Below are positions 1-64,000 of a stretch of 64,000 nucleotides of DNA, piece by piece. Position 1 is the stretch's first letter. Each line of letters opens with the position of its first letter. Below the pieces are notes generated by a model. It searched no databases. It had not been told where the DNA came from and saw only the letters and a list, made by a program, of their open reading frames with translations. A program made the position numbers and the translations under genes. Source of the DNA: Aliicoccus persicus (lineage in GTDB: Bacteria > Bacillota > Bacilli > Staphylococcales > Salinicoccaceae); assembly GCF_900110815.1 (NCBI RefSeq), contig NZ_FOIT01000001.1, positions 169,910-233,909 of the forward strand, given 5' to 3'.

Positions 1-63
1 TCCCTCATTGACGCGCAAAACAATATAATATGAGATTTGGCCTCAACTCTAGCAAGAAAGCAT

Positions 64-825
64 CTAGCTTATCGCATTTGATCCGCCATCAATAACTATT
101 TCTTCCCCGTTAATGTAGCTAGACTCATCAGACGCTAAAAACAGCACCAAGTTGGAAACTTCTATTGGTTCCGCGCCACGTTTTAAAGGTGTTCCTTCTC
201 TTAATGCTTTTAAGTCATTTGCGACACTCTCGTATTGCTCTGCAGCAGCTTTAACCATCTGTGTTTCAATCACACCTGGATGAACGGAATTTGCTCTAAT
301 GTTGAACTCTCCTAATTCAGCAGCAGCTACTTTGGTCATACCTCGAACAGCGAACTTCGTCCCAGTATAGGCAAGTCCACCTTTTTGACCAACAATCCCA
401 GCTAAAGAAGAAATATTTACAATTGATCCAGCATCTGATTTTTTCATTGATGGAATCGCATATTTCATACCATAGTACACAGATTTTTGATTTATACCGT
501 ATACTTTTTCATAATCTTCTTCAGTAAATTCATCAATTGGGACCATCGCACCACTAATACCTGCATTATTTACGAGCACATTTACAGGGCCAAATTTTTC
601 CTCAGTTTTTTTAACTACTTCTTCCCACTGACTAGCGTTGGCAACATCGTGCTCTAAGAACAAAGCGTTTTCTCCCAATTCTTCTTCTATCTTCTTTCCT
701 AAATCTACCTGGATATCTGTAAAAACTACTTTTGCACCTTCTTTTACAAACAGTCGCGTATGAGATTCACCCATACCACTCGCACCGCCTGTAATAATTG
801 CAACTTTACCATCAAGTCGTGCCAT
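64..825 (-). CDS. SDR-family NAD(P)-dependent oxidoreductase
   Basis: A 253-residue classical short-chain dehydrogenase/reductase. Visible family features are the N-terminal cofactor loop TGGASGMG (about residues 12-19), the NNAG motif near residue 87, a serine in the NISS segment, and a YTGTK version of the catalytic YxxxK. The C-terminal GGSNAIS is typical of soluble FabG-like or cyclopentanol/glucose-dehydrogenase-like members. The substrate cannot be told from sequence. The ATG is preceded by AAGGAGG at a good distance. It is divergent from fapR and shares none of the fatty-acid operon, so a role in lipid synthesis should not be assumed from position. A cre-like site and a dyad lie upstream. 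In better-known relatives recG is expected next to fapR, so this gene marks a local difference in gene order. Confidence 0.85.
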   Translation of the reverse strand: MARLDGKVAIITGGASGMGESHTRLFVKEGAKVVFTDIQVDLGKKIEEELGENALFLEHDVANASQWEEVVKKTEEKFGPVNVLVNNAGISGAMVPIDEFTEEDYEKVYGINQKSVYYGMKYAIPSMKKSDAGSIVNISSLAGIVGQKGGLAYTGTKFAVRGMTKVAAAELGEFNIRANSVHPGVIETQMVKAAAEQYESVANDLKALREGTPLKRGAEPIEVSNLVLFLASDESSYINGEEIVIDGGSNAIS

Positions 826-895
826 GTATAATTCCTCCTTATAATTTTAAAATCTTTTCGGCAAGTAACATGCCATCTACTCTTATTGTATTAAT

Positions 896-909
896 AGAAA
901 ACGCTTTCT
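896..909. promoter_or_regulatory. Candidate CcpA (cre) site upstream of the SDR gene
   Basis: AGAAAACGCTTTCT matches the cre consensus TGWAANCGNTNWCA at all but the two outermost positions. It lies about 70 bp upstream of the SDR start codon on the minus strand. This suggests catabolite control of the SDR gene. It is a sequence match only. Confidence 0.4.
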
Positions 910-921
910 TCAAACTTTATG

Positions 922-943
922 ATTATACAGTATGGCGTATAAT
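922..943. promoter_or_regulatory. Inverted repeat overlapping a minus-strand -10 element
   Basis: ATTATAC and GTATAAT form a perfect 7-bp inverted repeat separated by 8 bp. Read on the minus strand, one arm contains TATAAT, a consensus -10 for the SDR gene; no good -35 was found 16-18 bp further upstream. The geometry fits an operator for a dimeric repressor or activator of the SDR gene. The regulator is unknown. Confidence 0.35.
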
Positions 944-1008
944 AGTAATTCTTTCTTAGAAGGATAAAACAACACATAAATCTTTTTTTATTTCCCACAA
1001 CTTCCTAT

Positions 1009-1037
1009 TTGAAATCATCAAACGATTTTTATATACT
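1009..1037 (+). promoter_or_regulatory. Promoter of the fapR-plsX-fabD-fabG-acpP operon
   Basis: TTGAAA (1009-1014) and TATACT (1032-1037) are separated by exactly 17 bp, a good sigma-A promoter. The expected start of transcription is near 1044, inside the FapR box. Confidence 0.7.
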
Positions 1038-1042
1038 ACTTA

Positions 1043-1059
1043 TTAGTACCAACTACTAA
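1043..1059. promoter_or_regulatory. FapR operator
   Basis: TTAGTACCAACTACTAA is a 17-bp sequence with 6-bp inverted arms TTAGTA/TACTAA and a 5-bp centre, the form known for FapR boxes in Bacillus and Staphylococcus. It overlaps the predicted transcription start of the fapR operon, so FapR should repress its own operon and be released by malonyl-CoA or malonyl-ACP. Confidence 0.8.
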
Positions 1060-1133
1060 GACCAAGCACACAATTTTAAATGTGAGTATATAACAAAGCA
1101 ATCATTTTCAAATATTACTAACAGGAGGCAAAT

Positions 1134-1697
1134 ATGGGTAAATATAAAAAGAGTACGAGGCAAGCTTTGCTTGTTGATAAGCTATCGACAAACCCGTTTA
1201 TGACGGATGATCAACTTGCCCAGTATTTTGATGTGAGTATTCAGACGATACGGCTTGATCGTCTTGCACTTAATATTCCTGAGCTTCGCGAACGCATCAA
1301 GTCCGTTGCAAAGGAAGAAAAAAATAAAATTCGCAGTTTATCCCTACAAGAAGTGACTGGGGATATCACCGAGGTAGAGATGAACAAACGTGCAACGAGT
1401 GTGTTTGAAGTGGAAGAATCCCATACGTTTTTAAAGTATAATGTCGCACGCGGACAGTATTTGTTCGCTCAAGCCAATTCACTTTGTGTTGCGGTTATTG
1501 ACCAGCCGGTTGTTCTGACGAAATCAGCGAAGATTAACTTTGTCCATCAAGTGAAGGTTCAAGACAAAGTTGTATCGAATGCGACGGTGCAATCGATGAC
1601 ATCAAAAATCGCGATTATAGATGTCGTTTCAAAAGTCGGTGATATTGTCGTATTCGACGGACTATTTGAGATGTATTTTAAAAAAGAGGATGATTGA
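1134..1697 (+). CDS. fapR: FapR, malonyl-CoA-responsive transcriptional repressor of lipid synthesis
   Basis: A 187-residue protein, the usual FapR length. Residues 1-60 form a DeoR-like helix-turn-helix (LAQYFDVSIQTIRLDRLALN) followed by a linker helix. The remainder is a hotdog-fold effector domain (for example the NSLCVAVIDQ region) that in studied FapR proteins binds malonyl-CoA/malonyl-ACP. The ATG follows AGGAGG. It heads the fatty-acid/phospholipid operon and is followed one base later by plsX. The operator found 75 bp upstream overlaps the promoter start, which fits autorepression. Identification rests on sequence, context and operator together. Confidence 0.95.
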   Translation: MGKYKKSTRQALLVDKLSTNPFMTDDQLAQYFDVSIQTIRLDRLALNIPELRERIKSVAKEEKNKIRSLSLQEVTGDITEVEMNKRATSVFEVEESHTFLKYNVARGQYLFAQANSLCVAVIDQPVVLTKSAKINFVHQVKVQDKVVSNATVQSMTSKIAIIDVVSKVGDIVVFDGLFEMYFKKEDD

Positions 1698-1698
1698 G

Positions 1699-2682
1699 AT
1701 GGTAAAAATAGCAATTGATTTAAATGGTGGTGACAATGCACCACAGTCTGTCATCGATGGTGTGAAACTTGCACTTGATGAGCATGATGATATTGAAATC
1801 GAGTTATATGGGACAAAGGGGTCTTATAACGAAAATCTAGACAGAGTCACATTTACCGAAGTTGCAGAGAAGATTGAATCGACGGACGATCCAGTTCGTG
1901 CAGTCAGACGTAAAAAGGATAGCGGTATGGTTCAAGCGTGTGTGGCTGTTAAAGAAGGTCGTGCAGATGCTTGTTTTTCAGCAGGTAATACGGGTGCGCT
2001 CATGAGTGCTGGTTTGTTTAATGTCGGACGCATTAAAGGAATTGATCGTCCCGCAATTGCATCGATGATTCCAAGCACGGACGGTAAAGGTATGCTGCTT
2101 TTAGATATGGGTGCGAATGTGGATAACAGAGCGAATCATCTATATCAGTTCGCAGTGATGGCAGATATTTATATGGAAGACATTTTGGATCGTAAGAACC
2201 CAAAAATTGGTCTTGTGAATATCGGTAGTGAAGATAATAAGGGTAGTGAACTGACGAAAGCAACGCATAAGTTGTTGAAAGAAAGTCATTTAAACTTCCA
2301 AGGTAACTTTGAAACACGCGATATTTTAAGCGGTGTTGTCGACGTTGCAGTAACCGACGGTTTTACTGGAAATATTATCCTTAAAACGATTGAAGGTACT
2401 GCGATGGGCATGATGGGTGAGATTAAAAAAGCATTGACAAGTTCTTTTAAGAATAAAGTCGGTGCGGTGCTCGTTAAGTCGGGATTACAAAACATTAAAG
2501 ACTTACTTGATTATCGTCAGTACGGTGGCGCGCCACTTTTAGGTTTGAATGGACACGTGTTAAAAGCGCACGGTTCGAGTGATGCAGTTGCTATTGCTTC
2601 AGCAGTGAGACAAGCGAAACGTATGGCAATGAGTGATTCAATCGAAAAAATTTCTAACAAGGTAGGTTCTATCGATGAGTAA
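1699..2682 (+). CDS. plsX: PlsX, acyl-ACP:phosphate acyltransferase
   Basis: A 327-residue PlsX that makes acyl-phosphate from acyl-ACP for the PlsX/PlsY route to lysophosphatidic acid; family members act at the inner face of the membrane. The N-terminus reads DLNGGDNAP, a variant of the usual D-x-MGGD-x-x-P motif. The central SAGNTGALMSAGLF and the later TDGFTGN and GLNGHVLKAHGSS segments are family hallmarks. I chose the ATG at 1699 because GAGG (1686-1689) sits at a normal distance; the in-frame ATG at 1690 abuts that sequence, and a longer open frame reaching 1621 lies inside fapR. The stop overlaps the fabD start, indicating translational coupling. Confidence 0.95.
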   Translation: MVKIAIDLNGGDNAPQSVIDGVKLALDEHDDIEIELYGTKGSYNENLDRVTFTEVAEKIESTDDPVRAVRRKKDSGMVQACVAVKEGRADACFSAGNTGALMSAGLFNVGRIKGIDRPAIASMIPSTDGKGMLLLDMGANVDNRANHLYQFAVMADIYMEDILDRKNPKIGLVNIGSEDNKGSELTKATHKLLKESHLNFQGNFETRDILSGVVDVAVTDGFTGNIILKTIEGTAMGMMGEIKKALTSSFKNKVGAVLVKSGLQNIKDLLDYRQYGGAPLLGLNGHVLKAHGSSDAVAIASAVRQAKRMAMSDSIEKISNKVGSIDE

Positions 2683-3580
2683 AGTCATTATGTTCCCGGG
2701 TCAAGGTTCTCAGTATCCAGGTATGGCACGAGATTTATATGAACAAAACGATAAAGCACGCGAAGTGCTTGATCAGATTTTTAATGCTGTTGATTTTGAT
2801 TTAAAATCAATTATGTTTGAAGAAAATGAGCAATTGAACCAGACAGAATATACGCAACCCGCATTATTTGCACACGCGCTTGCAGCACATGCAGCGCTCG
2901 GTGTTGAAGCGGATTATTATATCGGTCACTCACTCGGTGAGTTGCCAGCACTTGTTGCTGCTGGTGTTTTATCGCTTGAAGATGGGCTGAAGGTTGTTGT
3001 GAAACGCGGTGAGTTGATGAGCCAAGCGAGTGAGGGTGGTATGGCTGCTGTCATCGGCATGGATATTGAAACGCTAACGAACCTTTGTGCTGAGTTTTCT
3101 ACAGACGATAAACGAATCGCACCAGCGAATTTAAACGCACCGGATCAAGTGGTGATCTCTGGTGATTTAGAGTTGATTGAGCGCTTTAAAGAAGAAGGTA
3201 AGACACATGGCGCACGCCGTGTAATGCCACTCAATGTGTCGGGTGCGTTTCACTCACACTTAATGGCACCCGCTAAAGAAAAGTTTGCTGAGTTTTTAGA
3301 TGATGTTGAATTCAATCATGCGACAACACCTGTCGTGCAAAATTTCAGTGCAAAAGACGAAGAGAGAATTTTGATTATTAAACAAAATTTAATCGAGCAA
3401 CTTGTCTCTCCAGTCAGATTTGTTGAAAGTATCGAACACTTGAAAAAGCTCGGTGCGACAGAGTTTATTGAAGTTGGTCCGAAAAAAGTGTTGAGTGGTT
3501 TAATCAGAAAAATCGATCGTGATTTAGTGACGAAAAACGTAGATACATTAAGTGATTTGGAGGGGGTTGTTCATGAGTAA
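2675..3580 (+). CDS. fabD: FabD, malonyl-CoA:ACP transacylase
   Basis: A 301-residue malonyl transferase supplying malonyl-ACP for fatty-acid elongation in the cytoplasm. The N-terminal [11 protein letters not shown] loop, the catalytic serine in GHSLGE (about residue 90) and the second active-site histidine in GAFHSHLM (about residue 193) are all present. Leu-Pro follows the GHSLGE motif where many homologues have Tyr/Ser. The start overlaps the plsX stop by 8 bases and the end overlaps fabG by 8 bases, so the three genes are probably coupled translationally and controlled by FapR. Confidence 0.95.
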
Positions 3581-4310
3581 AGTTGCATTAGTTACTGGTG
3601 CATCGCGCGGAATTGGTGCGAGCATAGCACAAGCGCTAGGGAAAGATGGTTATCATGTTATCGTGAACTATTCAGGTTCACAAGATAAAGCCGAAGCCGT
3701 TGCTGCATCAATTAAAGAAGCTGGCGGCAGTGCTGAAGTTTATCAGTGTCATGTGCAAGATTTTGAAGCAGTGAAAGAAATGATTAAGCATATCACATCG
3801 ACACATGATTCACTAGATCTTGTCGTTAACAATGCAGGTGTGACAAAAGATGGCTTGTTAATGCGCATGAAACCTGAAGATTTCGATAAGGTGATTGACA
3901 TTAACTTAAAAGGTGCATTTAATGTCATTCAAAATGTGTCGCGTCCAATGTTGCGTCAAAAGCATGGTCGCATCATTAACATTTCTAGTATTGTCGGCAG
4001 TATCGGTAATGCGGGTCAAGCAAACTATGTTGCATCTAAAGCGGGAATCGATGGATTGACGCGTTCAGTGGCACGTGAACTGGCACCAAAAGGTGTGACA
4101 GTAAATGCAATTGCACCAGGTTTCATCGAAAGTGACATGACAGATGTGTTAAGCGATGAGATTAAAGATGCCATGCTGCAGCAAATTCCACTCGGACATT
4201 TCGGTGAAGTGAATGACATTTCAGAAGCTGTGAAGTATTTAGCTTCTGACAGTGCAAAATTCATCACTGGACAAACACTTCATGTCAACGGTGGTATGTA
4301 CATGGGGTAG
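3573..4310 (+). CDS. fabG: FabG, 3-oxoacyl-ACP reductase
   Basis: A 245-residue NADPH-dependent SDR that reduces 3-oxoacyl-ACP in the elongation cycle. TGASRGIG (cofactor loop), NNAG, the ISS serine and YVASK (catalytic Tyr/Lys) are intact. The start at 3573 is preceded by GGAGGGGG and overlaps the fabD stop; the frame is open a few codons further upstream, but those codons lie before the ribosome binding site. It sits between fabD and acpP as in Bacillus and Staphylococcus, which separates it from the unrelated SDR at the left edge. Confidence 0.95.
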
Positions 4311-4345
4311 TGGAATATGTTAATATTAAAAGGAGGTGAAGTGTA

Positions 4346-4582
4346 ATGGCAAACATTGATAAAGTAAAAGCAATCATCGTTGATAAATTAGGCATTGACG
4401 AAGATAAAGTAACAACAGACGCATCGTTCAAAGATGATTTAGGTGCAGACTCATTAGACATTGCGGAATTAGTTATGGAACTTGAAGACGAGTTCGATAT
4501 GGAGATTCCAGATGAAGAGGCTGAGAAAATCGTTACAGTTGGAGATGCACTTGATTACATCGAAAAGCTTGAAAAAGCATAA
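4346..4582 (+). CDS. acpP: Acyl carrier protein
   Basis: A 78-residue, strongly acidic four-helix carrier protein. Ser36 in the ADSLD motif is the expected 4'-phosphopantetheine attachment site. AAAGGAGGTG precedes the ATG, an unusually strong ribosome binding site that suits a very abundant protein. It is the last gene of the FapR-controlled operon, and an intrinsic terminator follows about 10 bases after the stop. Confidence 0.97.
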
Positions 4583-4592
4583 AAACTAGAGT

Positions 4593-4624
4593 AAATCCAC
4601 TTGTTGCAAGTGGATTTCTTTTTC
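4593..4624 (+). terminator. Intrinsic terminator after acpP
   Basis: AAATCCACTTG and CAAGTGGATTT form an 11-bp perfect stem with a 3-base loop, followed by a T-rich run. It separates the lipid operon from rnc. Confidence 0.85.
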
Positions 4625-4641
4625 TTTAAGGTGAGATAATT

Positions 4642-5391
4642 ATGGAACGATTGAAAACGACAATTCGTGAACATCGTGTTGCGAATCAAAAACTATCACA
4701 GTTTTGGCAAGGATTCGATGTACTTGCAGAACAAATTCATTTAAAACCGAAAAACAAGTGGCTCTACGCACAAAGTTTTATGCACAGTTCATATATCAAT
4801 GATTTGAGCTTAGATCGTATATATAACAATGAGCGGTTGGAGTTTCTCGGTGATGCTGTACTAGAATTGAATGTCTCAGATTACTTGTATCAACGCTACG
4901 TTGAATTGCCGGAAGGAGAATTAACAAAGCTCCGTGCAAATATAGTATGTGAACCTTCACTTGTAGTATTCAGTGAACATTTGAATATGTCCCGATTAAT
5001 CATGTTGGGTAAAGGCGAGGAGAAAACTGGTGGTCGGGAGCGTCCATCGATTATATCCGATGCCTTTGAAGCATTTATCGGCGCGATGTATCTCGATCTT
5101 GGTAATGATGCAGTCATACAATTTTTAAAAGAGTATGTCTATATTCATTTAACAGATAAAAATTATACACAGCAAAAGGATTTCAAAACTGAATTGCAAG
5201 AACGCATTCATCAACTTAAACGCGGTCAAGTGACATATGAAATGCTAGATGAGTCAGGTCCGAGCCACAACAAAACGTTCACCTCAGGTGTTTACGTCGG
5301 AGAGCAATTAATTGCCAGTGGCACTGGTTCGTCTAAAAAAGTGGCAGAGCAACATGCTGCAGAAGCGGCACTTGAGATTATTACAAATTAG
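4642..5391 (+). CDS. rnc: Ribonuclease III
   Basis: A 249-residue double-strand-specific endoribonuclease that processes rRNA precursors and cuts structured or antisense-paired RNAs. The signature NERLEFLGDAVLEL at about residues 62-75 carries the catalytic acidic residues; a second acidic cluster is in SDAFEAFIGAMYLD. Residues from about 180 to the end form a double-stranded RNA-binding domain ending in KKVAEQHAAEAAL. The start follows AAGGTGAG. It begins a close-packed unit with smc, ftsY, ylxM and ffh, 10 bases before smc. Confidence 0.95.
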   Translation: MERLKTTIREHRVANQKLSQFWQGFDVLAEQIHLKPKNKWLYAQSFMHSSYINDLSLDRIYNNERLEFLGDAVLELNVSDYLYQRYVELPEGELTKLRANIVCEPSLVVFSEHLNMSRLIMLGKGEEKTGGRERPSIISDAFEAFIGAMYLDLGNDAVIQFLKEYVYIHLTDKNYTQQKDFKTELQERIHQLKRGQVTYEMLDESGPSHNKTFTSGVYVGEQLIASGTGSSKKVAEQHAAEAALEIITN

Positions 5392-5401
5392 GTGAAGATA
5401 A

Positions 5402-8400
5402 ATGGTTTATTTAAAAACAATTGAATCACATGGATTTAAATCTTTTGCCGATAAAGTAACGATTCAATTTGATCGTGGGGTGACAGGTGTTGTTGGACCA
5501 AATGGTAGTGGTAAGAGTAACATTACGGACGCAATCAGATGGGTGCTCGGTGAGCAATCAGCAAAAACGATACGTGGGACGACGATGCAAGACGTCATCT
5601 TTAGTGGGACTGATACGAGAAAACCGCTGAATTCAGCATATGTAAAATTAATTTTAAGCAATGAATCACGTGACTTAAAAGTGGACAAGGACGAAGTTCA
5701 TATTTTAAGGAAACTCTATCGAAGTGGTGAGAGTGAGTATTATTTAAATAATGAGAAATGCAGATTAAAAGAGATTGCTGAACTGTTCATGGACTCGGGT
5801 CTCGGGAAAAATGCGTATAACATCATCTCTCAAGGTGAAGTGGATCAAGTATTAAAAGCAAAGCCAGAAGATCGCCGTCATTTAATTGAAGAGGCGGCCG
5901 GTGTGATGAAATACAAATCCCGCAAAAAAGAATCAGAGAAAAAGCTTGATGATACGATTGAAAATTTATCTCGTGTGAATGACATTATTAAGGAATTGTC
6001 TTCCCGTGTTGAACAACTGTCTCATGAGAGTGCTGTTGCAAAAGAATACAAAGCATTGTATGACGAAATGAAAGAGAGCGATATTGCAGTAACGGTATTC
6101 GATGTTGAATCGATTAATCAAAAGGTAAAAGACATTCAAGCAGAAATTGAATCAAGTGAATCTGAAGTTTCACGTACACAAGATAAAATCCTACAACACA
6201 ATACAGAGATGCAACGACTCGAAGAAAATGAAATGCGTTTAAGTGAAGATCGTCGTGATGCACAGCAAGCATTGCTACAAGCGACACGACAATCTGAACA
6301 GTTGAGCGGTAATATCAGGCTGTATAAAGAACGAAAAGAAAATCAGTCAAAAGCTGCATCAGAGCTGCATGACGACAAAGAAAAACTAGTAAATAATATC
6401 AATAAATCTAAAGAAACGATTGCGTCGCTTGAAGACGAAATTAAAGCGTTAAAACAATCGATACAAGTGGACAGAAAAGAAAAGAAAAATTTAGGAAACA
6501 CACTCGAATCGTACTTAGAAGATGATGCGTCTGAGACAGAGTCTTTGAGAGATGAATTCTTTGAACTGTCTGTTAAAAAGACGACTGCTGAAAATAAAGA
6601 AAAATCACGCATTGAAGCGTTAGAGCGCAGAGACTCGTTTATGAGTGCCCAGCGTGAAAAATTGAATCATGAAGAGCGAGAATTTGAATCGATTATAGAT
6701 AATATTCAATCACTTGAAGAAGTGCTTGAAAAAGAATCTTCAACAATCGAAGCACTGAGTAATCAATTAATACAATCTGAAAAAGAACAAGAAGAAAAGA
6801 ACTTAGCAATGACAGAAGCGAAAGATAAGGTCGAAGCTGCTGTGAGCTACATGGCGAAGCAACGTGACAGACTAGAAATGCTTGAGAACATTGCTGATTC
6901 ATACCAAGGATTTTATCCGGGTGTGCGTGCTGTCTTATCTAAAAAAGATCAATTAAACGGTGTCACAGGTGCTGTGAGTGAATTATTTAGCGTAGCGAAA
7001 CAGTATGTAACGGCACTGGATACAGCACTCGGTGCATCGGCGCAAAACATCGTTATGGATAGTGAAGAAGATGCGAAACAGGCAATACAATACTTGCGCA
7101 ATGCAAGACAAGGATTTGCAACGTTTCTACCACTGAATACGATTAAGCCGCGCTTTTTATCTCAAGACATTGAACGCGCGTTAGGCACTGCGCCGGTACA
7201 GTTTCATCGGTTAATTGATATCGTTACTTTCGACGATAAAAACCGAGCGGTTGCAGAACACTTGCTAGCGAATACGCTCGTGACAGAGACGATTGAAGAT
7301 GCGACAAAGCTCGCTCGAGCACTTAAATATCGTGTGAAAATCGTCACGACGAATGGTGATACGCTCATGCCTGGTGGTGCGATGAGTGGTGGATCTAAAG
7401 CGAAGGGGACATCTGTACTCGAAACGAAAAACGAGATTGAAACGATTCAGAACAACTTAAAGCGTTACGAAGCGGAAACGGAAGCATTTAAAGCGGATTA
7501 TCAAAAGAAAGAAGAAGATTACGCGACTACAACAGAGAAGAACAATGAATTAGAATCAAAGCTTTCAGAAGCACGTATGAACCATGATGAAAATCGTCAA
7601 TCATTGATGGCGAAAACAATGCGTAGAGATACACTTCAGGATTCAATAGAATCGTTAAAAGGCACGGTTCAACCGATTGAAGAAGATAATGAGGCAAGTG
7701 AAGATATCGATGAAATTGAACGCCAATTAGAAGCGATACGTTCACGTCTTTCTATGCTGAATGCTTCGGATGAAGAGAAGCGTCAAACGATTGAGAAGAT
7801 GAACGAACAAATTCGTACGCTCGAGCGAAATGTTGATTCGACGACAATTCATTTAAATCATAAAGAAGAAGATTTGAGTGAGGCACTGGAATTACTGGAA
7901 GATCATCAAGTTCGTTTAGAACGCATCGACATTCAAATCGAAGCGCTGAGTCAGGACTTATCATCGATTGACATCGATGCTTTAAAGGCTGAGCAGCATT
8001 CACAAGATAAAGCGATTGAAACACTTGAACTTGAACTCAGTGATATCGATGTTGCACTCTCTGATATTAAGCGTCAGTTAAAGTCGTATGAACAGAGTAA
8101 AGAGGAAGCATCTCAAAAGATAGATGCACTCAATCAAAAGTTAAGAAGTAATACAGGTCAATTTGAAAAGTTAAATACGCAGCTTGAGACGAAATTGTCT
8201 TACTTAGAATCTGAGTACAAAACAACGTATGAGAAAGAAAAAGAAACGTTTGAAGTACCTACGGATATCGATGAGAAACGCAAGCGCATCCGTCTGCATA
8301 AACAGGCAATTGAAGAACTCGGTCCTGTTAATTTAAATGCCATTGAAGAATTTGAAACGGTTAATACACGGTACGAGTTTTTACGTGAACAAGAGAGTGA

Positions 8401-8935
8401 CTTGCTCGAAGCACACAGCACGCTGACAGCGATTATTAAAGATATGGATGAAGAAGTATCGCGACGATTTAAAGAAGTATACGACGAAGTAAACATGCAC
8501 TTTAAAGAAGTGTTTACAGAAATGTTCGGTGGTGGACGCGCAGAGTTACGTTTAACTGAGCCTGAGAATTATCTAGAGTCAGGTATTGAAATACTTGCAG
8601 AACCACCGGGTAAACGTCTGAGTTCATTGTCATTATTGTCAGGTGGAGAACGTGCATTGACGACAATCAGCTTGCTATTTAGTATATTAAAAGTACGCGT
8701 CAGTCCTTTTATCATTTTGGATGAGGTTGAAGCGGCGCTCGATGAAGCAAATGTCATCCGCTATGCACGATACTTAAAAGAACTGTCAAAAGACTCACAA
8801 TTTATTGTGATTACACACAGAAAAGGTACAATGGAGTATAGCGATAGATTATTTGGTTTAACGATGGCAGAGCGTGGTGTAACGACGACGATTAGCGTGG
8901 ATTTAAACAATTATGAAGAAGTGATCGGAGAGTAA
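5402..8935 (+). CDS. smc: Chromosome partition protein SMC
   Basis: A full-length SMC of 1177 residues. The N-terminal Walker A is GPNGSGKSN (about 32-40). Two long, charged coiled-coil arms flank a hinge at about residues 515-655 that starts with GVTGAVSELF and ends in a glycine-rich GGAMSGGS segment. The C-terminal head has the ABC signature LLSGGERAL (about 1078) and Walker B FIILDEVEAALDE (about 1102). With ScpA/ScpB, which are not in this window, it organises and segregates the nucleoid. Placement between rnc and ftsY is the classical Firmicute order. Confidence 0.97.
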   Translation: MVYLKTIESHGFKSFADKVTIQFDRGVTGVVGPNGSGKSNITDAIRWVLGEQSAKTIRGTTMQDVIFSGTDTRKPLNSAYVKLILSNESRDLKVDKDEVHILRKLYRSGESEYYLNNEKCRLKEIAELFMDSGLGKNAYNIISQGEVDQVLKAKPEDRRHLIEEAAGVMKYKSRKKESEKKLDDTIENLSRVNDIIKELSSRVEQLSHESAVAKEYKALYDEMKESDIAVTVFDVESINQKVKDIQAEIESSESEVSRTQDKILQHNTEMQRLEENEMRLSEDRRDAQQALLQATRQSEQLSGNIRLYKERKENQSKAASELHDDKEKLVNNINKSKETIASLEDEIKALKQSIQVDRKEKKNLGNTLESYLEDDASETESLRDEFFELSVKKTTAENKEKSRIEALERRDSFMSAQREKLNHEEREFESIIDNIQSLEEVLEKESSTIEALSNQLIQSEKEQEEKNLAMTEAKDKVEAAVSYMAKQRDRLEMLENIADSYQGFYPGVRAVLSKKDQLNGVTGAVSELFSVAKQYVTALDTALGASAQNIVMDSEEDAKQAIQYLRNARQGFATFLPLNTIKPRFLSQDIERALGTAPVQFHRLIDIVTFDDKNRAVAEHLLANTLVTETIEDATKLARALKYRVKIVTTNGDTLMPGGAMSGGSKAKGTSVLETKNEIETIQNNLKRYEAETEAFKADYQKKEEDYATTTEKNNELESKLSEARMNHDENRQSLMAKTMRRDTLQDSIESLKGTVQPIEEDNEASEDIDEIERQLEAIRSRLSMLNASDEEKRQTIEKMNEQIRTLERNVDSTTIHLNHKEEDLSEALELLEDHQVRLERIDIQIEALSQDLSSIDIDALKAEQHSQDKAIETLELELSDIDVALSDIKRQLKSYEQSKEEASQKIDALNQKLRSNTGQFEKLNTQLETKLSYLESEYKTTYEKEKETFEVPTDIDEKRKRIRLHKQAIEELGPVNLNAIEEFETVNTRYEFLREQESDLLEAHSTLTAIIKDMDEEVSRRFKEVYDEVNMHFKEVFTEMFGGGRAELRLTEPENYLESGIEILAEPPGKRLSSLSLLSGGERALTTISLLFSILKVRVSPFIILDEVEAALDEANVIRYARYLKELSKDSQFIVITHRKGTMEYSDRLFGLTMAERGVTTTISVDLNNYEEVIGE

Positions 8936-8939
8936 TCAG

Positions 8940-10037
8940 ATGAGTTTTTTAAATCGATTAAAAAAGCGTTTTAGTTCAAATAAATCTGAGCAAGAACTCG
9001 AAAAATCGGGAGAAGACCAACAGGAAAAATTAGATGATGGTTTACTCAGTCTCGAAGAATTCGAGGAATGGGAACAAGAACAGATTGGTTATAAGTTTAA
9101 ACAAGGTTTAGAAAAATCACGCGAGAGATTCCAGACGGAAATCAATGCTTTGATGGCACAGTACCGTACGGTCGATGAAGATTTCTTCGAAGCTTTGGAA
9201 GAAATTTTAATCGGTGCCGATGTTGGATTTAATACGGTGATGGAACTGACGGATGAATTACGCCGTGAAGCTCAGTTAAAAAACATTACAGAAACGACTG
9301 AATTAAGAGAAACAATCATTGAAAAAATGGTTGAAATCTATAACCGCAATGATGCATTAGATGATGAGATGAATATGCAGGACGATGGATTAACGGTTAT
9401 TTTAGTCGTTGGTGTAAATGGTGTCGGTAAGACGACAAGTATCGGTAAACTGGCACATCGCTATGTCTCAGAAGGTAAATCTGTCATGCTTGCTGCTGGT
9501 GACACGTTCCGTGCAGGTGCAATTAATCAGCTTCAAATTTGGGGAGATCGTGTCGGTGCTGAAGTGATTAGGCAAGGTGAAGGAAGCGATCCAGCTGCAG
9601 TGATCTTTGATGCAGTTAATGCAGCGAAAAAACGCGGTGTTGACGTGTTGCTATGTGATACGGCAGGGCGTCTTCAAAATAAAGGAAACCTCATGAATGA
9701 GCTCTCTAAAATTAACAAGGTCATCTCACGTGTTATTCCTGATGCACCACATGAAACGTTGTTGACACTCGATGCGACGACGGGACAGAATGCATTGTCA
9801 CAAGCGAAATCATTTAAAGAAGTGACGAATGTCAGTGGGATTATTCTGTCGAAACTCGATGGTACTGCTAAAGGTGGTATCGTGCTCGCAATTAAAAATG
9901 AGCTTGGTATTCCTGTGAAGTTTGTTGGACTCGGTGAAAAGATGGATGACCTTCAAGAATTCCATGCAGAAAACTATGTATATGGTCTATTTGCTGATAT
10001 GGTTGACGCGGCAGAAGAAGAGGCTGAAACAGATTAA
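8940..10037 (+). CDS. ftsY: FtsY, signal recognition particle receptor
   Basis: A 365-residue SRP receptor GTPase that docks the SRP-ribosome complex at the membrane translocon. The first 60 residues are acidic and glutamate-rich (A domain). The NG domain has GVNGVGKTT (about 158), DTAGRLQ (about 240) and [10 protein letters not shown] (about 304). It lies four bases after smc and in the same cluster as its partner ffh, with ylxM between them. Confidence 0.96.
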
Positions 10038-10048
10038 GGAGAGAGCAT

Positions 10049-10375
10049 ATGCGTGATGAACTCGAACGCACGATGCGCATGAATTATCTGTATGATTTTT
10101 ATCATGAATTATTAACAGATAAACAACGCAATTATATAAAACTCTATTATTTAGAAGATTACGCACTGAGTGAAATTGCTGAAACGCTTGATGTAACACG
10201 TCAAGCCGTCTATGATAATTTAAAGCGCTCAAGGGACTCGCTCGAACATTACGAAGAGAACTTGGGTATGTATGAAGCTTTTGAAGCACGTACAGAAATT
10301 ATCGAGCAGTTAAAATCAAAAGTGCATGACGAAGAAGTATTAAAACTGATTGAACAGTTAGAGAAACTCGACTAG
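10049..10375 (+). CDS. ylxM: YlxM, UPF0122 helix-turn-helix protein next to ffh
   Basis: A 108-residue protein of the YlxM/UPF0122 family. A sigma-70 region-4-like helix-turn-helix is visible in [23 protein letters not shown] (about residues 42-64). The family is nearly always encoded directly before ffh; in streptococci it has been linked to SRP function. The ATG at 10049 follows AAGGAGAG. It is probably co-transcribed with ftsY and ffh. A DNA-binding role is possible but not shown by the sequence. Confidence 0.9.
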
Positions 10376-10387
10376 GAGGAAATGTAA

Positions 10388-11734
10388 ATGGCATTTGAAG
10401 GTTTAGGTGAACGCCTCCAAGCGACGATGGATCGCATCAAAGGTAAAGGTAAGGTCACTGAAGCAGATATTAAAGTGATGATGCGAGAAGTGCGCTTAGC
10501 ATTGCTTGAAGCAGACGTTAACTTTAAAGTCGTAAAGTCATTTGTAAACGACGTTAAAGAACGTGCACTCGGTCAAGATGTCATGACATCGTTAACACCG
10601 GGGCAACAGGTTATTAAAATTGTTAGAGATGAATTGACTGCATTGATGGGTGGAGAAAACTCGCGTATCAATCTATCAAATAAACCACCGACAGTCATCA
10701 TGATGGTCGGTTTACAAGGTGCGGGTAAAACGACGACGAGTGGTAAGCTTGCACTGCATTTAAGAAAAAAGCATAACAAGAAGCCATTGCTAGTTGCCGG
10801 GGACATTTATCGTCCTGCGGCGATTGATCAGCTTCAAACAGTCGGCAAACAAATCGATATTCCAGTATTTGATATGGGTGACAAAGTGTCGCCACAGGAG
10901 ATCGTAACGAACGCATTGCAACATGCACGAGATGAGCATTTGGATACGGTTATCATCGATACAGCGGGTCGTTTACATATCGATGAAACACTGATGAATG
11001 AGTTAAAAGAAGTTAAGGGAATTGCAAAACCAGATGAAATCATGCTCGTTGTCGATGCGATGACTGGGCAAGATGCGGTGAACGTTGCAGAAAGCTTTAA
11101 CGACTTGCTCGATATTACGGGTGTGACATTAACGAAGCTTGATGGGGATACACGTGGTGGTGCTGCACTATCAATTAGAAGTGTGACTGAAAAACCGATT
11201 AAGTTTGCCGGTATGAGTGAGAAGGTGGATGGACTTGAGCCGTTCCACCCTGATCGTATGGCACAGAGAATTTTAGGTATGGGTGATGTTTTATCTATAA
11301 TCGAAAAAGCTCAGGAAAATGTTGTACTTGAAGACCAAAAAGCATTACAGAAGAAAATTAAAGATCAATCATTTACATTAGAAGATTTCTTAAGCCAGAT
11401 GGATCAAGTAAAGACGCTCGGGCCACTTGATGAACTGATCAAAATGATGCCTGGTGCGAACAAAATCAAAGGTTTAGATAAGATGAAGATGAGTGGTAAA
11501 GAAATCGACCACGTCCAAGCAATCATCCGTTCCATGACGATGGAAGAGCGTGAGAATCCTGAAAAATTAAATGCCAGTCGCAAGAAAAGAATTGCTGCTG
11601 GTAGTGGACGCTCATTACAAGAAATCAATCGACTGTTAAAACAGTTTACTGAAATGAAGAAGATGATGAAGCAGATGACAGGCGGAAAAGGGAAGAAGAA
11701 AAATCCATTCGGTGGTATGGGATTACCATTTTAA
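10388..11734 (+). CDS. ffh: Ffh, signal recognition particle protein (SRP54)
   Basis: A 448-residue SRP54 GTPase that, with the 4.5S/6S RNA, binds signal sequences of nascent membrane and secreted proteins. The NG domain has GLQGAGKTTT (about 107), DTAGRL (about 191) and TKLDGDTRGG (about 248). The methionine-rich M domain (from about 300) contains runs such as MKKMMKQM and ends in a basic GGKGKKKNPFGG tail. The start follows AGGAGG. It is the last gene of the rnc-smc-ftsY-ylxM-ffh unit. Confidence 0.97.
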   Translation: MAFEGLGERLQATMDRIKGKGKVTEADIKVMMREVRLALLEADVNFKVVKSFVNDVKERALGQDVMTSLTPGQQVIKIVRDELTALMGGENSRINLSNKPPTVIMMVGLQGAGKTTTSGKLALHLRKKHNKKPLLVAGDIYRPAAIDQLQTVGKQIDIPVFDMGDKVSPQEIVTNALQHARDEHLDTVIIDTAGRLHIDETLMNELKEVKGIAKPDEIMLVVDAMTGQDAVNVAESFNDLLDITGVTLTKLDGDTRGGAALSIRSVTEKPIKFAGMSEKVDGLEPFHPDRMAQRILGMGDVLSIIEKAQENVVLEDQKALQKKIKDQSFTLEDFLSQMDQVKTLGPLDELIKMMPGANKIKGLDKMKMSGKEIDHVQAIIRSMTMEERENPEKLNASRKKRIAAGSGRSLQEINRLLKQFTEMKKMMKQMTGGKGKKKNPFGGMGLPF

Positions 11735-11742
11735 AAATAATT

Positions 11743-11785
11743 GAACTTTGTAAAGGTAAAAGACTTTACAGAGTTCTTTTTCTTT
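11743..11785 (+). terminator. Intrinsic terminator after ffh
   Basis: GAACTTTGTAAAG pairs with CTTTACAGAGTTC (one mismatch) around an 8-base loop, followed by TTTTTCTTT. The 3' arm doubles as part of the rpsP promoter. Confidence 0.8.
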
Positions 11786-11793
11786 GCTATAGT
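11765..11793 (+). promoter_or_regulatory. rpsP promoter embedded in the ffh terminator
   Basis: TTTACA (11765-11770) and TATAGT (11788-11793) are spaced by 17 bp. The -35 lies inside the 3' arm of the upstream terminator hairpin. Confidence 0.6.
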
Positions 11794-11830
11794 ATTAAAA
11801 GTGAAAAAGATTAGAGAGGAGTTTTTATAA

Positions 11831-12106
11831 ATGGCAGTTAAAATGAGATTAACACGTATGGGTTCTAAACGTAATCCGTTCTACCGTATCGTAGTTGCTG
11901 ATTCAAGAAGTCCACGTGATGGTCGTATTATCGAACAAGTGGGTACTTACAATCCTGTTTCTAAGGAAGAAGAGAACGTTAAACTTGATGAAGAAAAGGT
12001 ATTCGATTGGCTGAAAAAAGGCGCGAAGCCAAGTGATACAGTACGTAACATTCTTAGCAAACGTGGCATTATGGAAAAATACCATAATGACAAATACAGC
12101 AAATAG
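11831..12106 (+). CDS. rpsP: 30S ribosomal protein S16
   Basis: A 91-residue S16 with the conserved N-terminal [22 protein letters not shown] pattern, in part shown here as [16 protein letters not shown]. It binds 16S rRNA early in small-subunit assembly. GAGAGGAG precedes the ATG. It starts the ribosome-maturation group rpsP-khpA-rimM-trmD-rplS, and khpA follows after two bases. Confidence 0.96.
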
Positions 12107-12108
12107 TT

Positions 12109-12336
12109 ATGAAAGAATTATTACAAACAATTCTTGAACCGATGCTGGATTATCCAGATGCGCTTGACATCGACGTTCATGAAACAAAGCATCATACGAC
12201 GCTTAAAGTAAATGTACATGAAGATGATATGGGACGTGTAATTGGTAAACGTGGTCGTGTAATTAAAGCAGTTCGCACAGTAATGTCGAATGCAAATCTC
12301 ACGAACATCAAGAAAGTGTTTGTTGAATTAGATTAA
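12109..12336 (+). CDS. khpA: KhpA, small KH-domain RNA-binding protein
   Basis: A 75-residue single KH domain with the loop GRVIGKRGRVIKAVR (the GxxG RNA-contact loop is GKRG). The family (KhpA/YlqC) pairs with KhpB/Jag in several Firmicutes and affects cell division and RNA binding. It follows rpsP by two bases, the usual place in Bacillus. YlqD, found after it in B. subtilis, is not present here. A hairpin terminator comes directly after the stop, so rimM may depend partly on read-through or another promoter. Confidence 0.9.
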   Translation: MKELLQTILEPMLDYPDALDIDVHETKHHTTLKVNVHEDDMGRVIGKRGRVIKAVRTVMSNANLTNIKKVFVELD

Positions 12337-12365
12337 GGCATACCGTTTTCGGTGTGTCTTTTTTC
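12337..12365 (+). terminator. Intrinsic terminator after khpA
   Basis: GGCATACC and GGTGTGTC form an 8-bp stem with two G-T pairs and a 6-base loop, followed by a run of six T. Its strength is moderate; it lies within a gene cluster and may act as an attenuator. Confidence 0.65.
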
Positions 12366-12383
12366 GATAGCACAAGGAGTTGA

Positions 12384-12881
12384 ATGCGCATGACAATAGT
12401 CATTGGTAAAGTTGTGAATTTCCACGGTGTAAAAGGTGAAGTGAAAATTCATAGCAGCTCAGATTTTATAGAAGATAGACTCGAAGTCGGAAACAAAATC
12501 TCGATAGATGAAACAGAATATACGATTAAATCGTATCGTCAGCATAAAGGCATACACTTGGTAACATTTGATGGTGTTTCAAACTTAAATCAGGTGGAGC
12601 ATTTAAAAGGTCATGATGTGTATCAAGAAGGCGATGCGATTGAAATGGCACTTGAAGAAGGTGAATATCATTTCAAAGATATCATCGGACTGCGTGTATT
12701 TACGATGGATGATCGAGAAATCGGTATGATAAGTGATATATTACAAACCGGTGCAAAAGATGTTTGGGTCATCACTGGAGATAAGGAATATATGATTCCG
12801 TACGTCGATGAATTTGTGAAAGATATTGATTTAGAAGCTGGAACAGTTCGCATATCACCAATCGAAGGGATGATCGAATGA
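12384..12881 (+). CDS. rimM: RimM, 16S rRNA maturation factor
   Basis: A 165-residue ribosome maturation factor that assists assembly of the 30S head around S19. The N-terminal [15 protein letters not shown] segment and C-terminal PRC-barrel (for example [14 protein letters not shown]) are characteristic. Two ATG codons compete: 12384 (4 bases after AAGGAG) and 12390 (10 bases after). The homologous part begins at TIVIGKVVN, so the difference is only two residues. The stop overlaps the trmD start (ATGA), indicating coupling. Confidence 0.93.
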
Positions 12882-13546
12882 ACATCCACTTCTTAACGCT
12901 GTTTCCAGAGATGTACACAGGTGTACTGGGCAGTTCAATCTTGGCTAGAGCGAAAGAAAAAGAAATTGTGGACTACAACCTAATTAATTTTAGAGATTAC
13001 TCAGGCAACAAACACAATAAGGTGGATGATTACCCTTATGGTGGTGGTGCAGGTATGGTATTAAAACCAGAGCCAATCTTTAATGCGATGGATGCACTAG
13101 AATTAAGTGACGATGCACGCGTTATATTGCTCTGTCCACAAGGTGCCCCTTTCAATCAGAAGAAGGCAGAAGAACTGAGTAAAGAACAAGAAATTGTCTT
13201 TATCTGTGGTCATTATGAAGGTTATGATGAGCGCATTAGAACACTTGTGACCGATGAAATTTCTATTGGGGATTACGTTCTAACAGGTGGAGAAGTCGCG
13301 AGCATGGCAATGACTGACGCAATTGTCCGTTTAATTCCTGGTGTTTTGAGCCGTGAAGAAAGTCATATCGAGGATTCATTTTCAACAGGTATGCTCGAGC
13401 ATCCACATTATACACGCCCGAGAGAATTCCGTGGAATGAAAGTGCCAGAAGTGTTGTTAAATGGTAATCATAAAGACATCGACGCATGGCGTTTAGAGGA
13501 GTCACTTAAGCGCACGAAAGAACGTCGTCCAGATTTATTAGAATAA
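12878..13546 (+). CDS. trmD: TrmD, tRNA (guanine-N1-)-methyltransferase
   Basis: A 222-residue SPOUT methyltransferase making m1G37 in tRNAs, which prevents +1 frameshifting. The trefoil-knot segments are clear: [24 protein letters not shown] and [10 protein letters not shown]. The protein is about 20 residues shorter than the roughly 243-245 residues usual in Bacillus and Staphylococcus; the missing part is the extreme C-terminal tail after RRPDLLE, and no frame change restores it. The core active site is complete. The start overlaps rimM. Confidence 0.94.
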
Positions 13547-13570
13547 AGTAAAATAATCGTTATAGACTGG

Positions 13571-13599
13571 TTGTTTTATGCGTGGTATTATGCTATTAT
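13571..13599 (+). promoter_or_regulatory. rplS promoter with extended -10
   Basis: TTGTTT (13571-13576) and TATTAT (13594-13599) are 17 bp apart, and TGC directly before the -10 gives an extended -10 element. Confidence 0.6.
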
Positions 13600-13607
13600 A
13601 TTTAAAT

Positions 13608-13668
13608 GTGTGAATACACAAATCACAATCATCCGCTGCTGTAAAAATGTTTGGCAAGAAGATTGAAT
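13608..13668 (+). ncRNA. Candidate L19 leader region of rplS
   Basis: The transcribed stretch between the rplS promoter and its ribosome binding site contains CATCCGCTGCTG and a TTTGGCAAG stretch. It is in the position of the L19 leader autoregulatory RNA known from Firmicutes. I could not fold it reliably by eye, so this is a position-based suggestion. Confidence 0.3.
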
Positions 13669-13681
13669 GGGAGAAGATTAT

Positions 13682-14029
13682 ATGTCACAAGAACTATTAA
13701 GAAACTTAACGAAAGATCAGTTAAAAACTGATTTACCAGATTTCAAACCTGGTGACACTGTACGTGTTCACGTAAGAATCAACGAGGGTACGCGTGAGCG
13801 TATTCAGGTGTTCGAAGGTGTTGTAATCAAACGTCGTGGTGGCGGGATTTCAGAAACATTTACAGTTCGTAAGATCTCTTACGGTGTAGGTGTTGAACGT
13901 ACATTCCCTGTACACTCACCGAAGCTAGAAAAAATCGATGTAACACGTCGTGGACGCGTACGTCGTGCGAAACTTTACTACTTACGTAACCTACGTGGTA
14001 AAGCTGCGCGTATTAGAGAAATTCGCTAA
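13682..14029 (+). CDS. rplS: 50S ribosomal protein L19
   Basis: A 115-residue L19, located at the subunit interface in the ribosome. The sequence has the typical [13 protein letters not shown] and [21 protein letters not shown] segments. The ATG at 13682 lies 8 bases after GGGAG. An in-frame ATG 15 bases upstream has no usable ribosome binding site and gives a non-homologous MGEDY prefix, so I rejected it. It has its own promoter, and a strong terminator follows. Confidence 0.96.
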
Positions 14030-14049
14030 TTTAGCAATTACTCAACAGA

Positions 14050-14085
14050 AAGGCCGAAGAATCAGAAGATTCTTTGGCCTTTTTT
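14050..14085. terminator. Terminator between rplS and the convergent rocB-like gene
   Basis: AAGGCCGAAGAATC pairs with GATTCTTTGGCCTT through one G-T pair and a 4-base AGAA loop, followed on the + strand by T5. On the minus strand the hairpin is followed only by a weaker T-run, so it may serve both genes but mainly rplS. Confidence 0.85.
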
Positions 14086-15661
14086 ATTTTGAATAAAATT
14101 GTGACGTAATGTCATCGAGTAGCTTTGTTGTCGTTTCAAATGCATGTTTCTTGTGAAGACGTTCCGTGTACTTATGCGGATCTTTTCCAAATGGACCGAT
14201 ATTAATAAATGGTGTATTCAATTTCTTCATATCTTCATACGGAATATGATACGTTTTATCATAAACGGGTGTATTTTTCTTATAATCTGTAAATGATGCA
14301 TCATCATCCTTATAATCCACATAACTTAAATCAGAAATTCCATTGAAATAGTGCATCACTTTAACATCATCAACATGTGTTTTTGTTAATTTAATCAACT
14401 GTTCTATCAATGGATGATCTGTGTTATTCACGGCAGGATAGTACGGTGGTGCAAACATTGTTACGACTGCTGGAGTTAGTTCTTTCATACGTTGTAACAG
14501 ATTAGTGACGATATCAAATGACTGCTGACGCATATCTTTTAATTGTATTGATTCATGAAGAATCTCTTCTACAGTTGTTCTGCCTAGTTTTTCATATGCA
14601 TGATTTAACAATGCTTCGTACGTCAGTTTTTGGATATTTAACGAAGGATCTACACTAGATGCACGACAAGCCGCATTGTATTTCTCCATCATATCTTTTA
14701 TTGCATCATCTACAACTTGATTAAAAAGCGAAAATACTTCATTTGCTGAGCGTTTCATCGTGAATACATTGTAAACGGATGCAACGTGATGTGTCACTTG
14801 TGTATTGTAATCCAGCTTTAAATCATCTGATCGTAACGTAATTGGCAGTGGCGTTTGTTCACCAAATACCTCTTCATTAAAGTCTGTTTGATACTCCATA
14901 TGTGCATTTAGTGTACTTGCCATAAACAATGCATTGAGACCTTTTAGTGGCTCACCAACGTGTGTTTCAACACCGTAACTTAATGCGGCTGGCATAATCT
15001 TTCCGATGGAACCTGTATAAATGTAATAGTTAGGATCATTTGGTGTTTGCATAAAGCTCGGTTCACTATTTAAGATTAACGCATAGTTTAAATTTCTCTC
15101 TTTGCGAATTTTATTCAACACTGTAGTTGCTACTCGCATGCCTTTAGAATCAACTTCTTCATCTGGTACTGTTAGAAGTAAAATGTTAACTGGTAATTGT
15201 TCAACCGATGCCTTTTCAATCATGCGAATGTGCTGCCCTAATCCCATCTTCATATCCATCACACCACGACCAAACATATATTCATCTGAGTCGATGTCTT
15301 GCTGAACTTCTTCTGGGAAATCATTAAGAGTTTTATAAGTTTCAGTCAACGCATCAACGTCACGTGCGATGTGTTCATAAATGCCGAAGTCATTCGTATG
15401 TACCGTATCGTAGTGGGACATGATGACAAGTGTTTGTGCATTAGGGATGTCTGAATCATACAGCGCAGTTAAAACGCTTAAATCATCTCCGGCATCATGT
15501 AATTCTATATTTTTATCGTTTTCTTTAAAGTATTTCATTTGTAATAGTAAGTCTTTGATCTTGTGTGGAAACTGAATTTCTCCTTGGGTTCCACTGCGTG
15601 AATCAAGCGAGACAATGTACTTAATGAGCTGTTCTAATCCTTCAGGTGTTTGATATTTCAT
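14084..15661 (-). CDS. RocB-like M20 family metallopeptidase
   Basis: A 525-residue M20-type zinc hydrolase of the RocB (arginine utilisation) kind. SHYDTVH (metal ligand HxD), GRGVMDMKMG (metal Asp), and PDEEVDS (catalytic Glu pair) are all present, and a late HKKHAF can supply the last histidine. The true RocB substrate is not settled; amidohydrolase or peptidase action on a small N-acyl or peptide compound is likely. I use the ATG at 15661, directly downstream of GGAGGT, rather than an in-frame TTG that overlaps that site. It is the only minus-strand gene inside an otherwise co-directional block, between rplS and rbgA, which are neighbours in S. aureus. Confidence 0.8.
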   Translation of the reverse strand: MKYQTPEGLEQLIKYIVSLDSRSGTQGEIQFPHKIKDLLLQMKYFKENDKNIELHDAGDDLSVLTALYDSDIPNAQTLVIMSHYDTVHTNDFGIYEHIARDVDALTETYKTLNDFPEEVQQDIDSDEYMFGRGVMDMKMGLGQHIRMIEKASVEQLPVNILLLTVPDEEVDSKGMRVATTVLNKIRKERNLNYALILNSEPSFMQTPNDPNYYIYTGSIGKIMPAALSYGVETHVGEPLKGLNALFMASTLNAHMEYQTDFNEEVFGEQTPLPITLRSDDLKLDYNTQVTHHVASVYNVFTMKRSANEVFSLFNQVVDDAIKDMMEKYNAACRASSVDPSLNIQKLTYEALLNHAYEKLGRTTVEEILHESIQLKDMRQQSFDIVTNLLQRMKELTPAVVTMFAPPYYPAVNNTDHPLIEQLIKLTKTHVDDVKVMHYFNGISDLSYVDYKDDDASFTDYKKNTPVYDKTYHIPYEDMKKLNTPFINIGPFGKDPHKYTERLHKKHAFETTTKLLDDITSQFYSK

Positions 15662-15749
15662 TACGACCTCCAAATTGTATGTTTGTTAGAGCATTCGTTA
15701 TCATTATATATAAAATAACTGTATAATCATAAGTCTGAGAAAGCTAAAA

Positions 15750-15758
15750 TGCTATAAT
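15750..15758 (+). promoter_or_regulatory. Extended -10 promoter of rbgA
   Basis: TGCTATAAT is a consensus extended -10 about 31 bp before the rbgA ATG. No clear -35 is found at 17 bp, which is common with extended -10 promoters. Confidence 0.5.
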
Positions 15759-15789
15759 TTATACATTAAGTAATTAAGGAGGAACTCTA

Positions 15790-16653
15790 ATGAGTATCAA
15801 TTGGTTCCCAGGACATATGGCGAAAGCACGTCGCCAAATTGAAGAAATTTTAAAGAAAATAGATGTGGTGCTCGAAATTTTAGATGCACGTATTCCAGCA
15901 TCCAGTCATAATCCAATGCTCGATGAGGTTGTTAAAAATAAGCCGCGTATTATTTTACTCAACAAGAAGGATCTCGCTGACCCGGATGAGACAAACAAGT
16001 GGATTTCTTATTTTAAAAATGAAGGTCACCAAGTGTTGGCGCTAAACGGACGTGAGAGTAATCTGATTAAAAAAATCGAACCGCTTGCTGAAATTGCAAC
16101 TCAAGAATATTTTGATAAGCAGGCGGCAAAAGGTATTAATAAACGTGCCATTCGCGCAATGATTTTAGGTATTCCTAATGTCGGAAAATCAACGATTATC
16201 AATAACATCGCAGGTAAGAAACAGGCGATCACAGGTAACACGCCAGGCGTGACAAAAAAGCAGCAGTGGATCAAGGCTGGTCGTGATATGGAATTGTTAG
16301 ATACGCCGGGTATACTTTGGCCAAAGTTTGAAGATGAAGAAACGGGTCAGAAATTGAGCTTGACGGGTGCGATTAAAGATGCGGTTGTACCGCTTGATGA
16401 AGTTGCTATTTATACGCTTAAGTTTTTACAAGCAAATGATCTTGAACGATTGAATAAGTTCTATAATATCGATGTCGATAAAGAGAGTGATCCGATTGAA
16501 ATTTTCGATGCAATTGGTGCATCTCGAGGGCTGAAAATGCGTGGTAATTTAATCGATTATGAACAGGTGACGAACCGAGTCATCTATGATGTTAGAAATG
16601 GTAAAGTCGGCACGTATACGTTTGATCAGGTGAAGTTTCATGCGAACGATTAA
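15790..16653 (+). CDS. rbgA: RbgA (YlqF), ribosome biogenesis GTPase
   Basis: A 287-residue circularly permuted GTPase needed for late 50S assembly. The permuted order is visible: NKKDLAD (G4, about 58) precedes GIPNVGKST (G1, about 128) and DTPGILWP (G3, about 171). The N-terminus NWFPGHMAKA is characteristic of RbgA. AAGGAGG precedes the ATG. The stop overlaps the start of rnhB by 14 bases, the same arrangement as in Bacillus and Staphylococcus. Confidence 0.96.
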   Translation: MSINWFPGHMAKARRQIEEILKKIDVVLEILDARIPASSHNPMLDEVVKNKPRIILLNKKDLADPDETNKWISYFKNEGHQVLALNGRESNLIKKIEPLAEIATQEYFDKQAAKGINKRAIRAMILGIPNVGKSTIINNIAGKKQAITGNTPGVTKKQQWIKAGRDMELLDTPGILWPKFEDEETGQKLSLTGAIKDAVVPLDEVAIYTLKFLQANDLERLNKFYNIDVDKESDPIEIFDAIGASRGLKMRGNLIDYEQVTNRVIYDVRNGKVGTYTFDQVKFHAND

Positions 16654-17392
16654 AGCGATTGAACAGGATATTATACTCTGTGAAACTGTTGAAGATATAG
16701 AGGCGTTGAATCTTGATCAAGATACGCGTAAAGGTGTCTTGAAACTTGTTGATAGACAGCATAAGGTCATTGTTAAGAAGGCATTGCTAAGAGAAAAATT
16801 TGAAGCGATGCAAAGCTATGAGAGACAAACCGGCGTTTTGCAAGTGGCCGGTATTGATGAAGCTGGTCGCGGACCTATTGCGGGTGATGTGGTGGCTGCT
16901 GCGGTCATATTGAATCCTGGATTTGAATTACTTGGGCTCAATGACTCCAAACAGTTATCTGAAGTAAAGCGTTTTGAGTATCGTGAATACATCATGGAGA
17001 ATTCCGTCTATGGTATCGGCAAATGTAGTGCAGCGGAAATTGATTCGTTCAATATATACGAAGCGACGAAGATTGCGATGCAGCGAGCGGTATTTGCACT
17101 TTCTGTTACACCTGAACATCTGTTGATCGATGCCATGGAAATAGAGAGTGATGTACGTCAAACGAAAATTATAAAAGGGGATGCGAATTCTATATCTATT
17201 GCAGCAGCGTCAGTTTTAGCTAAAACTGAACGTGATTTGGATATGTTGAAGATGCATGAATTATATCCTATGTATGGATTTGATCAGCATAAAGGCTATG
17301 GTACAAAGGATCATATTGCAGCCCTGGAGATGTATGGTGCATCGCCAATTCATCGAAAAACGTTTGAACCTGTCGCATCCATTATAAATTAA
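16640..17392 (+). CDS. rnhB: Ribonuclease HII
   Basis: A 250-residue RNase HII that removes ribonucleotides misincorporated in DNA and RNA of RNA-DNA hybrids. The catalytic GIDEAGRGPIAG motif is at about residues 71-82; further acidic residues are in NDSKQLS and LLIDAMEI. An N-terminal helical extension of about 70 residues precedes the catalytic domain, as in other Firmicutes. Translation probably couples to rbgA through the 14-base overlap. Confidence 0.95.
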   Translation: MRTIKAIEQDIILCETVEDIEALNLDQDTRKGVLKLVDRQHKVIVKKALLREKFEAMQSYERQTGVLQVAGIDEAGRGPIAGDVVAAAVILNPGFELLGLNDSKQLSEVKRFEYREYIMENSVYGIGKCSAAEIDSFNIYEATKIAMQRAVFALSVTPEHLLIDAMEIESDVRQTKIIKGDANSISIAAASVLAKTERDLDMLKMHELYPMYGFDQHKGYGTKDHIAALEMYGASPIHRKTFEPVASIIN

Positions 17393-17419
17393 AACGATTA
17401 CATGAAATGAACGGTCATA

Positions 17420-17453
17420 GATTGTTTACAATCAATCCAACCTTACATATAAT
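17420..17453 (+). promoter_or_regulatory. sucCD promoter with overlapping dyad
   Basis: TTTACA (17425-17430) and TATAAT (17448-17453) are spaced by 17 bp, a strong sigma-A promoter. The -35 is embedded in an inverted repeat GATTGT-TT-ACAATC (17420-17433), and an imperfect CTTACAT/ATGTAGG dyad flanks the -10. These could be operator sites for metabolic control. Confidence 0.7.
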
Positions 17454-17488
17454 TGGAATGTAGGATATAAAAATCTAGGAGGATGAAC

Positions 17489-18655
17489 ATGAATATCCAT
17501 GAGTATCAAGGAAAAGAAATTTTTCGCTCAATGGGCGTTGCTGTGCCAAATGGTGGCGTAGCGAGAACACCAGAAGAAGCTGTTGAAGTGGCGAAAGGTT
17601 TGGATACAGATGTGTACGTCGTTAAAGCACAGATCCATGCTGGTGGTCGCGGTAAAGCTGGTGGTGTCAAAATCGTTAAAACAATTGATGAGGTAAGAGA
17701 GGCAGCCAAAGAATTACTTGGTAAAGTACTTGTTACACATCAGACAGGTCCTGAAGGTAAAGAAGTTCAGCGCTTGTTAGTAGAAGAAGGTAGTGATATT
17801 CAATCTGAGTATTACCTAGGTTTCGTTATTGACCGTGCGACGGACAAAGTTGTTTTAATGGGTTCTGAAGAAGGTGGAACTGAAATCGAAGAGGTTGCAG
17901 CTTCTAATCCTGAGAAAATTTTCCGTGAAACAGTTGACCCAGTATTAGGGTTAATGCCATACCAAGCACGTCGCTTAGCATTCAACATCAACATTCCGAA
18001 AGAATCAGTTGGTAAAGCTGTTAAATTAATGCTTGGTTTATACAACGTGTTTATTGAAAAAGATTGTTCTACAATCGAAATCAACCCACTTGTTTCTACT
18101 GGTGACGGTGGAATCATGGCATTAGATGCGAAAATTAACTTCGATTCAAACTCTTTATTTAGACAAAAAGAAGTTGTTGAATTACGTGACTTATCTGAAG
18201 AAGATCCAAAAGAAATTGAAGCGTCTAAATATGACTTAGCTTATGTTGCATTAGAAGGTAACATTGGATGTATGGTTAATGGTGCTGGTCTTGCGATGGC
18301 AACGATGGACACGATCAACCACTTCGGCGGAAAGCCTGCGAACTTCCTTGACGTAGGGGGCGGAGCGACGGCTGAGAAAGTAACTGAAGCATTCAAAATC
18401 ATCTTAGGTGATGAAGGTGTTGAAGGTATTTTCGTAAACATTTTCGGTGGTATTATGAAATGTGATGTTATTGCTGAAGGTGTTGTTGAGGCAGTTAAAA
18501 ACGTTGGCTTAAGAATTCCATTAGTCGTGCGTTTAGAAGGTACAAACGTAGACAAAGGTAAAGAAATCTTAAACAACTCAGAATTCGATATTATTCCTGC
18601 AACAACGATGGCAGAAGGTGCACAAAAAATTATTGATGCGGTGAATCAAAAATAA
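17489..18655 (+). CDS. sucC: Succinate-CoA ligase, beta subunit
   Basis: A 388-residue ATP-grasp subunit of succinyl-CoA synthetase, the substrate-level phosphorylation step of the TCA cycle. The N-terminus [12 protein letters not shown] and the glycine-rich [10 protein letters not shown] loop are typical; the C-terminal part with [15 protein letters not shown] forms the CoA-ligase-like domain that contacts SucD. I start at 17489 because the ATG at 17483 overlaps AGGAGG. It has its own promoter and lies 21 bases before sucD. Confidence 0.97.
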
Positions 18656-18676
18656 ATAATAACGGAGGATGCAACT

Positions 18677-19585
18677 GTGAGTGTATTTATTGATAAAAAT
18701 ACGAAAGTTTTAGTTCAAGGTATCACTGGTTCTACAGCGTTGTTCCACACGAAACAAATGCTTGAGTACGGTACTCAAATCGTCGCTGGTGTAACACCAG
18801 GTAAAGGTGGACAAGAAGTAGAAGGCGTTCCAGTATTTAATACAGTTCAAGAAGCGAAAGAAGCAACAGGTGCAACAGTATCTGTTATATACGTGCCAGC
18901 TCCATTTGCAGCAGACGCAATTGTAGAATGTGCGGATGCTGACTTGGATATGGCAATCTGTATCACTGAGCATATCCCAGTATTAGATATGGTTAAAGTT
19001 AAGCGTTACTTAGAAGATAAAAAGACACGTCTTGTTGGACCAAACTGTCCAGGTGTTATTACAGCAGATGAGTGTAAAATTGGTATCATGCCAGGTTACA
19101 TCCACAAAAAAGGTCACGTTGGTGTAGTTAGCCGTTCTGGTACATTAACGTATGAAGCGGTTCACCAATTAACACAAGAAGGTATCGGTCAAACGACTGC
19201 TGTTGGTATCGGTGGAGACCCAGTTAACGGGACAAACTTCATTGATGTATTAAAAGCATTCAATGAAGACCCTGAAACTTATGCGGTTGTAATGATCGGT
19301 GAAATCGGTGGTACTGCTGAAGAAGAAGCAGCGGCATGGGTGAAAGAAAATATGACGAAACCAGTTGTTGGATTCATCGGTGGTGTGACTGCACCTCCAG
19401 GTAAGCGTATGGGTCACGCTGGTGCGATCGTTTCAGGTGGAGAAGGTACTGCAGAATCTAAGATCGAAGCATTAAATGATGCGGGTATCGAAACTGCACC
19501 AACACCATCTGAAATTGGTGAAACTTTAATTAAACGTATTAAGCAAGAAGACGGATTATACGAAAAATGCTTAACTGTAAAATAA
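18677..19585 (+). CDS. sucD: Succinate-CoA ligase, alpha subunit
   Basis: A 302-residue subunit that binds CoA and carries the phosphohistidine. The N-terminal Rossmann part has [13 protein letters not shown], and the phosphorylated histidine is expected in [14 protein letters not shown] near residue 245. Translation starts at GTG, with GGAGG at a normal distance. It forms an operon with sucC and is followed by a strong terminator. Confidence 0.97.
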
Positions 19586-19613
19586 TTGTAATCTAATTCA
19601 ACAAGTGATAACG

Positions 19614-19651
19614 AAAAGACAAGAAATCGTGAGATTTCTTGTCTTTTTTTC
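19614..19651 (+). terminator. Intrinsic terminator after sucD
   Basis: AAAAGACAAGAAATC pairs perfectly with GATTTCTTGTCTTTT around GTGA and runs into a T-tract. It is one of the strongest terminators in the window. Confidence 0.92.
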
Positions 19652-19708
19652 TGTTTTTATAAGAAATTTTGACATGTATTTTTAATTTTTTACGATTACT
19701 TTCTACTA

Positions 19709-19714
19709 TATAAT
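19709..19714 (+). promoter_or_regulatory. Candidate -10 of dprA
   Basis: A consensus TATAAT lies about 20 bases before AGAGGG (19735-19740). The matching -35 is poor (a run of T), so the promoter call is tentative. It points to a transcript whose ribosome binding site is AGAGGG. Confidence 0.4.
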
Positions 19715-19881
19715 AGACCTATCAAACGATAAAAAGAGGGATCAACATCAACCTGCTCAAGCTATCCTTTTTAAAAATTACTGCGAAAGAATACATCACT
19801 TTAAAACATGCGAAAACTTCGAAATCTATTCAGAAAAAACTTCAAACATATGATGCGTTAGATACATCACAGTTAGAATAT

Positions 19882-20529
19882 TTGTTGAGACGTCATGACG
19901 TGAAATATATAACAATCAATGACCTGAATTATCCACCGCTGTTAAAAGAAATTTATGATCCCCCTTATATTTTATATTACAGGGGCAACATCGATTTGTT
20001 AAAAATCCACGCGCTCAGCATCGTTGGTAGTAGAAATTGTACACAGTACACGCGCGCATCATTATCTTCACTTCTCAGTGAACTGAGTAATGTCGTCATC
20101 GTCTCTGGACTCGCTTTTGGTGCGGATGAATATGCACATAAAATTGCCATCGACAATCAGTTGCCAACAATCGGTATCCTCGCTTTTGGTCATTCCATCC
20201 ATTATCCAAAAACAACACAGCATATGAGAGATGTGTTAGACTGTCATTATTTGACGCTGAGTGAGTATCCACCTGAAACTGGTATAGAGAAATGGCGCTT
20301 TGTTGCACGAAACCGAATTATTGCGGGTTTATCTAAAGGGGTGTTGGTGACAGAGGCTGAAGAAAAAAGTGGCAGCTTGGTCACGTTAGAGATGGCGATG
20401 GATGAAAATAGGAGTGCGATGTGCTTGCCTGGTAACATGACTTCAAAGTATTCAAAAGGGACAAATTTACGTATACAAGAGGGTGCAAAAATGGTCCTTT
20501 CGGCTCAAGATATTTTAGAAGAGTTGTAG
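19882..20529 (+). CDS. dprA: DprA/Smf, DNA-processing protein (start uncertain)
   Basis: DprA loads RecA on incoming single-stranded DNA during transformation. The Rossmann-like core is intact: VGSRNCTQYT, VSGLAFGADEYAH, RNRIIAGLS, and EKSGSLVT. Coordinates begin at the first canonical start codon, a TTG with no ribosome binding site. The reading frame continues open upstream to a TAG near 19712, and residues encoded from about 19741 (KITAKEY through LEYLLRRHD) resemble the N-terminal region of S. aureus DprA. AGAGGG at 19735-19740 precedes only ATC, ATC and CTG codons in this frame. The real product is therefore probably about 260 residues with an unusual start, or the start codon has been lost. 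Confidence 0.85.
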   Translation: MLRRHDVKYITINDLNYPPLLKEIYDPPYILYYRGNIDLLKIHALSIVGSRNCTQYTRASLSSLLSELSNVVIVSGLAFGADEYAHKIAIDNQLPTIGILAFGHSIHYPKTTQHMRDVLDCHYLTLSEYPPETGIEKWRFVARNRIIAGLSKGVLVTEAEEKSGSLVTLEMAMDENRSAMCLPGNMTSKYSKGTNLRIQEGAKMVLSAQDILEEL

Positions 20530-20548
20530 TCACTCCAGAATTTAATGA

Positions 20549-20578
20549 TTGACAATGTTTAACCTTTGTATGTATTAT
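20549..20578 (+). promoter_or_regulatory. topA promoter
   Basis: TTGACA (20549-20554) and TATTAT (20573-20578) are separated by 18 bp and lie about 37 bp before the GTG start of topA. Confidence 0.6.
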
Positions 20579-20614
20579 TTGGTACTGAATAGAAAGATGA
20601 AGGAGGTAAGGCTC

Positions 20615-22678
20615 GTGGCTAACAATTTAGTGATTGTTGAATCACCTGCAAAAGCAAAGACGATTGAGAAGTATTTAGGTAAGCGATATAAAGTACTTGC
20701 ATCAAACGGTCACGTTCGTGACTTACCAAGAAGTCAGACGGGAATTGACGTTGAGAACAACTATGAACCGAAGTACATCACGATACGTGGAAAAGGTCCA
20801 TTATTAAAAGAATTAAAGAAAGAAGCAAAGAAAGCAGATAAAATTTTTCTAGCAAGTGACCCGGACCGTGAGGGTGAAGCAATTGCCTGGCATTTGTCTC
20901 ACGCGCTTGGAGAAGATAATGATTATTATCGCGTCGTATTTAATGAGATTACGAAAGATGCAGTAAAAGACAGCTTTAAAGCACCAAGTGAGATTAATCA
21001 GCAACTCGTCGATGCACAACAAGCACGACGCATATTAGACCGTCTCGTCGGTTACAACATTTCTCCAATATTATGGAAGAAAGTGAAAAAGGGATTGTCT
21101 GCAGGTCGCGTTCAATCTGTTGCATTAAAATTGATTATTGATCGCGAAGAAGAAATTAAAAAGTTTAAACCAGAAGAGTATTGGACAATTACCAATACAT
21201 TTAAAAAAGGTCGTCAATCTTTCACCGGAAAATTCAATTCGGTGAAAGGTAAGAAAGTTGACTTAAAACAAGAATCAGATGTGAAAGAAGTACTTGCTCA
21301 AATTAAAGGCGATGACTTTGAAGTTGGTAAAGTTGTTAAACAAGAGAAAAGAAGATTCCCTGCAAATCCATTTACGACTTCATCACTGCAACAAGAAGCC
21401 GCACGTAAATTAAACTTCAAAGCACGTAAAACGATGATGATTGCGCAGCAGTTATACGAAGGTATTGCACTAGGACGCAGTGGAACGGTCGGTTTGATCA
21501 CGTACATGAGAACTGACTCAACGCGGATATCTCCTGTTGCACAAGCTGAAGCAGCAACGTTTATTGAAGGTAAATACGGTAAAGAATATTTGAAAGCTGA
21601 CAGCAATAAAAAAGCAACAGCAGGTCAAGATGCTCACGAAGCGGTGCGACCGACTTCAAGTGATCGTTCACCTGACAATGTGAAACAATATTTAAGTCGC
21701 GATCAATATCGTCTATATAAACTCATTTGGGATCGTTTCATTGCATCTCAAATGGCGCCGGCAGTACTTGATACTGTGCGTGTTGATCTTTGGAACAATG
21801 ATGTCATGTTCAGAAGTAATGGACAGACGATCAAGTTTAAAGGGTTTATGACGATTTATATTGAAGGTAAAGACGATGAGGAAGAAGAGCTAGAAAACGC
21901 GCTGCCTGAATTAAATGAAGGTGAAGTTGTGAAAGCGGAGAAAATTGATCCGAAGCAACACTTCACACAACCGCCACCGCGCTATACAGAAGCACGTCTC
22001 GTTAAGACACTTGAAGAGCTTGGTATTGGACGTCCTTCAACTTATGCACCGACACTCGATACGATTCAAAAGCGTAACTACGTGAGAATGGACCAAAAAC
22101 GATTTATGCCGACAGAACTCGGTGAAGTCGTCAATGATTCTGTGACAGAGTACTTCCCAGATATTATCGACGTTCAGTTCACGAATGAGATGGAACGTTC
22201 ACTGGATGATATTGCGGACGGAGAAGCTAACTGGGTCAGTGTCATCGATAAGTTTTACAAAGGATTCTCACCGCAAGTTGAGCGTGCGGAAGAAGAGATG
22301 GAAAAGATTGAAATCAAAGATGAACCTGCAGGGGAAGACTGTGAGAAATGTGGTTCGCCGATGGTATATAAAATGGGTCGGTACGGTAAATTTATGGCGT
22401 GTTCTAATTTCCCAGATTGCCGCAACACGAAAGCCATCGTCAAATCGATTGGTGTGAAGTGCCCGAAGTGTAATGAGGGCGACGTTGTCGAGCGCAAATC
22501 AAAACGCAATAGAATTTTCTATGGCTGTGATCGTTTCCCAGAATGTGATTTCGTATCTTGGGATAAGCCAATCGGCAGAGATTGTCCGAAATGTGAAAAT
22601 TATCTTGTAGAATCGAAAAAAGGTAAAAATGTCACAGTGAAATGTACAGAATGTGATTACAGTGAAAAAGCAAGTTAG
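20615..22678 (+). CDS. topA: DNA topoisomerase I
   Basis: A 687-residue type IA topoisomerase that relaxes negative supercoils. The TOPRIM domain starts at [15 protein letters not shown] and includes [14 protein letters not shown]. The catalytic tyrosine is about residue 297 in [10 protein letters not shown]. The C-terminus has three zinc-ribbon repeats with paired CxxC motifs. I use the GTG at 20615, eight bases after AAGGAGG; an open upstream extension lacks a binding site and homology. In Bacillus and Staphylococcus trmFO lies between topA and xerC, but here the next gene is xerC. Confidence 0.97.
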
Positions 22679-22696
22679 TCAATAAATAGAGATTGT

Positions 22697-22730
22697 AAAG
22701 ACAAGTGGTAAATTGCTGCTTGTCTTTATC
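22697..22730 (+). terminator. Hairpin after topA, weak terminator
   Basis: AAAGACAAG pairs with CTTGTCTTT across a 13-base loop. The downstream T-run is short (TTTATC), so it may be only partly effective. The roughly 105-base gap between topA and xerC holds no gene remnant that I can see. Confidence 0.5.
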
Positions 22731-22783
22731 TATGCATAAATAGTTGGAATTGTGGTAAAATTCAGAATTAGGAGGTCGGTTTG

Positions 22784-23659
22784 ATGCATATGGAACAATT
22801 TAAAGATCAACTCCTATATCAACGCAATTTATCACAAAATACGGTGAATAGTTATATGAGAGACTTGGAAAGCTTCCAGTCTTTTTTAGAGCGTGAAACT
22901 TTAACTTTCGAAACATTTCAATACCGGGATGCACGAAATTTTTTACATACGCTGTACAAAGATGGATTGAAAAAGTCGACGATCGCACGAAAGATCTCGG
23001 CGATACGTGCGTTTTACGTCTTTTTAATTCAGCGCGATTATGTGACACATAATCCGTTTGATCATTTGCCATTACCGAAACAAGATAAATATTTACCAAC
23101 ATTTTTTTATGAGAATGAAATCGAACAACTGTTTAGTTCGATTGACCAAAACAGTAAGATGTACACGCGAGATATAGCAATATTAGAATTGTTATATGGG
23201 ACGGGGATGCGTGCCTCAGAGTTACTTGGTATATCAAAGCGTAGCATTGATTTTACGGGTCAAGTCATTCGCGTACTTGGTAAAGGTAATAAGGAGCGCA
23301 TCATTCCGTTTAATGATCGTGCGCACTTTGCACTCGAAGAATATTTAGAAACATTTCACAATAAAATACCAAATCAAGGCAGCATTTGGTTAAACTTTAA
23401 AGGTGACGTGCTGACTGATCGTGGACTGCGCTATATTTTAAATCAGTTGGTAAAGAAAAGTGCACTTAACTTTCACTTACATCCACACAAATTGAGACAT
23501 ACATTCGCAACACATTTATTAAATAATGGTGCAGATTTAAGGGCTGTGCAGGAACTACTTGGGCACGAATCTTTATCGACGACACAAAAGTATACGCATG
23601 TGTCGCGTGAAAATTTAAGGAAAACATATTTGGAGTTTCATCCAGGAAATAAGAGGTGA
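22784..23659 (+). CDS. xerC: XerC tyrosine recombinase
   Basis: A 291-residue tyrosine recombinase that resolves chromosome dimers at dif with XerD. The N-terminal SAM-like DNA-binding domain spans about residues 1-90. The catalytic residues are visible in [10 protein letters not shown] (Arg near 143), the [12 protein letters not shown] box, the [13 protein letters not shown] segment and the final tyrosine before THVS. ATG at 22784 lies 8 bases after AGGAGG; a TTG just upstream is also possible. It starts the codV-clpQ-clpY-codY-type operon. Confidence 0.95.
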
Positions 23660-23663
23660 CATG

Positions 23664-24203
23664 ATGGTAATCAAAGGTACAACGATATTTGCGATTCATC
23701 ATAACGGAGTCGCTGCGATGAGTGGTGACGGACAGATGACGATGGGGAACCAAATCGTAATGAAACATAAAGCAAGAAAGGTAAGGCGTCTGTATCAAGA
23801 TAAAGTACTCGCAGGATTTGCGGGTTCGGTGGCAGATGCATTTACATTGTTCGAGAAATTCGAGGAAAAGTTGAACACATATAACGGTCAGCTGGACCGT
23901 GCAGCAGTCGAATTAGCAAAGGAATGGCGCGGCGATAAGATGCTCCGTCAATTAGAAGCGATGCTCATCGTCATGAACAAGGAGACGTTGCTCGTCGTAT
24001 CGGGTTCAGGTGAAGTGATTGAGCCAGATGATGGCATGATTGCAATCGGCAGCGGTGGAAGCTATGCACTGAGTGCTGGTCGTGCGATGAAAAAGCACGG
24101 TGATAATCTCGATGCGAAAACAATCGCAAAAGATGCATTAGAGATTGCAGCAGACATCTGTGTATTTACGAATGATCAAATTATCGTAGAAACGATCGAA
24201 TAA
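23664..24203 (+). CDS. hslV: HslV (ClpQ), ATP-dependent protease subunit
   Basis: A 179-residue proteasome-like peptidase that partners HslU. The sequence [20 protein letters not shown] contains the threonine expected at the mature N-terminus after removal of a short MVIK-G propeptide. Two ATG codons are adjacent in frame (23661 and 23664); the second has better spacing to GAGG. It begins four bases after xerC and is followed by hslU. Confidence 0.95.
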
Positions 24204-24217
24204 GGAGAGTTACAGTA

Positions 24218-25594
24218 TTGAGTATTCAATTAACGCCAAGAGAAATTACAGCTAGTCTTGATGAGAATATCATCGGTCAATCAGAGGCGAAAAAGAAAGT
24301 CGCGATTGCAATGCGCAACAGATATCGCCGCATGAGACTGGAGGATGACATCAAAGACGAAGTCATTCCAAAAAATATTTTGATGATTGGGCCGACTGGT
24401 GTCGGTAAGACTGAGATTGCACGCCGCATGGCGAAACTAACGGGTGCACCATTTACGAAAGTAGAAGCGACGAAGTTTACCGAGGTCGGTTATGTGGGCC
24501 GTGACGTAGAGAGCATGGTTCGTGATCTCGTCGAAGCGAGCATTCGCATTGTCAAGGATGAACAATTTAAACTGGTAGAAGAGGACGCCGTCGCACTGGC
24601 GAATGAGCGATTGGTTGGCTTGCTTGCACCGGGTGTGAAACGTCAATCGAATGATCAACAAAATCCATTTCAAATGTTTATGAACATGAATCAAAACGCT
24701 GAACCAAGTGAAGAAGTAACAGAAGAAGTAAAGGTGAAGCGTTCGAATTTAAGGGAACGTTTACGCGATGGTTATCTCGAAGATTATGAAGTGAAGATTG
24801 AAGTCGAACAAGAGCCTGAGATGCCTGGTGGATTTGGTCCTGGCGTTGATATGTCAGGCATGCAAGACATGTTTAAAAACTTAATGCCAAAGAAAAAACA
24901 GAAGCGCACGCTAAAGGTAAAAGATGCGCGTGAAATCTTAAAGCGCGAAGAAGCAGAGAAACTCATGGATATAAGCGAAGTTAATGATGCTGCGATTCGA
25001 CTTGCTGAGACGATGGGGATAATCTTTATCGATGAGATGGATAAGATCGCGAAAGGCTCAACCAATTCTGGAGATGTCTCACGTGAAGGTGTGCAACGCG
25101 ATATTTTACCAATTGTTGAAGGCAGTGCTGTCAATACGAAATATGGAACAATTCATACAGACCACATTCTATTCATCGGCGCTGGTGCATTTCACATGGC
25201 GAAACCTAGCGATTTAATTCCAGAGTTACAAGGACGTTTCCCAATCCGTGTAGAATTATCAAAGTTGACGGCAGATGATTTTGAGCGCATATTAAAAGAA
25301 CCTAAAAATTCATTACTTGCACAATATCAAGCACTGCTCGGCACGGAGGATGTGACAATATCATTTACTGACGAGGCGATAAGAAAACTTGCAGAAATCG
25401 CATATGAAGTGAATAATGAAACGGATGATATCGGTGCGAGACGCTTGCATACAATATTAGAGACATTGCTTGAAGAGCTGCTCTATGAAGCGAGCAACAT
25501 GATGGGGGCACACGTGGAGATTACGACACAATATGTCGATTCAAAACTGTCGCACATTAAGTCAGACAAAAATTTAAGTAAATATATTCTATAG
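24218..25594 (+). CDS. hslU: HslU (ClpY), ATPase subunit of the HslVU protease
   Basis: A 458-residue AAA+ unfoldase that feeds HslV. The N-terminus [16 protein letters not shown] is characteristic. Walker A is GPTGVGKTE (about 57-65) and Walker B is IIFIDEMDK (about 267-275), with an inserted I-domain between them that includes a methionine/glycine-rich stretch. The C-terminal hexapeptide region ends NLSKYIL, as needed for docking to HslV. Translation starts at TTG, eight bases after AAGGAGAG. Confidence 0.96.
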
Positions 25595-25615
25595 GACAAA
25601 AGAGGGGAAGCAACT

Positions 25616-26383
25616 ATGTCATTATTAGATAAGACAAGAGAAATCAGCCGCTTGATCCAGTCGCATGACAGTGTGAATGTGGATTATAAGAAGCTTGCAA
25701 AAAAACTGGGGGATGTAATATCGAGCAATGTATTCATTCTTTCAGATAAAGGTCGACTCGTCGGCTATAGTTTGAATCAAGATGGTGTCAATGAACGTGT
25801 ACATGATATGTTAAACGATGAGCAATTCCCAGATGAATATGTAGAGCGCTTATTTGTTGTCACAGAGACAGAATCGAACATTCCGTTTGAGAATGACTTA
25901 ACTGTATTCCCAAAAGAAGACTCGTTTCAAGATTCAAGCACGTGTATCGTTCCGATTTCGGGCGCTGCACAACGACTTGGTACACTTGTACTCGGTCGTG
26001 TAACTGATTCATTTACTGAGCACGATCTCGTGCTTGCAGAATATGCGGCGACGGTTGTTGCGATGGAAATGCTCAGAGAACAACATGATGAGATCGAGCA
26101 AAAAGCACGTGATAAGGCGAGCATTACAATGGCGATCAACTCATTATCTTATTCAGAACGTGAAGCAATCACTCATATTTTTGATGAGCTTGACGGACCA
26201 CAAGGTCTGCTCGTTGCATCGAAAATTGCAGATAGAGTTGGCATCACGCGTTCGGTTATCGTCAATGCGCTAAGAAAGTTAGAAAGTGCGGGTGTAATCG
26301 ATTCAAGATCACTCGGGATGAAGGGAACATTTATTAAGGTTAAGAAAGAATCATTCCCTGAAGAATTGCGAAATTTAATTTAA
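25616..26383 (+). CDS. codY: CodY, GTP- and branched-chain amino acid-sensing repressor
   Basis: A 255-residue global regulator of nitrogen and amino-acid metabolism, and of virulence in pathogens. The first 155 residues form the GAF-type domain that binds isoleucine/valine; the C-terminal winged helix-turn-helix includes [21 protein letters not shown] (about 203-223). Its position after xerC-hslV-hslU matches Bacillus and Staphylococcus. A strong terminator follows. No obvious CodY box was recognised in this window by eye. Confidence 0.97.
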
Positions 26384-26396
26384 TCATTATTTTATG

Positions 26397-26427
26397 GTGA
26401 CTACGACTTGATGCGTAGTCACTTTTG
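26397..26427 (+). terminator. Intrinsic terminator after codY
   Basis: GTGACTACG and CGTAGTCAC form a perfect 9-bp stem with an 8-base loop, followed by TTTTG. The loop contains the -35 sequence of the next promoter. Confidence 0.85.
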
Positions 26428-26436
26428 TGTTAATAT
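26408..26436 (+). promoter_or_regulatory. Candidate rpsB promoter in the codY terminator
   Basis: TTGATG (26408-26413) and TAATAT (26431-26436) are 17 bp apart. Each box matches the consensus at four of six positions. The -35 lies in the loop of the codY terminator hairpin. Confidence 0.45.
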
Positions 26437-26480
26437 GTTTGATGGCGCTAAAAAGTGCTAATACACACAGTTTGTCCGAA

Positions 26481-26535
26481 GTTTCAGTCGGTGCCGCATG
26501 CGGTAGCTGAAATAAGATGAGCTGGAGGTAAAACC
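26481..26535 (+). ncRNA. Structured rpsB leader
   Basis: The 5' leader of rpsB contains GTTTCAG pairing with CTGAAAT (26481-26487/26507-26513, one G-T pair) and an inner palindrome CCGCATGCGG (26494-26503), followed by a second GAGCTGGAGG stretch before the true ribosome binding site. This nested hairpin is a likely site for S2-mediated or similar autoregulation. No named RNA family is claimed. Confidence 0.5.
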
Positions 26536-26550
26536 AAGGAGGAAATATTT

Positions 26551-27336
26551 ATGTCAGTAATTAGTATGAAACAATTGCTTGAAGCGGGTGTACATTTCGG
26601 ACACCAAACACGTCGTTGGAACCCTAAGATGAAGCGTTACATTTTCACAGAAAGAAATGGTATCTATATCATTGATTTACAAAAAACTGTGAAGAAAGTA
26701 GCAGAAGCTTATGATTTCATCAAGAGTGTTTCTGAAGACGGTGGTAAGGTTTTATTCGTCGGTACGAAAAAACAAGCACAAGATTCAATTAAAGAAGAAG
26801 CAGAGCGCGCAGGACAGTTATACGTTAACCAAAGATGGTTAGGTGGGATCTTAACGAACTACCAAACAATCAAAGGTCGTATCAACCGTATTTCAGAAAT
26901 CGAGCGCATGGAAGCGGACGGTACTTTCGAAGTACTTCCAAAGAAAGAAGTTGTCGAGCTTCGCAAAGAATATGAGCGTCTTGAGAAATTCTTAGGTGGT
27001 ATTCGTGAGATGAAAGAAATGCCTAAAGCATTATTCATCGTAGATCCACGTAAAGAAAGAAACGCAATTATGGAAGCAAAAAGATTGCGTATTCCTATCG
27101 TTGCAATGGTAGATACGAACTGTGACCCAGATGAAATCGACTACGTAATTCCAGCGAATGACGATGCGATTCGTGCCGTTAAATTGATGACATCTAAAAT
27201 GGCAGATGCGATTTTAGAAGGTCAGCGTGGAATCAGTGACGAAGATGTTGCTGCAGAGCAAAACATTGACATGACTGAAGAAGATTCAGTTGAAGAAACT
27301 GAAGAAAACAACACGGTTGAATCTACTGAAGAATAA
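26551..27336 (+). CDS. rpsB: 30S ribosomal protein S2
   Basis: A 261-residue S2. The [20 protein letters not shown] segment and the [10 protein letters not shown] and VDTNCDPD motifs are typical. AAGGAGG precedes the ATG. The C-terminal 30 residues are very acidic and serine/threonine-rich, as in other Gram-positive S2 proteins. A hairpin separates it from tsf, which probably sets the ratio of the two transcripts. Confidence 0.97.
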
Positions 27337-27355
27337 TTATAAAGTAAACATTAGC

Positions 27356-27392
27356 GGTGATAAGTAGTAATTCTCTTATCACCATTTTTAAA
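27356..27392 (+). terminator. Hairpin between rpsB and tsf
   Basis: GGTGATAAG and CTTATCACC form a perfect 9-bp stem with a 10-base loop, followed by ATTTTTA. It is likely to terminate part of the rpsB transcripts. Confidence 0.75.
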
Positions 27393-27419
27393 AAATAGGT
27401 CCAGGAGGATTATAAACAC

Positions 27420-28298
27420 ATGGCAATTTCAGCTAAATTAGTTAAAGAACTTCGCGAAAAAACTGGCGCAGGAATGATGGATTGTAAAAAAGCACTGACA
27501 GCGACTGATGGCGACTTAGACAAAGCAATCGACTACTTAAGAGAAAAAGGGATTGCGAGTGCTGCTAAAAAAGCAGATCGTATTGCAGCAGAAGGTGCAG
27601 TTCACGTTGCATCTAAAGGAAATACTGGTGTAATCGTTGAAATTAACGCCGAAACAGACTTCGTTGCGCGCAACGAAATGTTCCAAGAATTAGTTTCAAA
27701 CATTGCAAACCATATTTTAGAAGTGAAGCCTGCAGATTTAGATGAATTAAACAATTCAGAATTGGATGGTAAGCCAGTGTCTGACGTTATGACTGAAGCT
27801 GTTTCACGTATTGGTGAAAAGTTAACATTACGTCGCTTTGAGATTGTTGAAAAAACTGATGCAGATGCATTCGGTGAGTACTTACACATGGGTGGACGTA
27901 TCGGTGTGTTAACTCTAGTTGAAGGTGTTACAGATGTAGAAGTTGCAAAAGACGTGGCAATGCATGCAGCTGCTTTAAATCCTAAATTCGTTTCAAAAGA
28001 CCAAGTTTCTCAAGAGGAACTTGATCACGAACGTGAAATTTTAAAACAACAAGCATTGAATGAAGGTAAGCCAGCAAACATCGTTGATAAGATGGTTGAA
28101 GGTAGAATGAGAAAGTATTTAGAGGAAATTTGTATGGTAGATCAGCCGTTTGTTAAAGATTCAGATCAAACTGTTGGTGCTTATCTTAAATCTAAAGGTG
28201 GTACTTTAGCTAACTTCGTACGCTATGAAGTCGGAGAAGGTATCGAAAAAAGAGAAGAAAGCTTTGCTGACGAAGTACTTGGTCAAGTAAAGAAATAA
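27420..28298 (+). CDS. tsf: Elongation factor Ts
   Basis: A 292-residue EF-Ts, the nucleotide-exchange factor of EF-Tu. The N-terminal UBA-like domain ([19 protein letters not shown]) and the exchange core motif [10 protein letters not shown] are intact. It follows rpsB as in nearly all bacteria and has CCAGGAGG upstream. A compact terminator lies just after the stop. Confidence 0.97.
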
Positions 28299-28301
28299 TT
28301 T

Positions 28302-28326
28302 AAAGACACTTCGGTGTCTTTTTTTC
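28302..28326 (+). terminator. UUCG-loop terminator after tsf
   Basis: AAAGACAC and GTGTCTTT form a perfect stem with a TTCG tetraloop, followed by T-run. Confidence 0.9.
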
Positions 28327-28353
28327 TAAATTACAGATAAGGGAATGAATAAT

Positions 28354-29076
28354 ATGTATGGAACCTCTAAATATAAACGAATCGTATTAAAATTAAGTGG
28401 TGAAGCACTTGCCGGTGACGATGGATTTGGTATTAATCCAGTCGTCATCAAAAATCTTGCTGCACAGGTGAAAGAAGCAAAAGAACTGGATGTTGAAATT
28501 GCGATTATCGTCGGCGGCGGTAATATCTGGCGTGGTAAAATTGGCAGTGACTTAGGAATGGATCGTGGAACAGCTGATTATATGGGCATGCTTGCAACAG
28601 TGATGAACTCGCTTGCATTGCAAGATAGCTTAGAACAAATCGGTTGTGAAACACGCGTGCTGACTTCTATCGAAATGAAAGAAGTTGCAGAACCTTATAT
28701 TAGACGCCGTGCGATTCGTCACTTAGAAAAAGGTCGTATTGTAATATTTGCAGCAGGAAATGGTACCCCGTACTTCACGACAGATACGACAGCTGCACTG
28801 CGTGCAGCAGAGGTTAATGCAGATGTTATTCTCATGGGTAAAAACAATGTCGACGGTGTGTATTCTACAGATCCGAAAACAGATTCATCAGCAGTTAAAT
28901 TTGATGAATTGACTTACTTGGAAATGATTCAAAAGAATCTTCAAGTGATGGACTCAACTGCATCATCGTTCTGTATGGACAACGATATACCACTTGTGGT
29001 ATTTTCAATTACAGATGACGGTAATATTAAACGTGCTGTTCTTGGTGAAACAATCGGGACACTCATAAATAAATAA
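28354..29076 (+). CDS. pyrH: UMP kinase
   Basis: A 240-residue amino-acid-kinase-fold UMP kinase that makes UDP for pyrimidine nucleotide synthesis. The N-terminal [20 protein letters not shown] and the nucleotide-binding [19 protein letters not shown] segments are present. The ATG at 28354 is preferred because GGGA lies nine bases upstream; the ATG at 28345 is too close to it. It precedes frr, the usual order. Confidence 0.96.
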
Positions 29077-29091
29077 TAAGGATGAATGGAC

Positions 29092-29649
29092 ATGTCAGAC
29101 AGTATTATTAAAGATGCAACAAGCAAGATGCAAAAAGCAGTTGATAGCTTAACTCGTGAGCTAGCAAGTATTAGAACTGGTGCAGCGAATGCAAGTTTAT
29201 TAGATCGAGTAAATGTTGATTATTACGGTGCACCAACGCCGGTTAACCAACTTGCAACTGTCAGTGTACCAGAAGCAAGAATGCTTACTGTGACACCTTA
29301 CGATAAGAGTTCAGTAGATGATGTATTAAAAGCAATCCAACAAGCAGACCTCGGCGTGAATCCTACGAGTGATGGTACAATGATTCGTATTACAGTGCCT
29401 CAATTAACTGAAGAGCGCAGAAAAGAGTTTACGAAAGATGCGCGTAAAATTGGAGAGACTGCAAAAGTATCCGTTAGAAATGTAAGACGTGATGCAAATG
29501 ATGATTTGAAAAAGTTACAAAAAAATGGAGAAATTTCTGAAGATGAGTTGAGAGGTTATAGTGATGACGTACAATCTTTAACAGATAAATTCATTAAAGA
29601 GATTGATACACTTTGTGACAAAAAAGAACAGGATATTATGTCAGTTTAA
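29092..29649 (+). CDS. frr: Ribosome recycling factor
   Basis: A 185-residue recycling factor that, with EF-G, splits post-termination ribosomes. [13 protein letters not shown] and the long three-helix bundle pattern are typical, ending EQDIMSV. The ATG at 29092 (nine bases after AGGA) gives the standard length; an in-frame ATG two codons upstream is less well placed. A terminator follows. Confidence 0.96.
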
Positions 29650-29654
29650 ACTTT

Positions 29655-29685
29655 ACCAGGTAGTATTTCTCTACCTGGTCTTTTT
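29655..29685 (+). terminator. Intrinsic terminator after frr
   Basis: ACCAGGTAG and CTACCTGGT form a perfect 9-bp stem with a 7-base loop, followed by CTTTTTG. Confidence 0.88.
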
Positions 29686-29767
29686 GTGTCATAATGTATG
29701 AAGTATGTTAAAATAAATGAATTAAAATTATACCTTAACTTGGATTAGTTTATAGGGGGCAAGTCAT

Positions 29768-30505
29768 TTGGTTACAGATAATGATGAAGAAAAAAAGCCG
29801 TTGCCAGCACACATTGGTATTATTATGGACGGCAATGGCAGATATGCTAAACAGCGAAATTTACCCCGGATCAAGGGACACAGTGAAGGTATGGAAAACG
29901 TAAAACGCATCACGACATTTTGTTCGAATATAGGTATTAAGTATTTAACACTATATGCTTTTTCTACAGAAAACTGGACACGCCCAAGAAGTGAAGTCAA
30001 CTTTCTCATGCGTTTACCAATAGATTTTTTAAGTCATTTCCTACCAGAGCTCATTCGAGAAAATGTACGGGTAAAAACGATAGGTGATGTTCAAGCATTA
30101 CCTAAAAATACACAGCGGGCAGTAAACGAAGCGATTGATTCAACACAACAAAATACGGGGCTCACTTTAATCTTTGCCTTAAACTATGGTGGAAGAGATG
30201 AAGTCGTCCAAGCAATTAAAGACATTTATCAGGATATGAATGATAACAAGGTAGGCATAGAAGATATTGATACGCATTTAATCGATGGATATTTGATGAC
30301 ACGCGAGTATCCAGACCCGGATATGATTATCAGAACGAGCGGTGAGTATCGCTTGAGTAATTTTTTACTTTGGCAATCATCCTATAGTGAATTGTTTTTC
30401 ACAGATACATTGTGGCCAGACTTTACGGCAGAGGAATTATCACAGATGATCGACGACTATAGAAAGCGTGAACGCCGTTTTGGGGGCTTGAAAAAAGGGG
30501 GGTAA
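29768..30505 (+). CDS. uppS: Undecaprenyl diphosphate synthase (cis-prenyltransferase)
   Basis: A 245-residue cis-prenyltransferase making the C55 lipid carrier for wall synthesis. HIGIIMDGNGRYAK carries the catalytic aspartate (Asp21), and the C-terminal IIRTSGEYRLSNFLLWQSSYSE contains the conserved substrate-binding region. The start is TTG, with AGGGGG upstream. It begins the membrane-precursor group uppS-cdsA-dxr-rseP, and cdsA starts four bases after its stop. Confidence 0.95.
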   Translation: MVTDNDEEKKPLPAHIGIIMDGNGRYAKQRNLPRIKGHSEGMENVKRITTFCSNIGIKYLTLYAFSTENWTRPRSEVNFLMRLPIDFLSHFLPELIRENVRVKTIGDVQALPKNTQRAVNEAIDSTQQNTGLTLIFALNYGGRDEVVQAIKDIYQDMNDNKVGIEDIDTHLIDGYLMTREYPDPDMIIRTSGEYRLSNFLLWQSSYSELFFTDTLWPDFTAEELSQMIDDYRKRERRFGGLKKGG

Positions 30506-30509
30506 TTCT

Positions 30510-31295
30510 TTGTTCGTACGTACAATTTCAGCAATTGTATTTCTGATTCTTTTTATACCTATCGTTATTTACGGAGAATTACCTGTCCTTATTTTGGTTG
30601 GCTTTCTGGCGGCGGTTTGTTTATATGAAATCTTAAAGATGAACCGAATACATATATTTTCGATTCCTGGTATTATTTCGTTGATTGCTTTAGCGATTAT
30701 TGTTCTGCCGAATAAGTACTTATTCGTTGTGAAAGACTTTCAGTTTGAGGCAATCGTCGTACTCGCAATACTCGCACTATCATTTACTGTACTGAGTAAA
30801 AATAGATTTACATTTGTAGATATGGGCTTCTGTGTGATCAGTGTCTTATATATCGGTTTTGGATTTATGTACTTTTATGAAATACGTGAAACAGGACTTG
30901 AATACATTGCATTTGCACTTCTCATTGTATGGGGGACAGATACCGGTGCTTATTTATTTGGCCGCTTGCTCGGTCGTCATAAATTATGGCCGCAGATTTC
31001 ACCAAATAAAACGATAGAAGGTGCACTTGGTGGTATCATTACTGCCGTTGCAGTCGGTATAATATTTTTTGGAGCAGGTTGGATTGTCCATTTAGAATTA
31101 TGGTTGCTCTTACTATATGCAATTATTTTAAGCATTTTTGGACAACTCGGTGATCTCGTTGAGTCTGCATTGAAACGGCACTTTGATGTTAAAGACTCTG
31201 GTTCGCTGATGCCAGGACACGGTGGGCTGCTTGATCGTTTTGATAGTTTGATCTTTGTTTTACCCATCATGAGTATTCTTCCATTTTTATTATAG
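30510..31295 (+). CDS. cdsA: Phosphatidate cytidylyltransferase (CDP-diglyceride synthase)
   Basis: A 261-residue multi-pass membrane enzyme that makes CDP-diacylglycerol from phosphatidic acid and CTP, the precursor of phosphatidylglycerol made by PgsA further along this window. The C-terminal signature SALKRHFDVKDSGSLMPGHGG is nearly consensus. At least six hydrophobic segments precede it. The start codon is TTG; a G-rich site overlaps the end of uppS. Confidence 0.95.
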   Translation: MFVRTISAIVFLILFIPIVIYGELPVLILVGFLAAVCLYEILKMNRIHIFSIPGIISLIALAIIVLPNKYLFVVKDFQFEAIVVLAILALSFTVLSKNRFTFVDMGFCVISVLYIGFGFMYFYEIRETGLEYIAFALLIVWGTDTGAYLFGRLLGRHKLWPQISPNKTIEGALGGIITAVAVGIIFFGAGWIVHLELWLLLLYAIILSIFGQLGDLVESALKRHFDVKDSGSLMPGHGGLLDRFDSLIFVLPIMSILPFLL

Positions 31296-31306
31296 GTGGT
31301 TTTTAA

Positions 31307-32431
31307 GTGAAAAAAATATCAATTATCGGTGTAACAGGATCAATCGGATTACAGACGATTGACGTTGTCGAAAAAAATAAATCACAATTTAAAGTCATCT
31401 CGATTGCTGCAGGTGAAAACGTCGATGTATTGCGTGGGATTTTATCGCGTATTGATGTGCACCGAGTTTGTATGAAAGATGAAACGCATATTGCGACATT
31501 AAAACTTGAGTATCCAAAAATTGAATTTTCATATGGTATGAATGGTTTGCTTGAGATTGCACACGACGAATCAGACATGTTAGTTACAGCGATATTAGGA
31601 AGTATTGGCATACGTCCAACGGTAGCTGCAATCAAACAGAAAAAAGAGATCGCACTTGCGAATAAAGAAACGCTCGTTGCAGCGGGTGCAATCGTTATGG
31701 ATGCGGCAAAAGAAGCAGGTGTTCAAATTTTGCCCGTAGACTCTGAGCACTCCGCTATTTTTCAGTGCTTAAAAGGTGAAGATAAAAAAGCAATCAAACG
31801 CTTGATGATTACTGCAAGCGGTGGTTCATTTAGAGATTTAGAACGTCATGAGTTAGACAAAGTAACGCTGAAAGATGCGCTTAATCATCCGAACTGGTCG
31901 ATGGGTAAGAAAATCACAATCGATTCAGCGACGATGTTAAATAAGGGACTCGAGGTCATAGAAGCAAAGTGGCTGTTTGATTTAGAAGTGGATCAAATTT
32001 CTACGATTCTTCATCATGAAAGCATCGTGCATTCAATGGTCGAATTTGTTGATAATAGTATCATTGCTCAACTGGGAAACTCAGATATGCGTCACCCAAT
32101 CCAATTTGCACTCACTTATCCAGATCGCCTGCCGATGGATAATCCATTAGACTGGACTCAACTCACCCAGCTGAATTTTAAAGAAATGGATTTAAATAGA
32201 TTTAAAATGTTGCAGTATGCATACGATGCAATTAAAATCGGAGGTACGATGCCTGCGGTTCTCAATGCAGCAAACGAACTTGCAGTCAATGAATTTTTAC
32301 AAGAAAAGATTTCATTTTTAGAGATAGAACAGATTGTAGAAAATGCGATGAATCACCATCAAGTCATACAAAATCCTGACATTGATACGATCTTGCATGT
32401 GGATGAAGTTTATAAGAATAATAGATTTTAA
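31307..32431 (+). CDS. dxr: 1-deoxy-D-xylulose 5-phosphate reductoisomerase
   Basis: A 374-residue NADPH-dependent enzyme of the methylerythritol phosphate (MEP) isoprenoid pathway. The cofactor loop GVTGSIGLQT, the metal site DSEHSAIFQCL and the NHPNWSMGKKITIDSATMLNKGLE region are clear, part of which is the flexible active-site loop. Staphylococcus uses the mevalonate pathway and lacks dxr, so this gene indicates a MEP-pathway organism such as Salinicoccus-type relatives or bacilli. The start is GTG after AGGTGG. Confidence 0.95.
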   Translation: MKKISIIGVTGSIGLQTIDVVEKNKSQFKVISIAAGENVDVLRGILSRIDVHRVCMKDETHIATLKLEYPKIEFSYGMNGLLEIAHDESDMLVTAILGSIGIRPTVAAIKQKKEIALANKETLVAAGAIVMDAAKEAGVQILPVDSEHSAIFQCLKGEDKKAIKRLMITASGGSFRDLERHELDKVTLKDALNHPNWSMGKKITIDSATMLNKGLEVIEAKWLFDLEVDQISTILHHESIVHSMVEFVDNSIIAQLGNSDMRHPIQFALTYPDRLPMDNPLDWTQLTQLNFKEMDLNRFKMLQYAYDAIKIGGTMPAVLNAANELAVNEFLQEKISFLEIEQIVENAMNHHQVIQNPDIDTILHVDEVYKNNRF

Positions 32432-32446
32432 TGAGGTGGAAGTAAC

Positions 32447-33739
32447 ATGCTGTTAGGATTTTTAGCCTTTTTAGCGGTCTTTGGACTGCTCGTAACCGTA
32501 CATGAACTTGGTCACTTAATATTTGCCAAACGCGCGGGCATCATGTGTCCTGAATTTGCAATTGGTATGGGTCCAAAAATATTTTCTTTCAAACATAACG
32601 ATACGCTCTATACGATACGTCTTCTGCCTGTCGGTGGTTACGTCAGAATGGCAAGTCAAGATATGGAAATCAATCCATTGAATGCAGGCATGCGTATACA
32701 AGTAAAATTGAATGAGAACGAAGAGATTACACACGTATTGCTTGACGATAAACACAATTTTACACAAGTTGAAGAAGTCGAAATCGATAGTTCAGACATT
32801 CAACGTGAGATGTATATTACTGCCCATCGATTACATGATAACAGCTTCGTAAAATATCATATCGCCGAAGAAGCATATTTTGTAGAAAATGCGAATTTAG
32901 AACGTATTGCGCCCGCAGATATGCGTTTTGAAGGTAAATCGCCATGGCAAAAATTCCAGGCACTTTTTGCTGGACCGCTGTTTAATTTCCTACTTGCATT
33001 CGTCTTGTTCACGATTGTATTTTTCTTAACAGGTAAAAATGTCGATGAACCGGTCGTTGGATCTCTGTCTGAAGGACTGCCTGCTGAAGAGTCTGGATTA
33101 ATTGTTGATGACCGAATCAATTCAATCAATGGTCGTTCGATTGAGACATGGACGGATATGACCGAAGTCATACAAGATGAAGGTGCAGTGCCACTAGAAC
33201 TAGAAGTAGAACGTGCACATAGCGGTGAGGTTGAAACGTTAACGATGACACCGGAACTGATTACCGAAGAGCTCGCTGGTGAACAAGTCGATCGACTCGT
33301 CATTGGTATCGGTGCGAAATTTGAACGCGGTGTGTTTGAACCAATACTTTGGGGTGCCCAAGAAACCGTAGAAATGTCGACGCTCATTTTCACATTAGTG
33401 GTTGAACTATTTATCAGTATTTTTGAAGGTGAATTTAGTTTTGATATGTTAAATGGTCCGGTTGGTATTGCTGTAGTTACAAATGAAATGGCACAGCAAG
33501 GTTTTATCGTGTTGATGCGATTTACTGCAATGTTGAGTGTGAACTTAGGTATAATGAACTTATTGCCGATACCGGCACTTGATGGTGGGCGCATACTGTT
33601 TGTGCTTTATGAAGCTATATTTAGAAGGCCTGTAAACCGTCGTGTTGAAATTAACATTCAAGTATTCGGTGTGTTGTTTGTGCTGATGATTATGATTTTA
33701 GTGACATGGAACGATATTCAAAACTTTTTCTTTAGCTAG
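32447..33739 (+). CDS. rseP: RseP (RasP), site-2 intramembrane zinc protease
   Basis: A 430-residue membrane metalloprotease that cleaves anti-sigma factors and remnant signal peptides within the membrane. HELGH (His19-Glu20-His23) is in the first membrane segment, and NLLPIPALDGG near residue 371 carries the third metal ligand. One PDZ domain lies at about residues 200-280. The segment between the first membrane helix and PDZ is enlarged. It sits between dxr and proS as in Bacillus. Confidence 0.95.
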   Translation: MLLGFLAFLAVFGLLVTVHELGHLIFAKRAGIMCPEFAIGMGPKIFSFKHNDTLYTIRLLPVGGYVRMASQDMEINPLNAGMRIQVKLNENEEITHVLLDDKHNFTQVEEVEIDSSDIQREMYITAHRLHDNSFVKYHIAEEAYFVENANLERIAPADMRFEGKSPWQKFQALFAGPLFNFLLAFVLFTIVFFLTGKNVDEPVVGSLSEGLPAEESGLIVDDRINSINGRSIETWTDMTEVIQDEGAVPLELEVERAHSGEVETLTMTPELITEELAGEQVDRLVIGIGAKFERGVFEPILWGAQETVEMSTLIFTLVVELFISIFEGEFSFDMLNGPVGIAVVTNEMAQQGFIVLMRFTAMLSVNLGIMNLLPIPALDGGRILFVLYEAIFRRPVNRRVEINIQVFGVLFVLMIMILVTWNDIQNFFFS

Positions 33740-33759
33740 AGATATGGAGGAGACAAATC

Positions 33760-35445
33760 ATGAGACAGACCAATTTATTTATTCCAACGCGTCGAGAAAC
33801 ACCAAGTGATGCTGTAAGTATTAGCCATCAGATCATGTTAAGGGCCGGCTTGATTTCTCAAGTTGCTGCGGGTATTTATAACTACTTACCGTTAGCACGT
33901 CGTTCATTATTAAAAATAGAAAACATCGTTAGAACTGAAATGAACAACATCGGTTCAGCAGAAGTCATGATGCCGGTTCTTTCTCCGAAAGAATTATGGG
34001 AGCAAAGTGGCAGGTGGCAGGCATACGGTGATGAGCTGATGCGTTTTACCGATCGTCACGACAACGGGTTTGCACTCGGACCAACGCATGAAGAAGTTGT
34101 CGTAGATATGTTGAAGGGTGAACTTAAAAGTTATAAGAAACTTCCGCTGACGATTTACCAAATTCAAACGAAGTTTAGAGATGAACGTCGACCACGCTTC
34201 GGATTGCTAAGAGGTCGAGAATTCATTATGAAAGATGCGTATTCATTTCATATTGATGATGCATCTTTAGATAAAACATATAACGATATGAAATCTGCAT
34301 ACATGAAAATTTTAGATGGCCTTAATTTAGATTACCGTGCGGTTGAAGCAGATTCTGGTTCGATCGGTGGGAAAGACAGTGAAGAATTTATGGTCCTATC
34401 AGATATCGGTGAAGACATCGTCGTTTACACAGAAGAGAGTGACTACTCTGCGAACATCGAAAAAGCAGCTTGTTTACCTGTTGATCAAGATCGTGCAGCA
34501 CACAAGCCACTCGAAAAGGTAGAGACACCAAACGTTGCATCTTGTGAATCACTTGCAGAATTTTTAAGTATCGATCTTAAACAGACGACGAAGACGATGA
34601 TTGCGGATGTCGATGGTGAATTTAAAATGTTCATTATTCGTGGTGATCAGGAACTAAACGATACAAAAATAAAATCATACTTTGATGCAAGCATCGTTGA
34701 ACTTGCTGAGAAAGAAAGCGTTGCTGAGTTGATGGGAGCTAAACCGGGTTCACTTGGTCCGGTCGATACGAAACTTGAAGTGTATGTTGACTATCAGGTG
34801 GCTGGTATGTCGAACTATCCTGTCGGTGCCAACATCGATGATTATCATTTTCTCAATGTCAATGAAGGTCGTGATTTTACTGCAGCAGGTATCGGCGACT
34901 TTAGATTCATCAATGAAGGTGAAATGGTTGAAGATGGCAGTGGTAAAGCGAAGTTCATGAAAGGGATTGAACTCGGACATATTTTCAAGCTTGGTACATT
35001 GTACTCAGAGTCTATGGACTTTACAGTACTTGATGAAAACGGGCGCAGTCAGTTTGTGAAGATGGGTTGTTATGGCTTCGGTGTATCTCGTGCACTTAGT
35101 GCGGTTATTGAAGCACATCATGATGACGATGGCATCATCTGGCCGAAATCCGTTGCACCATTCGATATACATTTAGTCACAGCGAGCATGAAAGACGAAG
35201 GAATGGTCGATGCCTCTGAATCACTTTACGAGACACTCAGTAAATCATATGAAGTGTTGTATGACGATCGAGATGAGCGGGCAGGTGTTAAATTTAAAGA
35301 TTCAGATTTAATCGGTATGCCAGTTCGTGTAGTCGTTGGTCGTGGTATTGCTGATGGAAATGTCGAAGTGAAATTTAGAAATCAAACAGACAAGGTTGAA
35401 GTACCTTTAACAGAATTAACGCAATATTTAGCTGAGAATTTATAA
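33760..35445 (+). CDS. proS: Prolyl-tRNA synthetase
   Basis: A 561-residue class II synthetase of the bacterial (ProS type 1) architecture. Motif 2 is within FRDERRPRFGLLRGREFIMKD in part, and motif 3 lies in GCYGFGVSRALSAVIEA. An editing (INS/YbaK-like) domain sits at about residues 235-385, and a C-terminal anticodon-binding domain ends the protein. Upstream there is no T-box leader; it is within the rseP transcription unit. A terminator follows. Confidence 0.96.
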   Translation: MRQTNLFIPTRRETPSDAVSISHQIMLRAGLISQVAAGIYNYLPLARRSLLKIENIVRTEMNNIGSAEVMMPVLSPKELWEQSGRWQAYGDELMRFTDRHDNGFALGPTHEEVVVDMLKGELKSYKKLPLTIYQIQTKFRDERRPRFGLLRGREFIMKDAYSFHIDDASLDKTYNDMKSAYMKILDGLNLDYRAVEADSGSIGGKDSEEFMVLSDIGEDIVVYTEESDYSANIEKAACLPVDQDRAAHKPLEKVETPNVASCESLAEFLSIDLKQTTKTMIADVDGEFKMFIIRGDQELNDTKIKSYFDASIVELAEKESVAELMGAKPGSLGPVDTKLEVYVDYQVAGMSNYPVGANIDDYHFLNVNEGRDFTAAGIGDFRFINEGEMVEDGSGKAKFMKGIELGHIFKLGTLYSESMDFTVLDENGRSQFVKMGCYGFGVSRALSAVIEAHHDDDGIIWPKSVAPFDIHLVTASMKDEGMVDASESLYETLSKSYEVLYDDRDERAGVKFKDSDLIGMPVRVVVGRGIADGNVEVKFRNQTDKVEVPLTELTQYLAENL

Positions 35446-35446
35446 T

Positions 35447-35472
35447 GACACGAGCGCACCTCGTGTCTTTTT
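35447..35472 (+). terminator. Intrinsic terminator after proS
   Basis: GACACGAG and CTCGTGTC form a perfect 8-bp stem with a 5-base loop, followed by TTTTTAG. Confidence 0.88.
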
Positions 35473-35490
35473 AGTAAGGTGGGTATATCA

Positions 35491-38400
35491 ATGGATAAGG
35501 AACAATCATATGAAACGTTATTAAAACAAATTGATTTACTAGATGACAATGAGTTATCGAATGGTCAATTTGAAAAGGTCGTCGTAAACGATAAAAAGCG
35601 TGTGTGGCATTTTTATCTGAAGTTTCCTGGCCTGTTAAACGTCAATACATATGAACGATTATATAGTCATCTTTCTCGAGGGTTTGAAAACATTGCACAA
35701 GTTGAACTCGTTATCTATGTGGAAACGTTAGAGCAGGAGAAAGTACTTGAATATGTTGCGCACTGCATAGAGCAAACATCGATCACTGTTCATTTGAAAG
35801 AACAGATGTTGCAAGCATTCAAAGAAGTTCAACATAACACACTTGTCATACATGTGTCAGATGAAATTCAAGGGAATTATTTTAGAAAATCGTTAAATGG
35901 TGAATTGATTCGTGCGTTAGGCAAATACGGTGTGCATTTAGATACCGTCGATTATGTTGTGGACACGAATAAATCCATTGCACAAGATGACGAAGTGAAA
36001 CAAAACATATTGGCAGAAGCTGAACAAATTCGCGTTGCTCATTTAGAACAGCTTGAGAAAGCAAGCAAGGAACCAAAAGCTGAAGTTGTAGAAAAGCAAC
36101 TTGGTAAATTTATTGATTTTGATGGCGTGCGACCTCTCAACAACGTTGTTGATGAAGAGTACAACGTTAAAATTGAAGGTTTGATTTTTAGCAAGAAAGT
36201 TATTGTCACGAAAACGAAAAAACATATTTTAAATATAAACATTACAGATTATACAGATTCCATTACATGTAAAGCATTTTCAAGAAATGGTAAGAATGAT
36301 GAGGCAGTCTTTGAAAGTTTGTCTGAAGGAGACTGGGCTATTGTTGAAGGAAATGTTGAGTATGACACGTTCAGTAATGAGATAGTGTTAAACATTCGTA
36401 ATCTGCGTGTTGTGAACCGTCAGAAAAAGACGGATAAGAGTGAAGTGAAACGTGTTGAGCTACATGCGCACACACAGATGAGCGCGATGGATGCAATTCC
36501 GAGTGCTGAAGAGTTAATCAATCGTGCCCGAGATTTTGGTCATACGGCCGTTGCAATCACCGACCACAACAATCTTCAGTCATTTCCTCAAGCATTTAAT
36601 GCGCTGGACCGGGATAAGGTGAAGGACGGCACTGAAATTAAAGTGTTATATGGCATGGAAGGGTTACTTGTTAACGATGGTGCATCGATCACATATAATC
36701 CGAAAGATAAACCACTCGCTGATGAGACGTTTGTTGTATTTGACGTGGAGACGACAGGACTTTCATCTAAATATGACAAGATTATTGAATTGGCAGCGAC
36801 AAAAGTCGTTAATGGAGAAATTATCGATGAATTCAGTACGTTCGTTAATCCACATCAAAAGTTATCACAAACAATTATTGATTTAACGAAAATTGAGGAT
36901 AAGGATTTAGTCGATGCTGAGGATATCGACCCAGTAATCCGTCGGTTTAAAGATTGGGTTGGTGATGCGACATTCGTCGCGCATAATGCCAGCTTTGACA
37001 TGGGGTTTATTCAGGCGGCATATCGTGGGTCGGATTTAGGTGAGTATAAAAATAGCGTCATCGATACGTTAGAGTTATCTCGAACTATCAATACGGATAG
37101 TAAAAAACATGGCTTAAACAACTTGGCTAAAAAGTATAATGTAGAACTCGAGCAGCATCATAGAGCAATCTATGATACGCGTGCAACATCATATATATTC
37201 ATCAAGATGTTAAGACAGTTAAAAGAGCTCGGTATAGAAAACATTGCTGATATCGATGGTGATTTGTCGAATGACGATGCATATAAACGCGCGATGCCTA
37301 CACATGTAAACCTGCTTGTGAAAAATCAGACGGGCCTAAAGAATTTATTCAAACTCGTGTCGTTATCATTGACGGATCATTTTTATCGTTCGCCACGTAT
37401 TCGCAAAAAGATGCTGACGAAGTATAGGGAAGGGCTGCTCATTGGATCGTCATGTGACAATGGTGAACTCTTTACTGCTGCGATGCAAGGCACATACAGT
37501 GAGGCAAAAGAGATTGCTAAATTTTATGATTATATCGAAGTGTTCCCTAAAGATTTGTACATGAGATTGTTAGACCGTGAAATCATCCACGATGAATCGA
37601 TGCTTGAAGATATAATTAATAACTTGATTAAAATTGGTGATGAATTAAATATTCCTGTCGTTGCGACCGGTAACGTCCACTACTTAGATAAGTGGGATAA
37701 AACGAGTCGTGAAATTTTAGTGAAGAGTAACCCAGGTAATCCACTCAGTCGCGGACGTTTACCGGATGCACACTTCCGCACGACAGATGAAATGCTAGAG
37801 AGTTTCGCATTTCTCGGTAAAGAACGTGCATATGAGATCGTTGTGGAAAACACAAATAAGATTGCGGATTCCATAGACTATATCGAAGTGATTAAAAACG
37901 GGTTATATCCACCGAAAATGGATGGTGCAGACGAGGAAGTTCGAGAACTTTGCTATATGAACGCCCACAAGCTATATGGACCGAATTTACCAGAGGAAGT
38001 CGTCGAGCGATTAGAGTTTGAGTTAAATAACATCATCTCAAACAACTTTTCAGTCATTTACTTAATCTCACAGAAACTTGTTCAAAAATCACTCGATGAT
38101 GGTTATTTAGTTGGTTCACGTGGATCTGTCGGATCCAGTTTCGTTGCGACGATGTTGAATATTACAGAAGTGAATCCATTGCCGCCACATTACATCTGCT
38201 CAGAATGTCATCATGTAGAATTCTTTACTGATGGCTCTGTGTCTTCTGGATATGATTTAAAAGATTCGACGTGTGAGTCGTGTGGCATCGCATTGATTAA
38301 AGAAGGACAAGATATTCCATTTGAAACATTCCTTGGATTTAAAGGAGATAAAGTACCGGATATCGACTTGAACTTCAGTGGAGATTATCAAGCACTCGCA

Positions 38401-39789
38401 CACCATTATACGAAAGAGTTATTCGGTGAAGAAAAAGTATATCGTGCGGGTACAATCGGTACGATTGCTGAAAAGACTGCGTTTGGTTATGTCAAAGGCT
38501 ATATGAATGATCATGGATTACAAAAGCGCAATGCTGAAGTCGAGCGACTCGTGCTTGGTTGTTCTGGCGTGAAGCGAACGACTGGGCAGCACCCAGGTGG
38601 AATTATCGTCGTTCCTGAAGATTATGATATATATGATTTCACACCGGTCCAGTATCCTGCAGATGACATTGAAGCAGAGTGGAAGACGACGCATTTTGAT
38701 TTCCATTCGATTGATGAGAACTTATTAAAACTCGATATACTTGGGCATGATGACCCGACGATGATTCGGATGTTACAAGATCTCTCGGGAATTGATCCGA
38801 AGACAATTCCTGTAGACGACAAAGATACGATGGCGTTGTTTAGTTCACCGAAAAGTCTCGGCGTCACTGCGGATGACATACTTTGTAAAACAGGAACACT
38901 CGGCGTTCCAGAATTTGGGACGAGCTTCGTCAGACAGATGTTAGAAGATACCCGTCCGAGTACATTTAGTGAACTCGTACAGATTTCAGGATTATCTCAC
39001 GGTACGGATGTATGGTTAAACAACGCACAGGAGCTCGTGCGGAAAGGTATCGTTGAATTAAAAGACGTCATCGGTTGTCGTGACGATATTATGGTGCAGC
39101 TAATGTACGATGGGCTCGAACCAATTGAAGCGTTTAAAATTATGGAACGCGTGCGTAAAGGGCGTCAGTTGTTGCCCGAGCAAGAAGTATTGATGCGACA
39201 AAATAATGTGCCGGAATGGTACATTGATTCGTGTAATAAAATCAAGTATATGTTCCCGAAAGCACACGCTGCAGCTTATGTATTGATGGCGGTGCGTATC
39301 GCATACTTTAAAGTGCATTACCCATTGTTTTATTATGCGAGTTATTTTACGATCAGAGCTTCAGACTTTGATTTGCTGACGATGGTGCGAGACAAAGACG
39401 ATATAAAAGCAGTCGTGCAAGATATGATTACGCGTGATCGCATGAACGACTTGTCGAAAAAAGAGAAAGATACACTGATTGTTTTAGAACTTGTCAATGA
39501 AATGGCACAGCGTGGCTATAAAATCCAGCCTGTGCATTTAGAAAAATCTAAAGCATTTGAATTCGTCATTGAAGATGATTCACTTATCCCACCGTTTATC
39601 TCTGTGCCTGGACTTGGTGCTTCGGTCGCCAAACGAATCGTTGAAGCACGCGATGATGAAATGTTTTTATCGAAAGAAGATATGCAAAAACGCGGTGGTG
39701 TGTCTCAAAAGATTATCGATTATTTAACGGAACTGAGAACACTCGATGGTCTACCTGATAAAGCACAGCTTTCGTTATTTGATTTATAA
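35491..39789 (+). CDS. polC: DNA polymerase III PolC-type alpha subunit
   Basis: A 1432-residue Gram-positive replicative polymerase. In order: an N-terminal domain, an OB fold (about 230-320), a PHP segment starting HAHTQMSAMDA (about 325), an inserted DEDDh 3'-5' exonuclease (FDVETTGLS near 416, HRAIYD near 560), a second PHP part, a zinc motif with CSEC and CESC (about 903-930), and the polymerase palm/fingers with PDIDLNFSGD (near 955). ATG at 35491 follows AAGGTGGG. It is a typical length for PolC and matches Staphylococcus order after proS. Confidence 0.97.
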   Translation: MDKEQSYETLLKQIDLLDDNELSNGQFEKVVVNDKKRVWHFYLKFPGLLNVNTYERLYSHLSRGFENIAQVELVIYVETLEQEKVLEYVAHCIEQTSITVHLKEQMLQAFKEVQHNTLVIHVSDEIQGNYFRKSLNGELIRALGKYGVHLDTVDYVVDTNKSIAQDDEVKQNILAEAEQIRVAHLEQLEKASKEPKAEVVEKQLGKFIDFDGVRPLNNVVDEEYNVKIEGLIFSKKVIVTKTKKHILNINITDYTDSITCKAFSRNGKNDEAVFESLSEGDWAIVEGNVEYDTFSNEIVLNIRNLRVVNRQKKTDKSEVKRVELHAHTQMSAMDAIPSAEELINRARDFGHTAVAITDHNNLQSFPQAFNALDRDKVKDGTEIKVLYGMEGLLVNDGASITYNPKDKPLADETFVVFDVETTGLSSKYDKIIELAATKVVNGEIIDEFSTFVNPHQKLSQTIIDLTKIEDKDLVDAEDIDPVIRRFKDWVGDATFVAHNASFDMGFIQAAYRGSDLGEYKNSVIDTLELSRTINTDSKKHGLNNLAKKYNVELEQHHRAIYDTRATSYIFIKMLRQLKELGIENIADIDGDLSNDDAYKRAMPTHVNLLVKNQTGLKNLFKLVSLSLTDHFYRSPRIRKKMLTKYREGLLIGSSCDNGELFTAAMQGTYSEAKEIAKFYDYIEVFPKDLYMRLLDREIIHDESMLEDIINNLIKIGDELNIPVVATGNVHYLDKWDKTSREILVKSNPGNPLSRGRLPDAHFRTTDEMLESFAFLGKERAYEIVVENTNKIADSIDYIEVIKNGLYPPKMDGADEEVRELCYMNAHKLYGPNLPEEVVERLEFELNNIISNNFSVIYLISQKLVQKSLDDGYLVGSRGSVGSSFVATMLNITEVNPLPPHYICSECHHVEFFTDGSVSSGYDLKDSTCESCGIALIKEGQDIPFETFLGFKGDKVPDIDLNFSGDYQALAHHYTKELFGEEKVYRAGTIGTIAEKTAFGYVKGYMNDHGLQKRNAEVERLVLGCSGVKRTTGQHPGGIIVVPEDYDIYDFTPVQYPADDIEAEWKTTHFDFHSIDENLLKLDILGHDDPTMIRMLQDLSGIDPKTIPVDDKDTMALFSSPKSLGVTADDILCKTGTLGVPEFGTSFVRQMLEDTRPSTFSELVQISGLSHGTDVWLNNAQELVRKGIVELKDVIGCRDDIMVQLMYDGLEPIEAFKIMERVRKGRQLLPEQEVLMRQNNVPEWYIDSCNKIKYMFPKAHAAAYVLMAVRIAYFKVHYPLFYYASYFTIRASDFDLLTMVRDKDDIKAVVQDMITRDRMNDLSKKEKDTLIVLELVNEMAQRGYKIQPVHLEKSKAFEFVIEDDSLIPPFISVPGLGASVAKRIVEARDDEMFLSKEDMQKRGGVSQKIIDYLTELRTLDGLPDKAQLSLFDL

Positions 39790-39819
39790 ACATGAAAATG
39801 TGATAGAATCAACGATAAA

Positions 39820-39848
39820 TTGCATAAAATAAGTATTTATGCTATTAT
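39820..39848 (+). promoter_or_regulatory. Promoter of the rimP-nusA-infB operon
   Basis: TTGCAT (39820-39825) and TATTAT (39843-39848) are 17 bp apart, with TGC forming an extended -10. The predicted transcript begins near 39855 and contains the hairpin that follows. Confidence 0.65.
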
Positions 39849-39873
39849 ATTAATGTTGAATAGCAAATTGTGT

Positions 39874-39911
39874 AGAGAAGAACGGGGGAATCCCGTTCTT
39901 CTCTTAGTTTT
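39874..39911 (+). promoter_or_regulatory. Leader hairpin before rimP, likely attenuator
   Basis: AGAGAAGAACGGG and CCCGTTCTTCTCT form a perfect 13-bp stem with a 5-base loop, followed by an interrupted T tract (TAGTTTT). Because a promoter lies upstream of it, it must be transcribed with the operon. In B. subtilis NusA is reported to autoregulate through a NusA-stimulated terminator upstream of ylxS-nusA; this hairpin is in the equivalent place and has a weak U tract. Confidence 0.7.
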
Positions 39912-39925
39912 AGAGAGGTGATTTT

Positions 39926-40393
39926 TTGAATCAAATTGAACAAAACATTGCAGACCACGTCAAACCAGAGTTTGAAACGCTTGGTTATCTACTTGTCGAT
40001 GTTGAATATAAAAAAGAAGGGAAAGATTTCTTTTTAAGACTATTCATTGACAAAAACGGTGGTGTGACAATTGAGGATTGTGTACGCGCAAGCGAAGCGA
40101 TTAGTGAGAAGCTTGATGAGTGGGATTTAATTTCTGGTGCATATTTCTTAGATGTATCATCTCCTGGTGCTGAGAGACCAATCAAAACTGAAGAAGATTT
40201 ACAGACAACATTGAACAATGGCATTTATGTCAAAACGTATCAACAAATCGGTAGCGAAAAAGAGTGGACAGGTGTGCTTACTGGCTATGATGAAGATACT
40301 GTAACGATTGAATACAAAGATAAAGCACGTAAAAAAACAATAACGATTGATAGAGATAAAATCGCAACTATCAGAAAAGCTGTTTTATTATAA
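39926..40393 (+). CDS. rimP: RimP, ribosome maturation factor
   Basis: A 155-residue 30S assembly factor, first gene of the nusA-infB operon. The segments LRLFIDKNGGVTIEDC and YFLDVSSPGAERPIKTEED are typical. The TTG start lies six bases after GAGAGGTG. The gene lies downstream of the leader hairpin that may attenuate the whole operon. Confidence 0.94.
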   Translation: MNQIEQNIADHVKPEFETLGYLLVDVEYKKEGKDFFLRLFIDKNGGVTIEDCVRASEAISEKLDEWDLISGAYFLDVSSPGAERPIKTEEDLQTTLNNGIYVKTYQQIGSEKEWTGVLTGYDEDTVTIEYKDKARKKTITIDRDKIATIRKAVLL

Positions 40394-40409
40394 CGGAGGA
40401 ATGGTTAAA

Positions 40410-41453
40410 TTGAATCAAGAACTAATCAATGCGATTGATTTTATTCAGAAAGAAAAGAATATACCCAGAGAAGTACTCATTGAGGCTGTTGAAGCAGCAC
40501 TCTTAACTGCATACAAAAAAAATTACACACAGCACAAAAATGTAACGGTTGAACTGAACACAGAAACGGGTGGTTACCGCGTTGTTTCACGTAAAGATGT
40601 TGTGGAAGAAGTGACGGATACGACGGCAGAAATCGACCTAGAAACGGCGAGAGAATTAAATCCAGCATATGAAGTCGGCGATCCATATGATGAAGATGTG
40701 ACGCCGAAAGACTTTAACCGTGTTGGTGCTCAAGCTGCCAAACAAGCTGTGATGCAACGGTTAAGAGATGCTGAACGCGGTATTCTCTATGATGAGTTTA
40801 TCGATAAGGAAGATGAGTTATTGAATGGAGTAGTCGATCGTGTGGATCACCGCTTTGTCTTCGTTCAACTCGGCAAAACAGATGCAGTATTAAGTGAACA
40901 AGAACAGATGCCGAATGAAAAATACACACCAGGTGACAAAATTAAAGTCTATGTAAACAAAGTTGAGCAGACAACAAAAGGACCGCAGATCTTTGTATCT
41001 CGTACACACCCGAATTTGTTAAAGCGTCTGTTTGAACGTGAAGTGCCTGAAATTTATGATGGTACTGTAGAAATTATGAGTGTTGCTCGCGAAGCAGGAG
41101 AACGTTCAAAAATAAGTGTCTACGCGGAAAATCCAGATGTCGACGCTGTCGGCTCATGTGTTGGTGCGCGTGGTGCGCGTGTTGAAGCGATTGTAAATGA
41201 ACTGTCTGGTGAAAAAATTGATATTGTGCTATGGAATGAAGACCCAGAAATTTTTGTTAAAAATGCACTGAGTCCTTCTCAAGTAGTCAGTGTTGAAGTA
41301 GATGAAGAAAACAAATCTACAGTCGTCACTGTACCGAGCCATCAGCTATCGCTTGCAATCGGTAAACGTGGTCAAAATGCTAGATTAGCAGCAAAGCTAA
41401 CTGGATGGAAAATTGATATTAAAAGTGAAAGTAGCGACTTGACAGAAGAATAG
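40410..41453 (+). CDS. nusA: NusA, transcription termination/antitermination factor
   Basis: A 347-residue NusA: N-terminal RNA-polymerase-binding domain (from QELINAIDFIQKEK), S1 domain (about 135-200), and two KH domains with GARGARVEAIV and GKRGQNARLAA. It ends soon after the second KH domain (KSESSDLTEE), without the long acidic tail of S. aureus NusA. The start is probably TTG at 40410, ten bases after GGAGG; the ATG at 40401 abuts that site. Confidence 0.95.
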   Translation: MNQELINAIDFIQKEKNIPREVLIEAVEAALLTAYKKNYTQHKNVTVELNTETGGYRVVSRKDVVEEVTDTTAEIDLETARELNPAYEVGDPYDEDVTPKDFNRVGAQAAKQAVMQRLRDAERGILYDEFIDKEDELLNGVVDRVDHRFVFVQLGKTDAVLSEQEQMPNEKYTPGDKIKVYVNKVEQTTKGPQIFVSRTHPNLLKRLFEREVPEIYDGTVEIMSVAREAGERSKISVYAENPDVDAVGSCVGARGARVEAIVNELSGEKIDIVLWNEDPEIFVKNALSPSQVVSVEVDEENKSTVVTVPSHQLSLAIGKRGQNARLAAKLTGWKIDIKSESSDLTEE

Positions 41454-41470
41454 TATTTGGGAGTGATAAC

Positions 41471-41755
41471 ATGAAGAAGAAAATCCCGATGAGAAAATGT
41501 ATATTGACGAATCAAATGTATCCAAAAAAAGATTTGATTCGGATCGTTGTCAATAAAGAGAATGAAGTATTTGCTGATGCAACTGGCAAGGTCAATGGAC
41601 GTGGCAGTTATGTGGTCAAAAACCTAGATGCTGTTCAAGATGCACGCAATAAAAAGAAACTCGAATCCATGCTCGATTTTAGTACAGAACACCTGGATCC
41701 AGTATACGATGAGATCATACGTCTTATATATAGAGAGGATATTCCAAAGCGATGA
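41471..41755 (+). CDS. rnpM: YlxR family protein (RnpM-like)
   Basis: A 94-residue basic protein of the YlxR family with the MRKCILTNQMYPKKDLIR start and the GRGSYV motif. In B. subtilis YlxR was found to bind and modulate RNase P (RnpM). It sits between nusA and ylxQ in the conserved operon and overlaps ylxQ by four bases (ATGA). The function is inferred from the family. Confidence 0.9.
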   Translation: MKKKIPMRKCILTNQMYPKKDLIRIVVNKENEVFADATGKVNGRGSYVVKNLDAVQDARNKKKLESMLDFSTEHLDPVYDEIIRLIYREDIPKR

Positions 41756-42057
41756 AAGAAGTCATGTCTCTATTAGGACTTAGTAAGCGTGCTGGGAAAC
41801 TCGTTCCAGGAGAGGCTCAGGCATTGGAAGCAGTAAGAAATAACAAGGCAAAATTAATCTTTGTTGCGCTTGACGCTGGTGTAAATACGAGCAAGCGCAT
41901 GCACGATAAAGCAAAATATTATAACGTACCACTTGTCGACATTTTTTCAAAAGATGAGTTGAGTATTGCAACAGGAGATTGCAACCGCATTGTTTGTGCG
42001 GTGACAGATAAGGGTTTTAGCAAAAAAATGTTAGAACTTATCGAGAAAGGACAGTGA
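41752..42057 (+). CDS. ylxQ: YlxQ, L7Ae/L30e-family RNA-binding protein
   Basis: A 101-residue L7Ae-like protein ([20 protein letters not shown] near the start, and [16 protein letters not shown] in the middle). The family binds kink-turn RNA in tested members; its physiological role is not established. It lies between ylxR and infB, coupled to ylxR by an overlap of start and stop codons. Confidence 0.9.
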
Positions 42058-42061
42058 TTCA

Positions 42062-44110
42062 ATGACTAAAATTAGAATCTACGAATATGCAAAAGAAAAT
42101 GATTTACAAAGTAAACAGGTGATTGATTTTCTAAACGAAATTGGTGTTGAAGCTGGTAGTCATATGAAATCATTAAGTGATGATGAAGTTGAATTACTGG
42201 ATGCAGAATTTAAATTAGAAACAGATGATGTCGATCAGTATGGCGACGACTACGAAGATGCACCTAAGAAACAAAAATCTAAAAAGAACACACAGAAAAA
42301 AGAACGTGCGAAAGCAACCGAACAAAAACCTGTTGAACAGCCGACGACGACTGAAGATGGAGAAAAAATTCTCTATTACACAGCAGATACTACGGTAGGT
42401 GAACTTGCTCAAAAATTAGGTGTTGATGCATCTAAAATCATTAAAGATTTATTCATGGTTGGTGTCGTAACAAATATTAACCAAACGCTGGAAGAAGAAT
42501 CAATTGAACTGATAGCGAGTGAACATGGATTTGTTGCACGTGAAGAGATCATTGTTGATGATATGGACTTAGATTCATTCTTCTTATTTGAAGAGGGAAC
42601 TTTAACAGAACCAAGACCATCAATCGTAACGATCATGGGACACGTTGACCATGGTAAGACAACGTTGCTCGATTCTATCCGTAATACAAAAGTAACAGTG
42701 GGTGAAGCTGGTGGGATTACACAACATATTGGTGCCTATCAAATTGAAAACGATGGTAAGCCGATTACATTTTTAGATACACCAGGACACGCGGCATTTA
42801 CGACGATGCGTGCACGCGGAGCACTTGTCACAGATATTACAGTACTTGTCGTTGCTGCAGATGATGGTGTCATGCCGCAAACAATTGAAGCGATTAACCA
42901 TGCAAAAGCAGCAGAAGTTCCAATCATTGTTGCGGTAAACAAGATGGATAAGCCAACAGCGAATCCGGATCGTGTCATGACAGAGCTTGGTGAACATGGT
43001 CTTTATCCTGAAGATTGGGGTGGAGATACGATATTTGTTCAACTGTCAGCATTGTCTGGTGACGGGATTGATGATTTACTTGAAATGATCGGGCTTGTCA
43101 GTGAGATGGAAGAGTTTAAAACGGACTCTAAGCGTCCCGCAATCGGTACGGTCATTGAGGCTGAACTCGATAAGTCTCGTGGACCTGCAGCATCGCTGAT
43201 CGTCCAACATGGTACTCTGCGTGTTGGTGATTCAATCGTAGTTGGTAATACGTATGGTAAAGTGCGTGCAATGGTCAATGACCTCGGAGAACGTATTAAA
43301 GAGGCACCACCTTCGTTGCCTGTAGAAATTACAGGTCTAAATGATGTACCACTTGCTGGTGACCGATTTGTTGTCTTTACAGACGACAGAAAAGCGCGTT
43401 CAATCGGTGAGGCACGCAGTAAAGAACAAGTGTTGAGGGACCGTGAAAAAACGTCTAAAGTAAGTTTAGAAAACTTATTTGATCACTTAAAGGAAGGCGA
43501 AACGAAAGACTTAAATGTCATCGTGAAAGGTGATGTTCAAGGTACGGTTGAAGCGCTCAGTGCATCGCTCATGAAGATTGATATCGAAGGTGTAAACGTT
43601 CGTATCATCCATACAGGTGTTGGGGCAATTAATGAATCAGATGTTACACTTGCAACAGCATCTTCTGCAATAATTATCGGTTTCAATGTTAGACCAGATG
43701 TCAATGCGAAACGTGCAGCGGATCGCGAAGATATCGATATGCGTTTACACAGCGTTATCTATAAAGTGATTGAAGAGATTGAGCAGGCGATGACTGGACT
43801 TCTTGATCCAGAGTATGAAGAGCAAGTCATCGGTAACGTAGAAGTACGTCAAACATTCAAAGTATCTAAAGTTGGGACAATCGCTGGTTCATACGTCACA
43901 GATGGTAAGATTACGAGAGATTCTGGCGTGCGTGTCATTCGCGATGGTGTTGTCATCTATGAAGGTGAACTCGATCAGTTGAAGCGCTTTAAGGATGATG
44001 CAAAAGAAGTCACAGCAGGATATGAATGTGGTATTACAATTAAAAACTTTAATGACGTAAAAGAAGGCGACATCTTCGAACCGTTCATTATGGTTGAGAT
44101 TGAGAGGTAA
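42062..44110 (+). CDS. infB: Translation initiation factor IF-2
   Basis: A 682-residue IF-2 that delivers initiator tRNA to the 30S subunit. A short IF2_N module starts the protein and is followed by a lysine-rich linker (about 80-110). The G domain begins at GHVDHGKTT (about 194), with DTPGH and NKMDKP following. Domains II-IV run to the end. The linker is short, giving a protein close to the small Gram-positive form. It is in the centre of the nusA operon. Confidence 0.97.
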
Positions 44111-44115
44111 TATAT

Positions 44116-44454
44116 ATGAGTAACAATAGACGAGAAAGAGTTGCAGAAGAAATTAAAAAGATTGTCAGCGAAGCAGTACGTACAGAAATCAATGATCCAA
44201 AATTAGGTATGATGACTGTGACTGATGTTGAAATGACACAAGAGCTTGAGGTTGCAACGATTTACTTCACAACATTGAATGAAAACAAAGAAGATGCTGA
44301 AGAAGTATTAAATAAAGCGAAAGGTTTAATTCGCAGTGAAGTTGCAAAAGAAATTCGTTTAAGAAAAGCTCCAGAAATTGTTTTTAAACACGATAATTCA
44401 ATTGAGTATGGCAGTCGCATTGAATCATTACTCAATGAAATTCGTGACAAATAA
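44116..44454 (+). CDS. rbfA: RbfA, 30S ribosome-binding factor
   Basis: A 112-residue KH-fold assembly factor acting on the 16S rRNA 5' helix. RRERVAEEIKKIVSEAV at the start and the TVTDVEMTQELEVATIYFTT strand region are characteristic. It follows infB by five bases. A long inverted repeat separates it from truB. Confidence 0.95.
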   Translation: MSNNRRERVAEEIKKIVSEAVRTEINDPKLGMMTVTDVEMTQELEVATIYFTTLNENKEDAEEVLNKAKGLIRSEVAKEIRLRKAPEIVFKHDNSIEYGSRIESLLNEIRDK

Positions 44455-44475
44455 GCGTACACAACGCATTTTAAT

Positions 44476-44526
44476 AGGCACGGTGTTCAATCAGTCAATT
44501 ATCAACGACACTGATGCACCGTGCCT
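44476..44526 (+). other. Long hairpin between rbfA and truB
   Basis: AGGCACGGTG and CACCGTGCCT form a perfect 10-bp stem around 31 bases; inside, TCAGT (44491-44495) pairs with ACTGA (44510-44514). No good T-run follows (CAAATTTT), so it is a poor terminator. It could be an RNA-processing or stability element in the operon, or a weak attenuator. Confidence 0.55.
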
Positions 44527-44555
44527 CAAATTTTACATAAAGTGGGGACATACAG

Positions 44556-45440
44556 ATGAACGGCGTGCTGCTCATTAATAAGCCTAAAGGTATGACAAGT
44601 CATGATGTAATATATAAAGTGAGAAGAAGACTCGGGACAAAACGTGTTGGACATACGGGCACGCTTGATCCAGATGTTACTGGGCTGCTCGTCGTCGTTG
44701 TTGGCCAAGCAACAAAGCTCACTGAAATCTTACAACAGCGAGAGAAAGGGTATGAGGCGAGAGTGACATTAGGCGTTTCGACAGAAACAGAAGATGCGAG
44801 TGGTACAGTAACAAGCACTTCAACTGTTGACCATGTAACAGTAGAGGCAATTGATCAAGTCGTTCAATCCTTCGATGGTCCATACGAACAAATGGTGCCG
44901 CTATATTCATCAGTAAAAGTGAACGGTTGGAAACTCTATGAATATGCACGAAATAATTTGCCAGTTGAACGTCCGATTAAGACAGTTCATATCCATTCGA
45001 TAGAACGCACATCTAAAGTCGAATTGAATGACGAACAGTTATCATTTAATATAGATGTCAGGTGTTCAAAAGGAACATATATACGAACTTTAGCAGTCGA
45101 TATCGGTAAAAAACTTGGTGTGGATGCACATCTATCATCACTCGTGCGCACGATGAGTTGTGGTTTTCATATTGATGATGCAGTGACATTAGAAGAGATG
45201 AGTGCGGATGACATTATCCCGATTGGAACATTCTTAACGGATGATCCGATTGTAGACCTCGCTGAACATGAAGCGCTGCTTTTTAAAGTCAGGAATGGAC
45301 AGAAAGTCTCATTGCAAGAAGTTCGAGATTTGGTGCCACATGGTGCATCTCGTGTGTTGTTTAAGAATCAAGGTGTGCCAATTGGTATTTATCAATTACA
45401 GGATGAAACATATAGAACGTTTAAAATGTTTAATTTGTAG
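44556..45440 (+). CDS. truB: TruB, tRNA pseudouridine-55 synthase
   Basis: A 294-residue pseudouridine synthase acting on U55 of tRNAs. GHTGTLDPDVTGLL contains the catalytic aspartate (near residue 39), and KGTYIRTLAVDIGKKLG is the second family motif. A C-terminal PUA-like extension is present. ATG follows GTGGGG. It lies before ribF as in Bacillus. Confidence 0.95.
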   Translation: MNGVLLINKPKGMTSHDVIYKVRRRLGTKRVGHTGTLDPDVTGLLVVVVGQATKLTEILQQREKGYEARVTLGVSTETEDASGTVTSTSTVDHVTVEAIDQVVQSFDGPYEQMVPLYSSVKVNGWKLYEYARNNLPVERPIKTVHIHSIERTSKVELNDEQLSFNIDVRCSKGTYIRTLAVDIGKKLGVDAHLSSLVRTMSCGFHIDDAVTLEEMSADDIIPIGTFLTDDPIVDLAEHEALLFKVRNGQKVSLQEVRDLVPHGASRVLFKNQGVPIGIYQLQDETYRTFKMFNL

Positions 45441-45451
45441 GAGGAGATTAC

Positions 45452-46393
45452 GTGGAAGTCATTAAATTGCATTACCCCAAAGTTGAATTAAGTCAATCAC
45501 TCGAACCGTGCGCAGTTGCACTTGGTTTTTTTGATGGACTTCACCTTGGGCATCAAAAGGTCATTCAATCGATGATTGATATTGCAGAGAGACAAGGATT
45601 GAAAAAAGGTGTTGTGACATTCGATCCGCACCCGTCTGTCGTGCTGGATCCTACAAGAAAACGAACGTCATATATCACACCGATTGAAGTGAAGTTAAAG
45701 ATGCTCGAAGAAATGGGCGTAGACTATGCATTCGTCATTCAGTTTTCAAGTGGTTTCCGTTCGATTAGCCCAGAGGATTTTGTCGAAGATTATTTGATCG
45801 ACATTCAAGTGAAATCAGTGGTCACTGGCTTTGATTTTACATACGGTAAGTACGGTGAAGGCAATGTGGATACTTTGAATGAATATAGTGAATTTGACAC
45901 GACGGTGATTGAACGCATGGATATCGATGGTGAGAAAATTTCAACGACACAAATTCTACAAGATTTAAAAGAGCGTCGTCTGGATGTGGCAAATGTCGCA
46001 CTCGGTAGACCATTTGAGCTCGAAGGTCTCGTTGTACAAGGGGAGAAGATGGGGCGTACGATCGGTTTCCCGACAGCTAACATTGAGCTTAAGTATCGCT
46101 ACCAAACACCTGCGAATGGTGTGTATGTCGTGAAATTAAAATTAAATGCACACGATAAAATTCTAAACGGTGTATGTAATGTCGGGATAAAACCGACGAT
46201 CGAGCGTGAAAAACATACGAAAACCATCGAAGTGCATTTACTCGATTTTGATAAAGACATATACGGTGAAGAAGTCACAGTGTATTTCTTAGAGTATTTA
46301 AGAGACGAACAAAAATTTGATGGTTTAGATGCTTTAAAGGCGAAGATTAATGATGATGTCCTGCGTGCACGAGAATTACTTGAAGATCACTAA
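45452..46393 (+). CDS. ribF: RibF, bifunctional riboflavin kinase/FAD synthetase
   Basis: A 313-residue enzyme making FMN and FAD. The N-terminal nucleotidyltransferase domain has GFFDGLHLGHQKVI, and the C-terminal kinase domain has GRTIGFPTANI and TNGVYVV-like residues (ANGVYVV). The start is GTG, with AGGAGGAG overlapping the end of truB. It is probably the last gene of the nusA operon; rpsO has its own promoter. Confidence 0.96.
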   Translation: MEVIKLHYPKVELSQSLEPCAVALGFFDGLHLGHQKVIQSMIDIAERQGLKKGVVTFDPHPSVVLDPTRKRTSYITPIEVKLKMLEEMGVDYAFVIQFSSGFRSISPEDFVEDYLIDIQVKSVVTGFDFTYGKYGEGNVDTLNEYSEFDTTVIERMDIDGEKISTTQILQDLKERRLDVANVALGRPFELEGLVVQGEKMGRTIGFPTANIELKYRYQTPANGVYVVKLKLNAHDKILNGVCNVGIKPTIEREKHTKTIEVHLLDFDKDIYGEEVTVYFLEYLRDEQKFDGLDALKAKINDDVLRARELLEDH

Positions 46394-46401
46394 TATTTAC
46401 C

Positions 46402-46430
46402 TTGCATCATAGCTAATAATCTAGTATAAT
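46402..46430 (+). promoter_or_regulatory. rpsO promoter
   Basis: TTGCAT (46402-46407) and TATAAT (46425-46430) have a 17-bp spacer, a strong promoter match. Confidence 0.75.
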
Positions 46431-46460
46431 ACATCAAGTACCCTTTCTTGACATTTTGAG

Positions 46461-46490
46461 ACTCCGACGAATGTTCAGATTCGGGCGTAT
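46461..46490 (+). ncRNA. rpsO leader hairpin (S15 leader candidate)
   Basis: CGAAT (46468-46472) and ATTCG (46479-46483) form a stem around GTTCAG, with flanking CC/GG pairs across a small bulge. It lies in the 5' leader of rpsO, where S15 autoregulatory RNAs are known in bacilli. Only the stem is seen directly. Confidence 0.4.
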
Positions 46491-46514
46491 ATTATTTTAA
46501 AGGAGGAAATAACT

Positions 46515-46784
46515 ATGGCTATTTCACAAGAGCGTAAAAATGAAATCATCGCAGAATATCGTATTCACGAAACGGATACGGGATCTCCTGAAGTTCAGAT
46601 TGCTGTTTTATCTGCAGAGATCAATGCGTTAAACGAACATTTACGTACGCACAAAAAAGACCACCATTCAAGAAGAGGATTATTGAAAATGGTTGGTCGT
46701 CGTAAGCACCTTCAAACGTACTTACGTGAAAAAGACATTCAAAGATACCGTGAATTAATCGGTAAGCTTGGATTAAGAAGATAA
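46515..46784 (+). CDS. rpsO: 30S ribosomal protein S15
   Basis: An 89-residue S15, an early 16S rRNA binder. The conserved [14 protein letters not shown] and [16 protein letters not shown] segments are exact family hallmarks. AAAGGAGG precedes the ATG. It stands alone between its own promoter and a strong terminator, before pnp. Confidence 0.97.
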
Positions 46785-46803
46785 TTATTAGGATGATAAA
46801 TCG

Positions 46804-46839
46804 GCACTGTGTTTCTCTTAAAAGACACAGTGCTTTTTT
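46804..46839 (+). terminator. Intrinsic terminator after rpsO
   Basis: GCACTGTG pairs with CACAGTGC around a partly self-complementary loop, followed by T6. Confidence 0.9.
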
Positions 46840-46886
46840 GCGTTCATTGACACATCGCATTCAATATATATTTAGTCATTAAAAAA

Positions 46887-46895
46887 TGATATAAT
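46887..46895 (+). promoter_or_regulatory. Extended -10 promoter of pnp
   Basis: TGATATAAT is an extended -10 element 35 bp before the pnp start. The -35 region (TATATT) is weak. Confidence 0.5.
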
Positions 46896-46929
46896 TGCAT
46901 AGAGTAGATACTAAGGAGAGAATATAATT

Positions 46930-49041
46930 ATGAGTGGTACTTTAAAAAAAGTATTTGAAACGAAATGGGGCAATCACAAGCTGGTTGTCGAGTATGGTGA
47001 ACTCGCGAAACAAGCGAATGGTGCGGTGTTAATCCGCTATGGCGACACAGTTGTTTTATCGACTGCTACAGCATCCAAAAAACCAAAAGATGTGGACTTT
47101 TTCCCATTGATGGTTGCTTATGAAGAAAAATTATATGCTGCTGGTAAAATTCCAGGAGGCTTTAACAAGAGAGAAGGGCGACCTAGCGAAGTTGCAACGT
47201 TGACATCACGCTTAATCGACAGACCGATTCGTCCACTATTTCCAGACGGATACCGCCATGACGTACAAGTGATTTCAACTGTACTATCAGTCGATAATGA
47301 AGCATCACCAGAGATGGCAGCAATGCTCGGCAGTTCACTTGCTTTAAGTGTAAGTGATATCCCATTCGAAGGACCTATTGCAGGTGTGAATATCGGTCTC
47401 ACTCATGATGGCGAATTTTTGATCAATCCTTCAGCAGAAGCACTGCAGAATTCTTTACTTGATTTACAAGTTGCCGGAACGAAAGATGCAGTAAACATGG
47501 TTGAAGCGGGTGCAAAAGAAGTACCTGAAGACAAAATGCTCGAGGCAATTTTATTTGCGCATGAAAATATTAAAGAGATGGTTCAGTTCCAAGAAGATAT
47601 TTTAAGTCAAATTGATGTGGTAAAAAATGAATTTGTCCCTGAGGAATCAGACGAATCATTAAACCAACTGATCTCTGAACGCGCGTTACAGTTTGGATTA
47701 TACGAAGCGATTAAGAATCCAGATAAGTTAGAACGTGAAGCAGCAATCACAGCAGCAAAAGATGAAATTTTAAGTGTTTATGATGCAGATGATGCTGAAG
47801 TTGAAGATGAGTTAAAGCGTGCAGATAATATCGTTGACAAGCTAATTAAACAGGAAGTACGTCGTTTAATTACTGAAGAGAAAGTGCGTCCTGACGGCCG
47901 TCACCCAAGCGAAATTCGTCCGCTAAACTCACAGGTTGGTATACTACCGCGCACACACGGTTCTGGTTTATTTACACGTGGTCAAACACAAGTGCTATCT
48001 GTTGCAACATTGGGTGCACTTGGAGAACATCAAATTATCGATGGCCTTGGTGAAGAAGCAGAGAAACATTACATGCATCACTACAACTTCCCGAATTACT
48101 CAGTCGGTGAAACTGGCCCGTTGCGTGGACCTGGACGCCGTGAAATCGGTCATGGTGCACTCGGAGAACGTGCTTTATTCCAAGTGTTACCTGATATTAA
48201 AGATTTCCCTTACACAATTCGAGTCGTCAGTGAAGTGTTAGAATCTAACGGATCAAGTTCTCAGGCATCAATCTGTGGTTCAACACTTGCATTAATGGAT
48301 GCTGGTGTACCAATCAAAAACCCAGTATCAGGTATTGCGATGGGTCTTGTACAACTTGGTGACGACTATACGATTCTTTCAGATATCCAAGGTATGGAAG
48401 ATGCGCTCGGTGACATGGACTTTAAAGTAGCTGGTACTAAAAATGGTATTACAGCAATTCAAATGGATATTAAAATCGATGGACTTTCTGAAGATATTTT
48501 AAAAGAAGCATTGGAACAAGCACGTGTAGGACGTCAAGAGATTTTAGAAAACATGCTTGCGACACTTGAAGCACCAAGAGAAGAATTATCACCATACGCA
48601 CCTAAAGTTGAAATCATGAACATCGATCCGAATAAGATTCGTGACGTCATTGGACCAGGTGGTAAGAAGATTAATGAAATCATCGATGCAACCGGTGTTA
48701 AATTAGACATCGAGCAAGATGGTACGGTCTTCATTGGTTCGAGTGATCAAGCGATGATCAATCAAGCGCGTAAGATGATTGAGGATATCGTACGTGTTGC
48801 AGAAGTTGGTGAAGTGTATATGGCAACGGTTAAACGTATCGAAAAATTCGGTGCATTCGTTGAACTCTTCCCAGGTAAAGATGCACTCGTCCACATTTCA
48901 CAGCTTGCTAAAGAGCGTGTGAACAAAGTTGAAGATGTGGTTAAACTCGATGATCAGATGCTCGTAAAAGTAACGGAAATAGATAGACAAGGACGCGTCA
49001 ATGCATCGCGCAAAGTGATGTTAGAAGAAAAAGGAGAATAG
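46930..49041 (+). CDS. pnp: Polynucleotide phosphorylase
   Basis: A 703-residue 3'-5' phosphorolytic exoribonuclease of the RNA degradosome. It has two RNase PH domains (the second with the [17 protein letters not shown] segment and GRREIGHG), a KH domain with [10 protein letters not shown] (about 571-580), and an S1 domain at the C-terminus ([18 protein letters not shown]). The start follows AAGGAGAG. It is followed directly by a small unknown gene and RNase J2. Confidence 0.97.
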
Positions 49042-49043
49042 CA

Positions 49044-49307
49044 ATGATTTTTACCAATGTACAATTAAATGATAAGGATTTTGATGTCGATGGACAATAT
49101 CGCGTGACAGAGGACAAAGAGATTAAAGTATCGTTCAACTCACTCAGATTCGGGAATGCGCTGAAACAATATCATGAGACGAGAAAAGTTATCGGTGCAC
49201 TCGTTTTTAAACACGAGGATGAAGAGAAAAACAAGTTTGAACAGTTGATATTGGATAATTTAACGATAGACAATAATGGTTATCGAGCAACATTTATAGA
49301 ACAGTAG
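49044..49307 (+). CDS. Small protein of unknown function between pnp and rnjB
   Basis: An 87-residue protein that I do not recognise. It is soluble-looking, rich in charged residues and predicted beta strands, with no signal peptide, membrane segment or cysteine. AAGGAG lies seven bases before the ATG, and the gene fills the space between pnp (2 bases upstream) and rnjB (10 bases downstream), so it is very likely translated and co-transcribed with two RNA-decay genes. Its position suggests, but does not show, a role with them. In the S. aureus arrangement that I recall there is no gene here. Confidence 0.7.
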   Translation: MIFTNVQLNDKDFDVDGQYRVTEDKEIKVSFNSLRFGNALKQYHETRKVIGALVFKHEDEEKNKFEQLILDNLTIDNNGYRATFIEQ

Positions 49308-49317
49308 GTGAGTCGAA

Positions 49318-50994
49318 GTGAAATCAACTCGAAAGAAAGATGTCGATTTAAAAATTATACCGCTTGGCGGTGTAGGAGAAATCGCAAAAAACATGTATGT
49401 CATCAGTGTTGATAATGAAATGTTTATCTTTGATGCAGGACTGATGTTCCCCGAAGATGAAATGTTAGGTATAGATGTCGTCATTCCTGACATTACGTAT
49501 ATTAAAGAAAACAAAGATAAGTTAAAAGGAATCTTTTTGTCACATGGTCATGAGGATTCAATCGGCGCACTGCCGTATATCATTCAAGATATAGATGTGC
49601 CAATTTATGCGTCACGCTTAACGATTGCTCTCGTTAAAGATCGTTTTAAAGCACGCGGTGTGAACAAAAAAGTGAAGTTCCATACGATTGATAACAAGTC
49701 GATGCTTAAGTTTGATCAAGTCAGCATGGAATTCTTTGAAGTAAGCCATAGTATTGCAGATGCTTATGGAGCAGCAATCCACACACCGATGGGAACAGTC
49801 ATTTACACCGGTGAGTTTAAAGTGGACCAAAGCTTGACTGGTGACTACGGCTACAATATGGCGAAGATGTATGATATCGCTGAAAAAAATGATATTTTAG
49901 TATTGATTAGTGATTCGACTGAAGCAGAGAAACGTGGCTATAATACGCCTGAGAATGTTGTTGAAAGTCATCTACTTGATGAGTTTTCAAAAACCAACGG
50001 TCGAATTATCGTGTCATGTTATGCATCAAACTTCGTAAGAATTCAGCAAGTGTTAACGAATGCTGCGAAAACGAAACGTAAAGTTTCATTCTTAGGTAAG
50101 ACGCTTGAGTCGTCATTCAGCGTTGCTCGAAACTTAGGTTATTTTGATATTCCTGAAGGATTGCTCGTACCGAGTCAGTCGATTGGCGACTATCCAAAAA
50201 ATGAAATCGTCATTATTGCAACGGGTTCTCAAGGTGAACCGATTGAAGCACTTAGTAAAATGAGCCGTGGCAAACATGATGTGACAAACATCATCGAGGG
50301 TGACCGTGTATTCGTCTTAACGACAGCATCATCGAATATGGAAGTCATTTTATATTCGACTTTAAACGAGCTTGTTAAAGCGGGTGCATCGATCATGTTA
50401 CCGAAAGATGGTATGCACGCATCAGGTCATGGCTTAAGTGAAGAATTAAAGATGATTTTAAATATCTTTAAACCAGAATATTTTATTCCAGTACAAGGTG
50501 AGTTTAAAATGCAAATTGCGCATGCCAAACTCGCTGCTGAAACTGGCGTACTTCCCGAAAACATTTTCTTACTCGAAAAAGGGGATGTCGTGTCATCCGA
50601 CAAAGGCATACTTTTATCGAACGATAAAGTAACTGCAGGCAATGTGTTAATCGATGGCAGTGGTGTTGGTGACGTCGGAAACATTGTGTTAAGGGATCGT
50701 CGCTTACTCAGTGATAATGGTATATTTATTGCTGTCGTATCGATTGATAAGAAAAACAAAAAAATTGTCGCAGGTCCTGAAATTCAATCACGTGGATTTG
50801 TCTACGTAAAAGAAAGCGAAGAATTGTTGAAGGAAGCAGAAGGTCGGATTCTTGAAATCGTAGAGAATCATTTGACGACTGGTAAGCTGGAATGGAACGA
50901 TTTAAAACAAGAAATCAGAGATGATCTGAATAGATTTTTGTATGACAATACGAAACGAAATCCAATGATTATTCCAATCATTTCGGAAATTTAA
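49318..50994 (+). CDS. rnjB: RNase J2-like protein with degraded metal site
   Basis: A 558-residue metallo-beta-lactamase/beta-CASP protein of the RNase J family. The HxHxDH motif reads HGHEDS (near residue 74), so the last histidine is serine. The TGDFKFD-type aspartate is glutamate in TGEFKVD, and the PIHGE-type histidine near the end of beta-CASP is glutamine in PVQGE. SHSI and MHASGHG remain. The protein therefore probably binds metal poorly and acts mainly as a structural partner of RNase J1, as reported for some J2 proteins. The start is GTG after AGGTGAG. The beta-CASP and C-terminal domains are full-length. Confidence 0.88.
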
Positions 50995-50997
50995 ATA

Positions 50998-51019
50998 TGA
51001 GACTGTGAAAACAGTCTCA
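50998..51019 (+). terminator. Hairpin between rnjB and ftsK
   Basis: TGAGACTGT and ACAGTCTCA form a perfect 9-bp stem with a GAAA loop. No T-run follows (TTCATC), so it may be a weak terminator or an RNA-stability structure. Confidence 0.5.
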
Positions 51020-51041
51020 TTCATCATATTGAGGTGTTTTT

Positions 51042-53525
51042 TTGTCTAAGAGAAAAAGTGCAACTAAAAAACAACAAGATAATCAAACAATACTCTCTAT
51101 CATTGCCTTTGTGGTCATTGTTTTAATTATGGTGACCATTTTTCAATTGGGCGCTTTTGGTCAAGTCATCGACGGATTGTTTGCTTATCTTTTTGGTAGT
51201 ACACGTTATTTAAGCTACTTATTAATCGTTATATTTTTTACTGTGTTAGCTTCTCGTAATAAGTTTGTTGTGTCACAACGCGCTGTTGGGTTTATTTTGT
51301 TACAAATCAGTCTAATATTTATTTTTCATTCTATTTTATACGTAACAAATCAAGCAGCCGTTGAGAACTTTTACACGTTTGATGACACAATCAACTATAT
51401 TCAAACATACGGGATTGGACACTTCTTCGGCGGTGGCATCATCGGTCAATTCCTCTTTGAATTTTCCGCAACGGTTGTGTCGCTACTTGGTACTATTCTT
51501 CTCGGACTCATTTTCTTATATTTCAGTATATTGCTTATTTTTAAAGTGAATGTCGGTGAGGCATTGAGAACACATGGTTCATGGGCAATGCATGCTGTGA
51601 AGACCGTTTCAGTGTTTATTTGGGATATGTTAACACGTTTGTTTGAGACAGTTAAAGGCTGGATTGATTCTCTGATGGAAAAACGTGCAGAAAGCCAAGA
51701 AGAGAAGAAAGTCTCTCAAGATCATATTGTTGAAACTGACGAGAAAGAACCGACTAAAAAAGTAGAGAAACGTAAGCGTAAAAAACGTACATTTAATACA
51801 GAGCCTGAAAAAGAGGAACCATCATTTGCTATTCAGACGGGCGTAACAGATGTGCGTGATATTGAAATTGAATCACCACAAGAAGATGATGAAGTTATAG
51901 AAGATAGTAAAGATGAACCTATTGACTTTTCAAGCAAAGAAGATTCTACTAAATCTGCTTCTAATAACGTAGCATCTGACGATGTCATTGACGGTGAATC
52001 TCAAGATAAGCGGGAAATTGAATATGAATCAGAAGAGATACCAGATATGGTAACAGAAGAAACTGATTCTGAATCTGAAAAATTCGATAAGTTTCCGATG
52101 TATTCAGCTGAAGAAATGCGTCAGTTAAAACGCTACAAATTGCCAAGTATTACATTGCTTGAAGATGCTGTTGCGACTGAAAAAGTCAGCAATGATGAAG
52201 TGCTTGCTCAAGGTAAACTACTTGAAGAAACATTAGAGAACTTCGGCGTTAATGCGAAGGTGAATAAAATTAGAATCGGTCCTGCAGTGACTCAGTTTGA
52301 AATACAGCCGGATATCGGAGTAAAGGTAAGTAAAATTATTAACTTACAAAATGATATCGCTTTGAACTTGGCAGCGAAAGACATTCGTATTGAAGCACCT
52401 ATTCCAGGTAAATCTGCTGTCGGAATTGAAGTGCCAAATTCTGTGATCAGTATGGTGACCTTGCGAGAAGTGCTGAAGAAACGAACGAGTTCCAACCCGC
52501 TTGAAGTAGCACTCGGTAAAGATATTTCCGGAACGCCAATCATGGCGGAACTCAACAAGATGCCACACTTACTTGTTGCGGGTTCAACAGGTAGTGGTAA
52601 ATCCGTATGTATTAACGGCATTATCATCAGCATATTAATGAATGCTAAACCACACGAAGTGAAATTGATGATGGTCGATCCGAAAATGGTTGAGCTCAAT
52701 GTTTATAACGGTATTCCGCATTTGCTTGCACCGGTGGTAACGAACCCACAAAAAGCAAGTGACGCATTAAATAAAATTGTATCTGAGATGGAGCGTCGCT
52801 ATGATTTATTCTCACATACAAACACACGTAATATTGAAGCATATAATCAGTATTTAGAACGTGAGACAGACGGTCATAAAGCGGTTCAAAAACTGCCTTA
52901 TATCGTAGTCATTATCGATGAGTTAGCCGACCTGATGATGGTCGCTTCTAAAGACGTCGAGGCCTCGATCACACGTATTGCACAGATGGCTCGTGCTGCT
53001 GGTATACATTTAATCATCGCAACACAGCGTCCGTCCGTTGACGTAATTACAGGAATCATTAAAGCGAATATACCGTCTCGAATCGCCTTTAGTGTGAGTT
53101 CACAAACAGACTCACGTACGATTATCGATGGTCAAGGTGCTGAGAAATTACTCGGCCGTGGTGATATGTTGTTCTTACCGTCCGGTCGAAGCAAACCGAT
53201 TCGTGTACAAGGCGCATTTTTAAGCGATAATGAAGTGAATGATGTTGTGGAATCAATTACATCACAAATGAAAGCCAACTATGAAAAATCCATTATGAAT
53301 CAACCGACAGAAACAAAAGAAGTAGAATCTGAGGATGAACTTTATCCGGATGCGAAATGGTTTGTCATAGAAGAACAGCGTGCGAGTGCTTCGTTGTTAC
53401 AACGTCAATTTAGAATTGGTTACAACCGAGCAGCACGTCTTGTCGATGACTTAGAAGCAAATGGTGTGATCGGACCGAGCAGTGGCAGTAAGCCACGTGC
53501 TGTACTCATTCAAGAAAACGATTAA
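51042..53525 (+). CDS. ftsK: FtsK/SpoIIIE-family DNA translocase
   Basis: An 827-residue septal DNA pump. About four membrane segments occupy the first 180 residues, followed by a highly charged linker (about 215-340), then the motor with Walker A GSTGSGKS (about 516) and Walker [11 protein letters not shown]. The C-terminal gamma winged helix ([20 protein letters not shown]) recognises orienting DNA sequences. It starts with TTG after GAGGTG. It clears DNA from the division septum and activates XerCD in related systems. Confidence 0.95.
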
Positions 53526-53536
53526 GGGGAAATTAG

Positions 53537-54787
53537 ATGACAGACAAAGATACAAATCATATACCAACACGTGTGATCAGCACTAAAAAGTTTAAGACGG
53601 TGATGATCAGCGTGAATTTTAAATCAAAACTGGATGAATCACGTCTGGCTGCACGTAATTTATTATCAAAAATGATGATAAAAAGAACTAAAAATCATCC
53701 ATCAGAAGTCGCCTTACTTGAATATCTAGCGAAACATTATGGCGCACATCTTTCGAGTTCCACATCAAAGCGAGGGATTGACCACGTCGTTCAAATTCGC
53801 ATGGAATTTGTTAATGAAAAGTTCGTCTTAGAAGATGTTTCCCTGTTTGATGAAATGGTCGCATTATTAAAAGATATACTGCATTCACCATCATCGTATA
53901 ATGAAGAGACACAAGGTTATTTTGATCAGGAGTATCGATTATACAAAAATAGACTCACAAGTTTACTCGATAATCGCAATCAGCGTGCATATACTTCACT
54001 CGTTAATACGATGTTTAAAGATCATCCGATGCGACTGCCAGCGCACGGATCTCTGGAGTTACTTGAAGACTTAACATTGGATGACGTCAAAGAAGAACAT
54101 CATCGCATGATGATGGATGATGAAGTATCAATCGTTGTTGTCGGTGATGTTGACGCATCTGTACAGTCTAAGTTCGATGGATTATTCACACGACATGGTG
54201 CGGTTTACCTGTCGAATAAGTCATTTACGTTAGAGACGCCCGAAAAGGTGACACACACGACCGACACGATGGATATTGAGCAGTCGAAATTAATACTCGG
54301 GTTTACTGTCGCGGCTAAAGATAAAACAGAACGCATAAATCTTAACGCAATGAATCGAATATTAGGTGGCTCCACGAATAGTTACTTATTTACAAATGTT
54401 CGTGAACGCATGAGTCTATGCTACCAAATCGGTTCGAACATGGATGCGAAGAATGGATTTATGTACATTTTAGCTGGTGTAGATCATAACAATGTCGATG
54501 TTGCAAAAGAAGCAATTTTAAAAGAATTCGAACGCATTAGAAGTGGAGATATTACAGATGAGTATCTCGATGAAATTAAACTGATGATGCGTGTCAATCG
54601 TCAAGAAATTGAAGATCGACCAAGAGGATTAATGAGCATTGCATATACTGAGTTGATTACAGGCAAAAAATCGGATTATGAAGCATTGTTAAAACTCGTG
54701 ACGAAGGAAAACATCGTAGCAGTGGCGAATCGCGTTACACTTGACACAATTCATGTATTGACTGGAGGTGCTGAAGATGCAAATTAA
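53537..54787 (+). CDS. ymfF: YmfF, M16-family peptidase-like protein without the zinc motif
   Basis: A 416-residue M16 (pitrilysin-like) protein. The place where HxxEH should be reads LLSKMMIKRT, so catalytic metal ligands are missing; the rest keeps the M16 two-domain pattern, with the RERMSLCYQIGSNMDAKNGF segment typical of the C-terminal half. The neighbouring YmfH has the zinc motif. The two probably form a heterodimer like active/inactive M16 pairs elsewhere. Its end overlaps ymfH by 11 bases. Confidence 0.88.
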   Translation: MTDKDTNHIPTRVISTKKFKTVMISVNFKSKLDESRLAARNLLSKMMIKRTKNHPSEVALLEYLAKHYGAHLSSSTSKRGIDHVVQIRMEFVNEKFVLEDVSLFDEMVALLKDILHSPSSYNEETQGYFDQEYRLYKNRLTSLLDNRNQRAYTSLVNTMFKDHPMRLPAHGSLELLEDLTLDDVKEEHHRMMMDDEVSIVVVGDVDASVQSKFDGLFTRHGAVYLSNKSFTLETPEKVTHTTDTMDIEQSKLILGFTVAAKDKTERINLNAMNRILGGSTNSYLFTNVRERMSLCYQIGSNMDAKNGFMYILAGVDHNNVDVAKEAILKEFERIRSGDITDEYLDEIKLMMRVNRQEIEDRPRGLMSIAYTELITGKKSDYEALLKLVTKENIVAVANRVTLDTIHVLTGGAEDAN

Positions 54788-56060
54788 ACACTATGAGACT
54801 TTGGATGAAACAGTTGTACATCATCAATGCGACAACGGTTTAGAAGTGATTTTCGTATTGAAACCAGGATTCAACAAAAAATTTGTGAGCTATACAACGA
54901 AGTACGGATCGCTGGATGATCACTTTATCGTCAATGGGGAAGAAGTGCGTGTGCCAGACGGAATTGCACACTTCCTCGAACATAAGATGTTTGAAAAAGA
55001 AGATGGTGACGTCTTCACACAATTTGGCCAAAATGGTGCCAATGCGAATGCATATACATCATATGACCGCACGTCCTACATTTTCAGTACGACGACTGAA
55101 TTGTATGCCAATTTAAAAACGCTGATGAATATGGTTGAGCAACCATACTTTACTGCTGAAACTGTTGAAAAAGAAGTGGGTATCATCGATGAAGAGTTAA
55201 AGATGTATTTAGATGACCCAGACTATCGTTCGTATATGGAGTTACTCAAGTCAATGTATCAAGACTCTCCACTCCGAGTAGATATCGGCGGTACGTCTGA
55301 GTCGATTAAACAGATTACACATGAACATTTATACATGTGTCATGAGACGTTTTATCACCCGTCTAATATGGTCATTACAATCGTTGGAGATTTAGATTAC
55401 GAAGAAGCGATTCAATTTATAGAAGAGCATCAGAATGCACGTGGAATAAATAATAATCATACGATTGAACGCATTGTGCCAACAGAGCAACGACAAATTG
55501 TGCGACCATATACTGAGTTACGACTTGATGTCAACACGACGAAAGTGAAAATTGGTTATAAGGGTGAAAGTGACAGTTTATCTCCGCGCGAGCGCATGAA
55601 AAAAGATTTAAGTATGTTGCTTGCACTAGATATCGTCTTCGGTGAACAATCAAATTACTTTTATGAATTACAAGATAAAGGACTTGTCGACGACTCGTTC
55701 GATTTCGCACATTCGGAAGAAGCTTCATTTTCGTTTACGATGTTTGCCGTTAATACAAATGATGATGAATTATTCGTACAAGCAATCGATGATATTATTA
55801 CACGTGTAAAAGATACACAGTTCTTTACAGATGAGCAGTTGATGTTGAAAAAGCGTGAAATCATTGGCGATTACTTATCGAGCTTGAATTCACCTGAATA
55901 TATTTCGAGTCAGTATACGAAGTATTATATTGATGGTATGAACTTATACGAATTACTTGATGTGATCGATGAGATTACTGTTGAAGACTTAGCAACACTG
56001 TTCGGTACAATGCTCGACAAACAATATCAATCCGTCAGTGTCGTAAAACCAAATGTCTAA
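54777..56060 (+). CDS. ymfH: YmfH, M16-family zinc metalloprotease
   Basis: A 427-residue M16 peptidase with an intact HFLEH motif (about residues 64-68) and the downstream glutamate in EKEVGIIDEEL. It is the probable catalytic partner of YmfF. The ATG at 54777 lies 8 bases after GGAGG; a GTG at 54768 is too close to that site. The substrates are unknown; related pairs handle peptides. The stop overlaps ymfI by eight bases. Confidence 0.9.
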   Translation: MQIKHYETLDETVVHHQCDNGLEVIFVLKPGFNKKFVSYTTKYGSLDDHFIVNGEEVRVPDGIAHFLEHKMFEKEDGDVFTQFGQNGANANAYTSYDRTSYIFSTTTELYANLKTLMNMVEQPYFTAETVEKEVGIIDEELKMYLDDPDYRSYMELLKSMYQDSPLRVDIGGTSESIKQITHEHLYMCHETFYHPSNMVITIVGDLDYEEAIQFIEEHQNARGINNNHTIERIVPTEQRQIVRPYTELRLDVNTTKVKIGYKGESDSLSPRERMKKDLSMLLALDIVFGEQSNYFYELQDKGLVDDSFDFAHSEEASFSFTMFAVNTNDDELFVQAIDDIITRVKDTQFFTDEQLMLKKREIIGDYLSSLNSPEYISSQYTKYYIDGMNLYELLDVIDEITVEDLATLFGTMLDKQYQSVSVVKPNV

Positions 56061-56739
56061 CATTCTCATCGTTGGTAGTACCGGTGTCATCGGTAAGGAA
56101 ATCACCCGTTCACTCAGCGATCATACGTTGTATACTGTATCTAGAAACACGCGACCTGACAGCTTAGAGAATCATTTCTTTTTAGATTTGTCACGTGAGT
56201 TAAGTGATGACGAGATTGAAGACTTTGCTGCCAATATCGAATCACTTGATGCAATTGTTTGGTCACCGGGCGTACAGTTAGTTACGCTATTTGATGAGAT
56301 GTCAGTAGAAGCGCTGGATATTCAGTATTATTTATCGGTTCGCAATTTAACAGTGATTACGCAAGCACTGTTACCTAAGTTAAAAAATAGTATGCACGGA
56401 CGCATCATCGTTATCTCTTCAATATGGGGTGAAGCGGGTGCGTCATGCGAAGTCGGTTACGCATCCATGAAAGGTGCGCAAAATGTTTGGGTAAAGTCAC
56501 TAGCAAAAGAACTTGCGACGACAAACATTACGGTCAATGCAATTGCACCAGGTGCTGTAGATAGCGACATGCTCGATCAATTTGATGATGAAGACAAGGA
56601 AGCCGTGCGCCAAGAAATTCCACAATTACGATTCGTCACACCGGAAGAAGTGGCCCATGCAGTTAATTATTTACTCAGTTCACATGCACAATCTGTCACA
56701 GGTGAAATCATGAGAATTAATGGAGGCTGGTATACATGA
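56053..56739 (+). CDS. ymfI: YmfI, SDR-family oxidoreductase
   Basis: A 228-residue short-chain dehydrogenase with a GSTGVIGKEI cofactor loop, an ISSIWG serine, and YASMK as the YxxxK pair. It is shorter than usual and has an atypical cofactor loop spacing. It is linked by overlaps to ymfH and ymfK. FabG-like activity is possible, but the substrate cannot be predicted. The conserved location between ymfH and ymfK is known from Bacillus and Staphylococcus. Confidence 0.88.
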   Translation: MSNILIVGSTGVIGKEITRSLSDHTLYTVSRNTRPDSLENHFFLDLSRELSDDEIEDFAANIESLDAIVWSPGVQLVTLFDEMSVEALDIQYYLSVRNLTVITQALLPKLKNSMHGRIIVISSIWGEAGASCEVGYASMKGAQNVWVKSLAKELATTNITVNAIAPGAVDSDMLDQFDDEDKEAVRQEIPQLRFVTPEEVAHAVNYLLSSHAQSVTGEIMRINGGWYT

Positions 56740-57557
56740 ACGATGGTACAGGATCACACCCAGACCGTAACATAGAGATGTATTTAGAGTATGAGATTAT
56801 TAACAATCGACCAGGTTTACTCGGTGATTTAACTTCGCTTCTTGGTAACCTGGGAATTAGTATTAATATTATCAACGGTGTTGCAGAATTAAGACGCGGT
56901 ATCATTATTCGCACAGATGATGTTAAGAAACTCACGCGTTTTAAGTACATCGTCAATCATATTCCTGATATTAAAAATCTAATTATTCGTCCACCTGAAG
57001 TGCGTGACAGACTTGCAGTACAACACGGGAAATTTATTAAGCGCGATGTTGAAGATAAAAAAGTCTTCCGTTTTACGCGCGAAGAAATCGGTGTGCTCGT
57101 TGACTTTTTAGGTGAAATTTTCAGAATGCATCCCGATGCAGTCGTCGGTGTTCGCGGTATGCCGCGTGTGGGTAAAACAGAATCGATCGTTGCAGGGAGT
57201 GTCCATGCAAAAAAGAAATGGTTATTTTTATCTTCGACGTTGCTCAAACAAACTGAACGCACGAGCTTGATTAAAGGTGAGTATGACGAGAGCTATGTCT
57301 ATATCATCGATGGTGCGGTAACGATGAATTCGACAAAACAGGGGCACCGTACTCTCGTGCGAGAAATCTTGAACTATCCAGCGGTAAAAGTAATCGAACA
57401 TCCCGATTTATTTATAGAAGATATGCAGTTTAGTTTTGATGATTTTGATTATATAATTGAACTAAGGGAAAATGAGGATCAGGTGATTTCTTACGAAAAG
57501 CATAAGAAAAAGCATTGGTTCCAAAATGAAGATATCGGATTTTTTGAAGGAATGTAG
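56736..57557 (+). CDS. ymfK: YmfK (DUF3388) protein with ACT-like and P-loop segments
   Basis: A 273-residue protein of the YmfK/DUF3388 family, of unknown function. The N-terminal 60 residues look like an ACT-type regulatory domain (RPGLLGDLTSLLGNLGISIN). Residues from about 140 read GMPRVGKTES, which fits the Walker A pattern GxxxxGK(S/T), so it may bind a nucleotide. No other ATPase motif is certain. The start overlaps the ymfI stop (ATGA), and GGAGG precedes it. It is followed by ymfM. Confidence 0.75.
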   Translation: MNDGTGSHPDRNIEMYLEYEIINNRPGLLGDLTSLLGNLGISINIINGVAELRRGIIIRTDDVKKLTRFKYIVNHIPDIKNLIIRPPEVRDRLAVQHGKFIKRDVEDKKVFRFTREEIGVLVDFLGEIFRMHPDAVVGVRGMPRVGKTESIVAGSVHAKKKWLFLSSTLLKQTERTSLIKGEYDESYVYIIDGAVTMNSTKQGHRTLVREILNYPAVKVIEHPDLFIEDMQFSFDDFDYIIELRENEDQVISYEKHKKKHWFQNEDIGFFEGM

Positions 57558-57566
57558 GTGAGTGAA

Positions 57567-58010
57567 GTGAAGATAGGGCAATATCTTCAAAGCAAGCGTG
57601 AGGATTCAAGTACAACGATTAAAGTATTACATGAACGCTCTGGTTTAAGACGCGATATCATTCAGAAAATTGAAGCAAATGATTTCGAAAACTTACCGAG
57701 TCCTGAACATGCAAAATTTCTCGTGACACTTTACGCCGATGCTTTGGATTTAAGTAGTGAGCGATTGATTAAAGAGCACGAAGATGAATTTCCGGATGTG
57801 GATCACCCAACTTTCATTACTGAAGCAGAAAACGCAGACCAAAAGTATTTTAAACGCGTCGTGATTACATTTATAGCGATGATTGTCGTCGTTTTTGTCA
57901 TCTGGATTATTCTATTACAGATCGGCTCACAAGCGGACATATTTGAGCCACGTGCAATATATGATACTACGCAGTTAAACATCATGACACAAGGAGTAAA
58001 GATTCTATGA
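57567..58010 (+). CDS. ymfM: YmfM, RodZ-like helix-turn-helix membrane protein
   Basis: A 147-residue protein with an N-terminal Xre-like helix-turn-helix (about 1-65, with [21 protein letters not shown]) and one membrane helix ([20 protein letters not shown], about 95-115). It lacks the long extracellular domain of many RodZ proteins. RodZ-family members link MreB to wall growth; some Staphylococcus homologues instead regulate. GTG at 57567 follows AGGTGAG; a GTG nine bases earlier is also possible. It overlaps pgsA by four bases. Confidence 0.85.
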
Positions 58011-58606
58011 ATATAGCTAATCAAATCACAGTCTTTCGTGTCATTCTCATCCCGATATTTTTGATTTTTGCGCTTGTCGATTTCGGTTTTGGTAACACCG
58101 AGTTTTTATGGGGTGAAGAAATTCGTATCGAACAGCTTGTCGCTGCATTCATTTTCGTCTTTGCATCACTGACAGATTTTATCGATGGGTATTTGGCTCG
58201 TAAACTAAATTTAATTACGAACATGGGTAAATTTTTAGATCCACTTGCCGACAAAGTGCTCGTTATGGCAGGGTTAATCGTCCTTGTTGAATGGCACACG
58301 ATTTCTTCATGGATTGCCGTCGTCATCTTGGCACGTGAGTTTACGGTCACTGGACTGCGTATCCTACAAATTGAGCAAGGGTTTGTGAGTGCTGCTTCTC
58401 AGCTTGGTAAAGTGAAAACAACGACGCAAATGCTCGCACTGATCTTCTTATTATTCGGAGATATATTCACAGAACTATTGCCGTTTTCGCTCGGCATGCT
58501 GATGATGTATATCGCTGTATTCTTTACGATCTTATCTGGTGCTGAGTATTTCTATAAGGGTAGAAAAGTATTCACCCAAGATAAAAAGCCAAAAAAATTA
58601 TTGTAG
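58007..58606 (+). CDS. pgsA: CDP-diacylglycerol-glycerol-3-phosphate 3-phosphatidyltransferase
   Basis: A 199-residue membrane enzyme for phosphatidylglycerol synthesis. The CDP-alcohol phosphotransferase motif is intact in [26 protein letters not shown] (D-x2-DG-x2-AR-x8-G-x3-D-x3-D; shown here as pattern positions about 60-85). Several membrane helices surround it. It uses the CDP-diacylglycerol made by CdsA. In many relatives cinA follows; here recA is next. Confidence 0.95.
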
Positions 58607-58696
58607 GTCGTGACATACGATTTGTACAAAATTGATGAGTTTTTCATACTAAAATGCAATTATTGCGAACAATTTTTCAATTTCTGTCGTGGGAAT

Positions 58697-58710
58697 CGAA
58701 TATATGTTCG
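58697..58710. promoter_or_regulatory. LexA (SOS) box upstream of recA
   Basis: CGAATATATGTTCG matches the Gram-positive LexA box CGAACATATGTTCG at 13 of 14 positions and overlaps the recA -35 region. It indicates DNA-damage induction. Confidence 0.85.
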
Positions 58711-58736
58711 CATTTTTATATTTTTCATGATACAAT
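58707..58736 (+). promoter_or_regulatory. recA promoter
   Basis: TTCGCA (58707-58712) and TACAAT (58731-58736) are 18 bp apart, and TGA precedes the -10 (extended form). The -35 shares bases with the LexA box. Confidence 0.6.
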
Positions 58737-58767
58737 TATTTTGACTAAAGGATATGGAGGTTCATTC

Positions 58768-59832
58768 ATGGACGAAAGACATAAAGCGATAGATACAGTT
58801 ATTAAAAATATGGAAAAATCATTTGGTAAAGGTGCCGTAATGAAGCTCGGTGATGACACATCACGCAACGTATCAACGATGAGTAGTGGATCGATTACAT
58901 TGGACCGTGCACTTGGTGTTGGTGGATATCCGAAAGGACGTATCATTGAAGTATATGGGCCAGAATCATCAGGTAAAACGACAGTTGCGTTACATGCAAT
59001 TGCTGCTGTTCAAAAAGAAGGTGGTATCGCGGCATTTATCGACGCTGAACACGCGCTTGATCCTGTCTACGCTAAAAACTTAGGTGTAGATATTGAAAAT
59101 TTATATCTCTCACAACCCGATCACGGTGAGCAAGGGTTAGAGATCGCTGAAGCATTTGTGCGCAGTGGCGCCGTAGATATCGTCGTGATTGACTCGGTTG
59201 CTGCATTGACACCGAAAGCTGAAATTGAAGGTGAGATGGGTGACACGCACGTCGGTTTACAAGCGCGCTTGATGTCACAAGCATTGCGTAAACTATCTGG
59301 TGCGATTTCTAAAAGTAATACGACGGCGATTTTTATCAACCAAATTCGTGAAAAAGTTGGCGTTATGTTTGGTAACCCTGAAGTGACTCCGGGTGGACGC
59401 GCGCTGAAGTTCTATAGTTCAGTGCGATTAGAAGTTCGACGCAGTGAAAACTTGAAACTTGGACAAGACATCGTCGGTAACCGTACAAAAATTAAAGTTG
59501 TTAAGAACAAAGTTGCACCGCCATTCAGAGTTGCAGAAGTTGATATCATGTACGGTGAAGGTATTTCTAGAACAGGTGAAGTTATCGACCTTGGTGCAGA
59601 GATGGACATCGTTCAGAAAAGCGGTGCGTGGTACTCATATAATGGAGAGCGATTAGGACAAGGTAAAGAGAAAGTTAAAGAATATCTTGCAAATAATCCA
59701 GAATTATTCGAAGAGATTAATGGCAAGTTAAGAGAAGCACTTGGTTTTACAAAAAAAGAAGAGAAAGAGACTGAACCAAACGAAGAAGGATTGGCTATGA
59801 AAGACTCTTTGTTTGAAGACGAGGACTTATAA
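58768..59832 (+). CDS. recA: RecA recombinase
   Basis: A 354-residue RecA. Walker A is GPESSGKTT (about 68-76), the [27 protein letters not shown] region covers Walker B, and the L2-loop [12 protein letters not shown] segment is present. The C-terminal tail is acidic. ATG at 58768 follows ATGGAGG; an open upstream extension to 58654 crosses the LexA box and promoter and is not coding. It is preceded by an SOS box and followed by a strong terminator. DprA in this window should load it during transformation. Confidence 0.97.
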
Positions 59833-59837
59833 TTCAT

Positions 59838-59876
59838 AAGCATCGGAGAATTCAACTCCGATGCTTTACTTTTTAT
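59838..59876 (+). terminator. Intrinsic terminator after recA
   Basis: AAGCATCGGAG and CTCCGATGCTT form a perfect 11-bp stem with a 7-base loop, followed by TACTTTTT. Confidence 0.88.
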
Positions 59877-59892
59877 CATTTAATCATTAATA

Positions 59893-59920
59893 TTGATATA
59901 TATAATTTTTTAATTATATT
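59893..59920 (+). promoter_or_regulatory. Candidate rny promoter
   Basis: TTGATA (59893-59898) and TATATT (59915-59920) are spaced by 16 bp. The surroundings are very AT-rich, so alternatives exist. Confidence 0.4.
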
Positions 59921-59957
59921 GTTTAACAATAGCTAGAAGTAGGAGGTGTTTATTGTC

Positions 59958-61517
59958 GTGGAAATAATAGACATTTTCTTAATACTACTTGGTGTAATTC
60001 TAGGTGTTGTAATCGGATATTTTATTGTTAAATCTAATTTGACGAAGAAGCAGCAGCAAGCGAGATCTTCTGCCGAACACATTATTAAAGAAGCAGAAAA
60101 AGAGGCAGATAATTTAAAGAAAGAAAAGCTGCTTGAAGCAAAAGAGGAAATCCAGCGTCTGAGAGATGACATGCAAGCTGATTTAGATAACAAGCGAGAT
60201 GACTTGCGTATTCAAGAGTCAAGAGTCATCCAACGTGAAGAAAGTTTAGATCGTAAAAGTGAATCTCTCGATAAGAAAGATGAGGCACTGGATAACAAAG
60301 AAATTAAAATTGAAGAAAAACAGCAGTTGGTTGATGCCGAGGAAATTAAGATTAAGGAAATCATTAATTCACAACAAGAAGAACTCTCTCGCATCTCCGG
60401 ACTTACGCGTGATGAAGCGCGTACTGAATTGTTTAATACGCTTGAAAAAGAACTGTCACATGATATGGCTGTACTTGTAAAAGAAAAAGAAACACAAATG
60501 AAACTGGAAGTTGACAAGAAAGCGAAAGAAATGCTCGCGATTGCTGCACAACGCTATGCAGCAGACTATACGAGCGAATCGACCGTATCGGTCGTTAACT
60601 TACCAAATGATGAAATGAAAGGGCGTATCATCGGACGTGAAGGACGTAATATCCGCACGTTAGAAACTTTAACAGGTGTCGATTTAATTATCGATGATAC
60701 ACCAGAAGCAGTGATACTCTCTGGATTTGACCCAATTCGACGTGCCGTTGCTAAAACAGCATTGGAAGCACTCGTCCAAGATGGTAGAATCCATCCAGGA
60801 CGAATTGAAGAGATGGTGGATAAGGCGAAGCGCAATATGGAAACAGAAATTCGAGATGCAGGTGAAGCTGCTGCATTTGAATTAGACATCCATAACTTAC
60901 ACCCTGAGTTGATCAAACACTTAGGTCGTATGAAATACCGTTTAAGCTATGGACAAAATGTGCTTTCACATTCCGTAGAAGTCGGGTTCCTTGCCGGTTT
61001 ACTTGCAGCAGAACTCGGTGAAGATGTTCAGCTCGCACGCCGTGCGGGACTACTTCATGACATCGGTAAGTCGATTGACCATGAAGTTGAAGGCTCACAT
61101 GTTGAGACAGGTATTGAACTTGCTAAACGTTATAGAGAACACGACACCGTGATCAATGCGATTCATTCGCATCATGGTGATGTGGAGCCAACAAGTGTCA
61201 TCTCTATCCTCGTCGCAGCAGCAGATGCACTAAGTGCTGCACGACCAGGTGCACGACGTGAAACACTTGAAAATTACGTGAAGCGCTTGAGACGATTGGA
61301 AGAAATTTCTCAAAGCTATCCAGGTGTAGAGAAAACATTCGCAATCCAAGCCGGACGTGAAGTTCGAGTCGTTGTCAAACCTGATGACATCGATGACCTT
61401 GCATCACATCGCTTAGCACGAGATATTAAAGATCAAATCGAAAAAGAACTCCAGTATCCAGGACACATAAAAGTGACAGTTGTCCGAGAAATGAGAGCAG
61501 TAGAATATGCAAAATAA
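59958..61517 (+). CDS. rny: Ribonuclease Y
   Basis: A 519-residue membrane-anchored endoribonuclease that starts mRNA decay. A membrane helix ([19 protein letters not shown]) is followed by a long coiled coil to about residue 200, a KH domain ([15 protein letters not shown]) and an HD domain with [15 protein letters not shown] (about 364). The start GTG at 59958 follows AGGAGGTG at nine bases; the GTG at 59946 lies within that site. The resulting length matches the usual 519-520 residues. Confidence 0.96.
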
Positions 61518-61545
61518 CCAGTAGCCCACGCTGCTGGTTTTTTTA
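61516..61545 (+). terminator. Intrinsic terminator after rny
   Basis: AACCAGTAGC and GCTGCTGGTT pair across a 4-base loop with one G-T pair, followed by T7. Confidence 0.9.
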
Positions 61546-61576
61546 TGGTTTTTTGTGATTGGTTCTGTCTTTTTAT

Positions 61577-61644
61577 CGTTCCAATGAGACTCGCTCATAG
61601 ACACGCAGATTGATTTTCGTTCCAATGAGACTCGCTCATAGACA
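61577..61644. repeat. Tandem pair of 27-bp dyad-containing repeats
   Basis: Two identical 27-bp copies beginning CGTTCCAATGAGACTCGC lie at 61577-61603 and 61618-61644, with a 41-bp period and 14 bases between copies. Each copy contains the inverted arms TGAG and CTCA around ACTCG. The region between the rny terminator and the ymdB start has no coding signal. Two units with a 14-base gap are unlike a CRISPR array. Confidence 0.85.
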
Positions 61645-61771
61645 AACAAATGGTTCTCCACTCCAACCAAACCCCAAACTTTACTCAAATTGTAATATTA
61701 TAATTTTTATCCGCACAATGTTTATAATATAATATATAATTGTGAGATTAAGTTGAAGGGACGTTCATAGC

Positions 61772-62530
61772 ATGCGGATATTATTTGTAGGGGATGTTGT
61801 TGGAAAAATCGGCAGACGTATGGTCAACACACATCTAACTCAATTGAAAAAGGAACATCATGCTCAAGTTGCGATAGTGAATGGTGAGAACGCTGCGCAC
61901 GGTAAGGGGATTACGAAAAGTACCTATAAGGAGATTCTTTCAAGTGGTGCAGACATTGTAACGCTTGGTAATCATGCGTTTGCAAAGCGTGAAGTGAACG
62001 AATGGATTGATGATGACGTGAAACTAATCCGCCCGCTCAATTATCCACCGGGCACACCGGGTAAGGGCTACAAAATCATCAACGTAAACGGCACGAAACT
62101 GATGATCATCAATTTACAAGGTCGTGCATTCATGCCAACAATCGATTGTCCATTTAGAAAAATAGATGAACTACTAGATAAAGAGCAAGCGGACATGTAC
62201 ATCGTTGACTTCCATTCAGAAACAACAAGTGAAGCGCTTGCGATGGGATACTACCTGGACGGGCGTGTCAACGCAGTAATCGGAACGCACACGCATGTGC
62301 AAACGAATGATGCGATGCGGTTAGATAAAGGGACGCTCTACATTACTGACGTCGGGATGACTGGATTTAACAAAGGGATTCTCGGCATTCAAAAAGACGA
62401 GGTCATCAGACGCTTCATTACAGGTTTGCCTGAGCGCCATGTTGTACCGGATGATGGTCCAGGTGTTTTATCGGCTGTCATTATTGACACTGATAAACAC
62501 ACGATTAAGACGATTCAAATCAATGAATAA
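61772..62530 (+). CDS. ymdB: YmdB, metallophosphoesterase (2',3'-cyclic nucleotide phosphodiesterase family)
   Basis: A 252-residue calcineurin-like phosphodiesterase of the YmdB (TIGR00282) family, located after rny as in Bacillus. Metal-binding motifs FVGDVVGKIGR, NGENAAHG, LGNHAF and GTHTHVQTND are present. In B. subtilis YmdB affects biofilm and motility gene choice. It is slightly shorter than the usual 264 residues, and LGNHAF stands where LGNHTW is common. An AT-rich region with several possible -10 boxes precedes it. Confidence 0.93.
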   Translation: MRILFVGDVVGKIGRRMVNTHLTQLKKEHHAQVAIVNGENAAHGKGITKSTYKEILSSGADIVTLGNHAFAKREVNEWIDDDVKLIRPLNYPPGTPGKGYKIINVNGTKLMIINLQGRAFMPTIDCPFRKIDELLDKEQADMYIVDFHSETTSEALAMGYYLDGRVNAVIGTHTHVQTNDAMRLDKGTLYITDVGMTGFNKGILGIQKDEVIRRFITGLPERHVVPDDGPGVLSAVIIDTDKHTIKTIQINE

Positions 62531-62602
62531 ATAGGTCTCAAGACCAATGCTTTAGAGACTTGTAAATTGCTATAGTTGTTATTGAACAGGAGGATTTTGT
62601 AA

Positions 62603-64000
62603 ATGAAGGATCAGATTACATGGAAAGTCGGCGGACAGCAGGGTGAGGGGATAGAATCTACTGGTGAAGTATTTTCTACGACTTTAAACCGCATGGGTTA
62701 TTACCTGTATAGTTATCGACATTTTTCAAGTCGTATTAAGGGTGGGCATACGAATAATAACATTCGTATTTCGACGCGTGAAGTTCGCGCTGTCGCTGAT
62801 AATACAAATATATTGGTCGCATTTGACCAACAGACAATAGATGTTAATGCACATGAGCTTGTCACTGGTGGTGTCATCATTGCAGATGAGAAGTTTTCAC
62901 CGACTGTGGACGATGCGCTAGATGTGGAGTTAATCGTAATACCATTTACTGAAACTGCTAAAGAGATTGGTAGTCAGTTGATGAAAAACATGGTGGCGAT
63001 TGGTGCCAGTGCGAAGCTGATGGATATTAACTTAGAACATTTCTATGAAATGGTACATACGTTATTTGCACGCAAAGGTGAAGACATCGTCGAAAGTAAC
63101 CGTAAAGCATTGAATGCGGGTTATGATTTGATGGCAGAAAAAGTTGGTCACCTTAATTTGGATGACTTTAAACTAAACGCACCCGATGATAAGGAAAAGT
63201 TATTCCTCATTGGTAATGACGCAATCAGCTTCGGTGCAATTAACGCAGGTGTGCGTTTTATGGCGGCTTATCCGATTACGCCAGCGAGTGAGATTATGGA
63301 GTATATGATTAAACATCTACCAAGATTCGGTGGGACAGTCATTCAAACAGAAGATGAAATCAGTGCCGTGATGATGGCAATTGGTTCGAACTATGCCGGT
63401 GGACGCAGCTTTACATCATCTGCTGGACCGGGATTATCACTCATGATGGAATCGATCGGATTATCTGGTATGACCGAAACGCCACTCGTCGTTGTTGATA
63501 CGATGCGTGGAGGACCGTCGACTGGATTACCAACAAAGCAAGAGCAATCGGATATCATGCAGATGGTTTATGGTACGCATGGGGATATTCCTAAAATCGT
63601 CCTTGCACCAAGCGATGTTGAGGATGCTTTTTATACGACGATTGAAGCATTCAACCTTGCTGAAATATATCAGCTACCGGTTATCTTATTATCTGATTTG
63701 CAGATGTCACTCGGTAAACAGACATCAGATCCATTTGATCAATCAAAAGTTGAAATTAATCGTGGTAAAACTGTGTTTACAGATATGGAAGCCCACGAAA
63801 CGGACTACTTCCATCGCTATGAAGATACGGAAGATGGCGTATCTAGACGACCGATTCCAGGACTTAAAAACGGGATTCACCACGTGACTGGTGTTGAACA
63901 TAACCCAGACGGTACACCGAATGAAGGTGCAGAGAATCGAAAAACACAGATGGATAAAAGAATGCGTAAGCTTTCTAATCAACTGATGAAAGAACCATTT
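62603..64000 (+). CDS. korA: 2-oxoacid:ferredoxin oxidoreductase, alpha subunit (partial)
   Basis: The first 466 residues of KorA run to the window end. The N-terminal gamma-type domain starts MKDQITWKVGGQQGEGIEST and includes RHFSSRIKGGHT; the alpha (pyruvate/2-oxoglutarate) domain starts with IGNDAISFGAINAG and continues with AAYPITPASEIMEYM, DEISAVMMAIG and RGGPSTGLPTKQEQSD. It should convert 2-oxoglutarate or a similar 2-oxoacid to the CoA ester with ferredoxin, along with a beta subunit beyond the window. CAGGAGG precedes the ATG. It is open-ended with no stop and was not among the complete ORFs. Confidence 0.93.
   Translation, partial: MKDQITWKVGGQQGEGIESTGEVFSTTLNRMGYYLYSYRHFSSRIKGGHTNNNIRISTREVRAVADNTNILVAFDQQTIDVNAHELVTGGVIIADEKFSPTVDDALDVELIVIPFTETAKEIGSQLMKNMVAIGASAKLMDINLEHFYEMVHTLFARKGEDIVESNRKALNAGYDLMAEKVGHLNLDDFKLNAPDDKEKLFLIGNDAISFGAINAGVRFMAAYPITPASEIMEYMIKHLPRFGGTVIQTEDEISAVMMAIGSNYAGGRSFTSSAGPGLSLMMESIGLSGMTETPLVVVDTMRGGPSTGLPTKQEQSDIMQMVYGTHGDIPKIVLAPSDVEDAFYTTIEAFNLAEIYQLPVILLSDLQMSLGKQTSDPFDQSKVEINRGKTVFTDMEAHETDYFHRYEDTEDGVSRRPIPGLKNGIHHVTGVEHNPDGTPNEGAENRKTQMDKRMRKLSNQLMKEPF

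Follow-up and report, generated by a model that had tools for sequence, protein, structure and literature searches.

Near-cognate translation starts are already known from nature, and that of infC is tied to the autoregulation of IF3. In Listeria, the ATC start of rnhC and the ATT start of infC have been confirmed experimentally, and reporter strength followed the order ATG > ATA > ATT (PMC13068326). In Bacillus subtilis, an rny-lacZ fusion that began with AUC retained expression, although much below wild type (PMC10303841), and for Escherichia coli initiation at a reduced rate from CTG, ATA, ATT and ATC is reported in work cited in PMC13068326. The present analysis concerns a window of 64,000 nucleotides from the genome of Aliicoccus persicus (family Salinicoccaceae), in which the gene dprA carries ATC at the place where most of its relatives carry a canonical start codon.

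The dprA reading frame and its product

The dprA frame is open from a TAG at 19714-19716 to the stop codon at 20527-20529, and contains no ATG, GTG or TTG before the TTG at 19882, as the original prediction had stated. With 55 codons between the upstream stop and the first canonical start, dprA is an outlier among the scanned open reading frames of the window; the runners-up have distances of 31 and 21 codons, and the first of them, an open frame of 86 codons, is probably no real gene. The coding sequence is placed as follows.

19747..20529, + strand: coding sequence of dprA (260 codons and a stop codon), assigned by PF02481, TIGR00732, the structural model and the match to 3uqz

The product is DprA by both sequence and fold. 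It passes the family cut-offs of Pfam (PF02481, 231.5 bits against 29.6) and NCBIfam (TIGR00732, 204.3 bits against 191.15), and a search of the genome for a second dprA copy found none. The AlphaFold model built from ATC 19747 (mean pLDDT 94) shows the fold of the whole protein, with the N-terminal helical domain, and aligns with Streptococcus pneumoniae DprA (3uqz) over 258 residues (1-260) with a Z of 34.8, an rmsd of 2.0 and 39% identity. The structures of Helicobacter pylori DprA align only with model residues 49-260, and a product begun at TTG 19882 would therefore be a core-only form; judged from the model, it would lose the N-terminal helical domain. The N-terminal segment had been likened to that of staphylococcal DprA; the closest dprA genes belong to other Salinicoccaceae genera (51-60% identity, versus 42-45% for the staphylococcal ones).

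The segment that precedes TTG 19882 is real coding sequence. Its mean codon log-odds in frame is +0.108 (19747-19881), versus +0.123 for the rest of dprA, with negative values in the other frames and a value near zero upstream. The identity of this N-terminal segment to relatives is 0.31, versus 0.33 among the other genera.

The start region and its counterparts in relatives

The codons that follow AGAGGG (19735-19740) are ATC, AAC, ATC, AAC and CTG. The elements of the region are given below.

19613..19648, + strand: intrinsic terminator of sucD, the gene upstream, with a stem of 16 pairs and a T run after it
19709..19714, + strand: TATAAT, -10 element of the likely dprA promoter
19735..19743, + strand: Shine-Dalgarno element AGAGGGATC, pairing with the 16S rRNA 3' end at a duplex energy of -11.8 kcal/mol
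19747..19749, + strand: candidate start codon ATC, aligned with the starts of relatives, 6 nt past AGAGGG
19882..19884, + strand: TTG, first canonical in-frame start, probably unused, Shine-Dalgarno energy -1.7 kcal/mol

The genus is represented by this single genome; a search for a further strain gave nothing among viral contigs and only other genera among the genome contigs. Each of the other 32 family genomes has a homologue of dprA; these genes were oriented and aligned, and 31 were readable at the N-terminus. The comparison brought out a conserved canonical start of the kind that the original prediction had proposed looking for. In 28 of the 31 relatives the start codon is aligned with ATC 19747 (20 ATG, six TTG and two GTG), and a Shine-Dalgarno element stands at similar spacing in 28 of the 31. 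The start regions themselves differ little, as seen from aggagggatcgt before ATG in relatives and agagggatcaac before ATC here. Thus dprA has an AUH codon at the position homologous to the canonical start of its orthologues, behind a Shine-Dalgarno element at the normal spacing of 6 nt and with no better canonical start available. The remaining three relatives, all Nosocomiicoccus contigs, have their ATG start two codons further upstream, where ATC 19741 stands here. The Nosocomiicoccus genes (L057, L058 and L059) are without a Shine-Dalgarno element and have their ATG about 6 nt past a TATAAT, which suggests, from sequence, a leaderless dprA mRNA in that genus.

The duplex energies bear out two earlier statements, namely that AGAGGG is a good ribosome binding site and that TTG 19882 lacks one. 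As for transcription, the sucD terminator (one found, versus 0.1 expected in shuffles) lies upstream, and dprA is therefore probably transcribed from its own promoter. Every aligned relative also has a TATAA upstream of dprA, and in the majority it precedes the start codon by 23-39 nt. The consensus -10 noted earlier is thus present, but a good -35 element, sought 16-18 nt from TATAAT 19709-19714, was not found. A promoter-like site returned by the scanner at 19669-19696 was at chance level and was discarded. The Shine-Dalgarno element can pair with a downstream stretch, and the predicted mRNA fold is no stabler than those of shuffled sequences.

The use of a codon other than ATC 19747 appears very improbable. 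The candidates would be ATC 19741, which is the place of the Nosocomiicoccus start, CTG 19753, which also lies downstream of the Shine-Dalgarno element, and the internal TTG 19882, whose core-only product would retain the whole Pfam domain and would match the extent of the H. pylori alignment. However, ATC 19741 abuts AGAGGG and CTG 19753 is 12 nt away from it, versus 6 nt for ATC 19747. TTG 19882 was rejected because it lacks a Shine-Dalgarno element and is the start of no relative, so that the refutation named with the original prediction, relatives beginning at the codon that matches 19882, did not occur; its use would also leave out the segment 19747-19881, which has coding character and is conserved to the degree seen in other genera. 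The earlier proposal of a rare start, ATC or CTG, is accordingly kept as regards the rare start, and its position moves from 19741 to 19747 on the alignment of relatives. An out-of-frame upstream start followed by a frameshift was also considered, and was set aside on inspection by eye, since no ATG, GTG or TTG stands beside the Shine-Dalgarno element in any frame.

The sequence ATCAACATCAAC at 19741-19752 of the window is a perfect 6-bp tandem. Replacing ATG by ATC at 19747 would make the repeat complete, and it is conceivable that this change arose by repeat-templated mutation.

Weak initiation, loss or error

We favour, with moderate confidence, weak initiation at AUC 19747, giving full-length DprA at a reduced level. 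The ancestral start of dprA, most likely ATG, would have changed to ATC in the Aliicoccus lineage, with the Shine-Dalgarno element at 19735-19743 still positioning the ribosome. The initiator tRNA would then start at AUC 19747 through a third-position mismatch, which the good Shine-Dalgarno element would in part offset, and the outcome would be the 260-residue protein in a reduced amount. In reconstituted translation IF3 counter-selects weak third-position pairs (PMC10158994), and a low efficiency is therefore to be expected at AUC 19747. A point against this reading is that the ATC of dprA occurs in one genome only, whereas the ATA of infC is family-wide. An altered initiation machinery was considered and rejected, as nothing recognised as relaxed discrimination was seen in IF3 or in the anticodon arm of the initiator tRNA: IF3 is intact and differs at several family-conserved positions, none of them recognised as a discrimination residue, and the anticodon arm has the exact canonical sequence.

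Decay of the gene had been offered as another explanation of the missing start. Internal stops and frameshifts were looked for in the dprA frame and none was found, and the nucleotide-binding and other invariant residues are kept in the alignment with 19 relatives. The ratio of inter-genus distances (this genome versus among the others) is 0.87 for DprA and 1.12 for the products of the neighbouring genes, SucD and TopA, so that DprA shows none of the accelerated evolution by which a pseudogene was to be recognised. The open frame, the ordinary coding statistics and the lack of any rate acceleration thus speak against long-standing decay, and an old pseudogene was rejected on the rate and coding tests.

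A recent loss, in which the start mutated at the level of the strain or species, practically no DprA is produced and the body of the gene has had too little time to decay, would leave frame and rate intact; the ATC does differ from all relatives, and dprA is dispensable outside transformation. We nevertheless regard it as unlikely. In a gene of the size of dprA, single-base changes that create a stop far outnumber those that destroy the start, and a start-only lesion would therefore be an unlikely way to lose it. The competence genes sampled in this genome (comEC, comGA, comGB and comK) are intact, and the same kind of change is seen in deoB, one of two further genes that drew attention in a scan of 672 open reading frames of contig C8 (about 36% of the genome), read from stretches.

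C8 400916-402121 (L108:916-2121; also in L120), - strand: deoB, phosphopentomutase by resemblance
C8 597954-599207 (L166), - strand: hflX-like GTPase gene, with no canonical start that has a Shine-Dalgarno element

The deoB gene has ATT, behind the Shine-Dalgarno-like AGGAGTGAT, where 29 of 29 readable relatives have ATG. An in-frame TTG, which overlaps the xerD stop, and a GTG lie just upstream of this ATT and could serve instead, so deoB is not a clean second case. In the hflX-like gene an ATT lies past the Shine-Dalgarno element and the ATG beside that element is out of frame; this may be a third start change, but the start of relatives lies about two codons further on, so that a small indel, or a start that has shifted, is equally possible. 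The gene for RNase HIII (rnhC, TIGR00716) was sought in this genome as an ATC control and gave no match.

That ATC 19747 is a base-call or assembly error, the true codon at 19747-19749 being canonical, seems distinctly improbable. ATC is one base from ATG and one assembly of the species was used; that assembly, however, is good (eight contigs, 99.5% complete), and a count of mutational routes in C8 also weighs against frequent error. In the genes of C8, 97,452 single-base changes over 224,226 codons would create a stop, and about 1,446 would turn an ATG start into ATH (three for each of 482 ATG starts with Shine-Dalgarno support). The ratio of the two is about 67, so that two start changes that arose blindly, through error or decay, should be accompanied by about 135 nonsense changes. 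About two nonsense candidates (43594 and 619347), plus the hflX junction, were seen at a detection power of about 42%. The argument is rough: it ignores frameshifts, relies on two start changes, one of them ambiguous, and takes no account of the filtering of real mutations by selection. As a rough indication it argues for start changes tolerated by selection and against frequent errors, and it is compatible with a lone error or a lone recent loss at dprA. The first of the two candidates, near 43594 on the - strand of C8, is a possible in-frame stop that splits a small gene (..DIDYD*VLSVGDESEVDG..).

It is a doubtful, though possible, extension of weak initiation at dprA that the lineage tolerates AUH starts more than the rest of the family, with AUC in dprA, AUU in deoB and perhaps AUU in hflX, whether through down-tuning or through relaxed stringency.

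Comparison with known near-cognate starts

Gene prediction that admits only ATG, GTG and TTG as starts would begin dprA 45 codons late and yield a truncated protein. If AUC 19747 is used, dprA would show a conserved gene exchanging its canonical start for a near-cognate one in nature, and its genome contains at least one further candidate; start-codon swaps as a means of down-tuning would then become directly testable. What is new with respect to the known natural cases is the gene, dprA, in this lineage, together with the presence of another candidate in its genome.

At the protein level, the fold of S. pneumoniae DprA (3uqz) matches that of the model, but the N-terminal 54 residues have no phmmer sequence match. 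Among the genes with near-cognate starts, infC resembles dprA in having an AUH codon behind a strong Shine-Dalgarno element, which in this genome is ATA behind GGAGGTG (L063, about position 1730, - strand) and is so in 30 of the 30 relatives read; unlike the ATC of dprA, found in one genome only, the ATA of infC is thus the same in 31 of 31 genomes read. The rnhC gene of Listeria monocytogenes shares with dprA an ATC at the start of a conserved Bacillota gene (PMC13068326), but there the ATC is fixed across the species and experimentally confirmed, whereas in dprA it is a candidate. The rsbW changes from ATG to ATA or ATT in Listeria (PMC13068326) and the rpoS change from ATG to ATA in E. coli O104:H4 (PMC12864459) differ from the dprA case in being strain-level mutations (under laboratory selection for rsbW) that involve other codons and other genes, and resemble it in the kind of change, as in both of them a single change at the third position of the start codon lowered the protein but did not abolish it.
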